64,000 bases of DNA, from assembly GCA_022264855.1 (NCBI GenBank), contig JABYQU010000039.1, forward strand, positions 124,001 through 188,000, given 5' to 3'. Both the position numbers and the translations under genes were made by a program. The notes under the pieces were generated by a model that searched no databases, was not told the DNA's origin, and was given only the letters and a program-made list of their open reading frames with translations. This stretch comes from Lenzites betulinus (Eukaryota > Basidiomycota > Agaricomycetes > Polyporales > Polyporaceae). Below, piece by piece: positions 1-64,000 of the stretch (position 1 is the stretch's first letter; each line of letters begins with the position of its first letter).

Positions 1-574
1 GATGAGTACAGTCATGCGGAGGGTACGCCTGTGTTGCACATACCGCGGGTAGGCGACGGAAGACACCACATTTCGACAGCTGCTCGTGCCCTTCGCGGAC
101 GTGTTTGAGCAGGACTTGCGTCTCGCCGGAGCGAGCGGATTTATCTGCGGCTCCGCAGATGAAACTTTTCCGTGGCCTAGGTAGTCCCAGGCTACATGTG
201 CGTCCATTTAGAGGAGCCACTCCGAAAACACCTACTAATTGAGTGGCGGTCTAGGTGCTTCTGGGCTGTCCCGACAGTCTAATGACGCTAGCATGCAATA
301 CATGCTATATGGGCTGCTCAGTGTAGTAGCCATCGGCCATCTGCTACGCAGGACACGGAAGTCAAAATGGAGATTTCAACCCACCAAACAAAACATTCGC
401 CGTGTTTTGCGTGGCCGGTGGATGTGGCCAGCCAGCACCCCTTCCTTATGTAACAAAATCCGTCCCGGACCTTGGAAAACATCATTACTCAAGCCCCGAT
501 CCGCATGATTTCAACGGAGGTCTAGTCAAAATGGCCTGTGCTGGCTAGAGTAGTCAATACGCAGCACAAAAAGG
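1..574. other. Left edge, no recognised gene
   Basis: I see no gene here. Short open frames exist on both strands but lack splice context and family resemblance. Homology to the 42.9 kb region starts at about 575. Confidence 0.4.
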
Positions 575-3500
575 TGCGTACGTCTCGTTATAGACAGGCG
601 GCGGCGCGCTCAGGAGCTCGCTCGGGGTCGCTCCCGCCAACCTGGTCGTGCCCGTGACAGCTTGCGCCCCACAATTTTTAGGAATTATTGCCTCGCTGCC
701 TACCCCTCGGAGCAGCCGAAATAATCAGCTCCGGCACACTCGGAGGTTGGAGGGGCGCTAAGTTAGCGACCCTGCCACAGCCTATGCGGGGCCCTGGTCC
801 GGGTATCCATCGTGTTCTGTCTGGTTCGCGCAGTGCAACATCAACCCTGCAGTCACCACCACTCCGTCTTGGCCAAGCGCAGTTTCCCTACACATGCCGA
901 TTTGCTGGGTGACGGGCGCTGGGAAATATCTCCGCATCCGGCGGAGCTCAGGTAAATTTCAATCTTCATGAATAGAACAAGCTATTGAATAGAACAAGCC
1001 AGTGAATAGAACGAGCTAGTGCGTACCCTTCACACTCATTGCTCCGCTTCCGCGGAGTGCTCGCTTTGCTAAACGCGGTGTTTCGCAGGAACGTTGACAT
1101 GCAGGCAACTCATCGGACCGATTGGGAAGACGCGCGCAATTCACCACGATTCTCCGGACGACTATCCAGACGCGTACGCGGATTGTGACATGCAGACATT
1201 TCATGTATATTTCCTCTACCGTCGTCCCGAGAGGAGCGTAGCGCACAGCTCGCGCCCTCCATAAATTCGAGCTCAATTCCACCCGCCTGTTGTCGGGTTT
1301 TGTTTCTCAGCCTTACGCTCATCCTCCTCCTCTCTACCTTGACTCCAATCATGCCGACGTCCGACCCAGACGCGGAAAAGCGCAGCACGAAGGATTCCGA
1401 CTCAGGCCCCGGCACCATCAGCAACTCGTCCGCAACTGCCGTCAACGAGCCCCCCTCCCACGCGCCGTCCGACGCGGATGTCGATAGCACCTTTCCCGAC
1501 GGTGGTACCGCGGCATGGCTGACCGTCTTCGGCGCGTTCCTCGCGCTGTTCTGCTCATTCGGACAGCTAAACTCCTTCGGCACGTTTCAAACGTGGTATG
1601 CGGAACACCAATTAAGCCACCTTCCGCCATCGACTATTGCATGGATCGGTTCGCTGCAGCTATGGGTGTTTTTCTTCTCGGTGAGTGCGCACGTCGCGGC
1701 ATACGCCGGCGGTGCTAATGCGCCCTCACCCAGGGCGGATTCGTCGGGAGACTATTCGACGCGTATGGGCCTCGGCGTATTCTGATACCTGGGCTCCTGG
1801 TCCTCGTATTCGGAACTATGATGATCAGCATATCTACCCAATATTATCAATATATCCTAGCTCAAGGCGTACTTGTGGCCGTCGGGATTGGCGCTGTGTA
1901 AGTGTCCGCTGCAACCATTAAGACCGAGAACGCTCATATCTCTTCGTACAGATTTTATCCAAGTCTTGCAGCAATATCCACACACTTTAAGAAGTACCGA
2001 AGTACCGCTCTCGGCATCGCAATCGCAGGGTCTGGAGTTGGTGAGTTTCCACCTCCACAACGCAGAATCTCATGTCCTGAGCGCAATTACAGGCGGCGTT
2101 GTTTATCCAGTTATGTACCAACAACTTTTCATCAAGGTCGGCTTCGCATGGACAGTTCGCATCTCCGGTTTTATATCCCTCGTCTTAGGCGGCATTGCTG
2201 TCGCCACAGTCACAAGCAGGCTAGCAAAGCAGGAACAAGATACACTGTGGTTCGACCCGAGAGTCTTCCGAGATACACCCTTCCGGCTTGTCGTCGCCGG
2301 CAGTATTCTCATCTCTTTCGGTACGTTGTACCCCCTCTGATTAATCACTAAGTATCATCACACGTTACTCACGCGACGTTCCAGGTCTCTTTATCCCTTT
2401 TTTCTACATAGTCGACTATGCCACAGACCACGGCATCTCTTCAGAAACCGCTTTCTACGTGCTCTCTGTCATGAACGCGGGCGGAATATTCGGCCGGCTC
2501 GTGCCTGCGTTTCTCGCAGATGTCCACGGACGGTTCAACATCCTCATTCCGTGCACGTTCCTCGCAGGCCTCTTACCCCTCGTATTCTGGACGTTTGCAC
2601 GGTCCCTCGCCACCATCATGGTCTTTGCGGCGGCGTATGGCTTCTTCTCTGGCGCATTCAATGCGCTCATCATCCCCTGCATTGTCCAAATTTCGGACGT
2701 GCGCGAGTATGGGACCCGCATTGGCGTGCTGTACAGCATTGTGTCTTTCTCGTGAGTTGTGCCACCTAATGTCGATAGAAAATGAGAGCATAAGCTGACG
2801 TTTGTGGTGATAGTGCACTGTGCGGAGGCCCAGTCGCTGGGGCGATGCTCAAAGCCGAGGGCGGGTCATACATCGGGATGATCATGCTCGCGGGTGCGAC
2901 AGTGATCGCAGGCTCGCTGTTCATGCTGTGGGCGCGGCTTCTGCTCAGCAGGCGGGTGCGTGACCGCGTATAGCATTCCGCGTCTTTGTCTGCGCCCGTC
3001 TCATGTCATCTAAAAATGCCTCCGTCTATATCTCCGCAACTGCGTCCGTCGACACTGTCGCTATGCATCGTCACTCGGAGGCCATCTGGTTCTCGATCCG
3101 TCCACGCTCCTGTTCGTTAACACACCTCTTTTCTCGTACCATAAAGGGACCCGTTATACTCCTCTTACATCAATCCACTTCACTAACGCTCACATCCCCA
3201 TCCCTGTATATATCCCCAGTGTATCACTATCTGTATTCCCAGAGGCTCCCCTTCCAACCAACGACGTTTCTCCCCGTCACTTTTTGTAGTACAATAGTAG
3301 AATTTTAAAAACGGCCGCGCGCGTTGTCATTCCATCCGCATCGAAGTTCCTTGCGTGCAGCACCCCGAGTGGGAACGATCTGCGCAGAACTGGCAAACAG
3401 GCTCCACAAGGCACACGAAGCTTCTTCAAGTTGTTGCAGGTGCTCTACATTCGGCCTGTGATGAACTTCCGGACACGGAGAACCTTGGCCCTGAGAAGGG
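575..3500 (+). repeat. Left arm of a 2.9 kb inverted duplication
   Basis: This segment matches the reverse complement of about 39950-42915. Similarity covers the DNA upstream of the transporter (around 600-690 against 42800-42895), the whole transporter gene, and downstream DNA as far as about 3500 (3330-3490 matches 39950-40130 reversed). The arms have diverged clearly in non-coding parts while both transporter frames stay open. Boundaries were set by eye and may be off by tens of bases. Confidence 0.85.
1351..2973 (+). CDS. MFS monocarboxylate-type transporter (MCT1)
   Basis: A plasma-membrane MFS permease of the fungal monocarboxylate transporter-like group (Mch/riboflavin-transporter relatives); the substrate cannot be read from sequence. 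Six exons: 1351-1680, 1734-1897, 1952-2040, 2093-2320, 2385-2751, 2814-2973, 445 residues. A polar N-terminus of about 45 residues precedes the family signature FPDGGTAAWLTVFGAF and NSFGTFQTWYAEHQL. The loop GGFVGRLFDAYGPRR is the MFS motif-A equivalent, and GRLVPAFLADVHGR begins the second half. About 12 membrane spans are expected. The start is the first ATG in frame. Exons 2, 3, 5 and 6 have exactly the same lengths as in the three paralogues here. It lies in the left duplication arm; its closest relative is MCT2. Confidence 0.93.
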
Positions 3501-3686
3501 CTCTGATCATGAATAGTTCCTTCTGCAGAGGCGCCGCAGGGCTGCCAAAGGGCATCAACCAGAGGCAATGATTAATGACCACCCATTGTACAACACATAG
3601 ATACACATTATGTCAAATTGAACAGCCATGACGAGCACGATCAGACATGCATAAAGAGGACCCGGTACTATTGACAACATGTTCTG

Positions 3687-6301
3687 TCAAATCGGAGCTT
3701 GCCGATGAGCTGGCCGCGGGAGGTTGCGTCGTACACGAATCCGTTCGCTCCGACGTAACGAAACTGAAACTGCACGGCTCAGAGCTGCACGAGCAGTCTC
3801 TTGACCATTGCGTCCTCCATCGTCTGTTCGCCGTATCTTCCGACCAGAGGTGGGGACATCCACTTCACCCGATGATTCAACTGGAAGCTGGCGCTTGCGA
3901 GGCGTCAGCGGATTCTCTTCACTGTGGGCTTCGCTGGGGGTGGTGGCAGGAGACCTGGGGTCAAACAGGCCGCGGTAAGAGAGCTCATGCACCACACGGT
4001 TATCGCACTCGAGTGTGTGCGTCTGCAGGAATGTGGCCCAGTACGCCTCAATGCGCGCGGGATCCCACATGCCCTTGTATTTCTCCTTGAGCTCCCCCGG
4101 CGGCCAGTAGTAGTCCATGATTGTGTCGACCCATTCTTGGAAACCCGGGGAGCCGAAGCGTATCCGTCTCGTAAGGGCACGACAAGTTGCATTCATTGAT
4201 TTTCCCAAGCCACCGAATAGGATCTCACCCAGTTCATGGCGTTCTCGAAACATCGCCTTGATAAGCTCCGTGAGTGAACCCATATTGACGTTATGTGGCA
4301 GGTAGAGAAGGCCACTGTATAGGACAACATAGAACAGCGATTCCATGTCGTCTTCGAATCGGTGCTTCCTCTGAAAGTCGTTTTCATCTAGCATGCGGAT
4401 CGACAAGAAGTCCCAAGTCCCCTTTGAAGTTATTTCAACAGACAGACACAGACAGGATACAGAGACGGCACTCACAGCACGGCCGCTATGTTTAGCATTT
4501 CCGTCGGAATCGATCGGGTTGGAAGACTCCCAGTCGATGAGATATCCCCGTCGAATGTCCCGGTCAGGTTCCTTGACTAGAACCATATTGGAAAGGCTGA
4601 GGTCGCGGTGTATGCATGCAGCTTTTGCTAACGCATCCCGCATCGCTATGATGGTGTGTCTTAGAATGGTATCATGACAAAGGACGCATCGGTGAACCGG
4701 GCTCACCTGTGAAGACATCGTGTGTTGCATGCAGGAGTTCCTCAGTGCCGCGCAGTGTCATCAGGCCGTATCCGGCCGCGTTTGTAACCATTCGATAGTG
4801 CCGCTGTGGTGTCGTGCGGATACGTTTCTTGTCGATCGAGCATACCCATTCCTTTTCCGTCATAGAGCCGGTTTGTGTGTATTGAGAAGAGGTGCCTGCA
4901 AAATACCTCCATAAATCAGTGCATAGATATCAATCGCCGGGCTACTGACCGGTTCTGTGGTATGACTCGAAATCATGGGGAACCAAGCCATGGATTTCCC
5001 GCTGTGGAATGTTCCGTACATCCTTCTCGTTCAAATGAGCCAGAATGTTGCCCTCCAGCGCCTCCGTCGGCCACGTGCACCAGGTGTCCTTCAGAAACAC
5101 GACACGACCCGCGGCAACATCTAAAGCCCAATAGCCTCGAGTACCACGTCCCTCGAGATACAGCGGTGACACGACAGGTCGTGACACAATAAAGAGGGTG
5201 GGAGGCCGTGGCTTCGTCGACTCGGGGGGAGGCTGAGGATGAACCTCGATTGCAGTTGCATGCCCGGGCTCATAATGAGCACTGACAGCCTTATCCAGCT
5301 CTGGTCCATCAACACCGAGCTGTGAACGGACGTGGGATCTGATGGCGTCTCGAAAGAGTGACTCGTGGTCTGGTCTGGTAGTTATCACCGTGGGATCATG
5401 GCCGCGGTCGGAGGAGCATGCCTGCGAGTACCGCCAGATGAACTCGAGGAGCGTGCCGGGGTTCGCGTGGAAGTCGAACGCTTCCGTCACGATGCACCCC
5501 TCTCGGTCCCATCGGTAGAGCCGGGCGAGAGGGCCAAAGACGGAGACTGTGAAGAGGCAAGTGCGATTCTGGCGAGCGAAGATCTCGATTGCGAAGGCGT
5601 TGTGGAGGCCAAACACCCTTTCTGCTTCGTCGTACTCCCTATCCTCGTCCGGTAATCGATACTCGCGGAAGAAATTATGGGCAATGCGCACCTCCTTGCT
5701 CGCATCTGTGGGAGGGTCGATGAAGAAATCGAATGACGGGTTAGGTCGGACATCGATGAAGAGCTCCGCATACCCCAGCTCGACGCGCGCGCGGTTGTCT
5801 GCCCGTCTGACGGTCCTGGCGTTCGCAGTGGTGAAACAACAGATGTGCGGCTTTGTGTAGCCCAGCCGCAAAGGGCGCACGCTGCGTTCGATGGAGGTGT
5901 CGAACACGAAGCCAGGGCAGCGAGACTTGCGCGGGGACTTCTTGTTGAGAGCGGCGGCCTGAGGTCGTGTCAGGACACGATATATATCACCAAACTGACC
6001 ATGGACCGAGAGGGCGTACGAGAGGTTTGTAGATAGCGGCGGGCGTGTCTGCCGTCCGGGGTACTTCCTTGAACGCGTTGTTGAACGTCATCAGCTTGGC
6101 TCTCTTGTCGTCTTTCAGTGGGAGAAAGGTGTCTATAAATGCGGCGGGGGGCATTGGACCGACAGTGTGTGCACGAGAATCGTAGGCATGTCTCCTGTTG
6201 CGGGACATAGCGAGGTCGGGGCGAAGACCGTCGGTGTGAGAGAGGGTGAGGTCGAGAGCCATTGGAACGCCGTAGCCTTCCGAGTCCTGCAAGTGCCACA
6301 T
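3687..6301 (-). CDS. FunK1-type protein kinase A
   Basis: A fungal-type (FunK1) protein kinase, a family expanded in Agaricomycetes whose substrates are mostly unknown. Five exons: 6301-6020, 5958-4950, 4895-4707, 4645-4476, 4421-3687, 794 residues. Kinase landmarks: a glycine loop GRGTRG near residue 375, then VVFLKD with the presumed ATP-binding Lys; the catalytic loop HRDLS at the start of exon 4; and LIDWES where other kinases have DFG. A variable, basic Ser/Thr-rich tail ends with a SERIRVRR segment. The N-terminal 370 residues form the conserved FunK1 leader (SIERSVRPLRLGYTKPHICC). Exons 3 and 4 are exactly 189 and 170 nt, as in copies B, C and D. No stop or frameshift was seen, so the gene is probably functional. 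Confidence 0.92.
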
Positions 6302-6420
6302 TATGATTAGTAGTCAGTGGCTAGGGTGGTTAATACAAGCTAGCAGGGCTTTCACGAGGGGTGTGCGGGTGCTGCAGTCACAGCTGTTACCGCCGGGTGG
6401 GGGGGACGCCGCTTCGCAAA

Positions 6421-6640
6421 CCTTCGAGGGTACTTATCTCTGCTGTAAAACAAGGGAGTAACCAACACCGGGACACAAGCGAGGGCTCAGCGCTCAGCGC
6501 TCACTCGTTGTTCCTCACCAGGAGTATACAGCTGTTGTGGTGCTTATGTTCTCTCTTGTACTTCGGATTTCCTCCAAGGAGGAGTGACTCGGAGCGATGC
6601 GCCACCCGAGACGCGGGAGAACATGCTGCAGCCAATCAGA
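6421..6640 (-). promoter_or_regulatory. Upstream module shared by the FunK1 genes (copy A)
   Basis: Three blocks recur upstream of all four kinase genes. The proximal block starts TTCGAGGGTACTT and includes ACAAGGGAGTA (6421-6483), about 120 nt before the kinase A start. A TCTTGTACTT block lies at 6554-6563. The distal core GATGCGCCACC is at 6596-6606. A CCAAT box in AGCCAATCAGAGG is at 6632-6636. Regulatory function is inferred from conservation and spacing. Confidence 0.55.
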
Positions 6641-6825
6641 GGACGTACAGCCACCGGTCCCCAAGCGGCTCTGGCCGCTCTCGGTTTAATGTGTCGCATC
6701 CTACCAAGACCCTCCCCCGCTGCATCCTGCGTATGTCCATGCCCTCCGACGAGCAGTCATATAAGACCGTTGTATCCTTTCGATATAACAACAAAACCTG
6801 AGATTCCACTATAGCATCCAATGAC

Positions 6826-8680
6826 TCAACTATAGCACTGGTCGAAATCCCCACCCCCGCTCCGCCGCGCATACCCCTGGCTCTCCACAAACCTCTCCAA
6901 CTCGCACAACCCCTCTTTGCCGCCACAGAACTCAAGCGGCTGCACCTCGTCGTTCACCAGCACCCGCACATACGCCCCCTCCCCGACGCGCCCGCCGCTC
7001 TCCCGCACGCACGACAGCCGTTCCGTGACCATCCGCGCCGAGAAGGGGACCATGCGCGACGCGACCCACGTTCGGCCATTGGGATAGTCCGGCGCGGGGA
7101 GCCTGCGTGGGTCGAGCGGCGTGCTGGTGTTGAACAGGCCCATAGCGGCGTACACCGCTACCATGAGGTTCTCGTGCGTGAAGTCCGCATATAGCACGCG
7201 GTCGAGCGGGAACTCGAGCGAGGCGTTGTGCGTCGTGCGGTCCTCCACGGGCCTGCCTATCAAGCGCGCGAGCAGCTCGTTCACATAACCCACGCCCTGG
7301 ATCGGCCCCAGCTTCTCTCCGTACCTGCGTATCCCTGTCAGCTTCCACTGCGAAACAGGACTCAAGGAGAAAGCAGAGCACATACCCGGTCCTATAGTAC
7401 TTCTCCAGGTCGCCGTAGTATTCGAACGCGCGGAAGTCGTCCTGCGAGAACATCGAGCAGAACGGGCTCATTGTCTCGAGCGCGACGCTTTCGAAGGGGC
7501 ACATCGCGAGCAGACCGAACACGTCCGTGTTTGTCAGCGCTGCACCGGGTGCGCCCTTGAGCAGCCGTTTCGCGATGGGCGGCGCGAAGTGGGATACCCA
7601 GATTCCGGTCTCGCGTGTTCCATTGCCCGCGTTAGGGCAGTCGTTGTTTAGCGTGTTATTGTACTACAAAACGTCAATGGATTCCGTCTCCAGTGCAGTG
7701 GAGAGCATGAGAGACGTACCTCTTCAGAGATGATGACGTTGAGGTAGGGTTGGTACCGCTGATGGCTGGCCGCTGCAAAGCCCACAGTCCAGTTCGTCGC
7801 AGTAGAAATCACCCTAGGCGCGCCCGCCGCCCTGACGAATGGGATCTGGGTGGTGTTCACAAGATGCGCGTATCGCTTGAACGCGAGCTGCCCCGCCTCA
7901 AATGTCCTATACGCATCAATGAGACGTGAGGTTACTCTCAAGAAGAGTATGATAGTCACTGGGCGGCTCCAAATGGGACCAGGTCGTCTGCACCAAGCTG
8001 GTACTCGTACTCCTTGAGGAACTTGAGGCGCTTGTCCCTGAACTTCTCGGCGGAGGATAGGTGCTCGACCCCTGTCGCGTAGACCTCACCATCTTCTGCG
8101 TTGGGGTATCGTGCGCCGTGGCGCTGCAGCTATAGGAAGGATGTTCGTATCGGAGGCCAAAGGGTAATCAGGAGTGATCACGCACAATGTTGACCTAGAG
8201 GAGCAGAGCATCAGTTAATGCACGGATATTCAAGGATTCAGGGCTTCGATGTCTCTACATACTCACTTGTGTGATGTTGCACCCCGCAGGCGGGTCGCGA
8301 TACTTGTCCAACGCATGCCACGGAGAGTATTGCGCCCACTTGTTCGTGAGGCTCCTCGGCACCCCAAGCGGCGGTGCGCGCAAGACGCCCTCTGCGGTCA
8401 CATCTTCGGGGTGAACATCCCCGCCGTAGGTCGGCCTCGGGAGGTCCCAAAGCCCCTGCGGGAGCTCGGGTTCCGCGGGGGTGTCATGGTGAGACTTCCA
8501 TGGCCGCGCCCACGAGAAGTAAGCCGCAAGAACGAGGAGAGTGACCGTGGTGCGTATACATCCGTTGGTGAGCCACGTGCGGCGTGGGCGGCTGCCGTTT
8601 AGTGGCTGTGCGTCGTCCGGGGTGGTGGCGGTGGGAAGAGTGGGCGGGGGGCCCTTGCTCGGCGTGCGGAAGAGGGGCAT
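6826..8680 (-). CDS. Histidine acid phosphatase (phytase-like), membrane-anchored
   Basis: Histidine acid phosphatases hydrolyse phosphomonoesters such as phytate through a phospho-histidine. Six exons: 8680-8267, 8194-8186 (only 9 nt), 8129-7960, 7906-7720, 7663-7386, 7324-6826, 518 residues. The active-site motif RHGARYP is at residues 144-150 and needs the 9-nt exon (Val-Asn-Ile) just before it. The C-terminal catalytic motif reads YADFTHEN, with His403-Glu404 where fungal phytases usually have His-Asp. Residues 41-58 are a hydrophobic stretch after a basic, Pro-rich tail, which suggests a type II signal anchor rather than a cleaved signal peptide. Cysteines and NxT/S sites in the body fit an extracytoplasmic enzyme. 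A decayed relative lies at 48357-48740. Confidence 0.9.
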
Positions 8681-9124
8681 CGCTGTGGTTGGCGATGGGC
8701 ACGGGGGATCGTGGCGGAAGAACGGGGGAGAAGAAGTTCAAGGGTAAGGTTAATGGTACGTACGTGATAGGACGCGCGAGGGATTTTGAGGGCAAGGCCG
8801 CGCGCTTTGGAGCACGGACGCGCGAGGCCTGCAGGTGGTGATGTCATCTTACAACCGACGCGATACTTATCATGACGAAACGAACGCCCACACTAGAGTG
8901 CGCGATAGAAAGACTGGTCGGCGACTCCGATTGGAGCGGAGTCCCTCGGGCACGGGCACTGCGCGGGAATGTCTGTGAAATGGCCCAAGAAATGGTGAAC
9001 AAGATGGGATGAAGAACAGAAGGTATCGGTACAGGTTGAGCTACGTTTTCATGTTGTACAGTGCAGAAGGGCGAATGAGAGATACACCAGATGCTCGAGA
9101 ATGCGTGGCATGGCTGGGGTAAAG

Positions 9125-9775
9125 TTAGATCGTGGCCCGGCTGGTCGACGGTGCATACGGATCGAAAGGGACCTTCTTCGCCGCCCGTGCCTTCTTTGAG
9201 TTCATCTTACCTGTAATCCGAATACGCAGTCAGTCACCGTCCCACTCACACATGCGCAACAATCACTCACCAGCACGGCGTTTCCGAACTGGCCTCGCGA
9301 CAGTCGCCTCCTCCTCGCCTTCGCCATCCTCTAGCTTCCGAACTTCGCTGCTGCGCATCTTGAGCAGTGTTCCACACGAAATACACCTGCAGCCTGAAGA
9401 CCCGGCGTCGACATCCGCCGCGCGCCGCAACGCCCACAGGTATTCGCCCCGCAGCCGCGTGACCTCGGCGCAGAACATCTGCTTGTCCAGCAGCTCGCTC
9501 CCCATTTGGCCGGGGGCCACAGACGCAGTCGCGGTCTTCGCGAGGGTACTGGGCTCGCCAGAGAGCCGCAGAGGTGATAGCGCAGGGTACTTGTCCATAG
9601 CGCGCTCAAAAGAGGTGATCACCGTCTGCGCGAACTTGTCCTCCTGCGTGATGTCCTCGGGTGGGATGTGCGCGGTGATGCATTGGATGTACGCGGCGAG
9701 CACGTTCGGCACGGTCAGCTCATGTCCGCGCTCTTTGACCGCCACAATGGCGTGTTCTATGTTGGTGTGCTGCAT
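9125..9775 (-). CDS. Small conserved-looking protein of unknown function
   Basis: Two exons, 9775-9271 and 9210-9125, encode 196 residues; the intron has a GTGAGT donor and a TTACAG acceptor. I do not recognise the family. The N-terminal two thirds look helical. Around residue 130-140 there is a short cysteine cluster, GCRCISCGTLL, which could be half of a zinc site. An acidic run (EDGEGEEE) and a basic tail (RPVRKRRAGK, then NSKKARAAKK) follow, suggesting a nuclear or nucleic-acid-associated protein (inference). The start is the first ATG after the proximal upstream stops; an in-frame extension upstream reads like untranslated sequence. Confidence 0.6.
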
Positions 9776-12700
9776 GGTGGTGGAGGTGCAGGAACGGGGT
9801 GCAAGCGACGTGTGGCTGCTGCGGCTGTCGATAGTGAAAGGGGCTGTATGAACGTTGGATGTGAAGGTTGCGGAGAAAGGGTGTGGATAAAAGGCGGGTA
9901 TGAGGACTACCCAGTTATATAGCGGTAAGCGGGACAAAGGCGGTTGATTGGCTACGCCAGAAGGCGGGGATCCGGTGCTATAGCAGTATGTGGGGACAAA
10001 GCACGCCACGCGGCTACAACGCATAGAACAGCACGCAATAAGACCCTAGAGACCTGCAGAGATCGATGTGGGGCGCACAAATTCGATTGCTGTGGGATCC
10101 ACCCAGTATACACGGTCACCAGAAGGCTTAGAAGTGGCCAATCGCAGGAGTACCGCAGCAGTTTCGGAGACCATGAGGGTGGGTGGCGACCTGCGGCAGC
10201 ATGGACCCGTGGCGCGGAGCGAAGCAGCTGCAGTGTATAAGAAGTGCTAGTGAGGCTTCGAAGATCAGATTTGTGCCTCGGATGAGCCCAGGTGCAGCTT
10301 CAGCACATCGTCCATGGGGTCCCGTCGCCGCCATCGTCGTCGTCAACGTTGTCGTAGGACTAGTCAACAATCAACCCGTACCGGTACCCTTAGGCCTATA
10401 GAGCCCACTTCGTCCAGCAGAGGTGTACATCGTGTGTGAGAGAGCATTCGTAGGGTGACCGTGCAAGCGTCAGCGCATGGAGAGGAAACTTGGACAGACT
10501 GCAGAGGGTGGCAAGCTAAAAGGAAGCTGGAATAGGCGCGCGTGCAATAGTAAATAGCTACGAACTTTCTTGTTTACTTACCGGTACAATTGGTAAGTAA
10601 GCTCGGCCGTTGCCGAGGAGCAGGTATATAACTCGGGCGCGCGCTTTCTCGACGACCATCACCCAGATAAATTAGCTCGCTGAACGCTCTCCTGACATTC
10701 GCGGTGCCTCATTCCCTGGGAAGAGTATCACTTCTCCGAACCGCACTGCTTCTCCAAAGGGAGTAGTGTTGGATACGATGCGTCCAGGAAACCTCTGGGT
10801 GAAGGGCGGGTCGAGAACGGGGCAGGACATGCCGCAGATGTGTGAGTGTTCATTGGATCTCACAATGTCTACTGTAGCTACCACCATCGTGTATGCTTCA
10901 AACTAGAAGTACGGAGGTATTTTATACACAGTTTCGCCAACATCTTTAGAAGTGTCATTGCACCTTCCGCAAATCGCTGCATCAAGAGCCGCGGTGCTAC
11001 CCTGGCCTATGTTAACTGCGTTGTTCGGTTGTACGAGGCCGAGTAAATGCGTATCATAGATACACCCTCGCCGAGATGCACAAGCTACGTGCCGCATACT
11101 GCGACTAACCGCAGTGCACATGGAGAACAGCCCGCGGCAATTTCAGTGTACAAAAAATGGCAATTGATCATAGTACAAGTACGTCCATATGCTTACCCAC
11201 GTCCTGATTGTCACTGAAACGGGCTTCATGGGCGGCGTAGATCATAATCCTACCCCACCAAACACCGGCCGATCTCGTAAGAAGTGACCTCCAGCCCGAC
11301 GTACGCCACTGGCCACTCTTCCAAGTTCCAGCGGCCAGCCGTGGTGACAACGACGGTACATCTATACTTGCGTCCACTATGGCAATATGTGCACCGCTTA
11401 CATCCATCCAGATATTAGACATGATCATTGATCATACGTTACGCCCTCATTCTCCTTGACGTTGAAAATGAACGTGCAAATATCTCTAAGGCGTAAGCTT
11501 CCCGTACGAGCTAAACGCCACGAAATCCTATTCGTCGCTCGGTGACATGGTGATCCGCGGTCAAATTCAACGTTTTGGAGCGGGCCATGATAGAGGTTTG
11601 TACGCTGTCTATCTTCCCTTTCTTGGCGGGACACTCGTAATCACCGCGGGGACACTGACACACGCCTTCTGCAGGCAGCGAGTTCTCTGTGCTGTAGTTC
11701 TTGCACATCAAAACCATCATCAACCGGCTCTATATCGACCGCTGCTTGACGCCGCAATGGAAAGGTGCCATAGGTGCATCGGTGACGATCACCATCGATT
11801 TGGAAGTCATCGTTTGGAGTTCATCATATACTGTTGTTCTCGCCGGTCGCCAATGCACGCTTCTGGAAACCTCATGGGTAGCTGGCCATCATCATTCCGG
11901 TATGGGTCTCTTTGCGATGGACGATGAACGATGGCCTCTAGATCTGGTAACGCTACTGATGTCTCGAAGGGGGTGTGCGGAATTGACGCATCAATCTCTC
12001 GGTCAGGAACTCAAACATATCAGGGTCGGCGTAATCATAAACGTCAGCGTATGTCAAATATATGTCTGCATGGGCGTGTACTGATGTCTAGACCATCTGT
12101 ATGCAGCGCGCATAGGTTCAAGAGGACGGTCGACCCAAGCAGGTACGCAATCTGGGCGTGCCACACCGCCCATACAGGGCGTATCTGATCTGTGGCTTAC
12201 AACTGCCACACCCCTCGCTTGGCCAGTGTGTTGAATGTAACCTCGAATCGTAACACGAGCAACACGGAGCAAGCTCGAAGCCCGCCCTAAGGACACACAG
12301 GCCTCCTGCTTTGGTCCTTCGACATGCCGTACACACGAACGCACGGACGCTGTCCCCGAACCCGCCCGCAGACCACCCGCCCTCCTAAGGCCATTCACGC
12401 CTCTTCCAGAAGCGCGTCCAGAGAATGGTCATAGCATCCGCACCCCCGCAGGCAAGGTCACGCCATCGTATTCCGTCGTTCCCGGCGAGCGCCCCATCTC
12501 CCACCAATCCGGACAGTTGCGCCGATTGGCCGCGTCCGTTCCGATATACAGGGAGTTCTCTGTCAGCGCGGAGAAGCTGTGAAGGGGTGTTCGGCCGTGT
12601 TCTTCAGCGTGGATGATCTGGACTCTGGAAGGTGGACTCGCGCGCCGAGGGCCTGATGAAGTGGGATACTACTTACTAACTTTTGAGACATCTTGTCTAG

Positions 12701-13906
12701 CGATGCGCCGATCATGGAGAAATGGACGCGGTGCGATGTTGGGCCTGAGCACGTCTGACTGTGAGCACCTCCGCGTATGTCATCAGATGCCAGGTGAGTT
12801 ATCGTTGAGACAACCTGAGATGCGCTCATGAATCGTGGCATAGAGCGTCGATGATGTAGCGCTGAAAAGATCTACAACGTGCGCCAGTCTGCAGGCGCTA
12901 AGCGATAGAAACCCAAGAGGGACAAGATCCTGCGTACCATATCAGAGAACTTAACCTGGTACGCTTGGCTAAGTCGCGCTGGGATCGCGCTATATCTGGC
13001 GATGGTGCGAGACGTCACCCCGAATTCGCTGGGTACTTCTCGAGTATAACCATGGTAGTGTTTAACGTTCCGAGAACCAAGGAATATAGGGAGGAGCTGC
13101 AAGCATGGGAACTCAATACTCTTCGCTCCGATGTTGACGGGGCGGCCTTTCTGTGGGGTGAGTGGTCATAATACTAGCGCCAGTGTTACGATGTTATCGA
13201 GTCAACAACGCCGGGGCACGCGCGCTCAGCAGGAACAAGGACGAACGGGCTCTACAATCTCCGGGCTATGATGGCTGTTTTCCACAACGGCATGTTGTGT
13301 GCATCATATCCCATGCATCACTGCTATACTTGGTGGCGGCAGCGCACAAATTTATTGCAGGCGCCCGTTGGGTGGCTGTCGGCGTCCATATTGAATTCGT
13401 AACAGGGAACAGTCAACCTGGACGACACTACGCAAGCATTCACGTCAATCTACTGCAGGGAAAGTCAACAACTGCTCTGACACGCGGTCTCAGAGATGGA
13501 TAGTATACATGCGGGTTGCGGTGAGCCGAATGTCAAATCATCCGTGGTTGACGGGCAGGGCCACATCCGGTCGGTATTGACAGGCGTATCTGTCCATTCG
13601 CAGGTCATAAGGAGCAGGCACTGCCGCCGCATCTGCTCGCCATAAACCCACGACACCCTGCCCGAGAGGAGGACAGCCCCGGGCCCGCTGTTAGCGTTGC
13701 CGCCCTTCTCTCCCGGTCTCCGCGCTGACAGCTTCTCCGACGGTCCACGGAGGCGAGTCGCACAATCCTGTCCACTCCGAGTCGGGCAATCCCAGGAGAT
13801 CCCCGAGGTATGCCATATAACACGTTGCCCGTTGCACTCATTCAAGCTCCCGCTCCAGCTTTATCCCTCACGCCCCTCACCTGTCCATTTCCGCCTTACC
13901 TCCGCT
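9776..13906. other. Gene-poor stretch, possibly decayed coding DNA
   Basis: I could not build any intact gene over these 4.1 kb. On the minus strand between about 10670 and 11730, several short open pieces look protein-like (for example VCQCPRGDYECPAKKG and ICGRCNDTSKDVGETVYK) but no splice model joins them. At 12420-12640 minus, a piece reading TEYDGVTLPAGVRM superficially resembles a cytochrome P450 but has no heme-binding motif downstream. I treat the region as intergenic or relic DNA. Confidence 0.35.
10574..10600. repeat. Short perfect inverted repeat
   Basis: The 9-nt arms TTACTTACC and GGTAAGTAA flank a 9-nt spacer. Each strand reads as a strong 5' splice donor. No gene is attached, so it may be chance. 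Confidence 0.4.
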
Positions 13907-15501
13907 ATGGAGAAGTGGCCCACCAACGCTTCTTCCAGTCATATCAACGACAGTACGATAGTGACGATGTCGAAAGACGAGTCGGATGTGGAGACCCTTC
14001 CACCTTCACGACCGACATATCCGGACGGTGGCCTCCAAGCATGGTTAACTGTTCTTGGAGCGTTCCTCGCCCTGTTCTGTACATTTGGACAGTTAAACTC
14101 GTTCGGCACGTTCCAAACATGGTACGCTGAACACCAATTACGACATCTCCCGCCTTCGACTATTGCATGGATCGGTTCATTACAACTTTGGATATTTTTC
14201 TTCTCGGTATGGGCACGTCCCTAGCTTCGATAGGTGCTGCTCGCTGATTGCGCTGTCGAGTTAGGGCGGCTTCATTGGTCGGATCTTCGACGCACACGGG
14301 CCCCGAGTTATTATGATCCCCGGGACCATCGTACTTGTATTCAGCACTATGATGACCAGTCTGTCATCGAAGTACTATCAATACATCCTAGCTCAGGGAA
14401 TCCTCTTCGGACTGGGCGTTGGAATGATGTAAGTAGTGACATGAACTCATTTATGATTCATATAGATGACATCAATCTCCTTGTAGGTTCTACCCCTCTT
14501 TGGCAGCAATATCGACCCATTTCGCGAAGTATCGAGGGACGGCTCTCGGCATCGCATTTGCTGGTTCAGGCGTAGGTCAGCCGCAATTTACCAGATCTTT
14601 CTCACCGGTCTTCAACCCTGTCCTGCAGGCGGCGTCGTGTATCCCATCATGTTCCAGCACCTCTTTGAGCGTGTGGGTTTCGGATGGGCTGTCAGAATCT
14701 CGGGCTTCATTTCGTTGGCGGCATGCTGCATAGCGGTACTTACGATTACGAGCCTCCGCGCACCTACGCAGCAGAAGACCCCGAGTCTAGGCCTTGCGTT
14801 GTTCCGAGACGTCCCATTTATGCTCGTGGTAGGAGGAAGCATCCTTATTTGCCTCGGTCAGTGACATTTTGGGAACATAACGCTCTCGCAGATCTTGCTC
14901 AACATATGATTATAGGGCTGTTCATTCCCTTCTTCTATATCGCCGATTACGCCAAAGACAACAATATCTCCGCGAACACCATCTTCTATATCCTCTCCGC
15001 CATGAACGGCGGCGGAATCCTTGGCCGTTTGGCCCCACCCTTGCTCTCGGACGCTGTCGGTCGCTACAACGTGATAGTGCCGTGTGCATTCCTCATGGGA
15101 CTGTCGGCCCTGGTCTTCTGGATATTTGCGAAGACGCTCGTCGCCATCATTCTCTTCGCAGTCGTCTACGGCTTCTTCTCAGGCGCGTTCATCGCCATGC
15201 TCATCCCATGCGTCGCGCAGATCTCGCAACTGAGCGAGATTGGGACCAAAATTGGAGTGCTGTACAGCATCATCTCGTTCGCGTAAGTCGTTCAGTCCGC
15301 GCATCATGAATCAACCGCTCATATGTTTGCGTTCTTCATAGCGCCCTCGCCGGCGGCCCTGCGGCTGGTGCGCTCCTGCGAGCAGGACACGGGTCGTATA
15401 CAGGCATGATTGTGCTTTGCGGCGTCTCAAACGTCGCCGGCGCAGTTTTCATGCTCGCGGCCCGACTGCAATTGAACCGCCGGATATTCGCTTTGGTATG
15501 A
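13907..15501 (+). CDS. MFS monocarboxylate-type transporter (MCT3)
   Basis: Third member of the transporter family, 435 residues in six exons: 13907-14206, 14265-14428, 14487-14575, 14629-14856, 14916-15282, 15342-15501. It keeps PDGGLQAWLTVLGAF, NSFGTFQTWYAEHQL, GGFIGRIFDAHGPR and GRLAPPLLSDAVGR. Exons 2-6 match MCT1 exactly in length (164, 89, 228, 367, 160). The upstream frame is open beyond the chosen ATG, but that part lacks family similarity. It sits head-to-tail with MCT4 836 nt downstream, a tandem pair older than the MCT1/MCT2 duplication to judge from divergence. The substrate is unknown. Confidence 0.92.
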
Positions 15502-16337
15502 TGTGACCCATCTAGAGGGGCTCTCCATCCTCGAACACTCGTCTTTACCATTTTGTATCATTACTACCCTCATGCACAAACTTAGGAGCAACCTATTACG
15601 AGAAGTACACATTGCGCAGTCAGAACCATCTTGTCGTGCGCACAAAGTCCCTATGGCGCTAATGCGCAGTTTCTCGCAACTACGTGCGCTGGTCATTTGA
15701 CCCGCAGGCTTCACCAGTGTTGGTGAGCATTTTGTTATTCAAAACAGGACAATATCTGACGGTGGTCTGACGTACAGATCAGCACTTTCTTCCTATCCTG
15801 GCTGAGCCATTGCGGAATGCAGTCACTGCATTTCCTTGACTCGAAGGGCTGACATACATATCACTAGCTACCGAGCAAAGGCGTCCTGAATGCCGCTTCC
15901 CTGAGGGCCCACACGAAACTTTAATGAATGCCGACCGGCCGATCACCCCGTGTCGACGAAGTCAGCACCGCAAGCTCTCAGTCGACGTTCTACGATCCAC
16001 AGTTGAGCCTGATCTGCTACATGTTGCCGGCAATGCCGAGTCTCAGGGAGGTATTTCCACGCCTGGAACCGACTCGGACACATTGTACTGACCATCTTGC
16101 GAACAGGTGTTCTCACGAATCGCGAGCGTGATCAAAGGAAGCCATGTTCGTCCACGTTCTGGGTCTGTTTCCCGGCCCAGGACTGCTGCTCTCTCGCGAG
16201 TCGCGAGTACGCCGCGAAGGAACACCCCGTGCTCGGCGGCTTCGTGGCGTCTGTACGCAGCTTCGTGTCCCGACTTCGCCTATATCACTCCGCCTGCGAC
16301 GCCATGTAGCTTCGCAGAGCCCCTCCCCCTCTAGATT
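15502..16337. other. Spacer between tandem transporters
   Basis: No gene recognised. It must contain the MCT3 3' end and the MCT4 promoter; I saw no distinctive motif. Confidence 0.4.
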
Positions 16338-17993
16338 ATGAAGCTCCTGTCTAGACACGGCTCGATGTCCTCCACTCCAGAAGACCACCTCGACAAGGAG
16401 AGTGCTACGGTAACGACCGTTCTCGGCACCCCCGAGCCGAAATCGACCGTACAAAGCCGCGCCGCTTCTCCACCGCAGGTGCCGCAGGAGGCTGAATATC
16501 CGGATGGAGGGCTCAAGGCTTGGCTGGCCGTCTTTGGAGCAGTGTTGGCTCTGTTCTGTTGCGGTCAACTCACCGCGTTCGGGGCGTTCGAGACGTGGTA
16601 CGCCCAAAACCAGCTTCGGGACCTACCTGCGTCGTCGATTTCATGGATCGGATCGCTGCAGCTATGGGTGCTGTACTTCTCGGTAAGCTCAAAGCGGCGT
16701 ATTGTAAGATCAGGGATGCTGACTTGTTACGAAAGGGTGGTTTCTTGGGTCGTATCTTCGACGCCTTTGGTCCTCATGTCATCTTGATCCCCGGCTCAAT
16801 CCTGCTCGTCTTCGCGACTATGGTCACCAGTATTTGCACCCAATACTACCAATTCTTGCTGGCCCAGGGACTGCTGACTGGGCTTTCTTATGGAATGCTG
16901 TACGTTTTGGAACACGCCCGTGTTACGACATCCTAACAAAACGTTCATAGATTTTACCCGACCTTCGCCTCAATTTCCACACATTTCCAAAAATACAGGG
17001 CGACCGCCGTGGGGATAGCTATTGCAGGATCCGGTGTCGGTAAGCCGAATCGTGCCTTTAAACCCCATAACTGCTCAACGTGTAGCGGATTCTTCAGGGG
17101 GCGTCGTGTTTCCAATAATGTTCAGGCACCTCTTCACCCAGATCGGCTTCGGATGGTCGGTACGCATCGCTGGGTTCATGTGCCTCGTCTTATGCGCGAT
17201 ATCCTGCGCGACGATCACGAGCCGAATCCCGCCGGGACGCAAGAACACCAAGATCATCCCTGACGCGAAGGTCTTCCGAGATACTCCTTTCGTGCTGCTG
17301 GTTTCGGGCTGTCTAATGATAAACTTCGGTAAGTCGCTCTGGCTTATTGTGCCACCGTGTACCAAATCGAATCCATCTTACGAACGCGACCCGTGCCATA
17401 GGCCTATTCATCCCCTTCGTATACTTGGCCAATTACTCTATATCCCGTGGCGTATCCTCAGGCACCTCCTTCTACGTCATCTCCGCCATGAATGCGGGCA
17501 GTATCTTCGGCCGCATCGCGCCGCCCTTCCTCGCCGACACTGTCGGCCGCTTCAACATCGTCATTCCGAGCACGCTCCTCATGGGCGTCCTCGCGCTCGC
17601 GTTCTGGACGTTCGCAAAGTCTCTCGTCGCGATCGTGCTGTTCGCAGTCACGTACGGGTGCTTCTCGGGCGCGTTCCTCGCGATGCAGATCCCGTGTATC
17701 GCACAGATATCGAACATCGAGGAGGTGGGGACGCGAATTGGGATCTTGTACAGCGTTGCCTCGTTTGGGTCAGTGAAGTATTCCCTTTCTTCATCCTGAA
17801 TGCGAGCACTCACCCGTGGTTGTGTCATATCAGCGTCCTCGCAGGCAGCCCAGCAGCAGGTGCTGTCCTGAAGGCAGATAAAGGAAGCTACACTGGTATG
17901 ATCATACTGTGCGGCGTGATCAACATCCTCGGGTCGTTCCTTCTCCTATGCTCGAAACGCAGCGTGAATCGGAACCTTTTTGCACGTGTATGA
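16338..17993 (+). CDS. MFS monocarboxylate-type transporter (MCT4)
   Basis: Fourth transporter, 451 residues in six exons: 16338-16682, 16736-16899, 16951-17039, 17098-17328, 17402-17768, 17834-17993. Signature YPDGGLKAWLAVFGAV is followed by CCGQLTAFGAFETWYAQNQL, then GGFLGRIFDAFGPH and GRIAPPFLADTVGR. It is the most diverged of the four: NSFG is replaced by TAFG, and exon 4 is 231 rather than 228 nt, adding one residue. A second in-frame ATG at 16365 is an alternative start. The intron before exon 6 begins GTCAGT. Membrane topology of about 12 spans is inferred from the family. Confidence 0.92.
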
Positions 17994-18121
17994 GAATTGT
18001 GTGATTGCAACATATTGTAGCATTGTGTTGTGGTTCTGTTGTATGTGGTCCGGATGCAGGTAGAGTAACATCGAGTACAAGGGTATAGACATAGATCATA
18101 AACGCCACTGAACACATGACA

Positions 18122-19292
18122 TCAAGCTGCAGCTGCAGAATAACTGGGTGGTGCGTCCTGTGGCAAGTCTGATGGCTCCTCCGGGACGGCGCTGGTCCCT
18201 GGTCTTCGGCTTGTCCGCCGCAGGGCCTTTTGAAGTAGACCGGCGGCACCTTGTTTGCTCGTCTGGGGTATGCGCGTAGATTCTTGTGGCGGGGAAGGAG
18301 GGGGATTGAACGTAGCAGCAGTAGTGGAGGCCAACTCGGCTTCCTCTAGGCCGTCAGACTTTGGGGGTGTGGAGTCTGCTCGTAGTATGAATGAACGAGT
18401 TGACAATTGTCGTGCGTGCGAATGGAATGGTGTGATCTTCTCCGTGTCTGATGGGTGGAGGTCTACACGGCGGCGACACACCATGTGGAGGTCAAGTGAG
18501 TGCTGTATCCCAGGGCGTTTCACAGAGCAAATACACGCACCACGATCGACCAGCTTAGCGTATGACTGCTTTCTCCGCCTGATCACCAAGTATATGCCCA
18601 ACGCCGTCAAACCCAGCCCAATAATCGCACCAAGTACCCCGCCTACGATCGCCGCCGTGGGAATGCCTTTGGAACTCGAAGCATCCCCGGTGCTGGGAGC
18701 GCTGGTAGCTGCCGTGTCCGACTGCGCCGCACTTGGAGACGAAACCGTAGACGTGCCTCCTCCTATCAGCTCTGCGTTGAGGGCCGCGTACTGTTGGCTA
18801 GACAGCCGGAACATGAACTGGTCGAGCATGAAAGGGTACTGCTCCGTCGCGTGTGTGACCACGACCTTGACGGTGTGGTTGTTGCTCGCATCCAACTGTT
18901 CTTGGGCGCAGAGCTGGATTGACGTCCATTGTTGGTAGCCCTCGTCTACTCCGGGAAGCGTGAATGGCCCCGACCCGGTGGTCAGGTTTCCATCGACGTA
19001 GCACGCGATGCTTGGTGCTGCCTGATCGTCCGCAGGGCCGACGTAGCCATACAGATACACGGCGATACCTGAATCGTGGACGTTCCGTTCAGCGGGGAAA
19101 GTAGATGCGGGGAGTTCAGGTGGGCGACATACCATGGAATGAGTAAGTCGCAGTCGAGTTCCCATGAGGCGATACCGTGTTCATGACCGGCTCGTCGCTG
19201 ACATTCGAGCCCGACCAGGTGGAATCATACTGTATGTCCCCGTCTTGCGCGTAAATCGACACAAAGCGAGATCCGCCCCGCTTGAACTTCAT
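18122..19292 (-). CDS. Single-pass membrane protein with sugar-binding-like ectodomain (copy 1)
   Basis: Three exons, 19292-19133, 19068-18541 and 18447-18122, give 337 residues. The N-terminal 160 residues have the pattern of the galactose-binding-like ectodomains common in agaricomycete membrane proteins (SIYAQDGDIQYDSTW, later HTVKVVVTHA and FMLDQFMFRL). A Ser/Thr/Ala-rich stalk follows, then one transmembrane helix (AAIVGGVLGAIIGLGLTALG) with a basic stop RRRK. The cytoplasmic tail ends near DAPPSYSAAAA, which holds a PPxY motif, a potential ligand for WW domains of ubiquitin ligases. No signal peptide is visible at the chosen start, so a further 5' exon is possible. The paralogue at 20389-21659 has matching intron positions and phases. 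The ligand is unknown. Confidence 0.8.
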
Positions 19293-20388
19293 CCTAGGCC
19301 ACCGAAAAGCAGAGAGTCAGGGATAAAGTGGGGGATGAAGGCGAAAGGTCTGGGGGCTGTTACCATCTCTGCGGCGAAGTGTTATATGAGGGATAGCTTC
19401 GTAAACATCGCATCAGGCTGGACGCGTCAACAGGCACATATAGCAACGTCTCAGCCTGCGGACCGCAATGACAGCCAGAAAAGTGATTAACAAATCAACG
19501 AATGACGCTAAAGAGACAACCACACCGCCTGAGAATAAACTTCTCGCCCATGACACCAGCGGCTTCGCAGCTTCACACACTGTGAAGTCGTACCGCCACA
19601 AGTATCCTAAGCACCCAGAACATTCAGATATGCAGCATGTCCCACTCGAGGCCCGGAATCACTCACCACTGGAAGCCAAGGTCGGATAGGTGCCCGACAC
19701 AATGAGGGTACAAAATACTGGGATGCCTGGACAATCTATGGGCGCCGCTCGGTACACAGCCCCTGCGGTAAACGCACGCCGGCTCTACGCCGATCTGATT
19801 CTTTATGACGGAGGAGATTTGCAGTGGGAATTGTAACAATCGCTGCCAAACTAGAACTGGGATATTCGAGCCCGACAGCTCCCTTGAAAGTGTACGCTGT
19901 GAGGTTTTGAAAGATTGGCCATGTCGAGTATGAGCGTACGCACTTTTAATGCCAGTAGCTTGGAACATTTGGCACTTTCCCATGGGCATCTGCAGCTGCG
20001 CTCGGTTGTTGCAAGCAGCGGTCGTAGTAATCACTGATGTGTCGTCCGCGAATTTCGTAAAACCACCCACTTATTTGAATACTTCGGGCATCGAGCGTAC
20101 GCCGTGTGGCGATGTTGCAGTGCGGCCTGTGCCGGAGGGGGACTAAGAGCGAGGACATATTCATGACGGCATCTATGGACCTATGGATATAATAGACTCA
20201 TCCATGTGTAGATTACTACATCCGGGGAGATGGCCGCTACCTATAAGAGTCCAGCATATTGGCAGTACACAGCGCAAAGCGTCCTTAACCCCATGAAGTA
20301 TGAAAGTGACACATACGATAATCCAAAACGAGCGTCCATAGCTCTCCACATCGTCCACCTTCTCTCTCTCTCTCTTGTCGACGTGCGT
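19293..20388. other. Spacer between membrane-protein paralogues
   Basis: No intact gene. Minus-strand pieces between 19660 and 20150 stay open for up to 135 codons but could not be joined into a plausible protein; they may be decayed sequence. Confidence 0.35.
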
Positions 20389-21659
20389 TCAACGCTCCGA
20401 ATACGTCGGGGGAGCTTCCGTCGGGGTAACCTCTTCTCTCCGGTTCGTGATGCCAGTCCACCGTGTCACCGCCTGCACTACACCGGCGACGCTGGGCCGC
20501 CGACCCTTGCGCGGGCCTGGCAAGGCTGAGTCCGCGAGCTCTACGCGCCCGCGAACGCTGTGCTGGCGCGGCGCTTCGCGCACTTGATATCCAGCCCTAG
20601 AAGGTCCCGGTACCACAAGGAGTGGTCCATCCGTTTGTGCGGGCTGCGATCCGGGGCTGCAAGCCGCTGTAGCGCCAGCGCTGGAGCGGTCTGAAGGTGC
20701 CAACGAGTGCGTCGAGGCATTTGAGTGAGACGGGAATAAGCCGAGGGAGGTTGAGGACGATGGTGCCGACGAGGGATCTGGATGATCGGAGTAGGGGCGC
20801 TTTAGGCCTGCGTAAGGCACAGATGTTGGCTCGGTGGAAAGGAAGGGCGTAATTATCTTTGAGGGCTTCAATTCTGCGAAACGGCAGCGCCCAGTTGTCC
20901 TTTATGAGGATCGTTGAGCTTCGCAGACAAATTGCACTTGTAACTCACGTTTCATATTGCTCTCGAGCGACGAGTACGAGTGCTGCCTCCTTCGTCTCCA
21001 CCAAAAGAACAATGTCACTACAAGCGCGAGGGCTGCCGACCCGGCCAGCACCCCGCCTATGATCGCGCCTGCACCCGGCTTTTTGAGGGGTGCCACGCCG
21101 TCGCCACCGCCGTCGCCGTCACCGTTCGACGTCATTGCCATTGTAGAGGTCATGGAAGGCGCGAAAGCCAGGTCCCAGTACTTCTGGCTCGGTTGAAACA
21201 TGAAGTAATCGAGAAGGAAGGGGTAATCGTCCGACGTTTCCAGTACAGTGACGTTGATTGTGTGTATACCGTCTGCGAGGCCCTGTACGTCGAAGATAGG
21301 GTAGAATGTCCAGTTCGCAATCGGCTCTGGAACGACGGTCTGCACAACTGAGGCGTCGATCGAGAGCTGCACCTTAGGCCCGAATGATGCGATCGTTTCC
21401 GCTGGTGCTGCGAGCGCGACGACGATGATTCGAGTCCCTGCACATGGCTTGGCGTTTGAGTTTGGTGCGAACATGGGGAATCTGTCAGAGATTGTATGGA
21501 CGTACCGTCGAATTCCATTGATACCGAGGCATTAGGCCCATTCGAGAGGCTTAAGGAATCCCCGAACGCGGCAAGCCTCTCCCAAGAACCATCGTACAAT
21601 ACCGCCGTGTCGCGGTCATCAATGAGCATCAAGCGAGAGTTGGACTCGCTGAAAGGCAT
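20389..21659 (-). CDS. Single-pass membrane protein with sugar-binding-like ectodomain (copy 2)
   Basis: Three exons, 21659-21506, 21437-20949 and 20873-20389, encode 375 residues. It has the same plan as its neighbour: a beta-rich ectodomain (LIDDRDTAVLYDGSW; HTINVTVLETSDDYPFLLDY), a Gly/Asp-rich stalk, one transmembrane helix (AIIGGVLAGSAALALVVTLF) and a basic WWRRRRQ stop. The longer cytoplasmic tail, rich in Ser and Pro, ends EAPPTYSER, again a PPxY motif. Both introns fall at the same places and phases (1 and 1) as in copy 1, so the pair arose by duplication. The start ATG lacks a recognisable signal peptide, as in copy 1. Function is not known; surface sensing or cell-wall contact is only an inference. 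Confidence 0.82.
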
Positions 21660-22206
21660 CCTTTGACAGCAGAACAGCAAGCAGGCAAGGAATGAGCAGA
21701 CGCGTCTGAAGAGACGGCGACGAGAGGTAAAAGGCTTTCATTGGCCCTGCCAGACGTCGAAGTCAATGTCAGACCATCGAAATGCGCCCATGTCTCGCAT
21801 CATGAGTTTTGTGTCACAACAAGCGAACTGGACGCGCGATGGCAGTGCCGACTATATGTTGGTGTCGGCTAAACTTACCTTACCTGAGTCAGAGCAACGG
21901 AGATCACCTTATGCACGAGCTTAGCGCACTACAAATACGCGTGCGTTGTTCCATGTTTCCAAGACCTAGACCGCACTGGATCACAACGCATTGGTTGACG
22001 TGGTTGACTGAATGGTATGTTCTGAAGACGTGGAATTGTGAGTGCAACGACAAAGCGACCGATAAAGGGGAGAGGCAGGAGAGGGACAGTACACTAGAGG
22101 GAGGAAGGCAGGCCGGGTCCTGCTAGCACAGAACAGGAATGCGAAGTGACTAAATGCGGATATGGACCGTGGTGGGGCGGTGTATACTTGACTAGTAGTT
22201 GATATG
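21660..22206. other. Spacer upstream of copy 2 / downstream of EB1
   Basis: No gene seen. It should contain the promoter of the membrane protein and the EB1 3' end. Confidence 0.4.
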
Positions 22207-23283
22207 TCAGAACGTCTCTTCTTCGTCTACCGTCGCCTCGGGCACTTCGAAGCCCTCCTGTGAGCGTAATAAGCCTAAAGCACGCAATAGCTAGATGAAA
22301 AACTGGCAAACCTCGGTCGAGTACAGGATCTTCTGGATGTCACGCAGAACTGGATCGTCCTTTTCTTCCGCCTGCAGCACCTCCAGCTGTTGTTGCACAA
22401 GAATCTCAATGTCCCTCAACTAGATCAGTAGTCAGTGGTTCTGAATGGAGCGTAGTATAACGCAGCAAGCAGCACATGCGAGGCAAGTGACTACTTATCT
22501 GCGTGGGGATTGTAAAGGTGTTGACTGACCTTTGCGAAGTAAAAGTCGCGCTCCTTCTCCAATCCTTCCAGATGGATATTCATGTCCCTCAGCTGCGCCT
22601 GTAACGCCTGCACGGCCTCGTTGGGTTGCGTTGATCCTGAACGGTGACCGGTGACTGGCGTACGGCCACCCGCCCTAGAGCCGCCCGCATGCAAGTTACC
22701 GCCGCTCCCGCGACTAGGGGCAAGGGGGGCGATAGTGGCGGGAGTATCAGTAGGAACTCCGCGCCGTCGTGCAACGGGATCGTATCCCTGGCCGCCATAG
22801 TTGGTGTCCCAGAAGCGCTTAGCCCATTGGAGGAATTCGAGGTTATCCCTGTCAATTTGATGTGATGAATGGATGGCCGATTCAGGTGCGGACGAGAGTC
22901 ACGCACTGCATCTTGCATTTGACAAGTTTTTCCACGGGTATGGGCTGGAAATAGAATGAGACAATAGATGGATGTCGGACGGCGATATACGAACCTTCTC
23001 GACCTTGTGTTGCCGGAAGGCGTTCTGGAGGATTTTGAAGTTGGCGATAAACTCGTACTCGTGCTTTGCGTTCATCTTCACGCGTGCCATGGGTACATCA
23101 CCTGGTCGGATAACACGGGCGTTACCCCAGCGCGCATGCTGTGAATACAGCAGAGCACTAACCAAAGATCGAGTCCATAATCTGGCAGTACGCGCCACCC
23201 GTACCGCATTGCTCAACCTTCGTGTAGTTGATCTGCAGCAGGTCGTTCAGCCATGCTAGAAGTTCTGTGCGAGACTCTCCCAT
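22207..23283 (-). CDS. EB1: EB1-family microtubule plus-end-binding protein (Bim1/Mal3-like)
   Basis: EB1 proteins track growing microtubule plus ends and recruit other tip proteins. Six exons: 23283-23163, 23101-22995, 22944-22907, 22848-22530, 22419-22312, 22257-22207, 247 residues. The N-terminal calponin-homology domain (residues 1-115) shows [20 protein letters not shown], then [20 protein letters not shown] and [19 protein letters not shown] Gly/Arg/Ser-rich linker follows. The C-terminal EB1 domain starts with a coiled coil ([20 protein letters not shown]) and continues through [19 protein letters not shown]. The last residues are DEEETF, an acidic-aromatic end like the EEY/F tail that binds CAP-Gly domains. 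It is slightly shorter than typical EB1. Confidence 0.95.
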
Positions 23284-24149
23284 GTCGACGGCGCGTGAAG
23301 ACGAAGAGGAGGAGGAGGACGGGGCGGTGGATGGTGGCCGATGAGTATCAAGAAGCTCGCGCCTTCGCCCGAACGCGTTCTGCCTCGGCGTCTATTCTAA
23401 TGACCCGCGAGCGCCTATGGCATTGTTAATTCGCATCCTTCCGTTTTGTGGAATTCACGCCTTGTCTTCCTACCTCTTTCACCGCGCTTCACTGCAGCGC
23501 TCAGAGACTCGCCTCAAGGTACGGTTGTCGTTATGGAACCACTTCGAACAACGAGTGCTAAGGCATCATCACGGCCGCGCTCAGTCCCTCCAAACGCTTG
23601 GGGTATACATTCAAGCAACGCGCGTACGCCACTCGAGCTATAAGCCTTTCGCAAACCTCGAGGTCTCCAAACTTGCCACACCCACAAGCCGTAGTAAATC
23701 TTGGTCAAATAACCACGCATCGCTCCAACCCCCTCCCGGTTTTCTCTGGCGCTGTGACTGTGAGTTTGATCTCTCGTTACACGTCCGGTTGAGCGCCTCC
23801 GATGGCTGCACGCCTACAAGTTCGATAAACAAACCACAAATTTGGGTCCTCACTCACTCAGTAGGTATATTGGGGGTCTTTACTCATGTCATTTCGGGCC
23901 TCAGAGTCACTGCCACCACTGTGGGCACTGCACGGCATTTCGCTCCTCTATAATTTTCTGTTACGTACTATTGTTTGTGAATTGACAGCTAATGGTATAT
24001 TTCAAGGTTGCGATCAATCCTCACCTGTGGCACGGTGAGCTGAAGTACGCCGCCATCACGAAACCTTTTGAGCATAGCCGGTGGGCACATTCTCAGCGCA
24101 TCTCCTCTTATAAGGGCTCACCGCCCCCAGGAAGTCAAACGGCACCACT
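23284..24149. other. Divergent spacer between EB1 and F-box gene
   Basis: No gene recognised; the two flanking genes are divergently transcribed from here. Short open frames on both strands show no family features. Confidence 0.4.
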
Positions 24150-25310
24150 ATGGTTCAATTGCCACCCGAAGTGTTCAGTGCCATCGTCTCATATGCGACT
24201 CCACGCGATATCCTTGTGCTTAGTCGCACGAGCAAGGCCTTTCACCGCGCGACGGAGCCACGCATCTACGCGTCGGTGGTGTTATGTGACGTACAGTCAA
24301 TCTTCCTAGGCTGTCATTCCCTCCTTGTTCGCGACGCGTACAGATGCCCATACGTGAAAGCCTTGATAATCTTCCAGGACCCCCAACGGGTGACGAATCG
24401 AAACAACGTCACAAACACCCCTCTCCAGTTTTGGCTCGCCATACAACACGTGCTCATCAAGACAGTCAACCTCGAAAATTTGTACTTGCACGTTACATCC
24501 GCCACTCATACGTGGATTCTGGACCACGACGAGATCAAGCTCCAACTACGAGAAGCGAATCTGCGTCTGCCCTGGGATGAACACGTGGTGTCGTTCCTCG
24601 AAACGCAGCCCAAGCTAAAGATACTGGCCACCGATGACTCTCGCGATGACGGTCCGCTATATCCCCTCTCACCAACTGCGCTACCGATCCTGGAGTGCTA
24701 CTCTGGACCCCTTCTCGTCGTTCCCGAACTCCTCGGGTGTCCATTGAGACGACTGCAGATGAGAACCAAAAATGAGACGGCACGGCTAGTTCCCTCCATC
24801 CTCTCAGATCTTGGCAAGATCACGAAGACGCTGCGTAATCTCTGCATCCTTGGCTTACCGGAGAAGCTCACGCTGGAAACCGTGCAACTCGTTTCCACCG
24901 CCGTCTTCGCACCCTACTTGCACTACCTAGGTATCTTGCCCCTCCCGGGCACACCGAGCGAGGCGAGTGTTACCCTTCTTCGATTCCCACTTCTACATGC
25001 GTAGAGTTTTAGTTATGAATACTGACGTACTTCGGACCAACAGTGGAAACATCTGTACCATTGCTTGATGAAGCTTTCTGCCCTTGCGTTGCTCGAGCTT
25101 GACGTGGCGCACTTGGAGCCGCGGCCCAACGAGAACATGCAGCGTGTCATCCTGCATGAGCTTCGTATCTTCTGTCCGACGCTACAACAAGTCGTATACT
25201 GGATAGGGCAGCACCGCTTCCAATGGCTTTGCCGTGATGGCCAATGGCAGGCTATCTACTCCACCAACCGCCACCGACTACATGACAACCTCTGGCGCAC
25301 CGTGTCCTAG
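24150..25310 (+). CDS. F-box-like protein
   Basis: F-box proteins link substrates to SCF ubiquitin ligases through Skp1. The protein opens with the F-box core LPPEVFSAIVSYATPRDIL, followed by VLSRTSKAFHRATEPRIYAS, as in many agaricomycete F-box proteins. The remainder is a leucine-rich, irregular-repeat region without clear LRR consensus. The second exon begins at 25044 (WKHLYHCLMKLSALALLELD) after the only usable acceptor, with a good branch point (TACTGAC). The donor is uncertain. Frame requires either a weak GTTACC donor at 24969 (361 residues) or a GC donor at 24999; the nearest GT at 25001 would shift the frame. The start is the first ATG of the F-box. Confidence 0.8.
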
Positions 25311-26229
25311 GGCTCGACCATATGTTCTTCAGACCGGGCCGCTCTCTGCACGCGCGGCTGTGTCCGGTGGATGGCGCGATAACGGACCAAGGAAAGCCAG
25401 ATGGGCTAGTGCGGGCGAGGAAGAGCGCCGACCACACAAATCGCATAGGACGTTCACGCCGGTGCGTGCGTGTGTACACCGCGTGCATTGTGTTCCGGTA
25501 CTGACGCGGAAGACGGTGTGCGTATCTAACGCTTCATCTGGACAACCAGGCCAGGAAGCAGGTGGCGGTATGCGCGAGAAGGGTATAGAGCTCGGGAGGC
25601 CGGGACCGTGTATTTGACAGTTGATATCAAGATAATCGCAGCGTTCGCCCGGTACTTGGGAGCTTCGCAGCTTCCTGCGATGCCGGAGCAACGAGCGGGA
25701 AAGCGCCGCGGGCAGCGCACTGGCCGATCCACGCGGGCGGACGGCGTGAGCGCGGGAGCGCGCCGGGGAAAGGAGCAGGTGGGTGCGCGCGCGGGTGCCC
25801 CTGCGCGAGCGTGGTCGCGGTGCCCGGGAGAACGCGTCGGATCTGGCCCCGTGCTCCGCGGATTCGAGCGAGGCTGACTCGAACGCAGCCCGCATCCGCT
25901 GCCGCCCTGGCCGGCACGCCCCGCGCGGGGAGCATTTCGCCATTTGCGGGCGGAGAAGGCTGTAGTCGCAGCGCGTCTCCGGAACGCGAGGCGGCTGCGC
26001 CGTTCTCTTTCTGCGCCTCATAATCTGCCCACAGAATGACGGACGGCGGTGCGTGGCGTCTTGCGCATTCTCGTCCTCGGCTATCTGCAGCGTCCTTTGT
26101 CTGTTTCATATCCTACACGCGCGCGCGGCCTCCATGTCTTGCTCCGCATCCTCTTCTTGCTCGTTCTCGTCCTCCACGGCCTCCTCACATTCTGCCGCTC
26201 TCTGCGCGTGGCCGCCCCAGCCTCTGCAC
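25311..26229. other. GC-rich spacer with long overlapping open frames
   Basis: Very GC-rich DNA with open frames of up to 230 codons on the minus strand. They are Arg/Ala/Pro-rich, lack splice signals in frame and resemble no family, so I regard them as composition artefacts. It probably includes the promoter of the gene at 26230. Confidence 0.4.
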
Positions 26230-26785
26230 ATGAGCACCGTGAACACGGCTAGCACGCGTCCGCCCGCGGCGCAGAGGCACCTGTCTCCCAGCGCGGCGGT
26301 ACCCACCATCGCCTCCCTGCCGAGCCTCGCGCATTCTTTGTCTACCTTCCCCACGATGACCGTCGTCACGAACGACATGGTCCACTACGGCATGCTCTGC
26401 CGCACAAAGGGCGAGAGCGAAGCGAAGGTGAACATCCCCCCGCTCGCCTCCACTGCCGTCCCGCTCACCGATACCGCGTCTTTCTTTCTTCTCTGCAGCT
26501 CAACTCCGCCCTGCGCAAGACGAAGCAGCGACAAGATGCCGGGCCGGGCGTCATGGTCAGTGCATGCTGAGCGTCGTAGCATGGGCAGCCGACCGACCGC
26601 CTCTCACCCTGCAGATGCCTGCGTCCTCTGCGCGCGCGCGCTATCCCACGCCAGACGACGACGAGCCGGTCCTCCTGATTGTTCCCAAGCGGTCTAAAGT
26701 AAGAGCCCGCGCGGGAGCCTCGGTGCACGCCGCACGCCGTGTGCTAACTGTCCATCTGTGTCTGCAGGGAAAACACTCATCATGA
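26230..26785 (+). CDS. Small four-exon protein of unknown function
   Basis: Exons 26230-26427, 26499-26555, 26615-26698 and 26768-26785 encode 118 residues. All three introns are phase 0, have GTGAAC/GTCAGT/GTAAGA donors and CTGCAG acceptors, and the frame closes cleanly at TGA, which makes a real gene likely although I do not recognise it. The central part (MVHYGMLCRTKGESEAK, then LNSALRKTKQRQDAG) looks structured. A Pro/Asp-rich segment DDDEPVLLIVPKRSK leads to a basic GKHSS end, so nuclear location is possible (inference). An in-frame ATG at 26134 could extend the N-terminus by 32 low-complexity Ser/Ala residues. Confidence 0.6.
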
Positions 26786-27202
26786 CCGCACCTGGCGCCG
26801 AGAGCACGCACTGCACCACTCACCACCAGCGCATTATACCCCCCGCCCGAGGTGGCGTCACTGTTCGATGGCAGGCCCTATCTTCCCCCACCTCCGCCAC
26901 CCGCCTCCTGTTCGTTCTTGCATCTTCTTGGCTTCCCCTCAGATCGTGGCGTTCCGTCGGCTTGATGCACAACAGTACTTATTCTTATGACACGGTCCAC
27001 GAGCATTCGGCATAGCGTAGCGTTTCAATAATCGTAGTCAGGCAACACGGGTATCGATAGCAGAAGCAACTGTAGCACCAGTGTAAACTTAGTTCGTCAT
27101 CGTCCGTAGCAGCAATATTCCAGAGTCGGAGCGCAGCCCACACACAGTCCGCGTAATAGCACCATACACAGCCAAACGGGAGGCATAGAAGTCCGGCGTG
27201 CC
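26786..27202. other. Convergent 3' spacer
   Basis: Lies between the 3' ends of the small gene and the chitin synthase. No gene or terminator motif was recognised. Confidence 0.4.
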
Positions 27203-30200
27203 TTATTCGCCGGCGAAGAGACGCACGAGCATGTATGTCGTCGACCCGAGGAAGCGAATCACTGTCGCGGCACGTCGCTGTCAGTTTTGCTCTGGCGGGG
27301 ACGTCGGGGGAGAACACTTACGCGCGAGGCCGGCGACGGAGAACAGGATAAAGGCCATGTATCCGTTGACGGTGTTGTGCGCGCCCTTGTCGGACGCCTT
27401 GCCCGTCGCAGTGCTGCAGAACTCGGGATCAGCCGGGCCCAAACACGTCTCATGTGGGGAAGTCAACATACACGATGATGGCCGCAAGCAGCGCCTGGGG
27501 AGACACGGCAATGGTCAGCAACGGCGCGCCACGGAGGCTCACAAACTCCACTCACATTGGACAGCGTCCACCAGAGGAGGACCTGGCGGCGGCGCAGGCC
27601 ACGTCAGTATCGGATCAGCACACCACTTCATAGACCTGAAACTCACACTGGAGAGCGCGTCAGCGACCTCGTGTCATCCAAAGAGGGTATGGGCGCAGAA
27701 GACTCACTTAGTTCTGAAGCTCCTGTAGTAATCCTCCTGCTGCGTCTGCGGGTCCGGCTTCGACTCGGCCTTCGGGGGTTTGGTGGACAGCACGTGTATC
27801 GCGTCCTCATACGCCGCGTTAATGTCCGTCTCGGCCGTCGGAACTGACACCTCCACTTCGTTCTTGTTCGGGCCTGTTTTCACCACGCCAAGATCGGTCG
27901 AGACCTTGTTGTCGCCCTTGGTACCCCAGGACACATCACTGCGGAAGGCGGGGAAGAGCGATATTAGGTCAGCAGACTGGACATGGCGGGTGAGATTGTA
28001 TGAATCAAACGCACTGTACGTTGGCAAACTGAGATATGATTGATTCATCAGCATCAGCTTCAGCGGACATAGAACGGGAGACGCACAGCATAGACGTTGA
28101 GCACGGAAATGTACGAAGGCGCCATGAGCAAGTATTGAACGAACGACGTAATCATGTGCCATGGCTCGAACTGCAGCCGAGATGTCAGCACCAAATAGAA
28201 CTTAGCACAGAAAAGACTGTGACATACGAATATGAGAGACGCGAGGATGTACAACCCGAGAGTCGCCAGGAGTGAGATGACGATATTCCGGAAGATAGAG
28301 TTCGTAAAGAGTTCATTAGGCGAAAGGGGCCCATCGCTCTTGATGATGTTGTCCACGCCCTTGAAGGCCAGGAAGAACGCCGCAATCTGCGTTTCGAATG
28401 CACGTGGTTGAGTTAATCTGTGCCACAGGGAGATAGAGGGATCATTACCGTCATATAGACCGTGATGACCGCAAAGCCTATGAAGGCCAACGTGTATCCC
28501 CATTTCGCGCCTTGCGGCCTGTTCCCGAGCGCGAGGATGTAACACAGGATGAGAAGCCCGAGGTAGAAGTATTCCAGGATGACGTTGACTACATGGACAC
28601 CATTGCCGAGATTGAATGATGGATCCTCCAGCGACTCGCTCAGGATGGTGAATGAGATGAAGTAATTTCCCTGCGGCACCATCAGCGGGATGGAGAGAAC
28701 GCATGACCAATATCGTCACTTACCAGAGCAAACCAAGAGAAGAACAAGTTAAAGCACTGATACAACAGCTCAACGTGGATCCAAAATTTGCGCAGCACAG
28801 AATGTGACGAGCGGTAGATGTAGTGAAACTTCACGGTACTATGAATGGCTGCGAAGAAGGAGCCGTTCAGCCACCGACGCCGCTGACTAATCAGCTCGGG
28901 AACCTGGCCGGGTCATCATGAGCCTGCATCACACGTCGGGCCCCATAGCATCTGAACACACCTGGTCCGGGACATCCGTGACAGCATACGCCGACTTGAC
29001 GTAGTGCAGGATCCAGGCGCCGCCCCGCTTTGAGACCAACTCCCAACAAAGAATCTGCCGCACACAATCAGGCGAAACCTCGGCGAACGGCATCGGCACG
29101 ACTTACACGGTCCTCTGCGAGGTACATGTTCGCGGTGAAAATGTCCGCCCCAGCCCCGTGCTTCCGTCATGTTCAGCAGGTGATACTCGAGCCAGAAACG
29201 CGGGCGCACTCACCATCTTCTCGCCAAGGAAGTACTTCTGCAGCGGGCCTTCGCCCGTCTGGTCGTTCTGCAGTGCAATATAGCGGTACGCACTGAAGGC
29301 CCCTGGCAAGACGGTGATGTAACCGAAGACAGACTCCCTTCGCGAAGAGGAAGGTCAGCGCATGAGGCTACTGACATACCAAACGCCACTTACAGAGGCT
29401 TGTCCAGAATATTGGACATCTTGTACTCGAAGTTTTGTGCAGCCACTGCGAAATCACCGGTCAAGGTTCGGCCGAATATTGAGCCACACCGGGGACTTAC
29501 CGAGCGGGTTGATGAGATTGCGCAGGTACTTGCCCTTCAGTGCGACAATTTCACCGCAGGCGCCTCCGACGTTAGAGTTGATGTCAAAAGCCTTCCAAAG
29601 GTGGTAGATCGACGTAGGCCCGGGCATCGTGCCGACATCCAACAGTACGCAGACGTTGGGCTGGAGAATCGGTCCGAACGCATTGAAGAACCATCGGTGG
29701 GAGTTGATCTTCTTCTGGTTCTTCTCTTTTAGGCAGAAGATCATTTGAACCGGGACGATGCCGCGCTCCGCGCCTTCAATCTTCATTGACGGCGTTACGG
29801 AGACTTCATGAAGAGGTCAATGCAATGTCTCAGGGGGCGGAAATACAAATGTGACATACTCTGGGTGGTGTACTCATAGATGTGAGCGGCCACAGGCTTG
29901 CCGTTGACAATGTTCTGCCGGACATGTGAGCGCGGGCACGTTCGTGAGCGAAATGAACATACCTTCGCCACGCCGTCCTGGTACGCACCCATTGCGGCAA
30001 TAACGCTCAGCGTGCGCGAGTTGATCTTCAGCCGACCGTCAGACACAATACACACAACGACCTTCTTCCAGCCCTCCTTGCCCCACGTCTTGCTCCGGTC
30101 ACGTTTGCACAGGTGAGCAATGTTTTTCATGACCCCGTGCATAGTCCGGCAAAAGAGCTCCTCGTCCTCGTTGTACATGGTCATGACGATGAAGAGCTCC

Positions 30201-31052
30201 GTCCGCCGGGGCGGATCATAGTGCACCTGTCGCAATGTGAAGCCCTCGTCCTTGAAGTCGTTTGGGTCGCACGTCGCGGCAGAGTAGCGCATGTGCGTAA
30301 ACTCGCGCTCGTTCCGTTGCGCGCACATGTTCAAAAGCTTGGTGGGCACCGCTGAGTCCAAGACGAAGTTTCCGTGGAACAGCTCCACCTTCTTGATCGT
30401 CTTGTATCGACGGGGAACGCGTTGTGGGATGCGACCGTAGCGAATGTTGTTCTCCGACCTGTCATCGCCCTCTACAGGCTCATACTCGCCGGGCATCGCC
30501 GCTCCCGTAGGACCATCACGACGTAGTAGAGGAATGTCGCCGGTGTCCAGGTCCTCGGTCGGCTCGTCGTGTAGCTGGAATGAAGTACCGTGGTACGGCG
30601 ACGGCTGCGGAGCCAGCGGAGGTCCGAGAGGCTGCGTAGCCGGACCGGATGGGTTCATGTACTCTCCCGGATGGATCGGGGGTGACCCCGGATGTACAGG
30701 GGGAGGAGAGTGCGGTTGTGGGAAGCCAGGAGTATACGAATCTTGGTACAAGTTCACATTTGGAGGCGAATGTGGGGGCTGGAAGGCGTTGGAGGGCTGT
30801 CCGGGAGGAGGGGGAGGGTGTTGGAAGTTCTGCCCCTGCGGGCTCATGAACGGATCAACATGGAGGGGTTGAAAAGCCTGGTGCTCTTGCTCATAGTTGG
30901 GGCTTGGGGAATGGTCGAAGCCAGCAGGTGGGTAGTTGAGATACGGGGAGTAGCCATCGTTGTAATGGCCGCGCTGGGCCTCATCCGCCTGTACAAGGTG
31001 AGCATGGGATCACAGTTTAGCTCGATAGGCTCACCTCTGGGTACTGCGACAT
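27203..31052 (-). CDS. CHS: Chitin synthase, division 1 (class I-III type)
   Basis: Transfers GlcNAc from UDP-GlcNAc to growing chitin at the plasma membrane. Nineteen exons: 31052-31035, 30988-29963, 29914-29860, 29803-29501, 29445-29394, 29337-29214, 29160-29107, 29054-28962, 28903-28724, 28670-28449, 28386-28228, 28170-28087, 28028-28015 (14 nt), 27938-27708, 27647 (1 nt), 27582-27556, 27494-27472, 27413-27322, 27261-27203. They sum to 2,817 nt, 938 residues. A Pro/Tyr-rich cytoplasmic N-terminus leads to the CS1N region ([17 protein letters not shown]). The GT2 core shows [26 protein letters not shown] (about 541) and the product-site motif QRRRWLNG (about 582). Multiple membrane spans follow, with the division-1 signature [10 protein letters not shown] near 800. 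The protein ends VRLFAGE. The first exon codes only six residues (MSQYPE). Confidence 0.95.
27583..27707 (-). other. Two introns flanking a one-nucleotide exon in the chitin synthase
   Basis: Reading on the minus strand, exon 14 ends with codon position 2 (AA) at 27708. Intron 1 (27707-27648, 60 nt) has a GTGAGT donor, a GCTGAC branch point and a CTCCAG acceptor. The single base T (27647) follows. Intron 2 (27646-27583, 64 nt) has a GTGAGT donor, an ACTGAC branch point and a CGCCAG acceptor. AA+T makes Asn, giving the conserved FRTNVLL. Skipping the base leaves the downstream VLLWWTLSN frame out of register. Confidence 0.82.
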
Positions 31053-31786
31053 CGTGGTTGAAGGTCAAGGTGCGGCAGGCAAGGAGCTGCGGAGAATGTT
31101 GGAGGAATGCTGTGTTCAGAATGCAAGTTTGAGCTTGGTGAGTTTGACGGAGAGGCAGTGCGCTGACCAGTTCTGGCCGTGGACTCACCGGTGGTTGTGG
31201 TGACAGAAGCTCTCTGGCCTTGTACGTGCCCTCCTCGGAATTTGTCCACCTAAGTGCCTCCTAAAGGTCCTGCGTGCGTCTGCGCGGGCCGATCGGTGAG
31301 TCGGTCCAAGCGTTTTGCCTTTCCTTCTCGTCGTAAACTCTCGTCAATCGTCGTCGTCGTCAAGATACTTTTGAAGTCAGCAGCGGAGAGAGATTGGTCA
31401 GTAACAAAGCGCAACCAAGGTCCAGGCCGAGTCGGTCTCACTGCTACGACGTGCTGTGAGGCGGAGGAGGAGAGTGAGTGTAGTGAGACGCCCGCCTCGC
31501 GCTCCAGCTAGTAGTAGCAACCGCCCGTAAAAGGCAATATCTATCCCAGATCAATTACTTACAGGGTCTCCTTATACTTTGGTGACTTGAAGCCTTGAAC
31601 GAAGTCTGCATGATCTCACACATGACAGAGCCTGAGCGAGATTAATGCCGAGACTCTGAAGTACGAGTGTGCACTACTTTATTCACTATATACAACATAC
31701 ATGATATACAACATACACAACACTACGTTGCGGACGAGGCTGGACGCTGAACCGCCGACAAGAAATTCGGAGCGCAATTAATGCAC
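31053..31786. other. Spacer upstream of the chitin synthase
   Basis: No gene seen. The first 200-300 nt should carry the chitin synthase promoter and the far end the permease 3' region. Confidence 0.4.
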
Positions 31787-34700
31787 CTAAATGATCTGTA
31801 TCCACTCCAAGCACCTTTGTAGCCAGTTCTTCGGCCCCTCGTCATCCGGATTATACGGTGGAATCCTGCCCTGGAAGAACGCCATCTCGTCCGTCGAGAT
31901 CATCTTCGTCTGCTTGATGAGCTTGTACCCGAATGTCAACAGCAGAAAGAAGGGCTGCGAGTAGCACGATATGCGGTCAGGAGTGACTCTGCGACGCATA
32001 CTACTGGGTGGTTGGGCTTACGATGGGGACGTAGGCAGAGAGAAATTGGGAGACGGGATCCGACTCCCTCTGCGAGCTGTCGCCCCCGGGGTTGATATCG
32101 TTCGGGTCGATATCGGCTACCAGTGCCGGAGGAAATGGTTAGAATCAATATGATGTCTTTGGCCCCTGACAAACACGACTCGCCTATTCTCCATCCGTTG
32201 TGCACAAAGACAGCCCTACATGCGGATCAGGGGGAGAATCCCATTGCCGGTGTGAATACCACGTACCACCCGTTCGTGCAGAGGACAATGATGCACAGCG
32301 AGAACGCATACCAAGCCAACTACAAAGTCAGAAACCGTCAGTCGGTGAAATAACACGACAAGTAGAAAAATGTTGACATACGTAAGGCTGCCCCCACTGT
32401 CTGTTCTCCTTGATCCGGTTGAGTTGCACCATTGTGGCCTCCGCATCTTCTGGCGACATCTCAGCACATCTCTTCTCTGCGTGGGCCGTCCCTTGGTGCC
32501 ATCTAAGAACGTGATGAGTACCAAACAGTTGCGCGGACAAACAAGAACCATACTTGCCTGATATACGTGTTGTACAACATTCCAGCCCAGGACTGAAGCG
32601 ACGCCACGCTCGTCACAGCGACTAGCCACTGGAACGCCTGCAGTCATGGATCAGATATTGCAACATATGGTACTGCGTCCGTGCATGATCAAGCCTTACC
32701 GCACTTGGGCTCCCTGCGGCTGAACTTAAGAACGTCAAGAACCCCACTGAGGCTGAAAAGAGGACGCTCGCCAACGGCAGAACGTATGTCGAATTTTTCA
32801 GCAACATCGGGTCGGGTTCCTCTACTGGGCCGAGGCCGTCCTCCAGCGTGACGGGTTCACGCGGTTCTGATTGCGTATATCACGTCAGCCCCTTCGCTCC
32901 CATGTTACAGATACGTATGAGACGCACCCTCAACGACGGACCCTTCTTCCTCATCACTATTCGTGTCTGATGTGTCCGAACTTGCGTCGCCCTCGCTCGC
33001 AGAGTCGTGCGTCTCCACCTTTTGCGTCTGGTTGAGCCTGAACAGATGGGCAAGGAAGGATGGCGCATGACCCCGCCGCGCGAGGAAGAACAGGAAGCGG
33101 CTGCTGATGTATATGTCCGACGCCGCCGCAGACCATGCAGATATCAGAATGGATGCATTGACCATGTCCGGGAGCTGTCAGGGGGCAGCGTCAGGTTTTG
33201 GGGACGTACTAAGGATAAATGCGATGCGACAGGTTGACCCACGTACCACTTTGTACCCAGCGCGGGTAAATGCGATAACAAACGGCGAATGCCTCCCTGT
33301 CTGGTCGTCCCCGGACAAGTGGGTGTCTGTGGCAGGCACAAGGAGGCCTGCACACAGTATGCCGCCCAGGTAAAATAGTGTGCTTGATCACGCGAGGTGA
33401 ATGAGCATCGGCTAATTTGACACGGGCGAGAAGGGCTTACATCCGGATCCATACTTTTCGAAGGGCGCGTGGTACGTTCTGAGCCATAGATAAGATTGAG
33501 TGCGCATTGTGAAGTCGGGAGAACACGTACCCTCGTGGCATCGATTACCTCTCCTGCCGCCTACCGCATGGGAGTCAGTATATGGGGTTAGTGATGTTGA
33601 TAATTCAGTACGTACTATGCCAGGAACCTCGGAGCCGAAAAATGAGAACGACGCTTGCATGATGACGGCCCAAAACCCAAGGAAGCGACCCTTGTTCCCA
33701 ACGATCCCGAGATACGACGGTGCAAAGGGTTGCTCTCGCCAATATCGGAAACCAAGAGTACTGGGGAATGTCCACAGGTCAGTCTCGATAAACACACGAA
33801 TAGTTGTAGGTCAGCTCACCCTTGTTTTGACGCACCGAGGTCGATAAGTAGACCGATCAGGACTGCCAAAGTGTGAGGTTGACGCAAACTAGCAGATTCT
33901 GCAGGACTCACTTATACTAACAATCGTGAGCACCTTCAGGCACGACAAATAGAACTCTATCTCCCCGTAGTATCTGGAGGGAAAGCAGTTGACTGCCGTC
34001 GCGACGACCAGCTACATAGCCCTGTTCAGCTTGTATAACGTAGTGTCTGAGAGGTAAAATACTCACGAAGAAACCGGACGTTGCGGCCACTCTGAAGCAG
34101 GTTGTAAGAAGGAAAACATTGCAATAATGAAATGACCTACGAGATTCTGGCAGTACTCTCCCAGTACCCGAGTACAACGGCCGCCGCGGTGATTTCTGCG
34201 GCTGTATGTAGTAGTTCTATCAGACACTGCCATCAGTGTGTCGAGATGCAGATGAGCTTACGTAGCGTCACGCTCCAATTGTACTGGGTGGTGATTCTCG
34301 TGAGCAAGCGGGTTCAAAGTATTGACGCTCAAGCGCTTTGCTCACCCATGCCGCCCATCCCAAAGAGAACCCGAGTGCTGGATCCACATAGAGGTCTGCA
34401 AGACCGACTACCCCACCAACGTTCGGACTACCTCGCACATGGATCTTAGCCACACATCGGAAATCATAGCAGAGTGGAGTGCGTGCTCACAGATATGCAA
34501 TCATCTCCCCAATGGATACGCATAGGCAGTATACGACAGATCCCACAATCCAGTATCCGAGGAAAGCCCCGACGGGGCCTCCATTGCGGAGCGCATCCTG
34601 ACAAGAAGAATTAATACTAAAGTACTTCAGCAGTTCCCAGTAGACTTACTGCTGACCCGAGGAACAAGCCAGTACCAATAACGCCACCTACAGAAACATG

Positions 34701-35054
34701 GAGACCCCGCAGTAAGATGGCGCTACTTTGTTTTGAAGACTCTTGAGTACAGACCAATAGAGATCATGCCGACTATAAAGGTCACACGACGGTCAACACT
34801 TGGATTCAGACGATACATATGGATTACGTACTATGTTTCCGAGAGAGCTGTGGTGGCAAGTCCGACTTGATACTCTCCCATCTCTTCTGGGAATGCAGAA
34901 TGCGATCTCGCTGCCTTTGGACGCGCTGCAAGGTGGTGAGGGGTGGGGCCACGAAACGTACGCCCTGCTGGACCGTCTCAACCGTTGGTGCAGGCGATAA
35001 GACGGCGGGGGCCCGCCGTCGTTGTGTTGTGCGCGTTGTTGCGTCAGTGTTCAT
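31787..35054 (-). CDS. Amino-acid permease (fungal YAT/APC family)
   Basis: Proton-coupled plasma-membrane uptake of amino acids. Twenty-two exons on the minus strand: 35054-34832, 34772-34755, 34687-34650, 34597-34491, 34427-34346, 34283-34262, 34201-34141, 34091-34067, 34011-33912, 33862-33820, 33760-33616, 33560-33531, 33478-33441, 33382-33247, 33174-32928, 32866-32700, 32637-32558, 32502-32382, 32319-32267, 32215-32175, 32116-32022, 31954-31787, 679 residues. The family signature GMISIGGVIGTGLFLGSA is at residues 76-94; SIGEMIAYLPNVGGVVGLAD, RYYGEIEFYLSCLK and ISAWSAAASDIYISSRFLFF follow. The intron after 32558 is GC-AG. An acidic Asp/Ser/Glu insertion (residues 415-440) is unusual. A cytosolic C-terminus follows PFFLLLTFGYKLIKQTKMI. 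Confidence 0.92.
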
Positions 35055-36959
35055 ACTTGCATGTATGGGGGGCTGAGAAAGAGATCTCGTTTCCGCTTCG
35101 CCAGTCTCGATGTTCAAGTAGATGCACTGCTTGCGCGGGCGCTCAGAATGGGTTCAAAGAACTCCTACTGGAACTTGTGGAAGCCAACGATGCAGTGCAG
35201 TGGCATACCACGACTCCGCGCGATAAGAAGAAGAGATCAGCTGAGGAGACTCGGAGAACTCGGAGGTTAGGCTGGCGTACCGGAGCATGACAGGAGGCTG
35301 TACTCCGCAACGGCTGTCAACTACATGGTCGCCGCCATCAGCCTTGAAGTAGTAACCATCTTGAGCGCGCGCGATTCGCCGACCTGTTCGCAGTATAGTA
35401 TAAAAGTGTGAACCACCGGCAGAGGTTCGGAGGGTGATAGGCTGCGCGACATTGCTTTCCGAAGTGCGGGCCTCTGCCTGTCATCCCAACGGGTTTGGGA
35501 TCATGGCAGTGCTTCCACTTATCTACACCAGCTTGCACCGTACGTGGACCGCCCCATGCGGCGTTAACTCTCGTGGGCTGCGTAGCGCCTCTGCCACAGC
35601 CACCACGAGGCGAACGCATGCCCCGCTTGCCTGTACCTGCATATGGCCAGTCAAACACGAGATAGTAGGCCCCCTAAGTAGTGACTCACTAGTCGAGTGC
35701 GATGAGCCGTGGAAGGCCTGGAGCTGAGCGCTGGACTTGGTCCGCAGGCAATCGCCTAGTCGCATAATTCGCATTACGCTCGAGCCACTGCATAGCCGCT
35801 ATTTAGCCCCGCGGTTCGGTACTCGCGAGTGGTATACCTGACTCGGATGTCATATGCATGTCACCGGCATCCAAAAGCCCGAGCGGATTCCATGATGGTA
35901 AGGAATCAGGTGTTTGATTACTGCATCCACTCATCGTTCACTCACGCCAAAATCCGCAGTTCGAACCCGCGCAGCTGCTCGAGAGCCAGAGCCGAATCCA
36001 AGAAAGAGCAATGTGTGCCCGTTAGCTCTTCAGGTTCTGAAAGATTTCTTAGCCGTTCATCAGAGCTCATCGTTGATTCGGATGAGTAGACAAACCTCGA
36101 TGACCTTTCCATGGACCAGCGCACTGCGAAGGAGTCAGTGTTTTACGCGGAAGCATACGGAAGAAGGCAAACCGACAAGTCCCAAAATGGTAACTTAGCT
36201 ATAGTCGTCCGTGTGATTTTCACGTACCTGGCTGGACGCGTTTGGATACCTGCGCTATCCGAGTCTATCCTCCTTGGTTCTGGGTGGCACCAGCGCGACG
36301 TGTTGACTAGTAAGCTTTTAACCTGACACATCATATGCATTATGCAAAGTCACGATTAACGTTCTTGCCACTTGCACTTCTCCTCAGGCGTGAGGTTCAG
36401 GAACTAACTTGTAGGTGTTATGATGATTCGGCTTGTTGAGATGTTTGGGATAATGGGATTCCGGCCAGCCAAACTACACCAGTGTGGAGTTTTGTATCGT
36501 AACAAGCCTGACCCCGCTGACGGCACGCCCGACCACTACTCGGCCACTGATGCGTCGCACCAGTGCCACACCGCATCAATCAAAGGGGGGAGCGATCAAC
36601 GAGCATGCTACGCTGCAGCCCCGGTGGACACGGTCAAAGGTCTGCCTCATTGCCTCTGATTGATGCCCTGGGGCGCCTGTGCGGACGGAACCATGCTTGA
36701 CTTTGGCTGTGCGCTCCGGTCTCCTCGCGGCTGTACGCTCCTGGGGCCCCAATCTACGCTGCGTACCCTCGCGATAGGGCGGAGCATACACTGAACAATC
36801 AAGATGCCCTTGTTTACATATGACACGTTACAAGCATCCACCCACCCGAAGCTATCTGTCGGGGCCATATAAACTGCCTTGCCGACCCCAGTGGAATTCC
36901 TTCCTCCCACCTCCAGCTCTTCCATGTCATAGCGCATCCTTTCGCACAGACCAGCCAAT
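35055..36959. other. 1.9 kb without a recognised gene
   Basis: Lies between divergently transcribed genes. Short open frames on both strands have no family features or coherent splice sites. Promoters for both neighbours are expected here. Confidence 0.4.
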
Positions 36960-38774
36960 ATGTGGTGCGGCCAGCCTCAAGACATTCTTGGCGATGCTAC
37001 TAAAGCCGCGCTGGTATGCTCCGCTTCGAACAATGCGACTATGGCTGGTATGTGTGTCGCGATATGTCCAAATGCGGACCTGTCTGGAGTGGGCGTCAGG
37101 ACTGCTTTCTACCTACAAAGCGTTATGAACAGTGAGTCCCCAAACTTATGTTGTGTGCATGACGAAACGAGCATGGTGTCAAGGATATTCGGCTGGCCAT
37201 TTCGATATCGCGGATCAAGTGCTCATCGCTCGTGTGATACGGATGACCGGGGGGTACCTTCTTAATCCGCACTGACACTGACCTCTATAGCTCTCCTGGT
37301 CATCTTTTCACGCCGCGACTCCGTGCCGAGTGCTTGGGCCTCCACTCTGCTGACCGCGTCGCTCGTTATCGCGGCCATGGTGCAGAAGGGGAATCAGTCT
37401 ATCACGCTTCACCATGCGATACTGACTATGAAGTGAGCCCGAAAACGTTTTGGGCGTTCTGTGTACCGTGCTAACCACCTTTTACAGCTTTGCTACGCTA
37501 TCATGCATCAGCTCGCTCGCAGTTGCACCAACACTCTCGATCTGGCGACTCTCGCCGGAGAAGTACTATACTCGGCAGCTCGCGCGCTATGTTCTGGACT
37601 CTACAACACAAGAGGACCGCAGCCCGACTCGCATCTCGAGCAAGGATCGCACGCGGATACAGCGCGCACAGAGCAAACAGCGACTGTTCCTCGCGATCGC
37701 GCTTCTCACTCAGGTCGTCCTGCAGTGGGCGTGGGGTGTCGTCCTCTTTGTGTCTCCGTCGTACAGCCAGACGAACTGCAGCGGCGACACCATCTTGATG
37801 TTCTTCCTGGTACAGTTCACTGCTCGCGAGATTAACGACAAGTATATGGTCGTCTGGGTCTTCTGGCTGCTTTTCTCGCTCGGCATCACACTGGCTATGA
37901 CGATCGTGCTCGCGGTGACAAGTCCCGCACGTGCTCGGGTCGCGTCCACCTCGAACTCCTCGCGCGGGTCTTCGCTGGCGACGCGCTCGTCGTCGATGGT
38001 TGCTGGGGCTCAAAGCAGGTTAGGGGACCATGTCGCTCAACTCTCTAGGTCGATGTGGACAGCCATTCCCGCCTGGAAAGACAAGGACAGACAGATGATC
38101 TTTTGGTACAACATCCTTGCGGTCGTCCTTTGGCTCGTTTACATCATCTGTGCGTGTTTTTTTGGCTTGCGTGTGTGCGCATTTCTGACGATCCCACAGC
38201 GGCCGAGCTTCAGATTCGGGCGAACTGCATATTCGATGGGGAGAACACGATTACTAGCTTCGGGCAGGTAAGTTCGCGCACCTACTGTTGACTCATCTGC
38301 TCAACACTTAACATCACGTTCCCATAGATCACCGCGCTCCTGCTCGCCATGCAGCCTCTTTGGAGCGTGACCATCGCGATATACCAATGGCCCTCGAAGC
38401 AGCGGCGCCTTGAGCGCCGGAGCCGCCGCGAGCAGAAGAACCAGCAACAGGCAGGCAAAGCCCCAAAGCCACCACCCTCGCCGCTCGCGTCCCTATCACA
38501 TCTCCTCAGCGAGTCCCCTACGCAAGCACGCGCGCTCTCCCCCGTGCGCGGCCGCTCGCGCGCGGCCCTCATCAATCCAGACCGCAGCTCCCCCTCGAGC
38601 GCCGTTGCCGCCCCGCACTGCGATCGTGGTGTTCCCGCCACGGCCGCATGGGTGCGCCCGCGCGGGCCTGTCGCGCACACGCTGAACGACGTGTATATAC
38701 CTCGGACGACCACGGACGAGTGGACCGAGCTGGTCTCTTTCACGCACCTCCCCCGCGCGCCCTCTTTTTCTTGA
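36960..38774 (+). CDS. Multi-pass membrane protein of unknown function
   Basis: Five exons, 36960-37131, 37291-37432, 37488-38149, 38200-38267 and 38328-38774, encode 496 residues. I count six or seven hydrophobic segments, including TLLTASLVIAAMVQ, LFLAIALLTQVVLQWAWGVV, VVWVFWLLFSLGITLAMTIV, FWYNILAVVLWLVYII and ITALLLAMQPLWSVTIAIY. A cysteine-containing N-terminus with one NATM glycosylation-like site precedes the first span. The last 115 residues are a cytoplasmic tail rich in Arg, Pro, Ser and Ala. I do not recognise a named family; it resembles uncharacterised agaricomycete membrane proteins. The start is the first ATG that yields the Cys-rich leader; all splice phases agree. Confidence 0.78.
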
Positions 38775-39949
38775 GCTCTGTCCCCTGCGTGGCCCGTCCC
38801 CCCCCCGCGCGCGGTCTCCTCCGAGTCCCGTCTTGTATCGATCCTCATGCTTTGTGTTAGAGTCTCCGTCGCATTCTTGGAATGGATTTTAAGTGTATCG
38901 CATGTATGTATCGCACCGCTTAACGTAGCCTCCGTATATCTCTGCCCTCTAGTCCTGTAGTCTCATCCCACCTAGTTCTTACGATACTGCTTCCTCACCT
39001 GCTCTCGAACTTTGTAATATCACACTCAATACCCACGCTCTGGTCAACGGTCATGCTTCGCGCGTGCCAGACACTATCAGACTTCCTCCCCTTCCTCCCA
39101 GATCCGCGGCCTACCCGCTCATCTTCCACGAGCACCGGAGATTCAAACAAGCATCTGAAGCACCGGCCGGGCCTTCCAAGGTTCATACGTTCGCCCCTTC
39201 CTCTTCCTCTTCGTCGCTGGCGATCGGCGCCTCTTCTGCTCACGACCCCGCTGAGAAGATGCGAGTACCTGCAGGACGGCGGGACTTCTTCCGCCTCCGG
39301 CTCGGAGCGCTGGGCTGCTGGTGTACGGCAGACGGCTACAATCACCGTGGCACAACGCGGCTTTTGTTTCTTATCATCACCGTGTACAGCTGCCGCATCC
39401 TGACTGCAGCCGCACGACAAAAGGGCATGTGTGTTTTGCTGATTGACACCGGAGAGTCCGATAGCCTCGTGCAGACGACTAAGCTCGGAGGCGGACCGTC
39501 AGCGCTCGGATTCCTCGCGCGGCTTTTGGTCGAACATGGAAGTAGTATACATCTTGACCAGGCTGGGGATTTTGTGCGGTTGAGGATGTCCGACACTCCG
39601 CGGCGTCTGGAACGTCCAATCTTCTATTCGCGCACTTAACATCATTGCAGGTTTTGTACATATGCTTCCTGGGTCACCTGGAGCCGGCCTCCGGCGTAAG
39701 AAGCACTCACGGTCGGCGGACCACCTCAAGAACGACGTCGATATTACTCCTCTCTCGAGATCTAGAAGTTCCCAGACTCACCTCTTTATCAGCGTCCAAT
39801 GTCATAGTATCTTCGTGTGTTGGGAAAGAGCACCCGGCGAACGTCAATGGGGCGCGAAGATACAGCGCAACGCCGGGCCCACGGCGGGCTCGCTGCGTCC
39901 ACCGCCTCGGTTCAATTCCTGCACGACCGTAGGCCGGAGCCGGCCAGAG
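38775..39949. other. Unresolved stretch with long open frames on both strands
   Basis: From about 38995 to 39650, frames of 140-190 codons are open on both strands of GC-rich DNA. Neither yields a recognisable protein, and I could not decide whether a gene exists. The right arm of the inverted duplication begins at its end. Confidence 0.35.
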
Positions 39950-40217
39950 TCCTTTCTCAGGGCCAAGGTTCGCTTTGTCCGGAATGCTTGCCCTGGCGCG
40001 TCGAAGTTCATCGCGCGCCGGATGTCGAACACCTGGAGCAAGAAGCTCGGCGTGCCTTGCGGAGCCTATCAGGCCAGTTCTGCGTAGATCGTTCCCACTC
40101 GGAGTACTGGTCGTTGCAAGGGACTTCTATGGGGACAGAGAACAGTGGTCGTGGTTGGTTCCTAAGATTATATGCTAGCTAGGGCGTGTGCCGGGAAACA
40201 ACGTCGTCAGTTGGGAA

Positions 40218-40257
40218 GGGGCGGGGCGGGGCGGGGCGGGGGGGGGGGGGGGGGGGG
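40218..40257 (+). repeat. GGGGC repeats followed by a 20-G homopolymer
   Basis: Four GGGGC-type units are followed by an uninterrupted run of 20 G (40238-40257), about 280 nt past the MCT2 stop codon. On the G-rich strand it could fold into a G-quadruplex (inference). The left duplication arm has only a short C-rich stretch here, so it expanded after the duplication. Homopolymer length is prone to sequencing error. Confidence 0.85.
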
Positions 40258-40534
40258 CTGTGGTAAGTTACAGATAATGATACACTGCGGGGTATATACG
40301 GTGATGGGGATGTCAGCCTTAGTAAATGGACCAATGAGTGAGACGGGGAATACAACGGGTCCTGTATGGTATGGGCAAATAGGCGTGTTGACGAACGAAA
40401 GCGTGAACGACTTTAGGACCAGACGGGCTCCGAGTGACGATGCATAGCGACAGTGTTGATGAACGCAGCTCCGGAGAGATGAACGGAGGCATTCTTGGAC
40501 GGGAGAAGATGGGCGCAGACAAAGGCGCGGCATG

Positions 40535-42151
40535 CTATACGCGGTCGCGCACCCGCTTGCTGAGCAGGAGCCGCGCCCACAGCATGAACAGCGAGCCTGC
40601 GATCATGGTAGCACCCGCGAGCATGATCATCCCGATGTATGATCCGCCCTCGGCTTTGAGCATCGCCCCTGCGACTGGGCCTCCGCACAGTGCACTGTCA
40701 TCCCACACGTCAGCCCAAGCTATCCCTTTTCGTCGACATAAAGTGGCGCAACTCACGGAAAAGACACAATGCTGTACAGCACGCCGATGCGGGTCCCATA
40801 TTCGCGCACGTCCGAGATCTGAACGATGCATGGGATGACAAGCGCGTTGAACGCACCCGAGAAGAAGCCGTACACCGCCGCGAACACCATGATGGCCGCA
40901 AGAGACCGTGCAAATGTCCAGAATACAAGGGGTAAGAGGCCTGCGAGGAATGCGCATGGAATGAGGATGTTGAAGCGTCCGAGCACGTCCGCGAGGAATG
41001 CTGGCGCGAGGCGGCCGAGGATGCCGCCCGCGTTCATGACAGAGAGCACGTAGAAAGCGGTTTCCGGAGAGATGCCGTGGTCCGTCGAATAGTCGACTAT
41101 GTAGAAGAAAGGAATAAAGAGACCTGTGACGTCGCGTGAGTAACGTGCGATGGTGCGTAACAAGCGGGGATATGCATACCAAAAGATATGAGAATACTCC
41201 CGGCGACGACAAGTCTGAAGGGTGCGTCTCGGAACACTCTCGGGTCGAACCACGGTGTATCTTGTTGCCGCTTTGCCAACCTGCTTGTGACTGTGGCGAC
41301 AGCGACGCCGCATAACACGAGAGATATAAAACCGGAGATGCGAACTGTCCATGCGAAGCCGACCTTGATGAAGAGTTGTTGGTACATGATAGGGTAAACA
41401 ACACCGCCTGCAGTTTCGCTCAGCACATGAGATTCTGCGTTATAGAGTTGAAACTTACCGACGCCAGACCCTGAGACTGCGATGCCGAGCGCTGTACTTC
41501 TGTACTTCTTAAAGTGTGTGGATATTGCTGCAAGACTTGGGTAAAATCTGTACGAAGGGAAGATATAAGCATTCACGGTCTTCAAGTTCATGGTGGCAGC
41601 TGACACTTACACAGCGCCAATCCCGACGGCCACAAGTACGCCTTGCGCGAGGATATATTGGTAATATTGTGTAGATATGCTGGTCATCATAGTTCCGAAT
41701 ACGAGGACCAGGAGCCCAGGTATCAGGATGCGTCGAGGTCCGTACGCGTCAAATAGCCTTCCGACGAATCCACCCTGGGCGAGAACGCATTAGCACCGCC
41801 GGCGTATGCCGCGACGTGCGCACTCACCGAGAAGAAAAACACCCATAGCTGCAGCGAACCGATCCACGCAATGGTCGATGGCGGGAGGTGGCTTAATTGG
41901 TGTTCCGCATACCACGTTTGAAACGTGCCGAAGGAGTTGAGCTGTCCGAATGAGCAGAACAGCGCGAGGAACGCGCCGAAGACGGTCAGCCATGCCGCAG
42001 CACCGCCGTCGGGAAAGGTGCTATCGACGTCCGCGACGGACGACGCGTTGGAGGGCAGGTCATTGACGGCGGTCGCGGACGAGTTGCTGATGACGCCGGC
42101 AACGGACTCCTTCGTGCTGCGCTTCTCCACGTCGAGGTCGGCCGTCGGCAT
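40535..42151 (-). CDS. MFS monocarboxylate-type transporter (MCT2)
   Basis: Duplicate of MCT1 in inverted orientation, 443 residues in six exons: 42151-41828, 41774-41611, 41547-41459, 41407-41180, 41123-40757, 40694-40535. Exons 2-6 equal MCT1 in length; the N-terminal exon is 6 nt shorter. The membrane core is almost identical to MCT1 (FGQLNSFGTFQTWYAEHQL and GGFVGRLFDAYGPRR are unchanged), while the cytosolic N-terminus has drifted. All splice sites are intact and there are no stops, so both copies are probably expressed. GRLAPAFLADVLGR differs by a few residues from MCT1. The substrate is unknown. Confidence 0.93.
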
Positions 42152-42915
42152 GAGTGGAGTGCAGACAGGGGATGAGGGGGAACGTGGGGTTGAGGGAGAG
42201 AGGCCGACGACAGGCGAGTGTATTAGAGCTCGAATTTATGTGGGGCGCGAGCTGTGCGCTGCGCCGCTCTCGGGACGATGGCAGCGAAGGGACACATGGA
42301 ATGTCCATGTCACACTGTGCCCCCCGTATTTGGACAGTCGCCCGGAGAAGCCGTGGTGAGTTGCGCATTCGCGATCAGTGCGATGAGTTACCGGAGGCCG
42401 TGACGGGCCCGGCACGTCGACGTCCCTACGATACACTGCGTTTAGCAACGCGAGCACTCCGCGGAAGCGGGGGAACGAGCGCGAAAGGTACGCACTTATT
42501 CGAATTAGGAAGGTAGAAAATGGAAGCCTTCACCTGGGGTCCGCCGGACGCGGAGATATTCCCCAGCGCCCGTCATCCAGCGAGTCGGCATGTGTGGGAA
42601 GACTGCGCTTCGCCAGGACGGAGGGGAGGCGGTCATTGCTTCGCGTAAATCAAGGCTCTGCAGCGCCGATGGCGCATTGCGCGAGCCAGGCAGGCCGCAG
42701 AACACGATGGATACCGCAGGCCACACCGCGAATCTGACGCTTCTCCAACTTCCGAGTGTGCCGGAGCTACTTACTTCGGTTGGTCCGAGGGGTGGGTAGC
42801 AGGGCAATAAGCCCTAAAATGCTTCGCAAGTTGTCACAGGCACGACAACGTTGGCGGGAGCGACGCCTGGCGAGCACCTGAGCACGCCGCCGGCTGTCTA
42901 TTGCATACAGGCTAC

Positions 42916-45116
42916 AAGCACAGGCCAAGATGCCTGCGTTCTTGACGTGCATCGCCTCAGTTGAAATCATGCGGGATGCGGGATCTAGTAAGAATCACAG
43001 CCTATGGCTGAGATTTGCGATGTAAGCGTGGGAGAAACTGTCAGTTCGAGTTTGACAATATGCCCTCAGTGCCAGAGTTGACAAATCTTTAGACGTACAA
43101 TAGTAGACATGAATCGTGTCCAGTTCGCGCCCAGTGCCCTACGCACAGTACGCGAGTTCCCTTATACTATTGTCAACAGTTTATGATGATGGTTGACTAG
43201 AGGGTGGTCTGCGGTTTAATAAGCGTTATACCAAGTACACCGCATCTAGGGTGTGTCATCAGCGCACACGGGTGCTGTCCGGAAGTTGTGAGATAGAGGC
43301 CGTTCGAAGCCAGAGAAACACGTACATCGGTGGAAAGTGCATCTGTCCAGCTAGTGTAGTGCCTTTCCATCCTAATCTTCACCAACCGTCCAGTAGTGAA
43401 CGCTGGGCACGCCGACAACCACCCTATCAGGAGGAGATTCACTGAAGAATGCTGTATGACACGAGTAAGAAGTGGTCAGTGTCGTACTAGGGCTTAGGCA
43501 TGGTTGGCAGGAACACCGCAGGCACGCACATACCGATCGAGGTCCGAACTCATGTTCGGGTTGTAGCACCCGGAGATGACTCAATTCATCGTCCGCAAGC
43601 AAGCGATGCAGCTGATGGTGGTGTCGGTAGCAGGTACATCAAGAGATATGTTCCGCTGGGTGAGGCCCCAGTAACTCGGGGGCACAGGCGTAAGCTAAGC
43701 AGATGAAGCAAATATTACATAATACTGAAGGCTCGTAAGTAAGATTGACCCAGCTCAAGTACAACTACTATCGTCACAATGTGACGGTCATGTGAAATGA
43801 GCGCTTGATTGCACAAACTGCATATTATTGTCAAGTAAGTCCGGGATAGGTACGGTGGAGTATGGTAGGACATATACAGATGTAAAGTATGCACATCGGC
43901 GTAACGAGTGTATGTACTGAGTAGAGTAGAGGTTGCAAGATATTAGTAGGTTGTTTAGTATGTGGGTGAGATGCGTGCACGGTCTAATTCTGCGAGAATG
44001 TCAGCTGGAAGCACACGGTGGCTGCGATATTTCTTTGCCGCCCAGGCTGCTTGTTTACCATTCAGGCCGCGTCAATACGCATCCATAAAACGGTGGGAGC
44101 GGGTGTAGTACCTGTGTGAAGCCAAGCATGTCAACATTGCGCTGGGTACAGAGAAAAAGAGCATACCTGTGGATGGAGACCAGTGCTCGGACGGCACAGG
44201 GGTGGACCATGTAGGCTGCGAGATCTCTGCAAAGGTATGCTGAATATTCTCATAGATATTCATTGCATTCTCATAGCGCTGTGCTCCAGCAGCGCCAGAA
44301 GGCCACAAGAATGGTGCGGGGGAGACGGGAGGCTGGGCGCATCAACATGAGACTTCTGCTGGCCATGAGGTCAGAACTTCTTTACTCACAGAATATTGGT
44401 TCTCTTTATTGTCGCTTCGCATTTTTGCAGGTCGAGACGGGCAATCTAAGCGAGGCTTCTTCTGAGCACGCTCGCCCAGATTAGCAAGCCCTATTTGCGC
44501 CCTGCGCCCCCTCTTCGGCATGCATGTACGTTCCGAGGGTCGAACGCGACACCACGGCGGCTGTTGTCTTGTGCGGGCGCCATTATCACGGCGCCTTTGG
44601 CACTTATCTATACAGCGCTCATTCATTGCACATGTATCTCTGTTGAGTGAGAGCAACTTAGACAGAAATAGCGACAGTCAGGTTTGAGATAATGTTATTG
44701 AGCACAGTCTGACAGCAGGATTTCCATCCAATCGATACCGTTGCTCAGTTTTTAGTTTTCCTCCCTAATTTGCCCGCCACATTCGATCATTTGTGACATT
44801 TCGGGGTCATGTGATGTAGTCATATTTGAGCTGGGTCAATCTTAGTACCAACAGGCTGTATAATTAAGCGCCGAAGCGCCTGCCGCGACGTGAACTCGAA
44901 TTCTACTATATAGTACGACTACTACCAAGGCTTTGCCGATAGTGGTAAGGACCTTGCAACGCGTTACTTGAGGCGCCTCTAAGTGGTCTCAACATGCTGG
45001 GGCCATGTCGGATCAGCTCAGAGGCACGTACTCGATCAACAGATCCCTCCTGCGTGGCCGCGCTCCTCTAGTAGCTGCACCCAAGGTATATTCAACTGCC
45101 ACATTGAAACCTAGGA
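42916..45116. other. 2.2 kb spacer with a possible gene relic
   Basis: No intact gene. On the minus strand at about 44340-44540 a short basic frame reads MPKRGRRAQIGLANLGERAQ, followed by KKPRL and a DNKENQ segment. That composition recalls leader sequences of repeat-associated agaricomycete proteins, but it could not be extended into a gene, so this is a weak guess. The rest is AT-richer intergenic DNA. Confidence 0.35.
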
Positions 45117-47718
45117 CTATTTGGTGGAATTTCCGCTGGGGCGCTGCAGACGAATTCGTTCGCTCCGGCGGAACGGATGTGCAGCAACACGCCTGCGAGG
45201 GGTACAAACAGTCGGTGAGCTGTAGTGTCCTCCATCGTCAATCCGGGGTAGTTTTGTAGGGACGAGGGCATTATTGTTGTCCGAAGGCTCAAGGTGGCGT
45301 TTGCAGGACAAAGGCGTATCCTCCGTATGCGATCCGCTGGGGGTGGTAGGCGGCGACTTGAGGTCAGAAAGACCATGATGGGCGATCTTGTGCACAACAC
45401 GGTTGTCGCGCTCCAACGTGTGCGTCCGCAGGAATTCGGCCCAGTACGCATCAATGCGCACGGGATCCCACATGTCTTTGTTTCGCTCCTTGAGTTCTGG
45501 TGGCGGCCAAAAGTAGTTCATGATGGTGTCGACCCACTCTTGAAAACCGGGAGAGCCAAAGCGCACCAGTCTTGTATAAATACGAGAGTGGGTGTTCGCG
45601 AATTTGCCCTCGTCACCGAATATGAGGGCCCCTAGCTTCTTTCGTTCTCGAAACATTCCGTCGATGATAACTGTAAGCGTGTCCATATCGAGGTCGTGCG
45701 GCAGATACTTCAGCCCGCTGTAGAGAACGACATAGAACAGTGATTCCATGTCATCCTCAAATCGATGACTCCTCTCGTGGTCGCGTGGAGCTAGCATACG
45801 GATTGACATGAAGTCCCATGTTCCCTACAGAGTTGTTTAGCTGTACGGAACAACCCGGACGCAGCGGCAGTACATACCGCACGCCCGACATGCTCAGCAT
45901 TTCCATCAGAATCGATTTGGTCGGAAGACTCCCAGTCGATGAGGTATCCCCGTCGGATGTCCCGGTCAGGTTCCTTGAACAGAACGATGTTGCCGATGCT
46001 GAGATCGCGGTGAATGTACGCGGCTTTTGCTAATGCATCGCGCATCGCTGTGAGGAGGTGAGCCATGCCACTGTGTCAACTTCACCTCAGAAGAAAGATG
46101 TCAAGCAACGAGACAGACCTGTGAAGACGTCGTACGTCGCATGTAGGAGCTCCTCAGTCCCGCGCAGCGTCTTCAGGTCGTAGCCGGCCGCATCTGTGAC
46201 CGTCCGATAATGCCGTCGCGTTGTGGTGCGAATACGTTTCCCGTCGATCGAACACACCCAGTTCTCTTTCCTCATGGAGCCCGTGCGTGTCTTTTGTGGA
46301 GAGGTGCCTGCAAGAATGCCGCATAAATCAGTGAAAACCGATAGATCAGTGGTCTACTAACCATCTCTTTCGTACTGATCAATGTCGTGAGGCACCAAGC
46401 CATGAATGACCTGTTGCGGGATATTCCGTACATCACTTTCGTTTAGACGGGCCAGGATGGCGCCCTCCAGCTCGTCTGCTGGCCACGTACACCATGTATC
46501 CTTTAGGAACATGATTTGACCTGTGTCGTATTGCAAAGCCCAATAGCCGCGAGTGCCACGTCCCACGAGATACAGCGGCGACACCAGAGGACGGGACACG
46601 AGATAGAGGGTGCGAAACTCAGGTGTCGTTGCCATAGTCCCAGTTCCAGTCCCGAGTGGTTGAGGATATACTTCGACTGCAGTTACATGCCCGGGCTCGT
46701 AATGAGCCCGGACGGCCTTATCAAGTTCTGGTCCGTCAACACCGAGCTGTGAACGGACATGGGCTCTGATGGCGTCTCGGAAAAGAGCCTCAAACTGTGG
46801 TCTAGCGATTACCGTCGTTTGATCATGGCCGCGGTCACAGTAATACGCCTGTGAGTATCGCCAGAAGAACTCGAGGAGTATACTGGGTCTCTCGTGGAAG
46901 TCGAACGCCTCTGTCACAATACATCCCTCCCGGTCCCACCGGTAGAGCCGGGCGAGGGGCCCGAAGACAGAGACTGTGAAGAGACAGGTGCGGTTCTGGC
47001 GAGCGAGGATCTCCACCGCGAAGCCAATGTGCAGTCCGAAGGCCCTTTCCGCTTGGTCGTACTCGCTGTCCTCGTCCTCTGGTAGGTACTCGCGGAAGAA
47101 ATTGTGGGCCGAGCGCGCCTCCTTGTTTGCGTCTATGGGAGGGTCGATGAAGTAGTCGAATGAGGGGTCGGGTCGGACGTCAACGAAGAGCTCCGCATAC
47201 CCGAGCTCAACGCGTGTGTTGTTGTCTGCCCGTCGCACGGTCCTCGCGTTCGCGGTGGTGAAGCAACAAATATGTGGTTTCGTGTAGCCCAGCCGCAAAG
47301 GACGCACGCTCCGTTCGATGGAGGTGTCGAACACGAAGCCTGGGCAGCGAGACCTGCGCGGAGACTTCTTGTTGAGAGCAGCGGCCTGGGATCGCATCAG
47401 CACTCAGCGCCACCCTGCCACGCGTAAGACGAGAGGACGTACGAGTGGTTTGTAGATAGCGGCGGATGTGTCTGCAGTCCGGGGCACTGCTTTGAACGCG
47501 TTGTTGAATGTCATCAGCTTGCCTCTCCTATCGTTGGCCAGTGGGAGAAAGGTGGCTATGAAGGCAGCAGGGGGCATAGGGCCGACGGTGTGTTCGCGCG
47601 CATCATAGGCGAGTTTCCTGTTGCGGGCCATAGCGAGGTTGGGGCGAAGACCGTCCGTGTGAGAAAGGGTGTGGTCGAGAGCCATCGGAACGCCGTAGCC
47701 CTCCGTCTCGCCCTCCAT
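45117..47718 (-). CDS. FunK1-type protein kinase B
   Basis: Second FunK1 kinase, 788 residues. Five exons: 47718-47443, 47385-46362, 46307-46119, 46047-45878, 45824-45117. The glycine loop is GRGTRG, preceded by SPLYLV; MFLKDTW holds the putative ATP-binding Lys. The catalytic loop HRDLS and the DFG-equivalent LIDWES are intact. The C-terminal region EDDMESLFYVVLYSGLKYL is highly conserved, and the tail ends in RRSERIRLQR. Exon 3 (189 nt) and exon 4 (170 nt) match the other copies exactly. Its upstream DNA and the phosphatase relic beyond it are collinear with the region upstream of kinase A, so B and A come from one segmental duplication. Confidence 0.92.
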
Positions 47719-47827
47719 TGTGGTTGGTGGTTCGTGACGAGCGCGGTGAATGGAGGCTAGCAAAATGAAGTGTGTATGGGTGGCGCAGTAGTAGCTGTAC
47801 CTGGTGGCTGGGGCGCCACATCGCAAA

Positions 47828-48010
47828 CGTTCGAGAGTACTTGACTGTGTTGTAGAACAAGGGAGTAGTCCTGGGACACAAGGGAGGACTCACTCGTTGG
47901 TCCCCAACAGGATAGCCGTTGTAGTGACCATATTCTCTCTTGTACTGCAGGTTTCCTTCAAGTCGCGATGCGCCACCCGTGTGGCGGGAGAACAAGCCGC
48001 AGCCAATCGG
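47828..48010 (-). promoter_or_regulatory. Upstream module shared by the FunK1 genes (copy B)
   Basis: The proximal block with TTCGAGAGTACTTGACT and ACAAGGGAGTA starts 110 nt before the kinase B start. TCTTGTACT is at 47937-47945, GATGCGCCACC at 47967-47977, and a CCAAT box at 48003-48007. Order and spacing are as in copy A. Confidence 0.55.
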
Positions 48011-48356
48011 AGGCCCGGGACAGCCACCGGTGCGCAACTGAGCGCCTATGGTCGCGTTCTCGCGTTGTCCGCTCGACACGCCAGAGTACTTGCTTTCAGG
48101 CCGCGCCTCCAGCTGGGCCCCATGGAAGAGTATACTGAGATTGGATTCATGGCATGCGTGCTGTGATGTATACGCATGTCGCATTCTACCGGGAGACACC
48201 GACTGGCGCGCAAGATACCCACTGCCCCGTCGCATCCAGTGTTTGTCCATGGCCTCCGACGAACAATCATATTCTGAGACTGTTTTATCATATTGCTAAA
48301 CTAGCTATCTCTCAGGTTCCACCGTCGCGTCTTATGACTCAACCTGGGCCCTAGCA

Positions 48357-48740
48357 TGGGTGGAGAATCATTGCGCCCCCTCCTCCGCGCATACTCCTGC
48401 CTCTCCACGAACATCTCCAGCTCGCACAAGCTCTCGTGGCCGTCACAGAACTCGGCCGGCTGCACCTCGTTGTTCGCCCGCGCCTGCACATTTGCCTCTG
48501 CCACGACCTGCTCGCTGTTTTCCCGCACGCACACCAGCCGTTCCGTGACCATGCGCGACGCGACCCACGTCTGACAGTCCGAACAGTCCGATGCGTACAA
48601 TTTACGCAGGTTGAGCGGCGTCACCTCGGGGCCCGAACGGGACGTTGTATCGTTAAACAGATCGGACCCTTGCAAGAGGCCCCCTAAAACGCTTTGCGGC
48701 TGAATATTCTGAGGTATGTCCGCGAATTCGAGGGAGAGGT
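48357..48740 (-). pseudogene. Decayed 3' fragment of a histidine acid phosphatase
   Basis: The minus strand encodes a fragment matching the C-terminus of the phosphatase at 6826-8680: TWVASRM, VTERLVCVREN, NEVQPAEFC and LCELEMFVERQEYARR align in order. A seven-residue deletion removes the VPFSARM segment. The reading upstream of about 48680 has lost similarity, including the whole FTHEN catalytic motif, and no RHGxRxP region is present. The normal stop is also missing. It therefore cannot make an active enzyme. It sits upstream of kinase B exactly as the intact phosphatase sits upstream of kinase A. Confidence 0.88.
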
Positions 48741-48868
48741 GTACTGAGAGGTACTCATTATGGTATAATGCAACACGCAGGAGAGCGAACGGAAGTAGCA
48801 CTGCGATATACTAAAGACAAACAGGGAAGGTACAACATAGATGAGCAGCGAATGATTGGAGGCACAGA

Positions 48869-51519
48869 TCACTTGCGTGAACGAGTCCCAGACCGTCTCT
48901 TCGATGCTTGCAACCATGAATTGGATGCCTCGTCTGACTCAGACATAGCCCCTACCGCCGAGCGCGGTACTCCCTTGAACTTCAGCTCGATATTTCGTAT
49001 GCGCCCGCTCCGTCGAGGGGTCGCAATCGGACGATCGCGGGTGGTGGGCGTAAGCTGTCGGTCCTTGTCAATTCGAGGCTTCTTCTCGCTGGGACCACCT
49101 GTGTCCTCATCGTCGACGGGGTGCTTACGAAGCTCATGCGAATCGCCAGTGTGAAGGACCTCCGGGGTAGTGGAGGGGGAGTTGGGGTCACGGAGATCCC
49201 AAGTGGAAAGTGTATGCACAACGCGATCGTCATGCTCCAGCTCCCGTGTTTTCAGGAATTCAGACCAGTACGTATCAACATGGACGGGAGTCCACATGTC
49301 CTTGTATTTCTCCTTCAGCTCTCCTCGGGGCCAGCAGTAGTCCATGATCGTGTTGAGCCACTCCTGGAAACCGGCTGAGCGGAAATGCGTCGTTTTCGTA
49401 AAGGTGCGATTGATCGCAATTGATGATTTGCCCCCGCCGCCGATTGTGAAGCCGATGCCTGGGACTGAGTATTGGAAGATTTCCTTGAAGAATATGGTGA
49501 AATCGAGCATGGACAGGTCGTGCGAGAGATACCGTAGGCCGCAGTATAGCACAACATAGAACAGAGCTTCCATGTCGTCCTCAAATCGGTGCTTCGACTC
49601 TTCGTCGCTGGTAGTCAACAGACGAATGGACATAAACTCCCAAGTGCCCTTTGCACATTGTTGAGATCGACAATGTGGTTACGGATGGAATCACAATACT
49701 CACCGCGCGCCCTGTACGCACAGCGTCTCCGTCGGAATCGATCCGAGCCGACGACTCCCAGTCGATGAGATATCCTCTGCGAATTCGGCGGCCAGGCTCT
49801 TTGACTAGAACAATGTTGCCAACACTGAGATCACGATGTATGCGTGCGTCTTTCTCCAACGCATCTCGCATTGCTGTGAAAGCCCAAAAAATCAGATCTT
49901 GGCTAGAACGATATCTGCATTTCGCGTCCAAGGCTCACCAGTAAACACATCATACGCTGCATGTAGGAGTTCCTCAGACCCTCGTAGTGTCTTTAAACTG
50001 TAGCCAGCTGCGTCTGTCACCAGCCGGTAGTGTCGTCGCCCGATCGTCCGAATACGTTTTCCGTCGATTCGGCAGACCCACTTGCTCCCTTCGGAGAATC
50101 CAGTGTGTGTATATTGTTGGGTGGTCCCTATGAAATCCATGATGAAATAGTATACATTGCGGAGTGATGACTAGTAACTGACCAGTTCGAAGGAATACGT
50201 CTTCGTCGTCAGGTACCATACCGTGGACGTCTCGTCGTGGTATGTTCCGTACATTACACTCATTCAAATGCGCCAGGATGTCGCCCTCCATTTCGTCCGC
50301 CGGAAACGCACGCCATGTGTCTTTCAGAAACATGACGCGACCGGTTTGAGGATCTAAAGCCCAATAACCGCGAGTACCACGTCCCTCGAGATACAGCGGC
50401 GATACAACAGGACGAGAGATGATTAGGGGACTGTGAGTCGTGATGACCGTGGATCCAGGCGCGGGCTCATGATACACACGGACCACGGTTACGTGTCCAG
50501 GTTGATAGTGAGTACCAACAGCCTTGTCCAGCTCGGGGCCGTCGACATCAAGTTGCGCGCGGACGTGAGCCCTGATGGCTTCTTGGAAGAGCGCCTCCGC
50601 CTCTCGATTACCAACCGTGGTGGTGGGATCATGCCCGCGTTCGGCGGACAAGACCTGTGAGTACCGCCAGAAAAACTCGAGGAGAATGCCGGGATTCTCA
50701 TGGAAGTCGAACGCCTCCGTTACGACGCACCCCTCCCGATCCCACCGATAAAGCCGAGCGAGAGGCCCGAAGACGGAGACTGTGAAGAGACAAGTACGGT
50801 TCTGGCGAGCAAAGATCTCAGCAGCAAACGCTATGTGCAAGCCAAAGATCCTTTCCGCTTGGTCATACAGTTCGTCTTCGTCCATGGCTCGATGGTCGCG
50901 AAAGAAATTGTGTGTCGTGAGAGTCTCTCTGTCTGCGCCTGCAGGAGGATCGACAAGGAAATCCAAAGAAGGGTCGTGTCGGACGTCGATGAAGAGGTCG
51001 GCATACCCGAGCTCGACGCGCGTGCGGTTGTCTGCCTGTCTCACGATCTTGGCGTTCGCAGCTGTGAAACAGCAGATATGCGGCTTTGTGTAGCCCAGCC
51101 GCGAAGGGCGCACGCTGCGTTCGATGGAGGTGTCGAATTCGAAGCCTGGGCAGCGAGACTTGCGCGGGGACTTCTTGTTGAGAGCGGCGGCCTGGGATCG
51201 CGTTAGCACTCGGCGCCACCCCGACACGCGCAAGACGAACGTCGGGAGGACGTACGAGTGGTTTGTAGATAGCGGCAGGCGTGTCTGCCGTCCGGGGTAC
51301 TGCATTGAACGCGTCCTTGATCGTCATCAACCCCCCTCGCTTGTCGTCCTTTAAGGAGAAAAAGGTGTCTATGAACGTGGCGGTAGGCATAGGGCCAAAA
51401 GTGTGGTGGCGTGCATTGTGAACATGCTTTCGGTTGCGTGCCATGGCCAGAGAGGGGAGAAGACCATCCGTATGTCCAAGGGTGAGGTCGAGAGCCATGG
51501 GGACATTGTAGACATCCAT
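48869..51519 (-). CDS. FunK1-type protein kinase C
   Basis: Third FunK1 kinase, 803 residues, the longest of the four. Exons: 51519-51256, 51191-50183, 50127-49939, 49873-49704, 49648-48869. Glycine loop GRGTRG, VMFLKDTW, catalytic HRDLS and LIDWES are all present. The N-terminus has drifted from the other copies (DVYNVPMALDLTLGHTDGL). The last exon is extended by a basic Ser/Arg-rich tail after RRSGRIRNIELKFKGV, ending KRRSGTRSRK, likely nuclear targeting (inference). In the activation region it has CGLRYLSHDL where the others read YSGLxYLPHxx. Exon lengths 189 and 170 are conserved. Confidence 0.92.
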
Positions 51520-51651
51520 CGTGCTGTAAATTGATGCAGCACTGTACCAGGCTTGTAAAGGAACGAGTATCTTCGGCGGGAACTGTAAGCCGGTTTACGA
51601 GTCTATACCAGGCTGGGTGATTAGGGGTGGCGCCACTGGCACGTCGCAAAG

Positions 51652-51800
51652 CTTCGACGGTACTTGACTTTGTTGTTGAACAAGGTAGTGAAACTGCGGC
51701 GCAAGTGAGGGCCCACCTCCTTTATTCCTTGTAATCGTGCTGCTTCTCTTCTTTCTTGTACTTCCCAAGATTTCCTACAACGGTCACGATGCGCCACCGT
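51652..51800 (-). promoter_or_regulatory. Upstream module shared by the FunK1 genes (copy C)
   Basis: The proximal block CTTCGACGGTACTTGACT with ACAAGGTAGTG begins 133 nt before the kinase C start. TCTTGTACTT is at 51764-51773 and GATGCGCCACC at 51788-51798. The same DNA lies 150-300 nt upstream of the divergent MYND gene and may serve both. Confidence 0.5.
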
Positions 51801-51946
51801 TGAACAGAGAAGAAGAGTCGAGTGGGCACAGCCACCGGTGCCTCAGCGCTATGATCACGTTCTCACAGCTCGATCGTTCGAAACAGACTCAGCGCTCGCT
51901 CTTCCCTCTCTCATTGACACGCTGGCAGGCTCTTGCTACACACACT

Positions 51947-53401
51947 ATGCCTCTTGTATTCGAGGTAGCATGTGACATTCCCTCCGAGCTATATCCTGGA
52001 AGATGCGAGGGCTTTGAGGAATACATCACTCTCAGGGAACAGCTCTGCTACGACTACCGCCACCCACCCGACTTGAGACATTTATATATCAGAGGTCAGC
52101 GTTCGGTCAGGGAAAACCCTCCAGAACGCCTCAAGTATGGTCTAATGACTGATGACGGGCCGTTAATGCTCGAGTACTGCCTAAGGTGCGCTGGTCAAGA
52201 CGTCTAGTTGCATTATTTCATGTTGACAGGGCAAGCACGCTATATGCATCATGACATTTCAGGGCTCTTGCTGTCTGTCACCCTCTTATCAGGACTGGCG
52301 GCCATGTGCACGAACCGTCATTCACAGCCAAACGACTTGCAGGAGTCGAGATTACAGACAGCGAAGAAGCAACCCTCCACTTTCCAAAGATCAAAAACGT
52401 CACCCTCCGGCTCCGCCTACAAGGCCTCGCCTGCTACGCGCACATGGCTTACTTGGGCTCTGTCGACCGCTTGGAGCCACTAAGCTACAGCTGCCTTCTG
52501 CGCGGCGTCATGATCTACGCCTGCAACGCCGCCAACATGTGCGTTAGTCTCGACTTCATACCTCCCATCGCGCTGCGGATTGCATCCTGGCTGGCGACTA
52601 CAGAGGCACGTTTCGGTCTGGATGTGCGCTCGACGAACAAGTTTAGGGACCTCCGGCACTTGTGGCATGCCCACAGCAGCTACATCTCACGTCTCCAAAC
52701 AAAGGATGCGGCTCGGCTGAAGAAGATCGCGAAGACGCCTCACCTCTACCGCTGCGCCACTCCTGGGTGCCCAATCCAAGCAATGAGCAAGAGCGCACTC
52801 CTGAGGTGCGGCGGGAGCTGCCTGTCAGAGCGGAAGCCGCGCTACTGCAGCCATGACTGCCAACGCCAGGTGCGTATTGCATGACCGCTACCATATGGGT
52901 AGTCGCTGAACAGCACATCCAGCACTGGAGACTCCACCGCGAGTTTTGCAAGCCCGGAAACACGTGCGACTACCCCGACATCATTGCGGATGACGGTGAT
53001 CCCGACTGGCTCGACGTCGATGAGTTACTACCTCCAGCGACTCGCAATATTCATCCCTGTGATTCAATATGGCCCCTCTTCGCCGACCGCGAGGGCGACG
53101 AGATCTTTGTCGACATCCAAAACGACAGCCCGTTCCGCAAGGGCGATATTATACGTGTCAAGACGCGGACACTGAGCCCCATGTGCCTCAAAGCCTACCA
53201 CGCTACATGGGCATCACTCAAACCTGCCACGGGGTTGAAACTGAGGACCTTCGTCGAGAAGAGTGAGTGCAACTTCCCATAATGTTCGTTGGTGTGGTGT
53301 ACTGATACCCCATGCGTCATAATTCAGTGATGATTAGCCCCCCGCCTAACATGGGGTTCCCAGCCCCGAAGCGTGACCTGGACTCACTGGAACCTTGGTA
53401 G
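51947..53401 (+). CDS. MYND zinc-finger protein
   Basis: Four exons, 51947-52185, 52263-52869, 52923-53262 and 53328-53401, encode 419 residues. The MYND finger spans the exon 2/3 junction: CATPGC, then C-x3-C around LLRCGGSC, PRYCSHDCQRQ, and HWRLHREFC after the intron. The spacing C-x3-CQ-x3-W-x2-H-x3-C fits the family, which mediates protein-protein contacts. The first 230 residues (SELYPGRCEGFEEYITLREQ and so on) match no domain I know but resemble agaricomycete MYND proteins. An acidic stretch DPDWLDVDELLPP follows the finger. The last intron carries a GTGAGT donor; without it the protein would stop earlier at 53282. The start is chosen because the open frame farther upstream overlaps the promoter module. 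Confidence 0.85.
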
Positions 53402-53643
53402 ATTGGCTGACACAGCGGACTTCGAGGACAGGTGGACTCAAACGCCATAGTGGTAGCATAAGTTCTAGCACGCAAACTTGAAGGGCAGATCATATCGCCA
53501 CATTAATATTACTAGTACACATGCGTGTAGTAGATGAAGTTAATATCCAACGCCGGAAAAAACAACAAGCCGCTCGGTGGCTGTCCAGAACTTATGCTTA
53601 CAATATCATCGCTAGCCCGAGTCTTATACTGAACCATGATTCT

Positions 53644-53786
53644 GGTGGCGCATCATGACTCGAAGGCCACGAGAAGTACAAGAAAGAACGTAACCGGACG
53701 GCGGCGAGGAACAAAGCAGGTGAATCCTCACTTGTGCCGCACTCTTACTCCCTTGTTCTACAGTCGAGTCAAGTACCCTCGAACAT
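53644..53786 (+). promoter_or_regulatory. Upstream module shared by the FunK1 genes (copy D)
   Basis: The same blocks occur in reverse complement, as expected for a plus-strand gene: GGTGGCGCATC at 53644-53654, AAGTACAAGA at 53774-130 nt upstream (53674-53683), and the proximal block ending CAAGTACCCTCGAA at 53786, 110 nt before the kinase D start. This confirms that the module travels with the gene's orientation. Confidence 0.55.
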
Positions 53787-53895
53787 TTGCGAAGTGGCGT
53801 CCTCAACCGCCGACTTATACTAGCCACTGCACCACCCGCACACGCTTCGTGATTCTGACCTTGTACACCACGGACGACACCGACCACAAACCACA

Positions 53896-56443
53896 ATGGA
53901 GAGCTACGACGTTCCGATGGCTCTCGACCATACCCTTTCTCACACCGACGGTCTTCGCCCCGCCCTCGCTATGTCCCGCAACAGGAAACTCACCTACGAT
54001 GCGCGCGGACACACCGTCGGCCCAATGCCCCCCACCGCGTTCTTAGACGTCTTTCTCCCACTGGAAGACGACAAGAGAGGCAAGCTGATGACGTTCAACA
54101 ACGCGTTCAAAGCAGTGCCCCGCATTGCAGACACGCCCACCGCTATCTACAAACCACTTGTACGTCCTCTCGTCTTGGGCGTGGCAGGGTGACGCTGAGC
54201 GCTGACGCGACCCCAGGCCGCCGCTCTCAACAAGAAGTCCCCGCGCAAGTCTCGCTGCCCAGGCTTCGTGTTCGACACCTCTATCGAACGCAGTGTGCGT
54301 CCTTTGCGGCTGGGCTACACGAAGCCACATATCTGCTGCTTTACCACCGCGAACGCCAGGACCGTGCGATGGGCAGACAACAACACGCGCGTCGAGCTCG
54401 GGTATGCGGAGCTCTTTATCGACGTCCGACCCGACGCGTCGTTCGATTTCTTCATCGACTCCCCTCCCGCACACGCGAGCAAGCAGGTGCGCAAGGCCCA
54501 CAACTTCTTCCGTGAGTATCGAATGGAGGACGAGGACAGAGAGTACGACCAAGCCAAACGGGCCTTCGGACTGCACATCGCCTTTGCGGTGGAGATCTTC
54601 GCTCGCCAGAACCGCACCTGTCTCTTCACGGTCTCCGTCTTTGGATCTCTCGCCCGGCTCTACCGATGGGACCGGGAGGGCTGCATTGTAACAGAGGCGT
54701 TCGACTTCCACGAGAACCCCGGCACGCTTCTCGAGTTCTTCTGGCGGTACTCGCAGGCGTACTCAGGTGATCGCGGTCACGATCCAACGACATCAGCTGC
54801 TACGCCAGAACTGGAGACCCTCTTCGAAGAGGCCATCAGAGCCCATGTCCGTTTACAGCTCGGTGTTGACGGACCAGAGCTGGATCACGCCGTCAGGGCT
54901 CATTACGAACCCGGACATGCAACTGCAGTTGAAGTGGATCCCCAGCCCCCCAATAACGACACGACACCCGAGCCCCCCACCCTCTTCATCGTGTCCCGCC
55001 CTGTCGTGTCCCCCCTATATCTTGAGGGATGTGGAACCCGTGGTTATTGGGCTTTCCATGTGAGCACAGGCCGTGTCATGTTCCTCAAGGACACATGGTG
55101 TACGTGGCTGCCGGACAAGGAAACGTTGGAGGGCCACATCCTGGCCCGTCTAAATGAGAGCGGTGTACGGAATATCCCACAGCAGGATGTCCATGGTATT
55201 ACAGCGCACGACTATGGGCCATACGAAAGAGCCAGTCAGTATGCGGCCCATATGCATTTTCACACTGATTGACGAAGCTTTCTCGCAGGCACCTCTAATC
55301 AAGAGACACAAACGGGCGCGATGATAAACCAGAAGTGGGTATGCCCAATCGACGGAAAACGTGTCCGCACCGCACAACGACGGCATTATCGGACAGTCAC
55401 AGACGCGGCCGGCTACGGCCTGAAGACTCTGCGAGGGACCGAAGAACTCCTGCACGCAGCGTACGACGTTTTCACCGGTTGGTTTCATTCACCGGCATTG
55501 TCTCGTCAAGATATGATCCTGACGCACGCCATTAGCGATGCAGGATGCGCTGACGAAAGCTGCATACATACACCGCGACCTCAGCCTTAACAATATCATC
55601 CTAGTCAAAGAACCTGATCGAGACATTCGACGGGGATATCTCATCGACTGGGAGTCTGCCGACCGGATTGATTCTGACGGGAATGCTGAGCATGCTGGGC
55701 GTGCGGTGAGTGACCCCGTTGTATCTGGCCCGTACATTCCTGTCTGACCATCCTTGAAGGGCACATGGGAATTCATGTCGATCCGCGTTCTATATCCCGA
55801 CGGAACTAAGCGGAAGCACCGCTTCGAGGATGACATGGAATCGCTGTTCTATGTCGTGCTCTACAGCGGTCTTATGTATCTGCCGCACAACCTCTCTACG
55901 GACTCACTCACAGAGTTCGTGAAAGGCTTGTTCCTTCAACAAGCTGAGCTGCGTGGCTCCACTTTCGGCGGCGATAGCAAAATACAGAATTCGGTCCGTC
56001 GTTCTTTCACACGCCTACTGCACTTCGGCTCCCCCTCTTTCCAGGAGTGGGTCGAGACCATAATGGACTACTGCTGGCCGCCAGAGGAGCTCAAGGAGAA
56101 CTACAAGGACATGTGGAATCCCGCGCAAATCGATGCGTATTGGGCCGAATTCTTGCAGACGCATACGCTAGAGCGCGACAACCGTGTCGCACATGGGCTC
56201 GCCCACCACGACATGTTCGACCCCAAGTCCCCCGTCACCACCCCCAGCGGATCCCATAGTACCGACGAGTCTTCGCCAATGTCCCGCAAGCGCCGGCTTG
56301 AGTCTTCGGACGAAACGGATGTTCCCACTTCTGCGAAGAGACCGCGTACGGGCCAACGAAGACCAGATGCGGCCTCGTTAAGTTGGAGCGAACGAATTCG
56401 TCTTCAACGCACATCCGCGTGGGTTACTCAAGCTCCAATGTGA
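53896..56443 (+). CDS. FunK1-type protein kinase D
   Basis: Fourth FunK1 kinase, 774 residues, transcribed away from the other three. Exons: 53896-54159, 54217-55234, 55289-55477, 55536-55705, 55760-56443. Kinase motifs: VMFLKDTW with the putative Lys, HRDLS and LIDWES. The glycine loop reads GCGTRG rather than GRGTRG, an Arg-to-Cys change next to the first glycine that is unique to this copy. HRFEDDMESLFYVVLYSGL and FGSPSFQEWVETIMDYCWPP are typical of the family C-lobe. The tail is shorter and ends with SERIRLQRTSAW. The donor of intron 3 is GTTGGT, weaker than in the other copies. The frame is intact. Confidence 0.92.
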
Positions 56444-56971
56444 CAGAACCGGTGCGTGCCTCCATAGAAGCCACGCCACCTAGTGAGCGGCGTAGTACTG
56501 GCAGACGGTCCTGCTAATGAATATACGTGCGTTGAACTCTCTTGTCAGGACACTTGTCGAACGTACTAGCTCCTCTTTACCTGTGTCTGATCTTGGACAT
56601 GTGTTGTGCTCGTCATGCGTATGTAATGCTCTGCAACGCGTATGTATGTGCTGTAAATTGGTATTGTTCAGTTTCGCGTACTCTTGGTAGGTTGAACTAG
56701 TATACCATTAGGTCGTCGTCAACCAGGATGCGATTCGGAGCGAGTGAGTACTTAGTGAGTGCATGCGCAGCTTACTATAAGCGCTCTCTTGGAATACAAA
56801 TGGGCGTCTAACGAATGATGTCATCGTGGGCGACGTCAGTGGCGAGTGCTAGGCCACTGCAGAATGCCCAAGTACTTTAAAGGCGCAGCGGAATCACAAA
56901 CGGTCCTCATCGATCTCCTTCCCACCATCCACCACATCCAACAAGTTCAACCGCAACTACTAAACACTCCC
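56444..56971. other. Spacer between kinase D and the RNA-binding protein
   Basis: No gene seen. It holds the kinase 3' region and the promoter of the next gene. Confidence 0.4.
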
Positions 56972-58075
56972 ATGTCTGTCTACACTATCCACGTATGTAC
57001 AAACCCCAACATGTGCGAATATACGGCGCGACACTGACATAGCGGACCTCGTGAACACAGGTTTCTGGCATCTCGAATGCCACCACCGAGCAGCACCTTT
57101 TCGACTTCTTTACGTATGTCTCATGCACCTTGCTTAACTAGGTACGATCTGACATGCATGGGCCGCAACAGCTTCTGCGGCAAGATCACTTCGGTCGAGT
57201 ATGACCAGGAGAAGCATACTGCAACCATCCACTTCGAGAAGCCCTCGGCAGCCAAGACCGCACTGATGCTTAACGGCGGTGCCCTCGACGGCGCCCACCT
57301 GACCATCACCAGCGACCAGGTCCACCAAGACAAAGACGACGGTGCGGCGCATCATGAAGGCCACATCGACCAGACCGACAAGCCTCGCGCAGGCAGTGAG
57401 TTCCCCTCCCAATGTACTGCGACCGTTGTTACTGACTAAACTGGGCAGTTGCGGCTGAATATCTCGCAAGGGGATATACCCTCTCCGACCAGATCCTTCA
57501 GCGCGCTATCGAGCTTGACCAGCAGCGCGGAATTTCCAACCGGTTCCTGTCGTACATTCAGGGTCTCGACACCACTCTCGGTGCGTGACCAAGAGTCCAG
57601 CCTTCCCCCGCATGTTATCTGACATCTCTATTCACGGGCAGGCGCGAAGGCTCTGGGCCCTGAGAAGACAATATCTGGAAAGGTGCAGGAGACGCTCGCC
57701 AACGCGACCCAGCAGGCCAAGGCTGTCGATGAGCAGAAGGGCATTACCAAGACCGCGAGTGACGTACGTCCCACCGATCGCCCCGCTGGTTTGACTGGTT
57801 TGCTAACGCTTGAGCGATCGTAGTATTACACCCGCGCACTGTCCTCGCCGTTTGGAATGAAAGTCAAAGCGTTCTACACCTCAACGTCGAAGCAAGTCCT
57901 CGATATCCACGAGGAGGCGAAGCGCATCGCGGAGACCCAGAAATCCACGGGCACCTCTACCGGCGTAGGATCTGCTGCGCCGCCGATCAGCCCCGCGGTG
58001 CAAACGACATCGACGCCAGCGGCGGACCCCACGCTCGCGGCCCCCAAGACAGCGGAAGCGCCTACCGTCGTCTGA
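56972..58075 (+). CDS. vip1: RRM RNA-binding protein, Vip1-like
   Basis: Six exons, 56972-56992, 57061-57113, 57172-57395, 57449-57580, 57642-57763 and 57824-58075, encode 267 residues. One N-terminal RRM (residues 1-75): the RNP2-like strand MSVYTIHVSGISNATTEQHL, helix HLFDFFTFCGKITSVEYD, the RNP1-like strand HTATIHFEKPSAAKTALML. A conserved region after the RRM (AAEYLARGYTLSDQILQRAI; SRFLSYIQGLD-like) is typical of the fission-ye Vip1/Rbp group. The tail is low-complexity Ala/Thr/Pro. The RNP motifs lack the usual aromatic pair, as in other members. The cellular role of this group is poorly defined. The first exon is only 21 nt. Confidence 0.9.
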
Positions 58076-58357
58076 GATGTCTACTGTCTGTCAGCATCGG
58101 GATTGTGACTGTACCACACATATCGGGCACCCTGGGGAAATAAAGGCGGTGGAGAAGAAGGACAAAGTGTACTTTAGGGACAACGTAGACTGTAGTTTGC
58201 GACACACAAGAATACTAGGCCTATCGGACTTGTGTTGGACTGTGCTGCGGCGCGGACAGGTGTGGGCGAGGAGAAAGGATGGCAGAGCCTAGAGGCGGTT
58301 GGGTGGAGATGATTACGCGACGCTGCGTGCGCGGGCGCCTACTACCCCGCTCGTCTT

Positions 58358-58703
58358 ATTGCTGTTCTCGCGGCGCTTGTCGCCGGCTTGATTTCGATTT
58401 TTTCGCACACTCACTGCTCTGCGAACGCCTCCACTCAGAACATCGATAACTCGCTCAATTTTCCGTCTTTTGGCTTGATTCCTTCAGATTCGGACTCGTC
58501 TCGTCTGCGCGCAGGGCACGGTGCTGGTTTCGTCGTGAACGGACAACTCGGACCCACCCGCTCCTCGAAGGCCCCCTTCAGCACCAGAACACAGTTTGCA
58601 AGTGAACCGCGCGCCGCAGGCAGATGGAAGAGGATCTCGAGGGTCTTTGAGGTGCGGCAGAGGGCATGACACTCAATTTTTGCGGTACGGTGCATAGTCT
58701 GCT
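58358..58703 (+). repeat. Left arm of a 0.35 kb inverted repeat
   Basis: 58358-58519 pairs almost perfectly (one mismatch seen) with the reverse complement of 59269-59430. After a diverged middle part, 58660-58703 pairs again with 59091-59133. About 390 nt separate the arms. A transcript through both could fold into a long hairpin. I see no transposase frame, and target-site duplications were not evident by eye. Confidence 0.9.
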
Positions 58704-59090
58704 TCGCATTGCAGCTGCTCGCGCACTGGGCTGTGGGGCAGTCTTGCATGTCACAAATATTACATTGGATGAGCTTATATGTGCTATGTAATAGTCAGGC
58801 CTGTCAATACATCTCCTGTATCATCATTACTTCTTTGATAAAAGCGTGCAAAGAAAGACGAAGTGGTCTGAGATACATAACTCAGGGAGAGATATCTTCC
58901 CATGACTTGAGCACGCCCAAGCGAAATACAAGCAATCAGATTCCATTGTGGCATAAAATATGTCTCGTTAGAGATGGTGGATACACGCAGTGTACACCGG
59001 GGCTTTTTGCATATGTGTGAGCAAGACAGACGAAGCAAAGACGGGGGAGGAGGCGGCAAGGGAGCCAAGTGGTAAGGAAGACACTGAGAC

Positions 59091-59430
59091 TATGCACCGT
59101 ACCGCAAGAATTTAGTGTCATGCCCTCCACCGGCTCGCAAGGAACCCAGAGAGACAGTCCCCACTCGTCCACGATGCGTGCTTCATCTGATATTCATGTT
59201 CTGGTGTTGCGGTGGCTGCCGAGGAGGGTGGGTAGCCTATGTTGTCCGTTCGTAACGAAACGACCACTGTGCCCTGCGCGCAGACGAGACGAGTCCGAAT
59301 CTGAAGGAATCAAGCCAAAAGACGGAAAATTGAGCGAGTTATCGATGTTCTGAGTGGAGGCGTTCGCAGAGCAGTGAGTGTGCGAAAAAATCGAAATCAG
59401 GCCGGCGACAAGCGCCGCGAGAACAGCAAT
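59091..59430 (-). repeat. Right arm of the 0.35 kb inverted repeat
   Basis: Counterpart of 58358-58703. Its outer end is 130 nt upstream of the RING gene start codon, so it probably overlaps that gene's promoter or 5' untranslated region. Confidence 0.9.
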
Positions 59431-59442
59431 ACCTCTCCCCAT
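59194..59442 (-). CDS. Possible small secreted protein (weak)
   Basis: An 82-codon frame begins with a good signal-peptide pattern: MGRGIAVLAALVAGLISIFS, then a polar segment HTHCSANASTQNIDN. It lies divergently from the RING gene and largely inside the right repeat arm. The left arm preserves the same frame from LIAVLAALVAG onward but has no initiator Met. Preservation of the frame may simply reflect the high DNA identity of the repeat. No intron or family match was found. Confidence 0.3.
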   Translation of the reverse strand: MGRGIAVLAALVAGLISIFSHTHCSANASTQNIDNSLNFPSFGLIPSDSDSSRLRAGHSGRFVTNGQHRLPTLLGSHRNTRT

Positions 59443-59559
59443 CGTCTTCGGCAGCGGCGACAACACTTGCTCATCGTTCCCGACAGTGTCCACGCTTATT
59501 CTTTCGACAACGACCGTACCTCACTTTATTCTACCGCTCCTTTCTGTCTCCTCGCTCGC

Positions 59560-62500
59560 ATGGGCCAAGCCAACTCACGCAACTCAACGTCTCCTCCCTC
59601 CGTATCGCGCCCACAGCCCCCTCCCTCATCCCATTCTGCCTTCTCATCCTCGAGCCAATCTGCTCTCCGAGATATCGTAGACACTCCGAGCACCTCAACC
59701 CCACCTTCCACAAAGACTTCACAGCGCTCTTCGGTCCGGCGGAGTGTCCGCACCTTCCTCCGCCCACGTACTCAGTCCGACAGCCCTTCTCCATCCGCCT
59801 CTCATCAGATCCCCCCCTTCCGCAAACGATGGAGGTCCTCGAAGAGATTCTCCAAAGCACCCGCTTCTTTGCCCAACCTTTCAGAGGCCTTTCATGAGTC
59901 TGACAGACCTCCCGCTGCCGCTGCAGCTGCTGTCGATGCCAATCTCCTGGCAGTGGACGAACAGCCTATCGCCACGTCGTCTTCGGGTGCTCCCGTTCAG
60001 TCACTGATACTACCAACATCGTGCCCTGCCGTACCCCATTTGTCTCACGCGGAGTCGTCGCCTGGGTTGGACACCGAGGCATTGCCAACAGGCGACTGTC
60101 ATGCCAGCCAGAACCACGTCAGTGCAACCGTTGTAGAGCAATCGTCTCCTCCCAAGACAGACATGGCGAAACCCGATACTCCCACTCAGTTCTTGGAACC
60201 CCATGAGAATGCGCACGAAATCGAGCGCGAGATCAATGACTTTCTGCTCGAGCGCCCTCGACAAGACAGTCTCTTCGTTGAGGGAAGCTCGCAAGACGGC
60301 CAGATCTCCGACGCACCCGAGTCGTCGCCCATCATTTCGCCTACCCCGCTCTCGGAGGCAGCAGGAGCTGCCGAACCCCAGACGCAAAGCCCACGCCACT
60401 TCCCGCCCCCGGGGACACTCGTCGTGGTACAGGGTGTCGTGAACACGAGTGACAACCCTGCGAGTGCCCCATCCGCCCCTTCGGGGCGGGCTACCAGGCC
60501 GCCATCGGCGGTGAATCCAGCCCCGGCAATGAACACCTCGGCCCGTCGATCGTCATCTTTACCTCGGGCGTTGGTGCAGCCAGAGGAGCGTCAGTCCGCA
60601 AGAAGTAGACTGTCTGCTTTGCTTCCCAGACCAACGAGCATGCTACGGCGACGCTCCTCGATATCTGATCCGAGCGCAGATGCGTCTCACTCCTCGCACT
60701 CGACGTCGGACCTCTCTAGCTCTGCTTTCGAGAGCGCCGCGTCGTCCGACTCGCTGGCCGATACGTCTGACCCCTCGTCAGGTCCCGCCACGGAGGCACG
60801 CTTGGGCGAAGAAGGCGACTCCCGTTCTCGCCCGCTGTCCCCTGGCAGCATTGACGTCTTGGGAACACTTCTAAGGTGCGTCCCAATGCTAGATGTCTAA
60901 CACCTAAATTTATACCAGGCCTGCTAGTGTCGCGGCCGCAGCAACCGCGGCGTCCCTCTTCTCGCCCAGCCTCGGATTTCAAGCTAATTCTGACCCCAAT
61001 GCTCCAACACAACCACCTCCGGCTATTCCTCGTCCCATGTCGCCCACACCTACTGCAGGCCTTGGTGGCGGTCCGGGATTCCACGTAGCTCCCGAGTACG
61101 GGTCCGATCCTGCGGCGCCGGCCTCCCCCGCGCCGTCTCCTACACCTCAGCAGCGTGATGGCCGGGAGCGTATCCGCAACGTATGGGAAAACTTCCGTGA
61201 CCGTCTGGGACTCAACCGCAACGCCGCACCTCAAGGAAGCGGAGGAGCCTTATCGCAAACGGAGGATGGCGGAAATATGCGGCCAGGCGAGATTATGCTG
61301 GCGGAGATGGCAAGAGCCCTCAATGTCGGCCTCGGGTTGACCGGCGACGGTGCGAACGCGGGCCCTACGGAAACACACTCTGAACGCACTGAAGGTGGCC
61401 AAACCCACGGCGTTCGACCACCGGAAGCTTCCCCCTCCACAAGACCCCCACCGCCGGAGGATAGCTTCGAACGGTTCTTGCTCGACCTTCAAGCTGACCT
61501 CCGGGTCGCACTTTCTGAGTCTGGTACGGGTGGTCCCACGGCCTCAACTTCTGCGTCGAGCCCCGGCAACGACGAAGCACCCGTTGGGTCGGGCAGTCCC
61601 GACGCTGTGGATAGTACTGATGTCGAGGCGCGGTCGTCATCCCCGTCTAGCGACGTTGAGGAGCTGCCGCCCCTCGACGATATCTGCGATCCTGACGTTG
61701 ATGACTATGACGAGACGGATCTGGGAGATCAAACGTCCACTCGTATCGCCACGCCCATGCCCTCTGGACGCGAACTTCCCAATCGCAGCCATCAGCCCAT
61801 CCCTGGCAGTAGCCGCATGCAGGACGACGAACGCGGGGAAGCCGAACGGAGGCCCCCAGGCATCCATTTGTGGCGTCTGTACCGCTTCCGGCCGATCCAT
61901 GCGACCCAAATTGCGGGACACGCCGTGACCACGACTCCTCCTACCGCTGCTGGGTTCCCACAGAGCTCTGCCCCCGTCCCCATTCCCCCTCCCCCTCTGC
62001 GCAGGCGGAGGGGTTGTCGCATCCCCTATCGGAATTTGACGTTCCAGCAGGGCTACCGCCACCGTTTGCATCGACATCGCCATCATCGAACGCGTCAGCA
62101 GAGCCAGACGGTGCGGAGTCCCCGTCGTCCGCGCCCCCCGCGACCGACCCCAACACTAACATGGTAGTGCCCGTCATCGTCGTCGGGCTGCAATCTGTCG
62201 AAATGGGACAAGTACAAGGGCACGCGCAGGGACACGCACCGCATCAGCAACATCACAATCATCCCCACCACCATGAGCCCGAGGACGCACCGCTGCACGA
62301 GGCGGACGACTGGGCGTCGGGACGGCTGGACGATAGCAGCTTCCGATCGGGTGGCGCGTCGAGCGTCGACCAGGTGGGCGATGGGACGTCGCGCGGGCGT
62401 AGCTGGCAGTCGCGCGCTGCGAATGCTTTGCGGAACCTCAGGCCGGGGCGGCGAACCGCGCAAGGCGGGCAGCAGGCGGCGGAGAGCACGGGCTCGCGGA

Positions 62501-63129
62501 CGTTCTTGATCTACGTCATCGGAGGTGCGTCGATGTGTGCGATATGTGGTCATGGGCCTATTTTTGCTGATGCCTTTGCGCCTGCAGGTTATTATCCTCC
62601 CAACCATCACATGGTCACCGGCCCAGATAACCTCGACTCGTACGAGGCATTGTGGTACGTGCTGTTGTTGCCTTTACGAGGTGTATGCGGCTAATAGGGC
62701 ACACTGCAGGGAACTTGCGGAGCTGCTCGGACAAGTCAAGCCGCAGGTCGCGACGAGGGAGGACATCGAGAAGTCGGACCTCGAGACGATCAAGTACACG
62801 GAACTTGGCTTGTACGAACGCGAAGGAAGGGTTGCCTCAAATTGTGTCGATCGAGTATGTGCTGCACGTCAAGATCCACTGTTCCTGCGTCACTGACCTT
62901 GGTTCTCTAGTGTCTGATCTGCCTGGACGACTACCAGCCTGAAGACGACGTGCGCCTGATGCACTGCCGGCATGCCTTCCACAAGGAATGTGTCGACAAA
63001 TGGATGCAGGTAGGGCGCAACAACTGCCCAGCGTGCCGGACCAAGGTGAGCGTGCCCAGGCGGCTAGACGCGATTACCGTAGCTCATGGTTAACAGGGCG
63101 TTTCCACCGCTGACGAGCTCGTGCCTTGA
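59560..63129 (+). CDS. Large RING-H2 protein, probable E3 ubiquitin ligase
   Basis: Seven exons, 59560-60875, 60919-61924, 62005-62524, 62588-62654, 62710-62854, 62911-63045 and 63097-63129, encode 1,073 residues. The C-terminal RING-H2 finger (about 1019-1063) reads CLICLDDY, MHCRHAFHKECVDKWM, CPAC, the full C3H2C3 set, which normally recruits an E2 ubiquitin-conjugating enzyme. Nearly all the preceding 900 residues are disordered, rich in Ser, Pro, Asp and Glu, with a His-rich run near 62240. MGQANSRNS at the N-terminus fits an N-myristoylation site. A conserved block before the RING (YYPPNHHMVTGPDNLDSYEA, then KYTELGLYEREGRVASNC) is typical of agaricomycete homologues. The 80-nt intron at 61925-62004 is required to restore the frame; its donor GTGACC is weak. 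Confidence 0.88.
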
Positions 63130-64000
63130 AGACTTCATACTCCCGCCCCTTGCTTCTCATCCCTCACACGGACGATATCCCATTGTCAAGCCACTGACCT
63201 CCCACCCGCTCCCCCTCTCATTTATCGATCTCCTGCTGTTATCGCATCGTTGTCCCCGTTCCTTCCCACCCTCCATGTGTAGCATTCACGCCCGCTTTCC
63301 CCGTGCATCCTTCGGTCGCCGCTTTCCGCCTGGTCCTACGTACTTCCGGAAAAGCTATTGTCTCGCCAGATGCTGTGTACATTATCTTAGGATAGAGATA
63401 TACATAGGTCTTCTCCTGCTGTACTTGTGGGGAGTCCCGGAAAGGTTTCTGAGCAAGCGGATGCAACCGTGTATGTGGACGGTCACGAAGAAGCCGCCCG
63501 CTGGCGCGCAAGGCTGCGAGCGTCGACGGAGGTCACGCAGGTCGTTGCTTCATCCATAATAACAAGCAACATTCTGATTCTGGGAGGCGATCCCCCTGTT
63601 TGCAAAATCCCCGCGAGCTTTGAGTTGTTGTATTCTGTAAAAAGCACAGAATGTCGAGTCCGTTATGAGCTCAGTCGGCTGTCGCACTGTACAATATCTA
63701 ATGCAAGTATCATTGGGGCGTTATAGACGTCTCCACGTGCCAGCCAGGCGCCGCGTCAGCGGGTGTAACTGTAAGCGCCCTCTGTAAATGCTAATCAAAC
63801 ATACTCACTTACCACGATAACCACGGCGTTCGGAAGGGGAATTGTACTCACTGGATATATTCTAGGAGCCTCTTGGAGGTGCGCGGTTTATGCGCTCAAT
63901 AGGCTCGAGAGTGTAAGGCAGATAGATGTTCCTACTGAGTGCGAGCCTGTGCGATCTCAACTTCGTTCAACGCCCTACTACTCGGCAAGGTCGTCCTAGT
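63130..64000. other. Right edge, no recognised gene
   Basis: Contains the 3' end of the RING gene and intergenic DNA. Open frames here show no coding features. Confidence 0.4.

Follow-up and report, generated by a model that had tools for sequence, protein, structure and literature searches.

The chitin synthase gene and its small exons

The window, by which we mean the whole 64,000-nt stretch of the Lenzites betulinus contig JABYQU010000039.1 that was analysed, carries a chitin synthase gene on its minus strand (31052-27203), for which a hand-built, script-checked model of 19 exons was obtained. These exons total 2,817 nt, that is, 938 codons and a stop codon, in line with the length that the first-pass annotation had given. 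The model is backed by homology and by Pfam, in which the protein showed the Chitin_synth_1N (100 bits; cut-off 22), Chitin_synth_1 (277.9 bits; cut-off 25) and Chitin_synth_2 domains. With its Chitin_synth_1 domain and its full-length relatives, the protein is a chitin synthase, which we take to be of division 1. Its top protein matches were those of Trametes punicea and Lentinus tigrinus, each at 92% over residues 600-938.

Tiny exons are clustered in the 3' part of the gene, where the 14-nt microexon 13 (28015-28028), the 27-nt exon 16 (27556-27582) and the 23-nt exon 17 (27472-27494), all on the minus strand, accompany the exon of one nucleotide that is discussed below. Because several such exons occur there, this part of the gene is prone to misannotation. 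Exon 14 (27708-27938, minus strand; 231 nt) ends in ...TTC AGA ACT AA and hence in phase 2, while exon 16, which encodes VLLWWTLSN and starts with GTC CTC CTC TGG TGG, is read in phase 0. The 125 nt that lie between them (27707-27583) have one match in the whole genome assembly of 37.4 Mb and 108 contigs. Within this interval, two complete introns are predicted on either side of a single T at position 27647, which is designated exon 15 and forms the third base of the Asn codon AAT. Intron 14 (27648-27707, minus strand; 60 nt) has the signals GTGAGT...CTGAC...CTCCAG, and intron 15 (27583-27646, minus strand; 64 nt) has GTGAGT...CTGAT/CTGAC...GCCAG; their CTGAC motifs begin 16 and 25 nt before the respective intron ends. 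Both the phase conflict and the two introns with their GTGAGT, CTGAC and CAG signals had been described in the first-pass annotation, and both were confirmed to the base.

Splice signals and alternative solutions for the junction

Intron lengths elsewhere in the gene range from 46 to 76 nt (16 introns; mean 56.8, sd 6.7), so that a single intron of 125 nt would be an outlier, whereas the 60 nt of intron 14 and the 64 nt of intron 15 are typical. Both are also ordinary in their signals: the donors scored 9.1 and 9.1 (2.7-9.9 within the gene), the acceptors scored 5.7 and 6.0 (3.6-8.8 within the gene), and each contains the YTRAY branch motif, as do 12 of the 16 others. When the 125-nt interval was dinucleotide-shuffled 200,000 times with its first six and last three bases fixed, a YAG-N-GTRNGT pattern that left both introns with at least 45 nt arose in 403 shuffles, the same pattern with T or C as N, which would preserve the Asn, arose in 275, and a strict version that required GTRAGT and two CTRAY branch sites arose in 5. 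A comparison of the two introns with each other showed that they were not clearly more alike than expected (218 of 2000 shuffles scored as high), and there was thus no clear signal in this comparison that the pair had its source in an intron duplication.

Across the genome, the motif CTGACN{6,30}CAGNGTRAGT was found 17 times (including the target and with two matches representing one place) compared to 10 times for a reversed-pattern control, while there were 17 matches (control 11) with a spacing of two bases and 15 (control 11) with one of four bases. A one-base spacing therefore showed no genome-wide excess over a spacing of two or four bases. Because the motif is not enriched, it proves nothing by itself, and the case rests on the protein. 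After the 17 matches had been filtered by frame and splicing, the target was accompanied by candidates at five other loci (L015, L017, L018, L021 and L027). L017, whose printed upstream donor is also GTGAGT, was considered as a further one-nucleotide exon and was rejected by eye on the basis of its translation.

An enumeration of the possible splicing solutions covered GT-AG, GC-AG and AT-AC introns of at least 35 nt from the start of exon 14 to the end of exon 16 and required a product that ended in LLWWTLSN and had no stop codon. It yielded 17 single-intron solutions, none of which keeps the FRT and all of which take 25 nt or more from exon 14. Eight two-intron solutions were obtained when the outer sites were kept constant and an exon length of 1 (mod 3) was required: two contained stops, five inserted between one and nine residues and only the single T gave FRTN-VLL. 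Within the limits of this enumeration, the one-nucleotide exon is the sole canonical solution that keeps FRTN-VLL, and the T is needed both for the frame and for the conserved residue. The first-pass annotation had claimed that the frame breaks without the T, which proved correct: joining 27708 directly to 27582 shifts the frame and leads to a stop after 919 codons. Additionally, retention of intron 14 would cause an immediate stop after FRTK, and retention of intron 15 would give a product of 1,032 residues whose tail is out of frame. In the case of the five insertions, a four-nucleotide exon TGGT (27625-27622) is in frame, has GT-AG introns and would give FRTN-G-VLL, but its introns would have 82 and 39 nt and hence fall outside the range of 46-76 nt, its donor GTGCTG looks weak and the extra Gly occurred in none of the 145 homologues examined (0/145), which leaves this solution with a practically negligible probability.

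The Asn codon in paralogues and homologous proteins

The genome yielded three further Chitin_synth_1 loci, L009 (contig C69), L010 (contig C38) and L011 (contig C45). At the junction, L009 reads RTNVLLAWVLSN without interruption (CGC ACG AAC GTC CTC CTC); it has the next intron, after Ser-Asn, and is without introns 14 and 15. L011 reads RTNVVLAWVGTN and also has no intron at this place, so that RTN-V is uninterrupted in two of the three paralogues, while L010 reads FRTRLVSFWMLSN with FRTRLV at the junction. Among the solved chitin synthases, of which six distinct sequences were matched and four alignments were shown, FRTNVLL is found in 8k52, and the position of the Asn is occupied by Met in 7stl and by Leu in 7xs6. 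Because of the FRTRLV of L010 and the Met and Leu of these two solved enzymes, the Asn is not absolute. Its description as family-typical in the first-pass annotation therefore holds for the Agaricomycete homologues that were examined, but not for every related enzyme.

Three protein searches returned 1661 (at E<=1e-20), 769 and 966 homologues, and the best 120 of each, 145 distinct proteins in total, were classified according to their residues at this codon. A set of 29 proteins, referred to here as cDNA-like, came only from the sources lgn/jgi and from contigs of 2.2-6.6 kb; judging by source and contig size, they probably derive from assembled transcripts as uninterrupted ORFs. Clean RTN-V[LF][LM] was present in all of them (29/29). 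The 116 annotated homologues were far more diverse, with 70 having a clean Asn (counting P0125, which lay outside the anchor of the script and was read by eye as clean RTN-VLL), nine a clean Lys and four a clean Arg. Inserts followed N-V[SC] in 11 and K in 13 (nine with just one residue, C or Y), and one record had another insert. The script found no VLL in six records with N and two with K; those with N comprise P0004, P0092 and P0094, which go on with V-S, P0130 with N-VML, P0135, which jumps to the C-terminus, and P0055, which is considered below. About 45 of the 116 annotated homologues hence deviate at the Asn codon. Clean Asn in 29/29 cDNA-like against 69/115 annotated homologues, as counted before P0125 was added, corresponds to a Fisher p of 3.5e-6, and among the homologues at least 78% identical to the query region the values were 7/7 against 6/30 (p = 1.7e-4), although both p-values are rough since the homologues are related and garbling itself lowers the identity. 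The annotated records with a clean Asn may have lost an intron or may be correctly modelled.

The clean Arg without an insert, either a real residue or a further artefact of annotation, was observed in P0110, P0121, P0122 and P0123, which belong to Coniferiporia, Fomitiporia, Phellopilus and Sanghuangporus; Coniferiporia was placed in the Hymenochaetaceae by look-up, and the other three presumably belong there as well. In the record of Fibroporia radiculosa (P0030, 1408 aa), PF07690 stands beside the chitin synthase domains, which probably reflects a merged gene model.

In a relative with one intron at the Asn codon, a gene finder should give a clean FRTN-VLL, and its failure at this codon therefore suggests that there is no one-intron solution there. 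Moreover, 23 of the 116 annotated homologues have donor-like residues at this place. The N-V-S and N-V-C of 14 records are as expected if the second donor had been read as codons (Y-GTNAGT or Y-GTNTGT), and the K-C and K-Y of nine records are as expected from AAG-TGY or AAG-TAY if the first donor (GTGCGT, GTATGT) had been read to an inner GT. When the corresponding mistake was made in the DNA of the L. betulinus gene, with a 12-nt exon consisting of the T plus GTGAGTTTCAG, the translation paralleled the annotated protein of Trametes versicolor, FRTNVSFRSCCGGRYRTRSLRPSS; the T. versicolor protein regains the frame at TATGK, whereas our 12-nt-exon model does not. Donor-like signatures were found in the Polyporales (Trametes), Agaricales (Mycena), Gloeophyllales (Neolentinus), Amylocorticiales (Plicatura/Plicaturopsis) and Russulales (Auriscalpium); for each order, the placement of one species was looked up, and the order placements of the remaining signature-bearing species are assumed. 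A clean Lys, which alone is weak, also occurs in the Cantharellales (Botryobasidium) and Hymenochaetales (Schizopora). Taken from the proteins, these patterns may reflect a double intron at the same codon in the relatives.

The homologues bear on three other explanations of the junction. Were the interval of 27707-27583 a single intron, either canonical or shifted by a base to non-canonical ends (e.g., GT-CA), the product would have a frameshift or a Lys. The clean FRTK-VLL of nine annotated relatives is what would result from keeping one G from either end, and a one-G mismatch model of the L. betulinus locus indeed gives FRTK-VLL. The canonical form meets the frameshift described above, the length of 125 nt is far outside that of the other introns, and Lys was found in none of the cDNA-like homologues (0/29 compared to 9/116 annotated, which is too rare to be tested alone). 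A read mapper facing a one-nucleotide exon could yield exactly such a Lys, and the clean Lys is thus a possible mapping artefact, with a real substitution as the alternative. We regard a single intron as highly improbable. A joint skip of exons 15, 16 and 17 would connect exon 14 with exon 18, where AA and C again form Asn, and would shorten the protein by 17 residues. Since these exons sum to 51 nt (1 + 27 + 23), the frame would be kept and a hydrophobic stretch would be dropped, and exactly this form, FRTN-TATGKA, is present in the Ganoderma lucidum record P0055. This record is the only one of its kind among the 145 homologues and could itself stem from erroneous gene prediction, while N is followed directly by V[LF][LM] in 29/29 cDNA-like and 70/116 annotated homologues, which makes the skip very unlikely. 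An assembly or sequencing error that dropped one exonic base next to one real intron is extremely improbable: no such error would bring forth a further complete set of donor, branch site and acceptor, and the assembly has the interval in one copy. Many annotations of relatives are likewise garbled at this codon, and that of T. versicolor fits the same T followed by GTGAGTTTCAG. In contrast to these explanations, we consider exon 15 to be, with high confidence, a genuine constitutive exon of one nucleotide, the T of the Asn in FRT-N-VLL.

Proposed removal of the two introns and known single-nucleotide exons

The T at 27647 would be included in the mRNA by the removal of two ordinary short U2-type introns that are one base apart and lie on either side of the last base of one codon, the first in phase 2 and the second in phase 0. 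Both would be recognised by intron definition, as each is short and has its own donor, branch site and acceptor. Simultaneous occupation of an acceptor and a donor at a distance of one base is hardly feasible, and introns 14 and 15 would therefore be removed consecutively; either order would lead to the same mRNA with the predicted junction ...AGAACTAATGTCCTCC... The removal of intron 14 changes the context of the second donor from AGT/GTGAGT to AAT/GTGAGT (the slash marks the exon-intron boundary). The donor consensus is MAG/GTRAGT, to which the latter is marginally closer, a difference too slight to indicate which intron leaves first. The choice that the first-pass annotation had offered, splicing that is recursive or that truly recognises a one-nucleotide exon, is best understood as intron definition that proceeds sequentially.

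Stwintrons, in which one intron is nested in and interrupts a splice signal of another, likewise involve adjacent introns and consecutive reactions and are easily missed by automatic annotation (PMC5639578). The L. betulinus pair resembles such an arrangement, but both of its introns have an intact GTGAGT, branch site and CAG, no signal is split and an exonic base that is needed in the mRNA lies between them. The pair is not a stwintron on these features, and such a reading of the locus deserves almost no credence.

The first-pass annotation had regarded one-nucleotide exons as rarely reported and had named a plant gene as an example, which is broadly right but incomplete, as those of plant VPS55 and Fusarium CYP621A have also been published (PMC8831610, PMC12940212). 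Established nuclear cases include plant APC11 and VPS55 (PMC4674806, PMC8831610). A coding exon of one nucleotide between two introns, predicted in our case, and a proposed stepwise intron definition are common to them and the chitin synthase gene (PMC4674806, PMC8831610). The plant exons are also conserved across a large clade and absent from reference annotations, and RNA aligners misplace their reads (PMC4674806, PMC8831610); the chitin synthase gene may offer parallels to all of this. For APC11, stepwise removal was argued, and around a 9-nt exon in potato the second intron leaves first (PMC4674806). The plant cases differ in the kingdom and the genes concerned and were shown by RT-PCR and RNA-seq (PMC4674806, PMC8831610), whereas the chitin synthase exon is predicted from sequence. 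In fungi, a one-nucleotide exon in CYP621A of Fusarium was reported in February 2026, and the abstract claims it to be the first for a fungal gene (PMC12940212). Similarly to our case, it is described as lying between two short introns within an apparent intron of 139 nt (F. graminearum), its one base completes a conserved codon and it was detected through a phase mismatch (PMC12940212). It differs in that its base is a G (AG-G-GT) and that it is documented from Fusarium orthologues and SRA reads (PMC12940212). The chitin synthase exon, read from the genomic DNA, is a T, occurs in a basidiomycete and has a wider apparent spread. The mitochondrial cox1 exon of placozoans is not spliceosomal. 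It shares with ours the length of a single base (PMC5436844). A survey of the Ganoderma lucidum chitin synthases gives 4-16 introns per gene, and its available excerpt mentions no microexon (PMC12595948). A literature search of titles and the first parts of abstracts revealed no one-nucleotide exon for any basidiomycete or chitin synthase, and reports outside this search may exist.

The one-nucleotide exon is probably old in the Agaricomycetes and may predate the split of the orders, because the signatures occur in the Polyporales, Agaricales, Gloeophyllales, Amylocorticiales and Russulales. We lean slightly towards the broader view that it is an old feature of this chitin synthase that was retained across the Agaricomycetes and went unseen as gene prediction and read mapping produced Lys, Val-Ser or extra residues in its place. 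If so, few single-nucleotide exons outside plants would be as widely distributed, it would be located in a cell-wall gene, and splicing would have to be stepwise in every transcript. The exon extends the so far very short list of single-nucleotide exons to a basidiomycete and to an enzyme of the cell wall, and it offers a natural substrate for examining how splice sites separated by a single base, a donor and an acceptor, are dealt with by the spliceosome. A recurrent error in the public fungal protein records may also have its source here, and the pattern of this error, Asn-Val-Ser/Val-Cys or Lys with Cys or Tyr between blocks that are otherwise conserved, could reveal more one-nucleotide exons from protein databases without the need for RNA.
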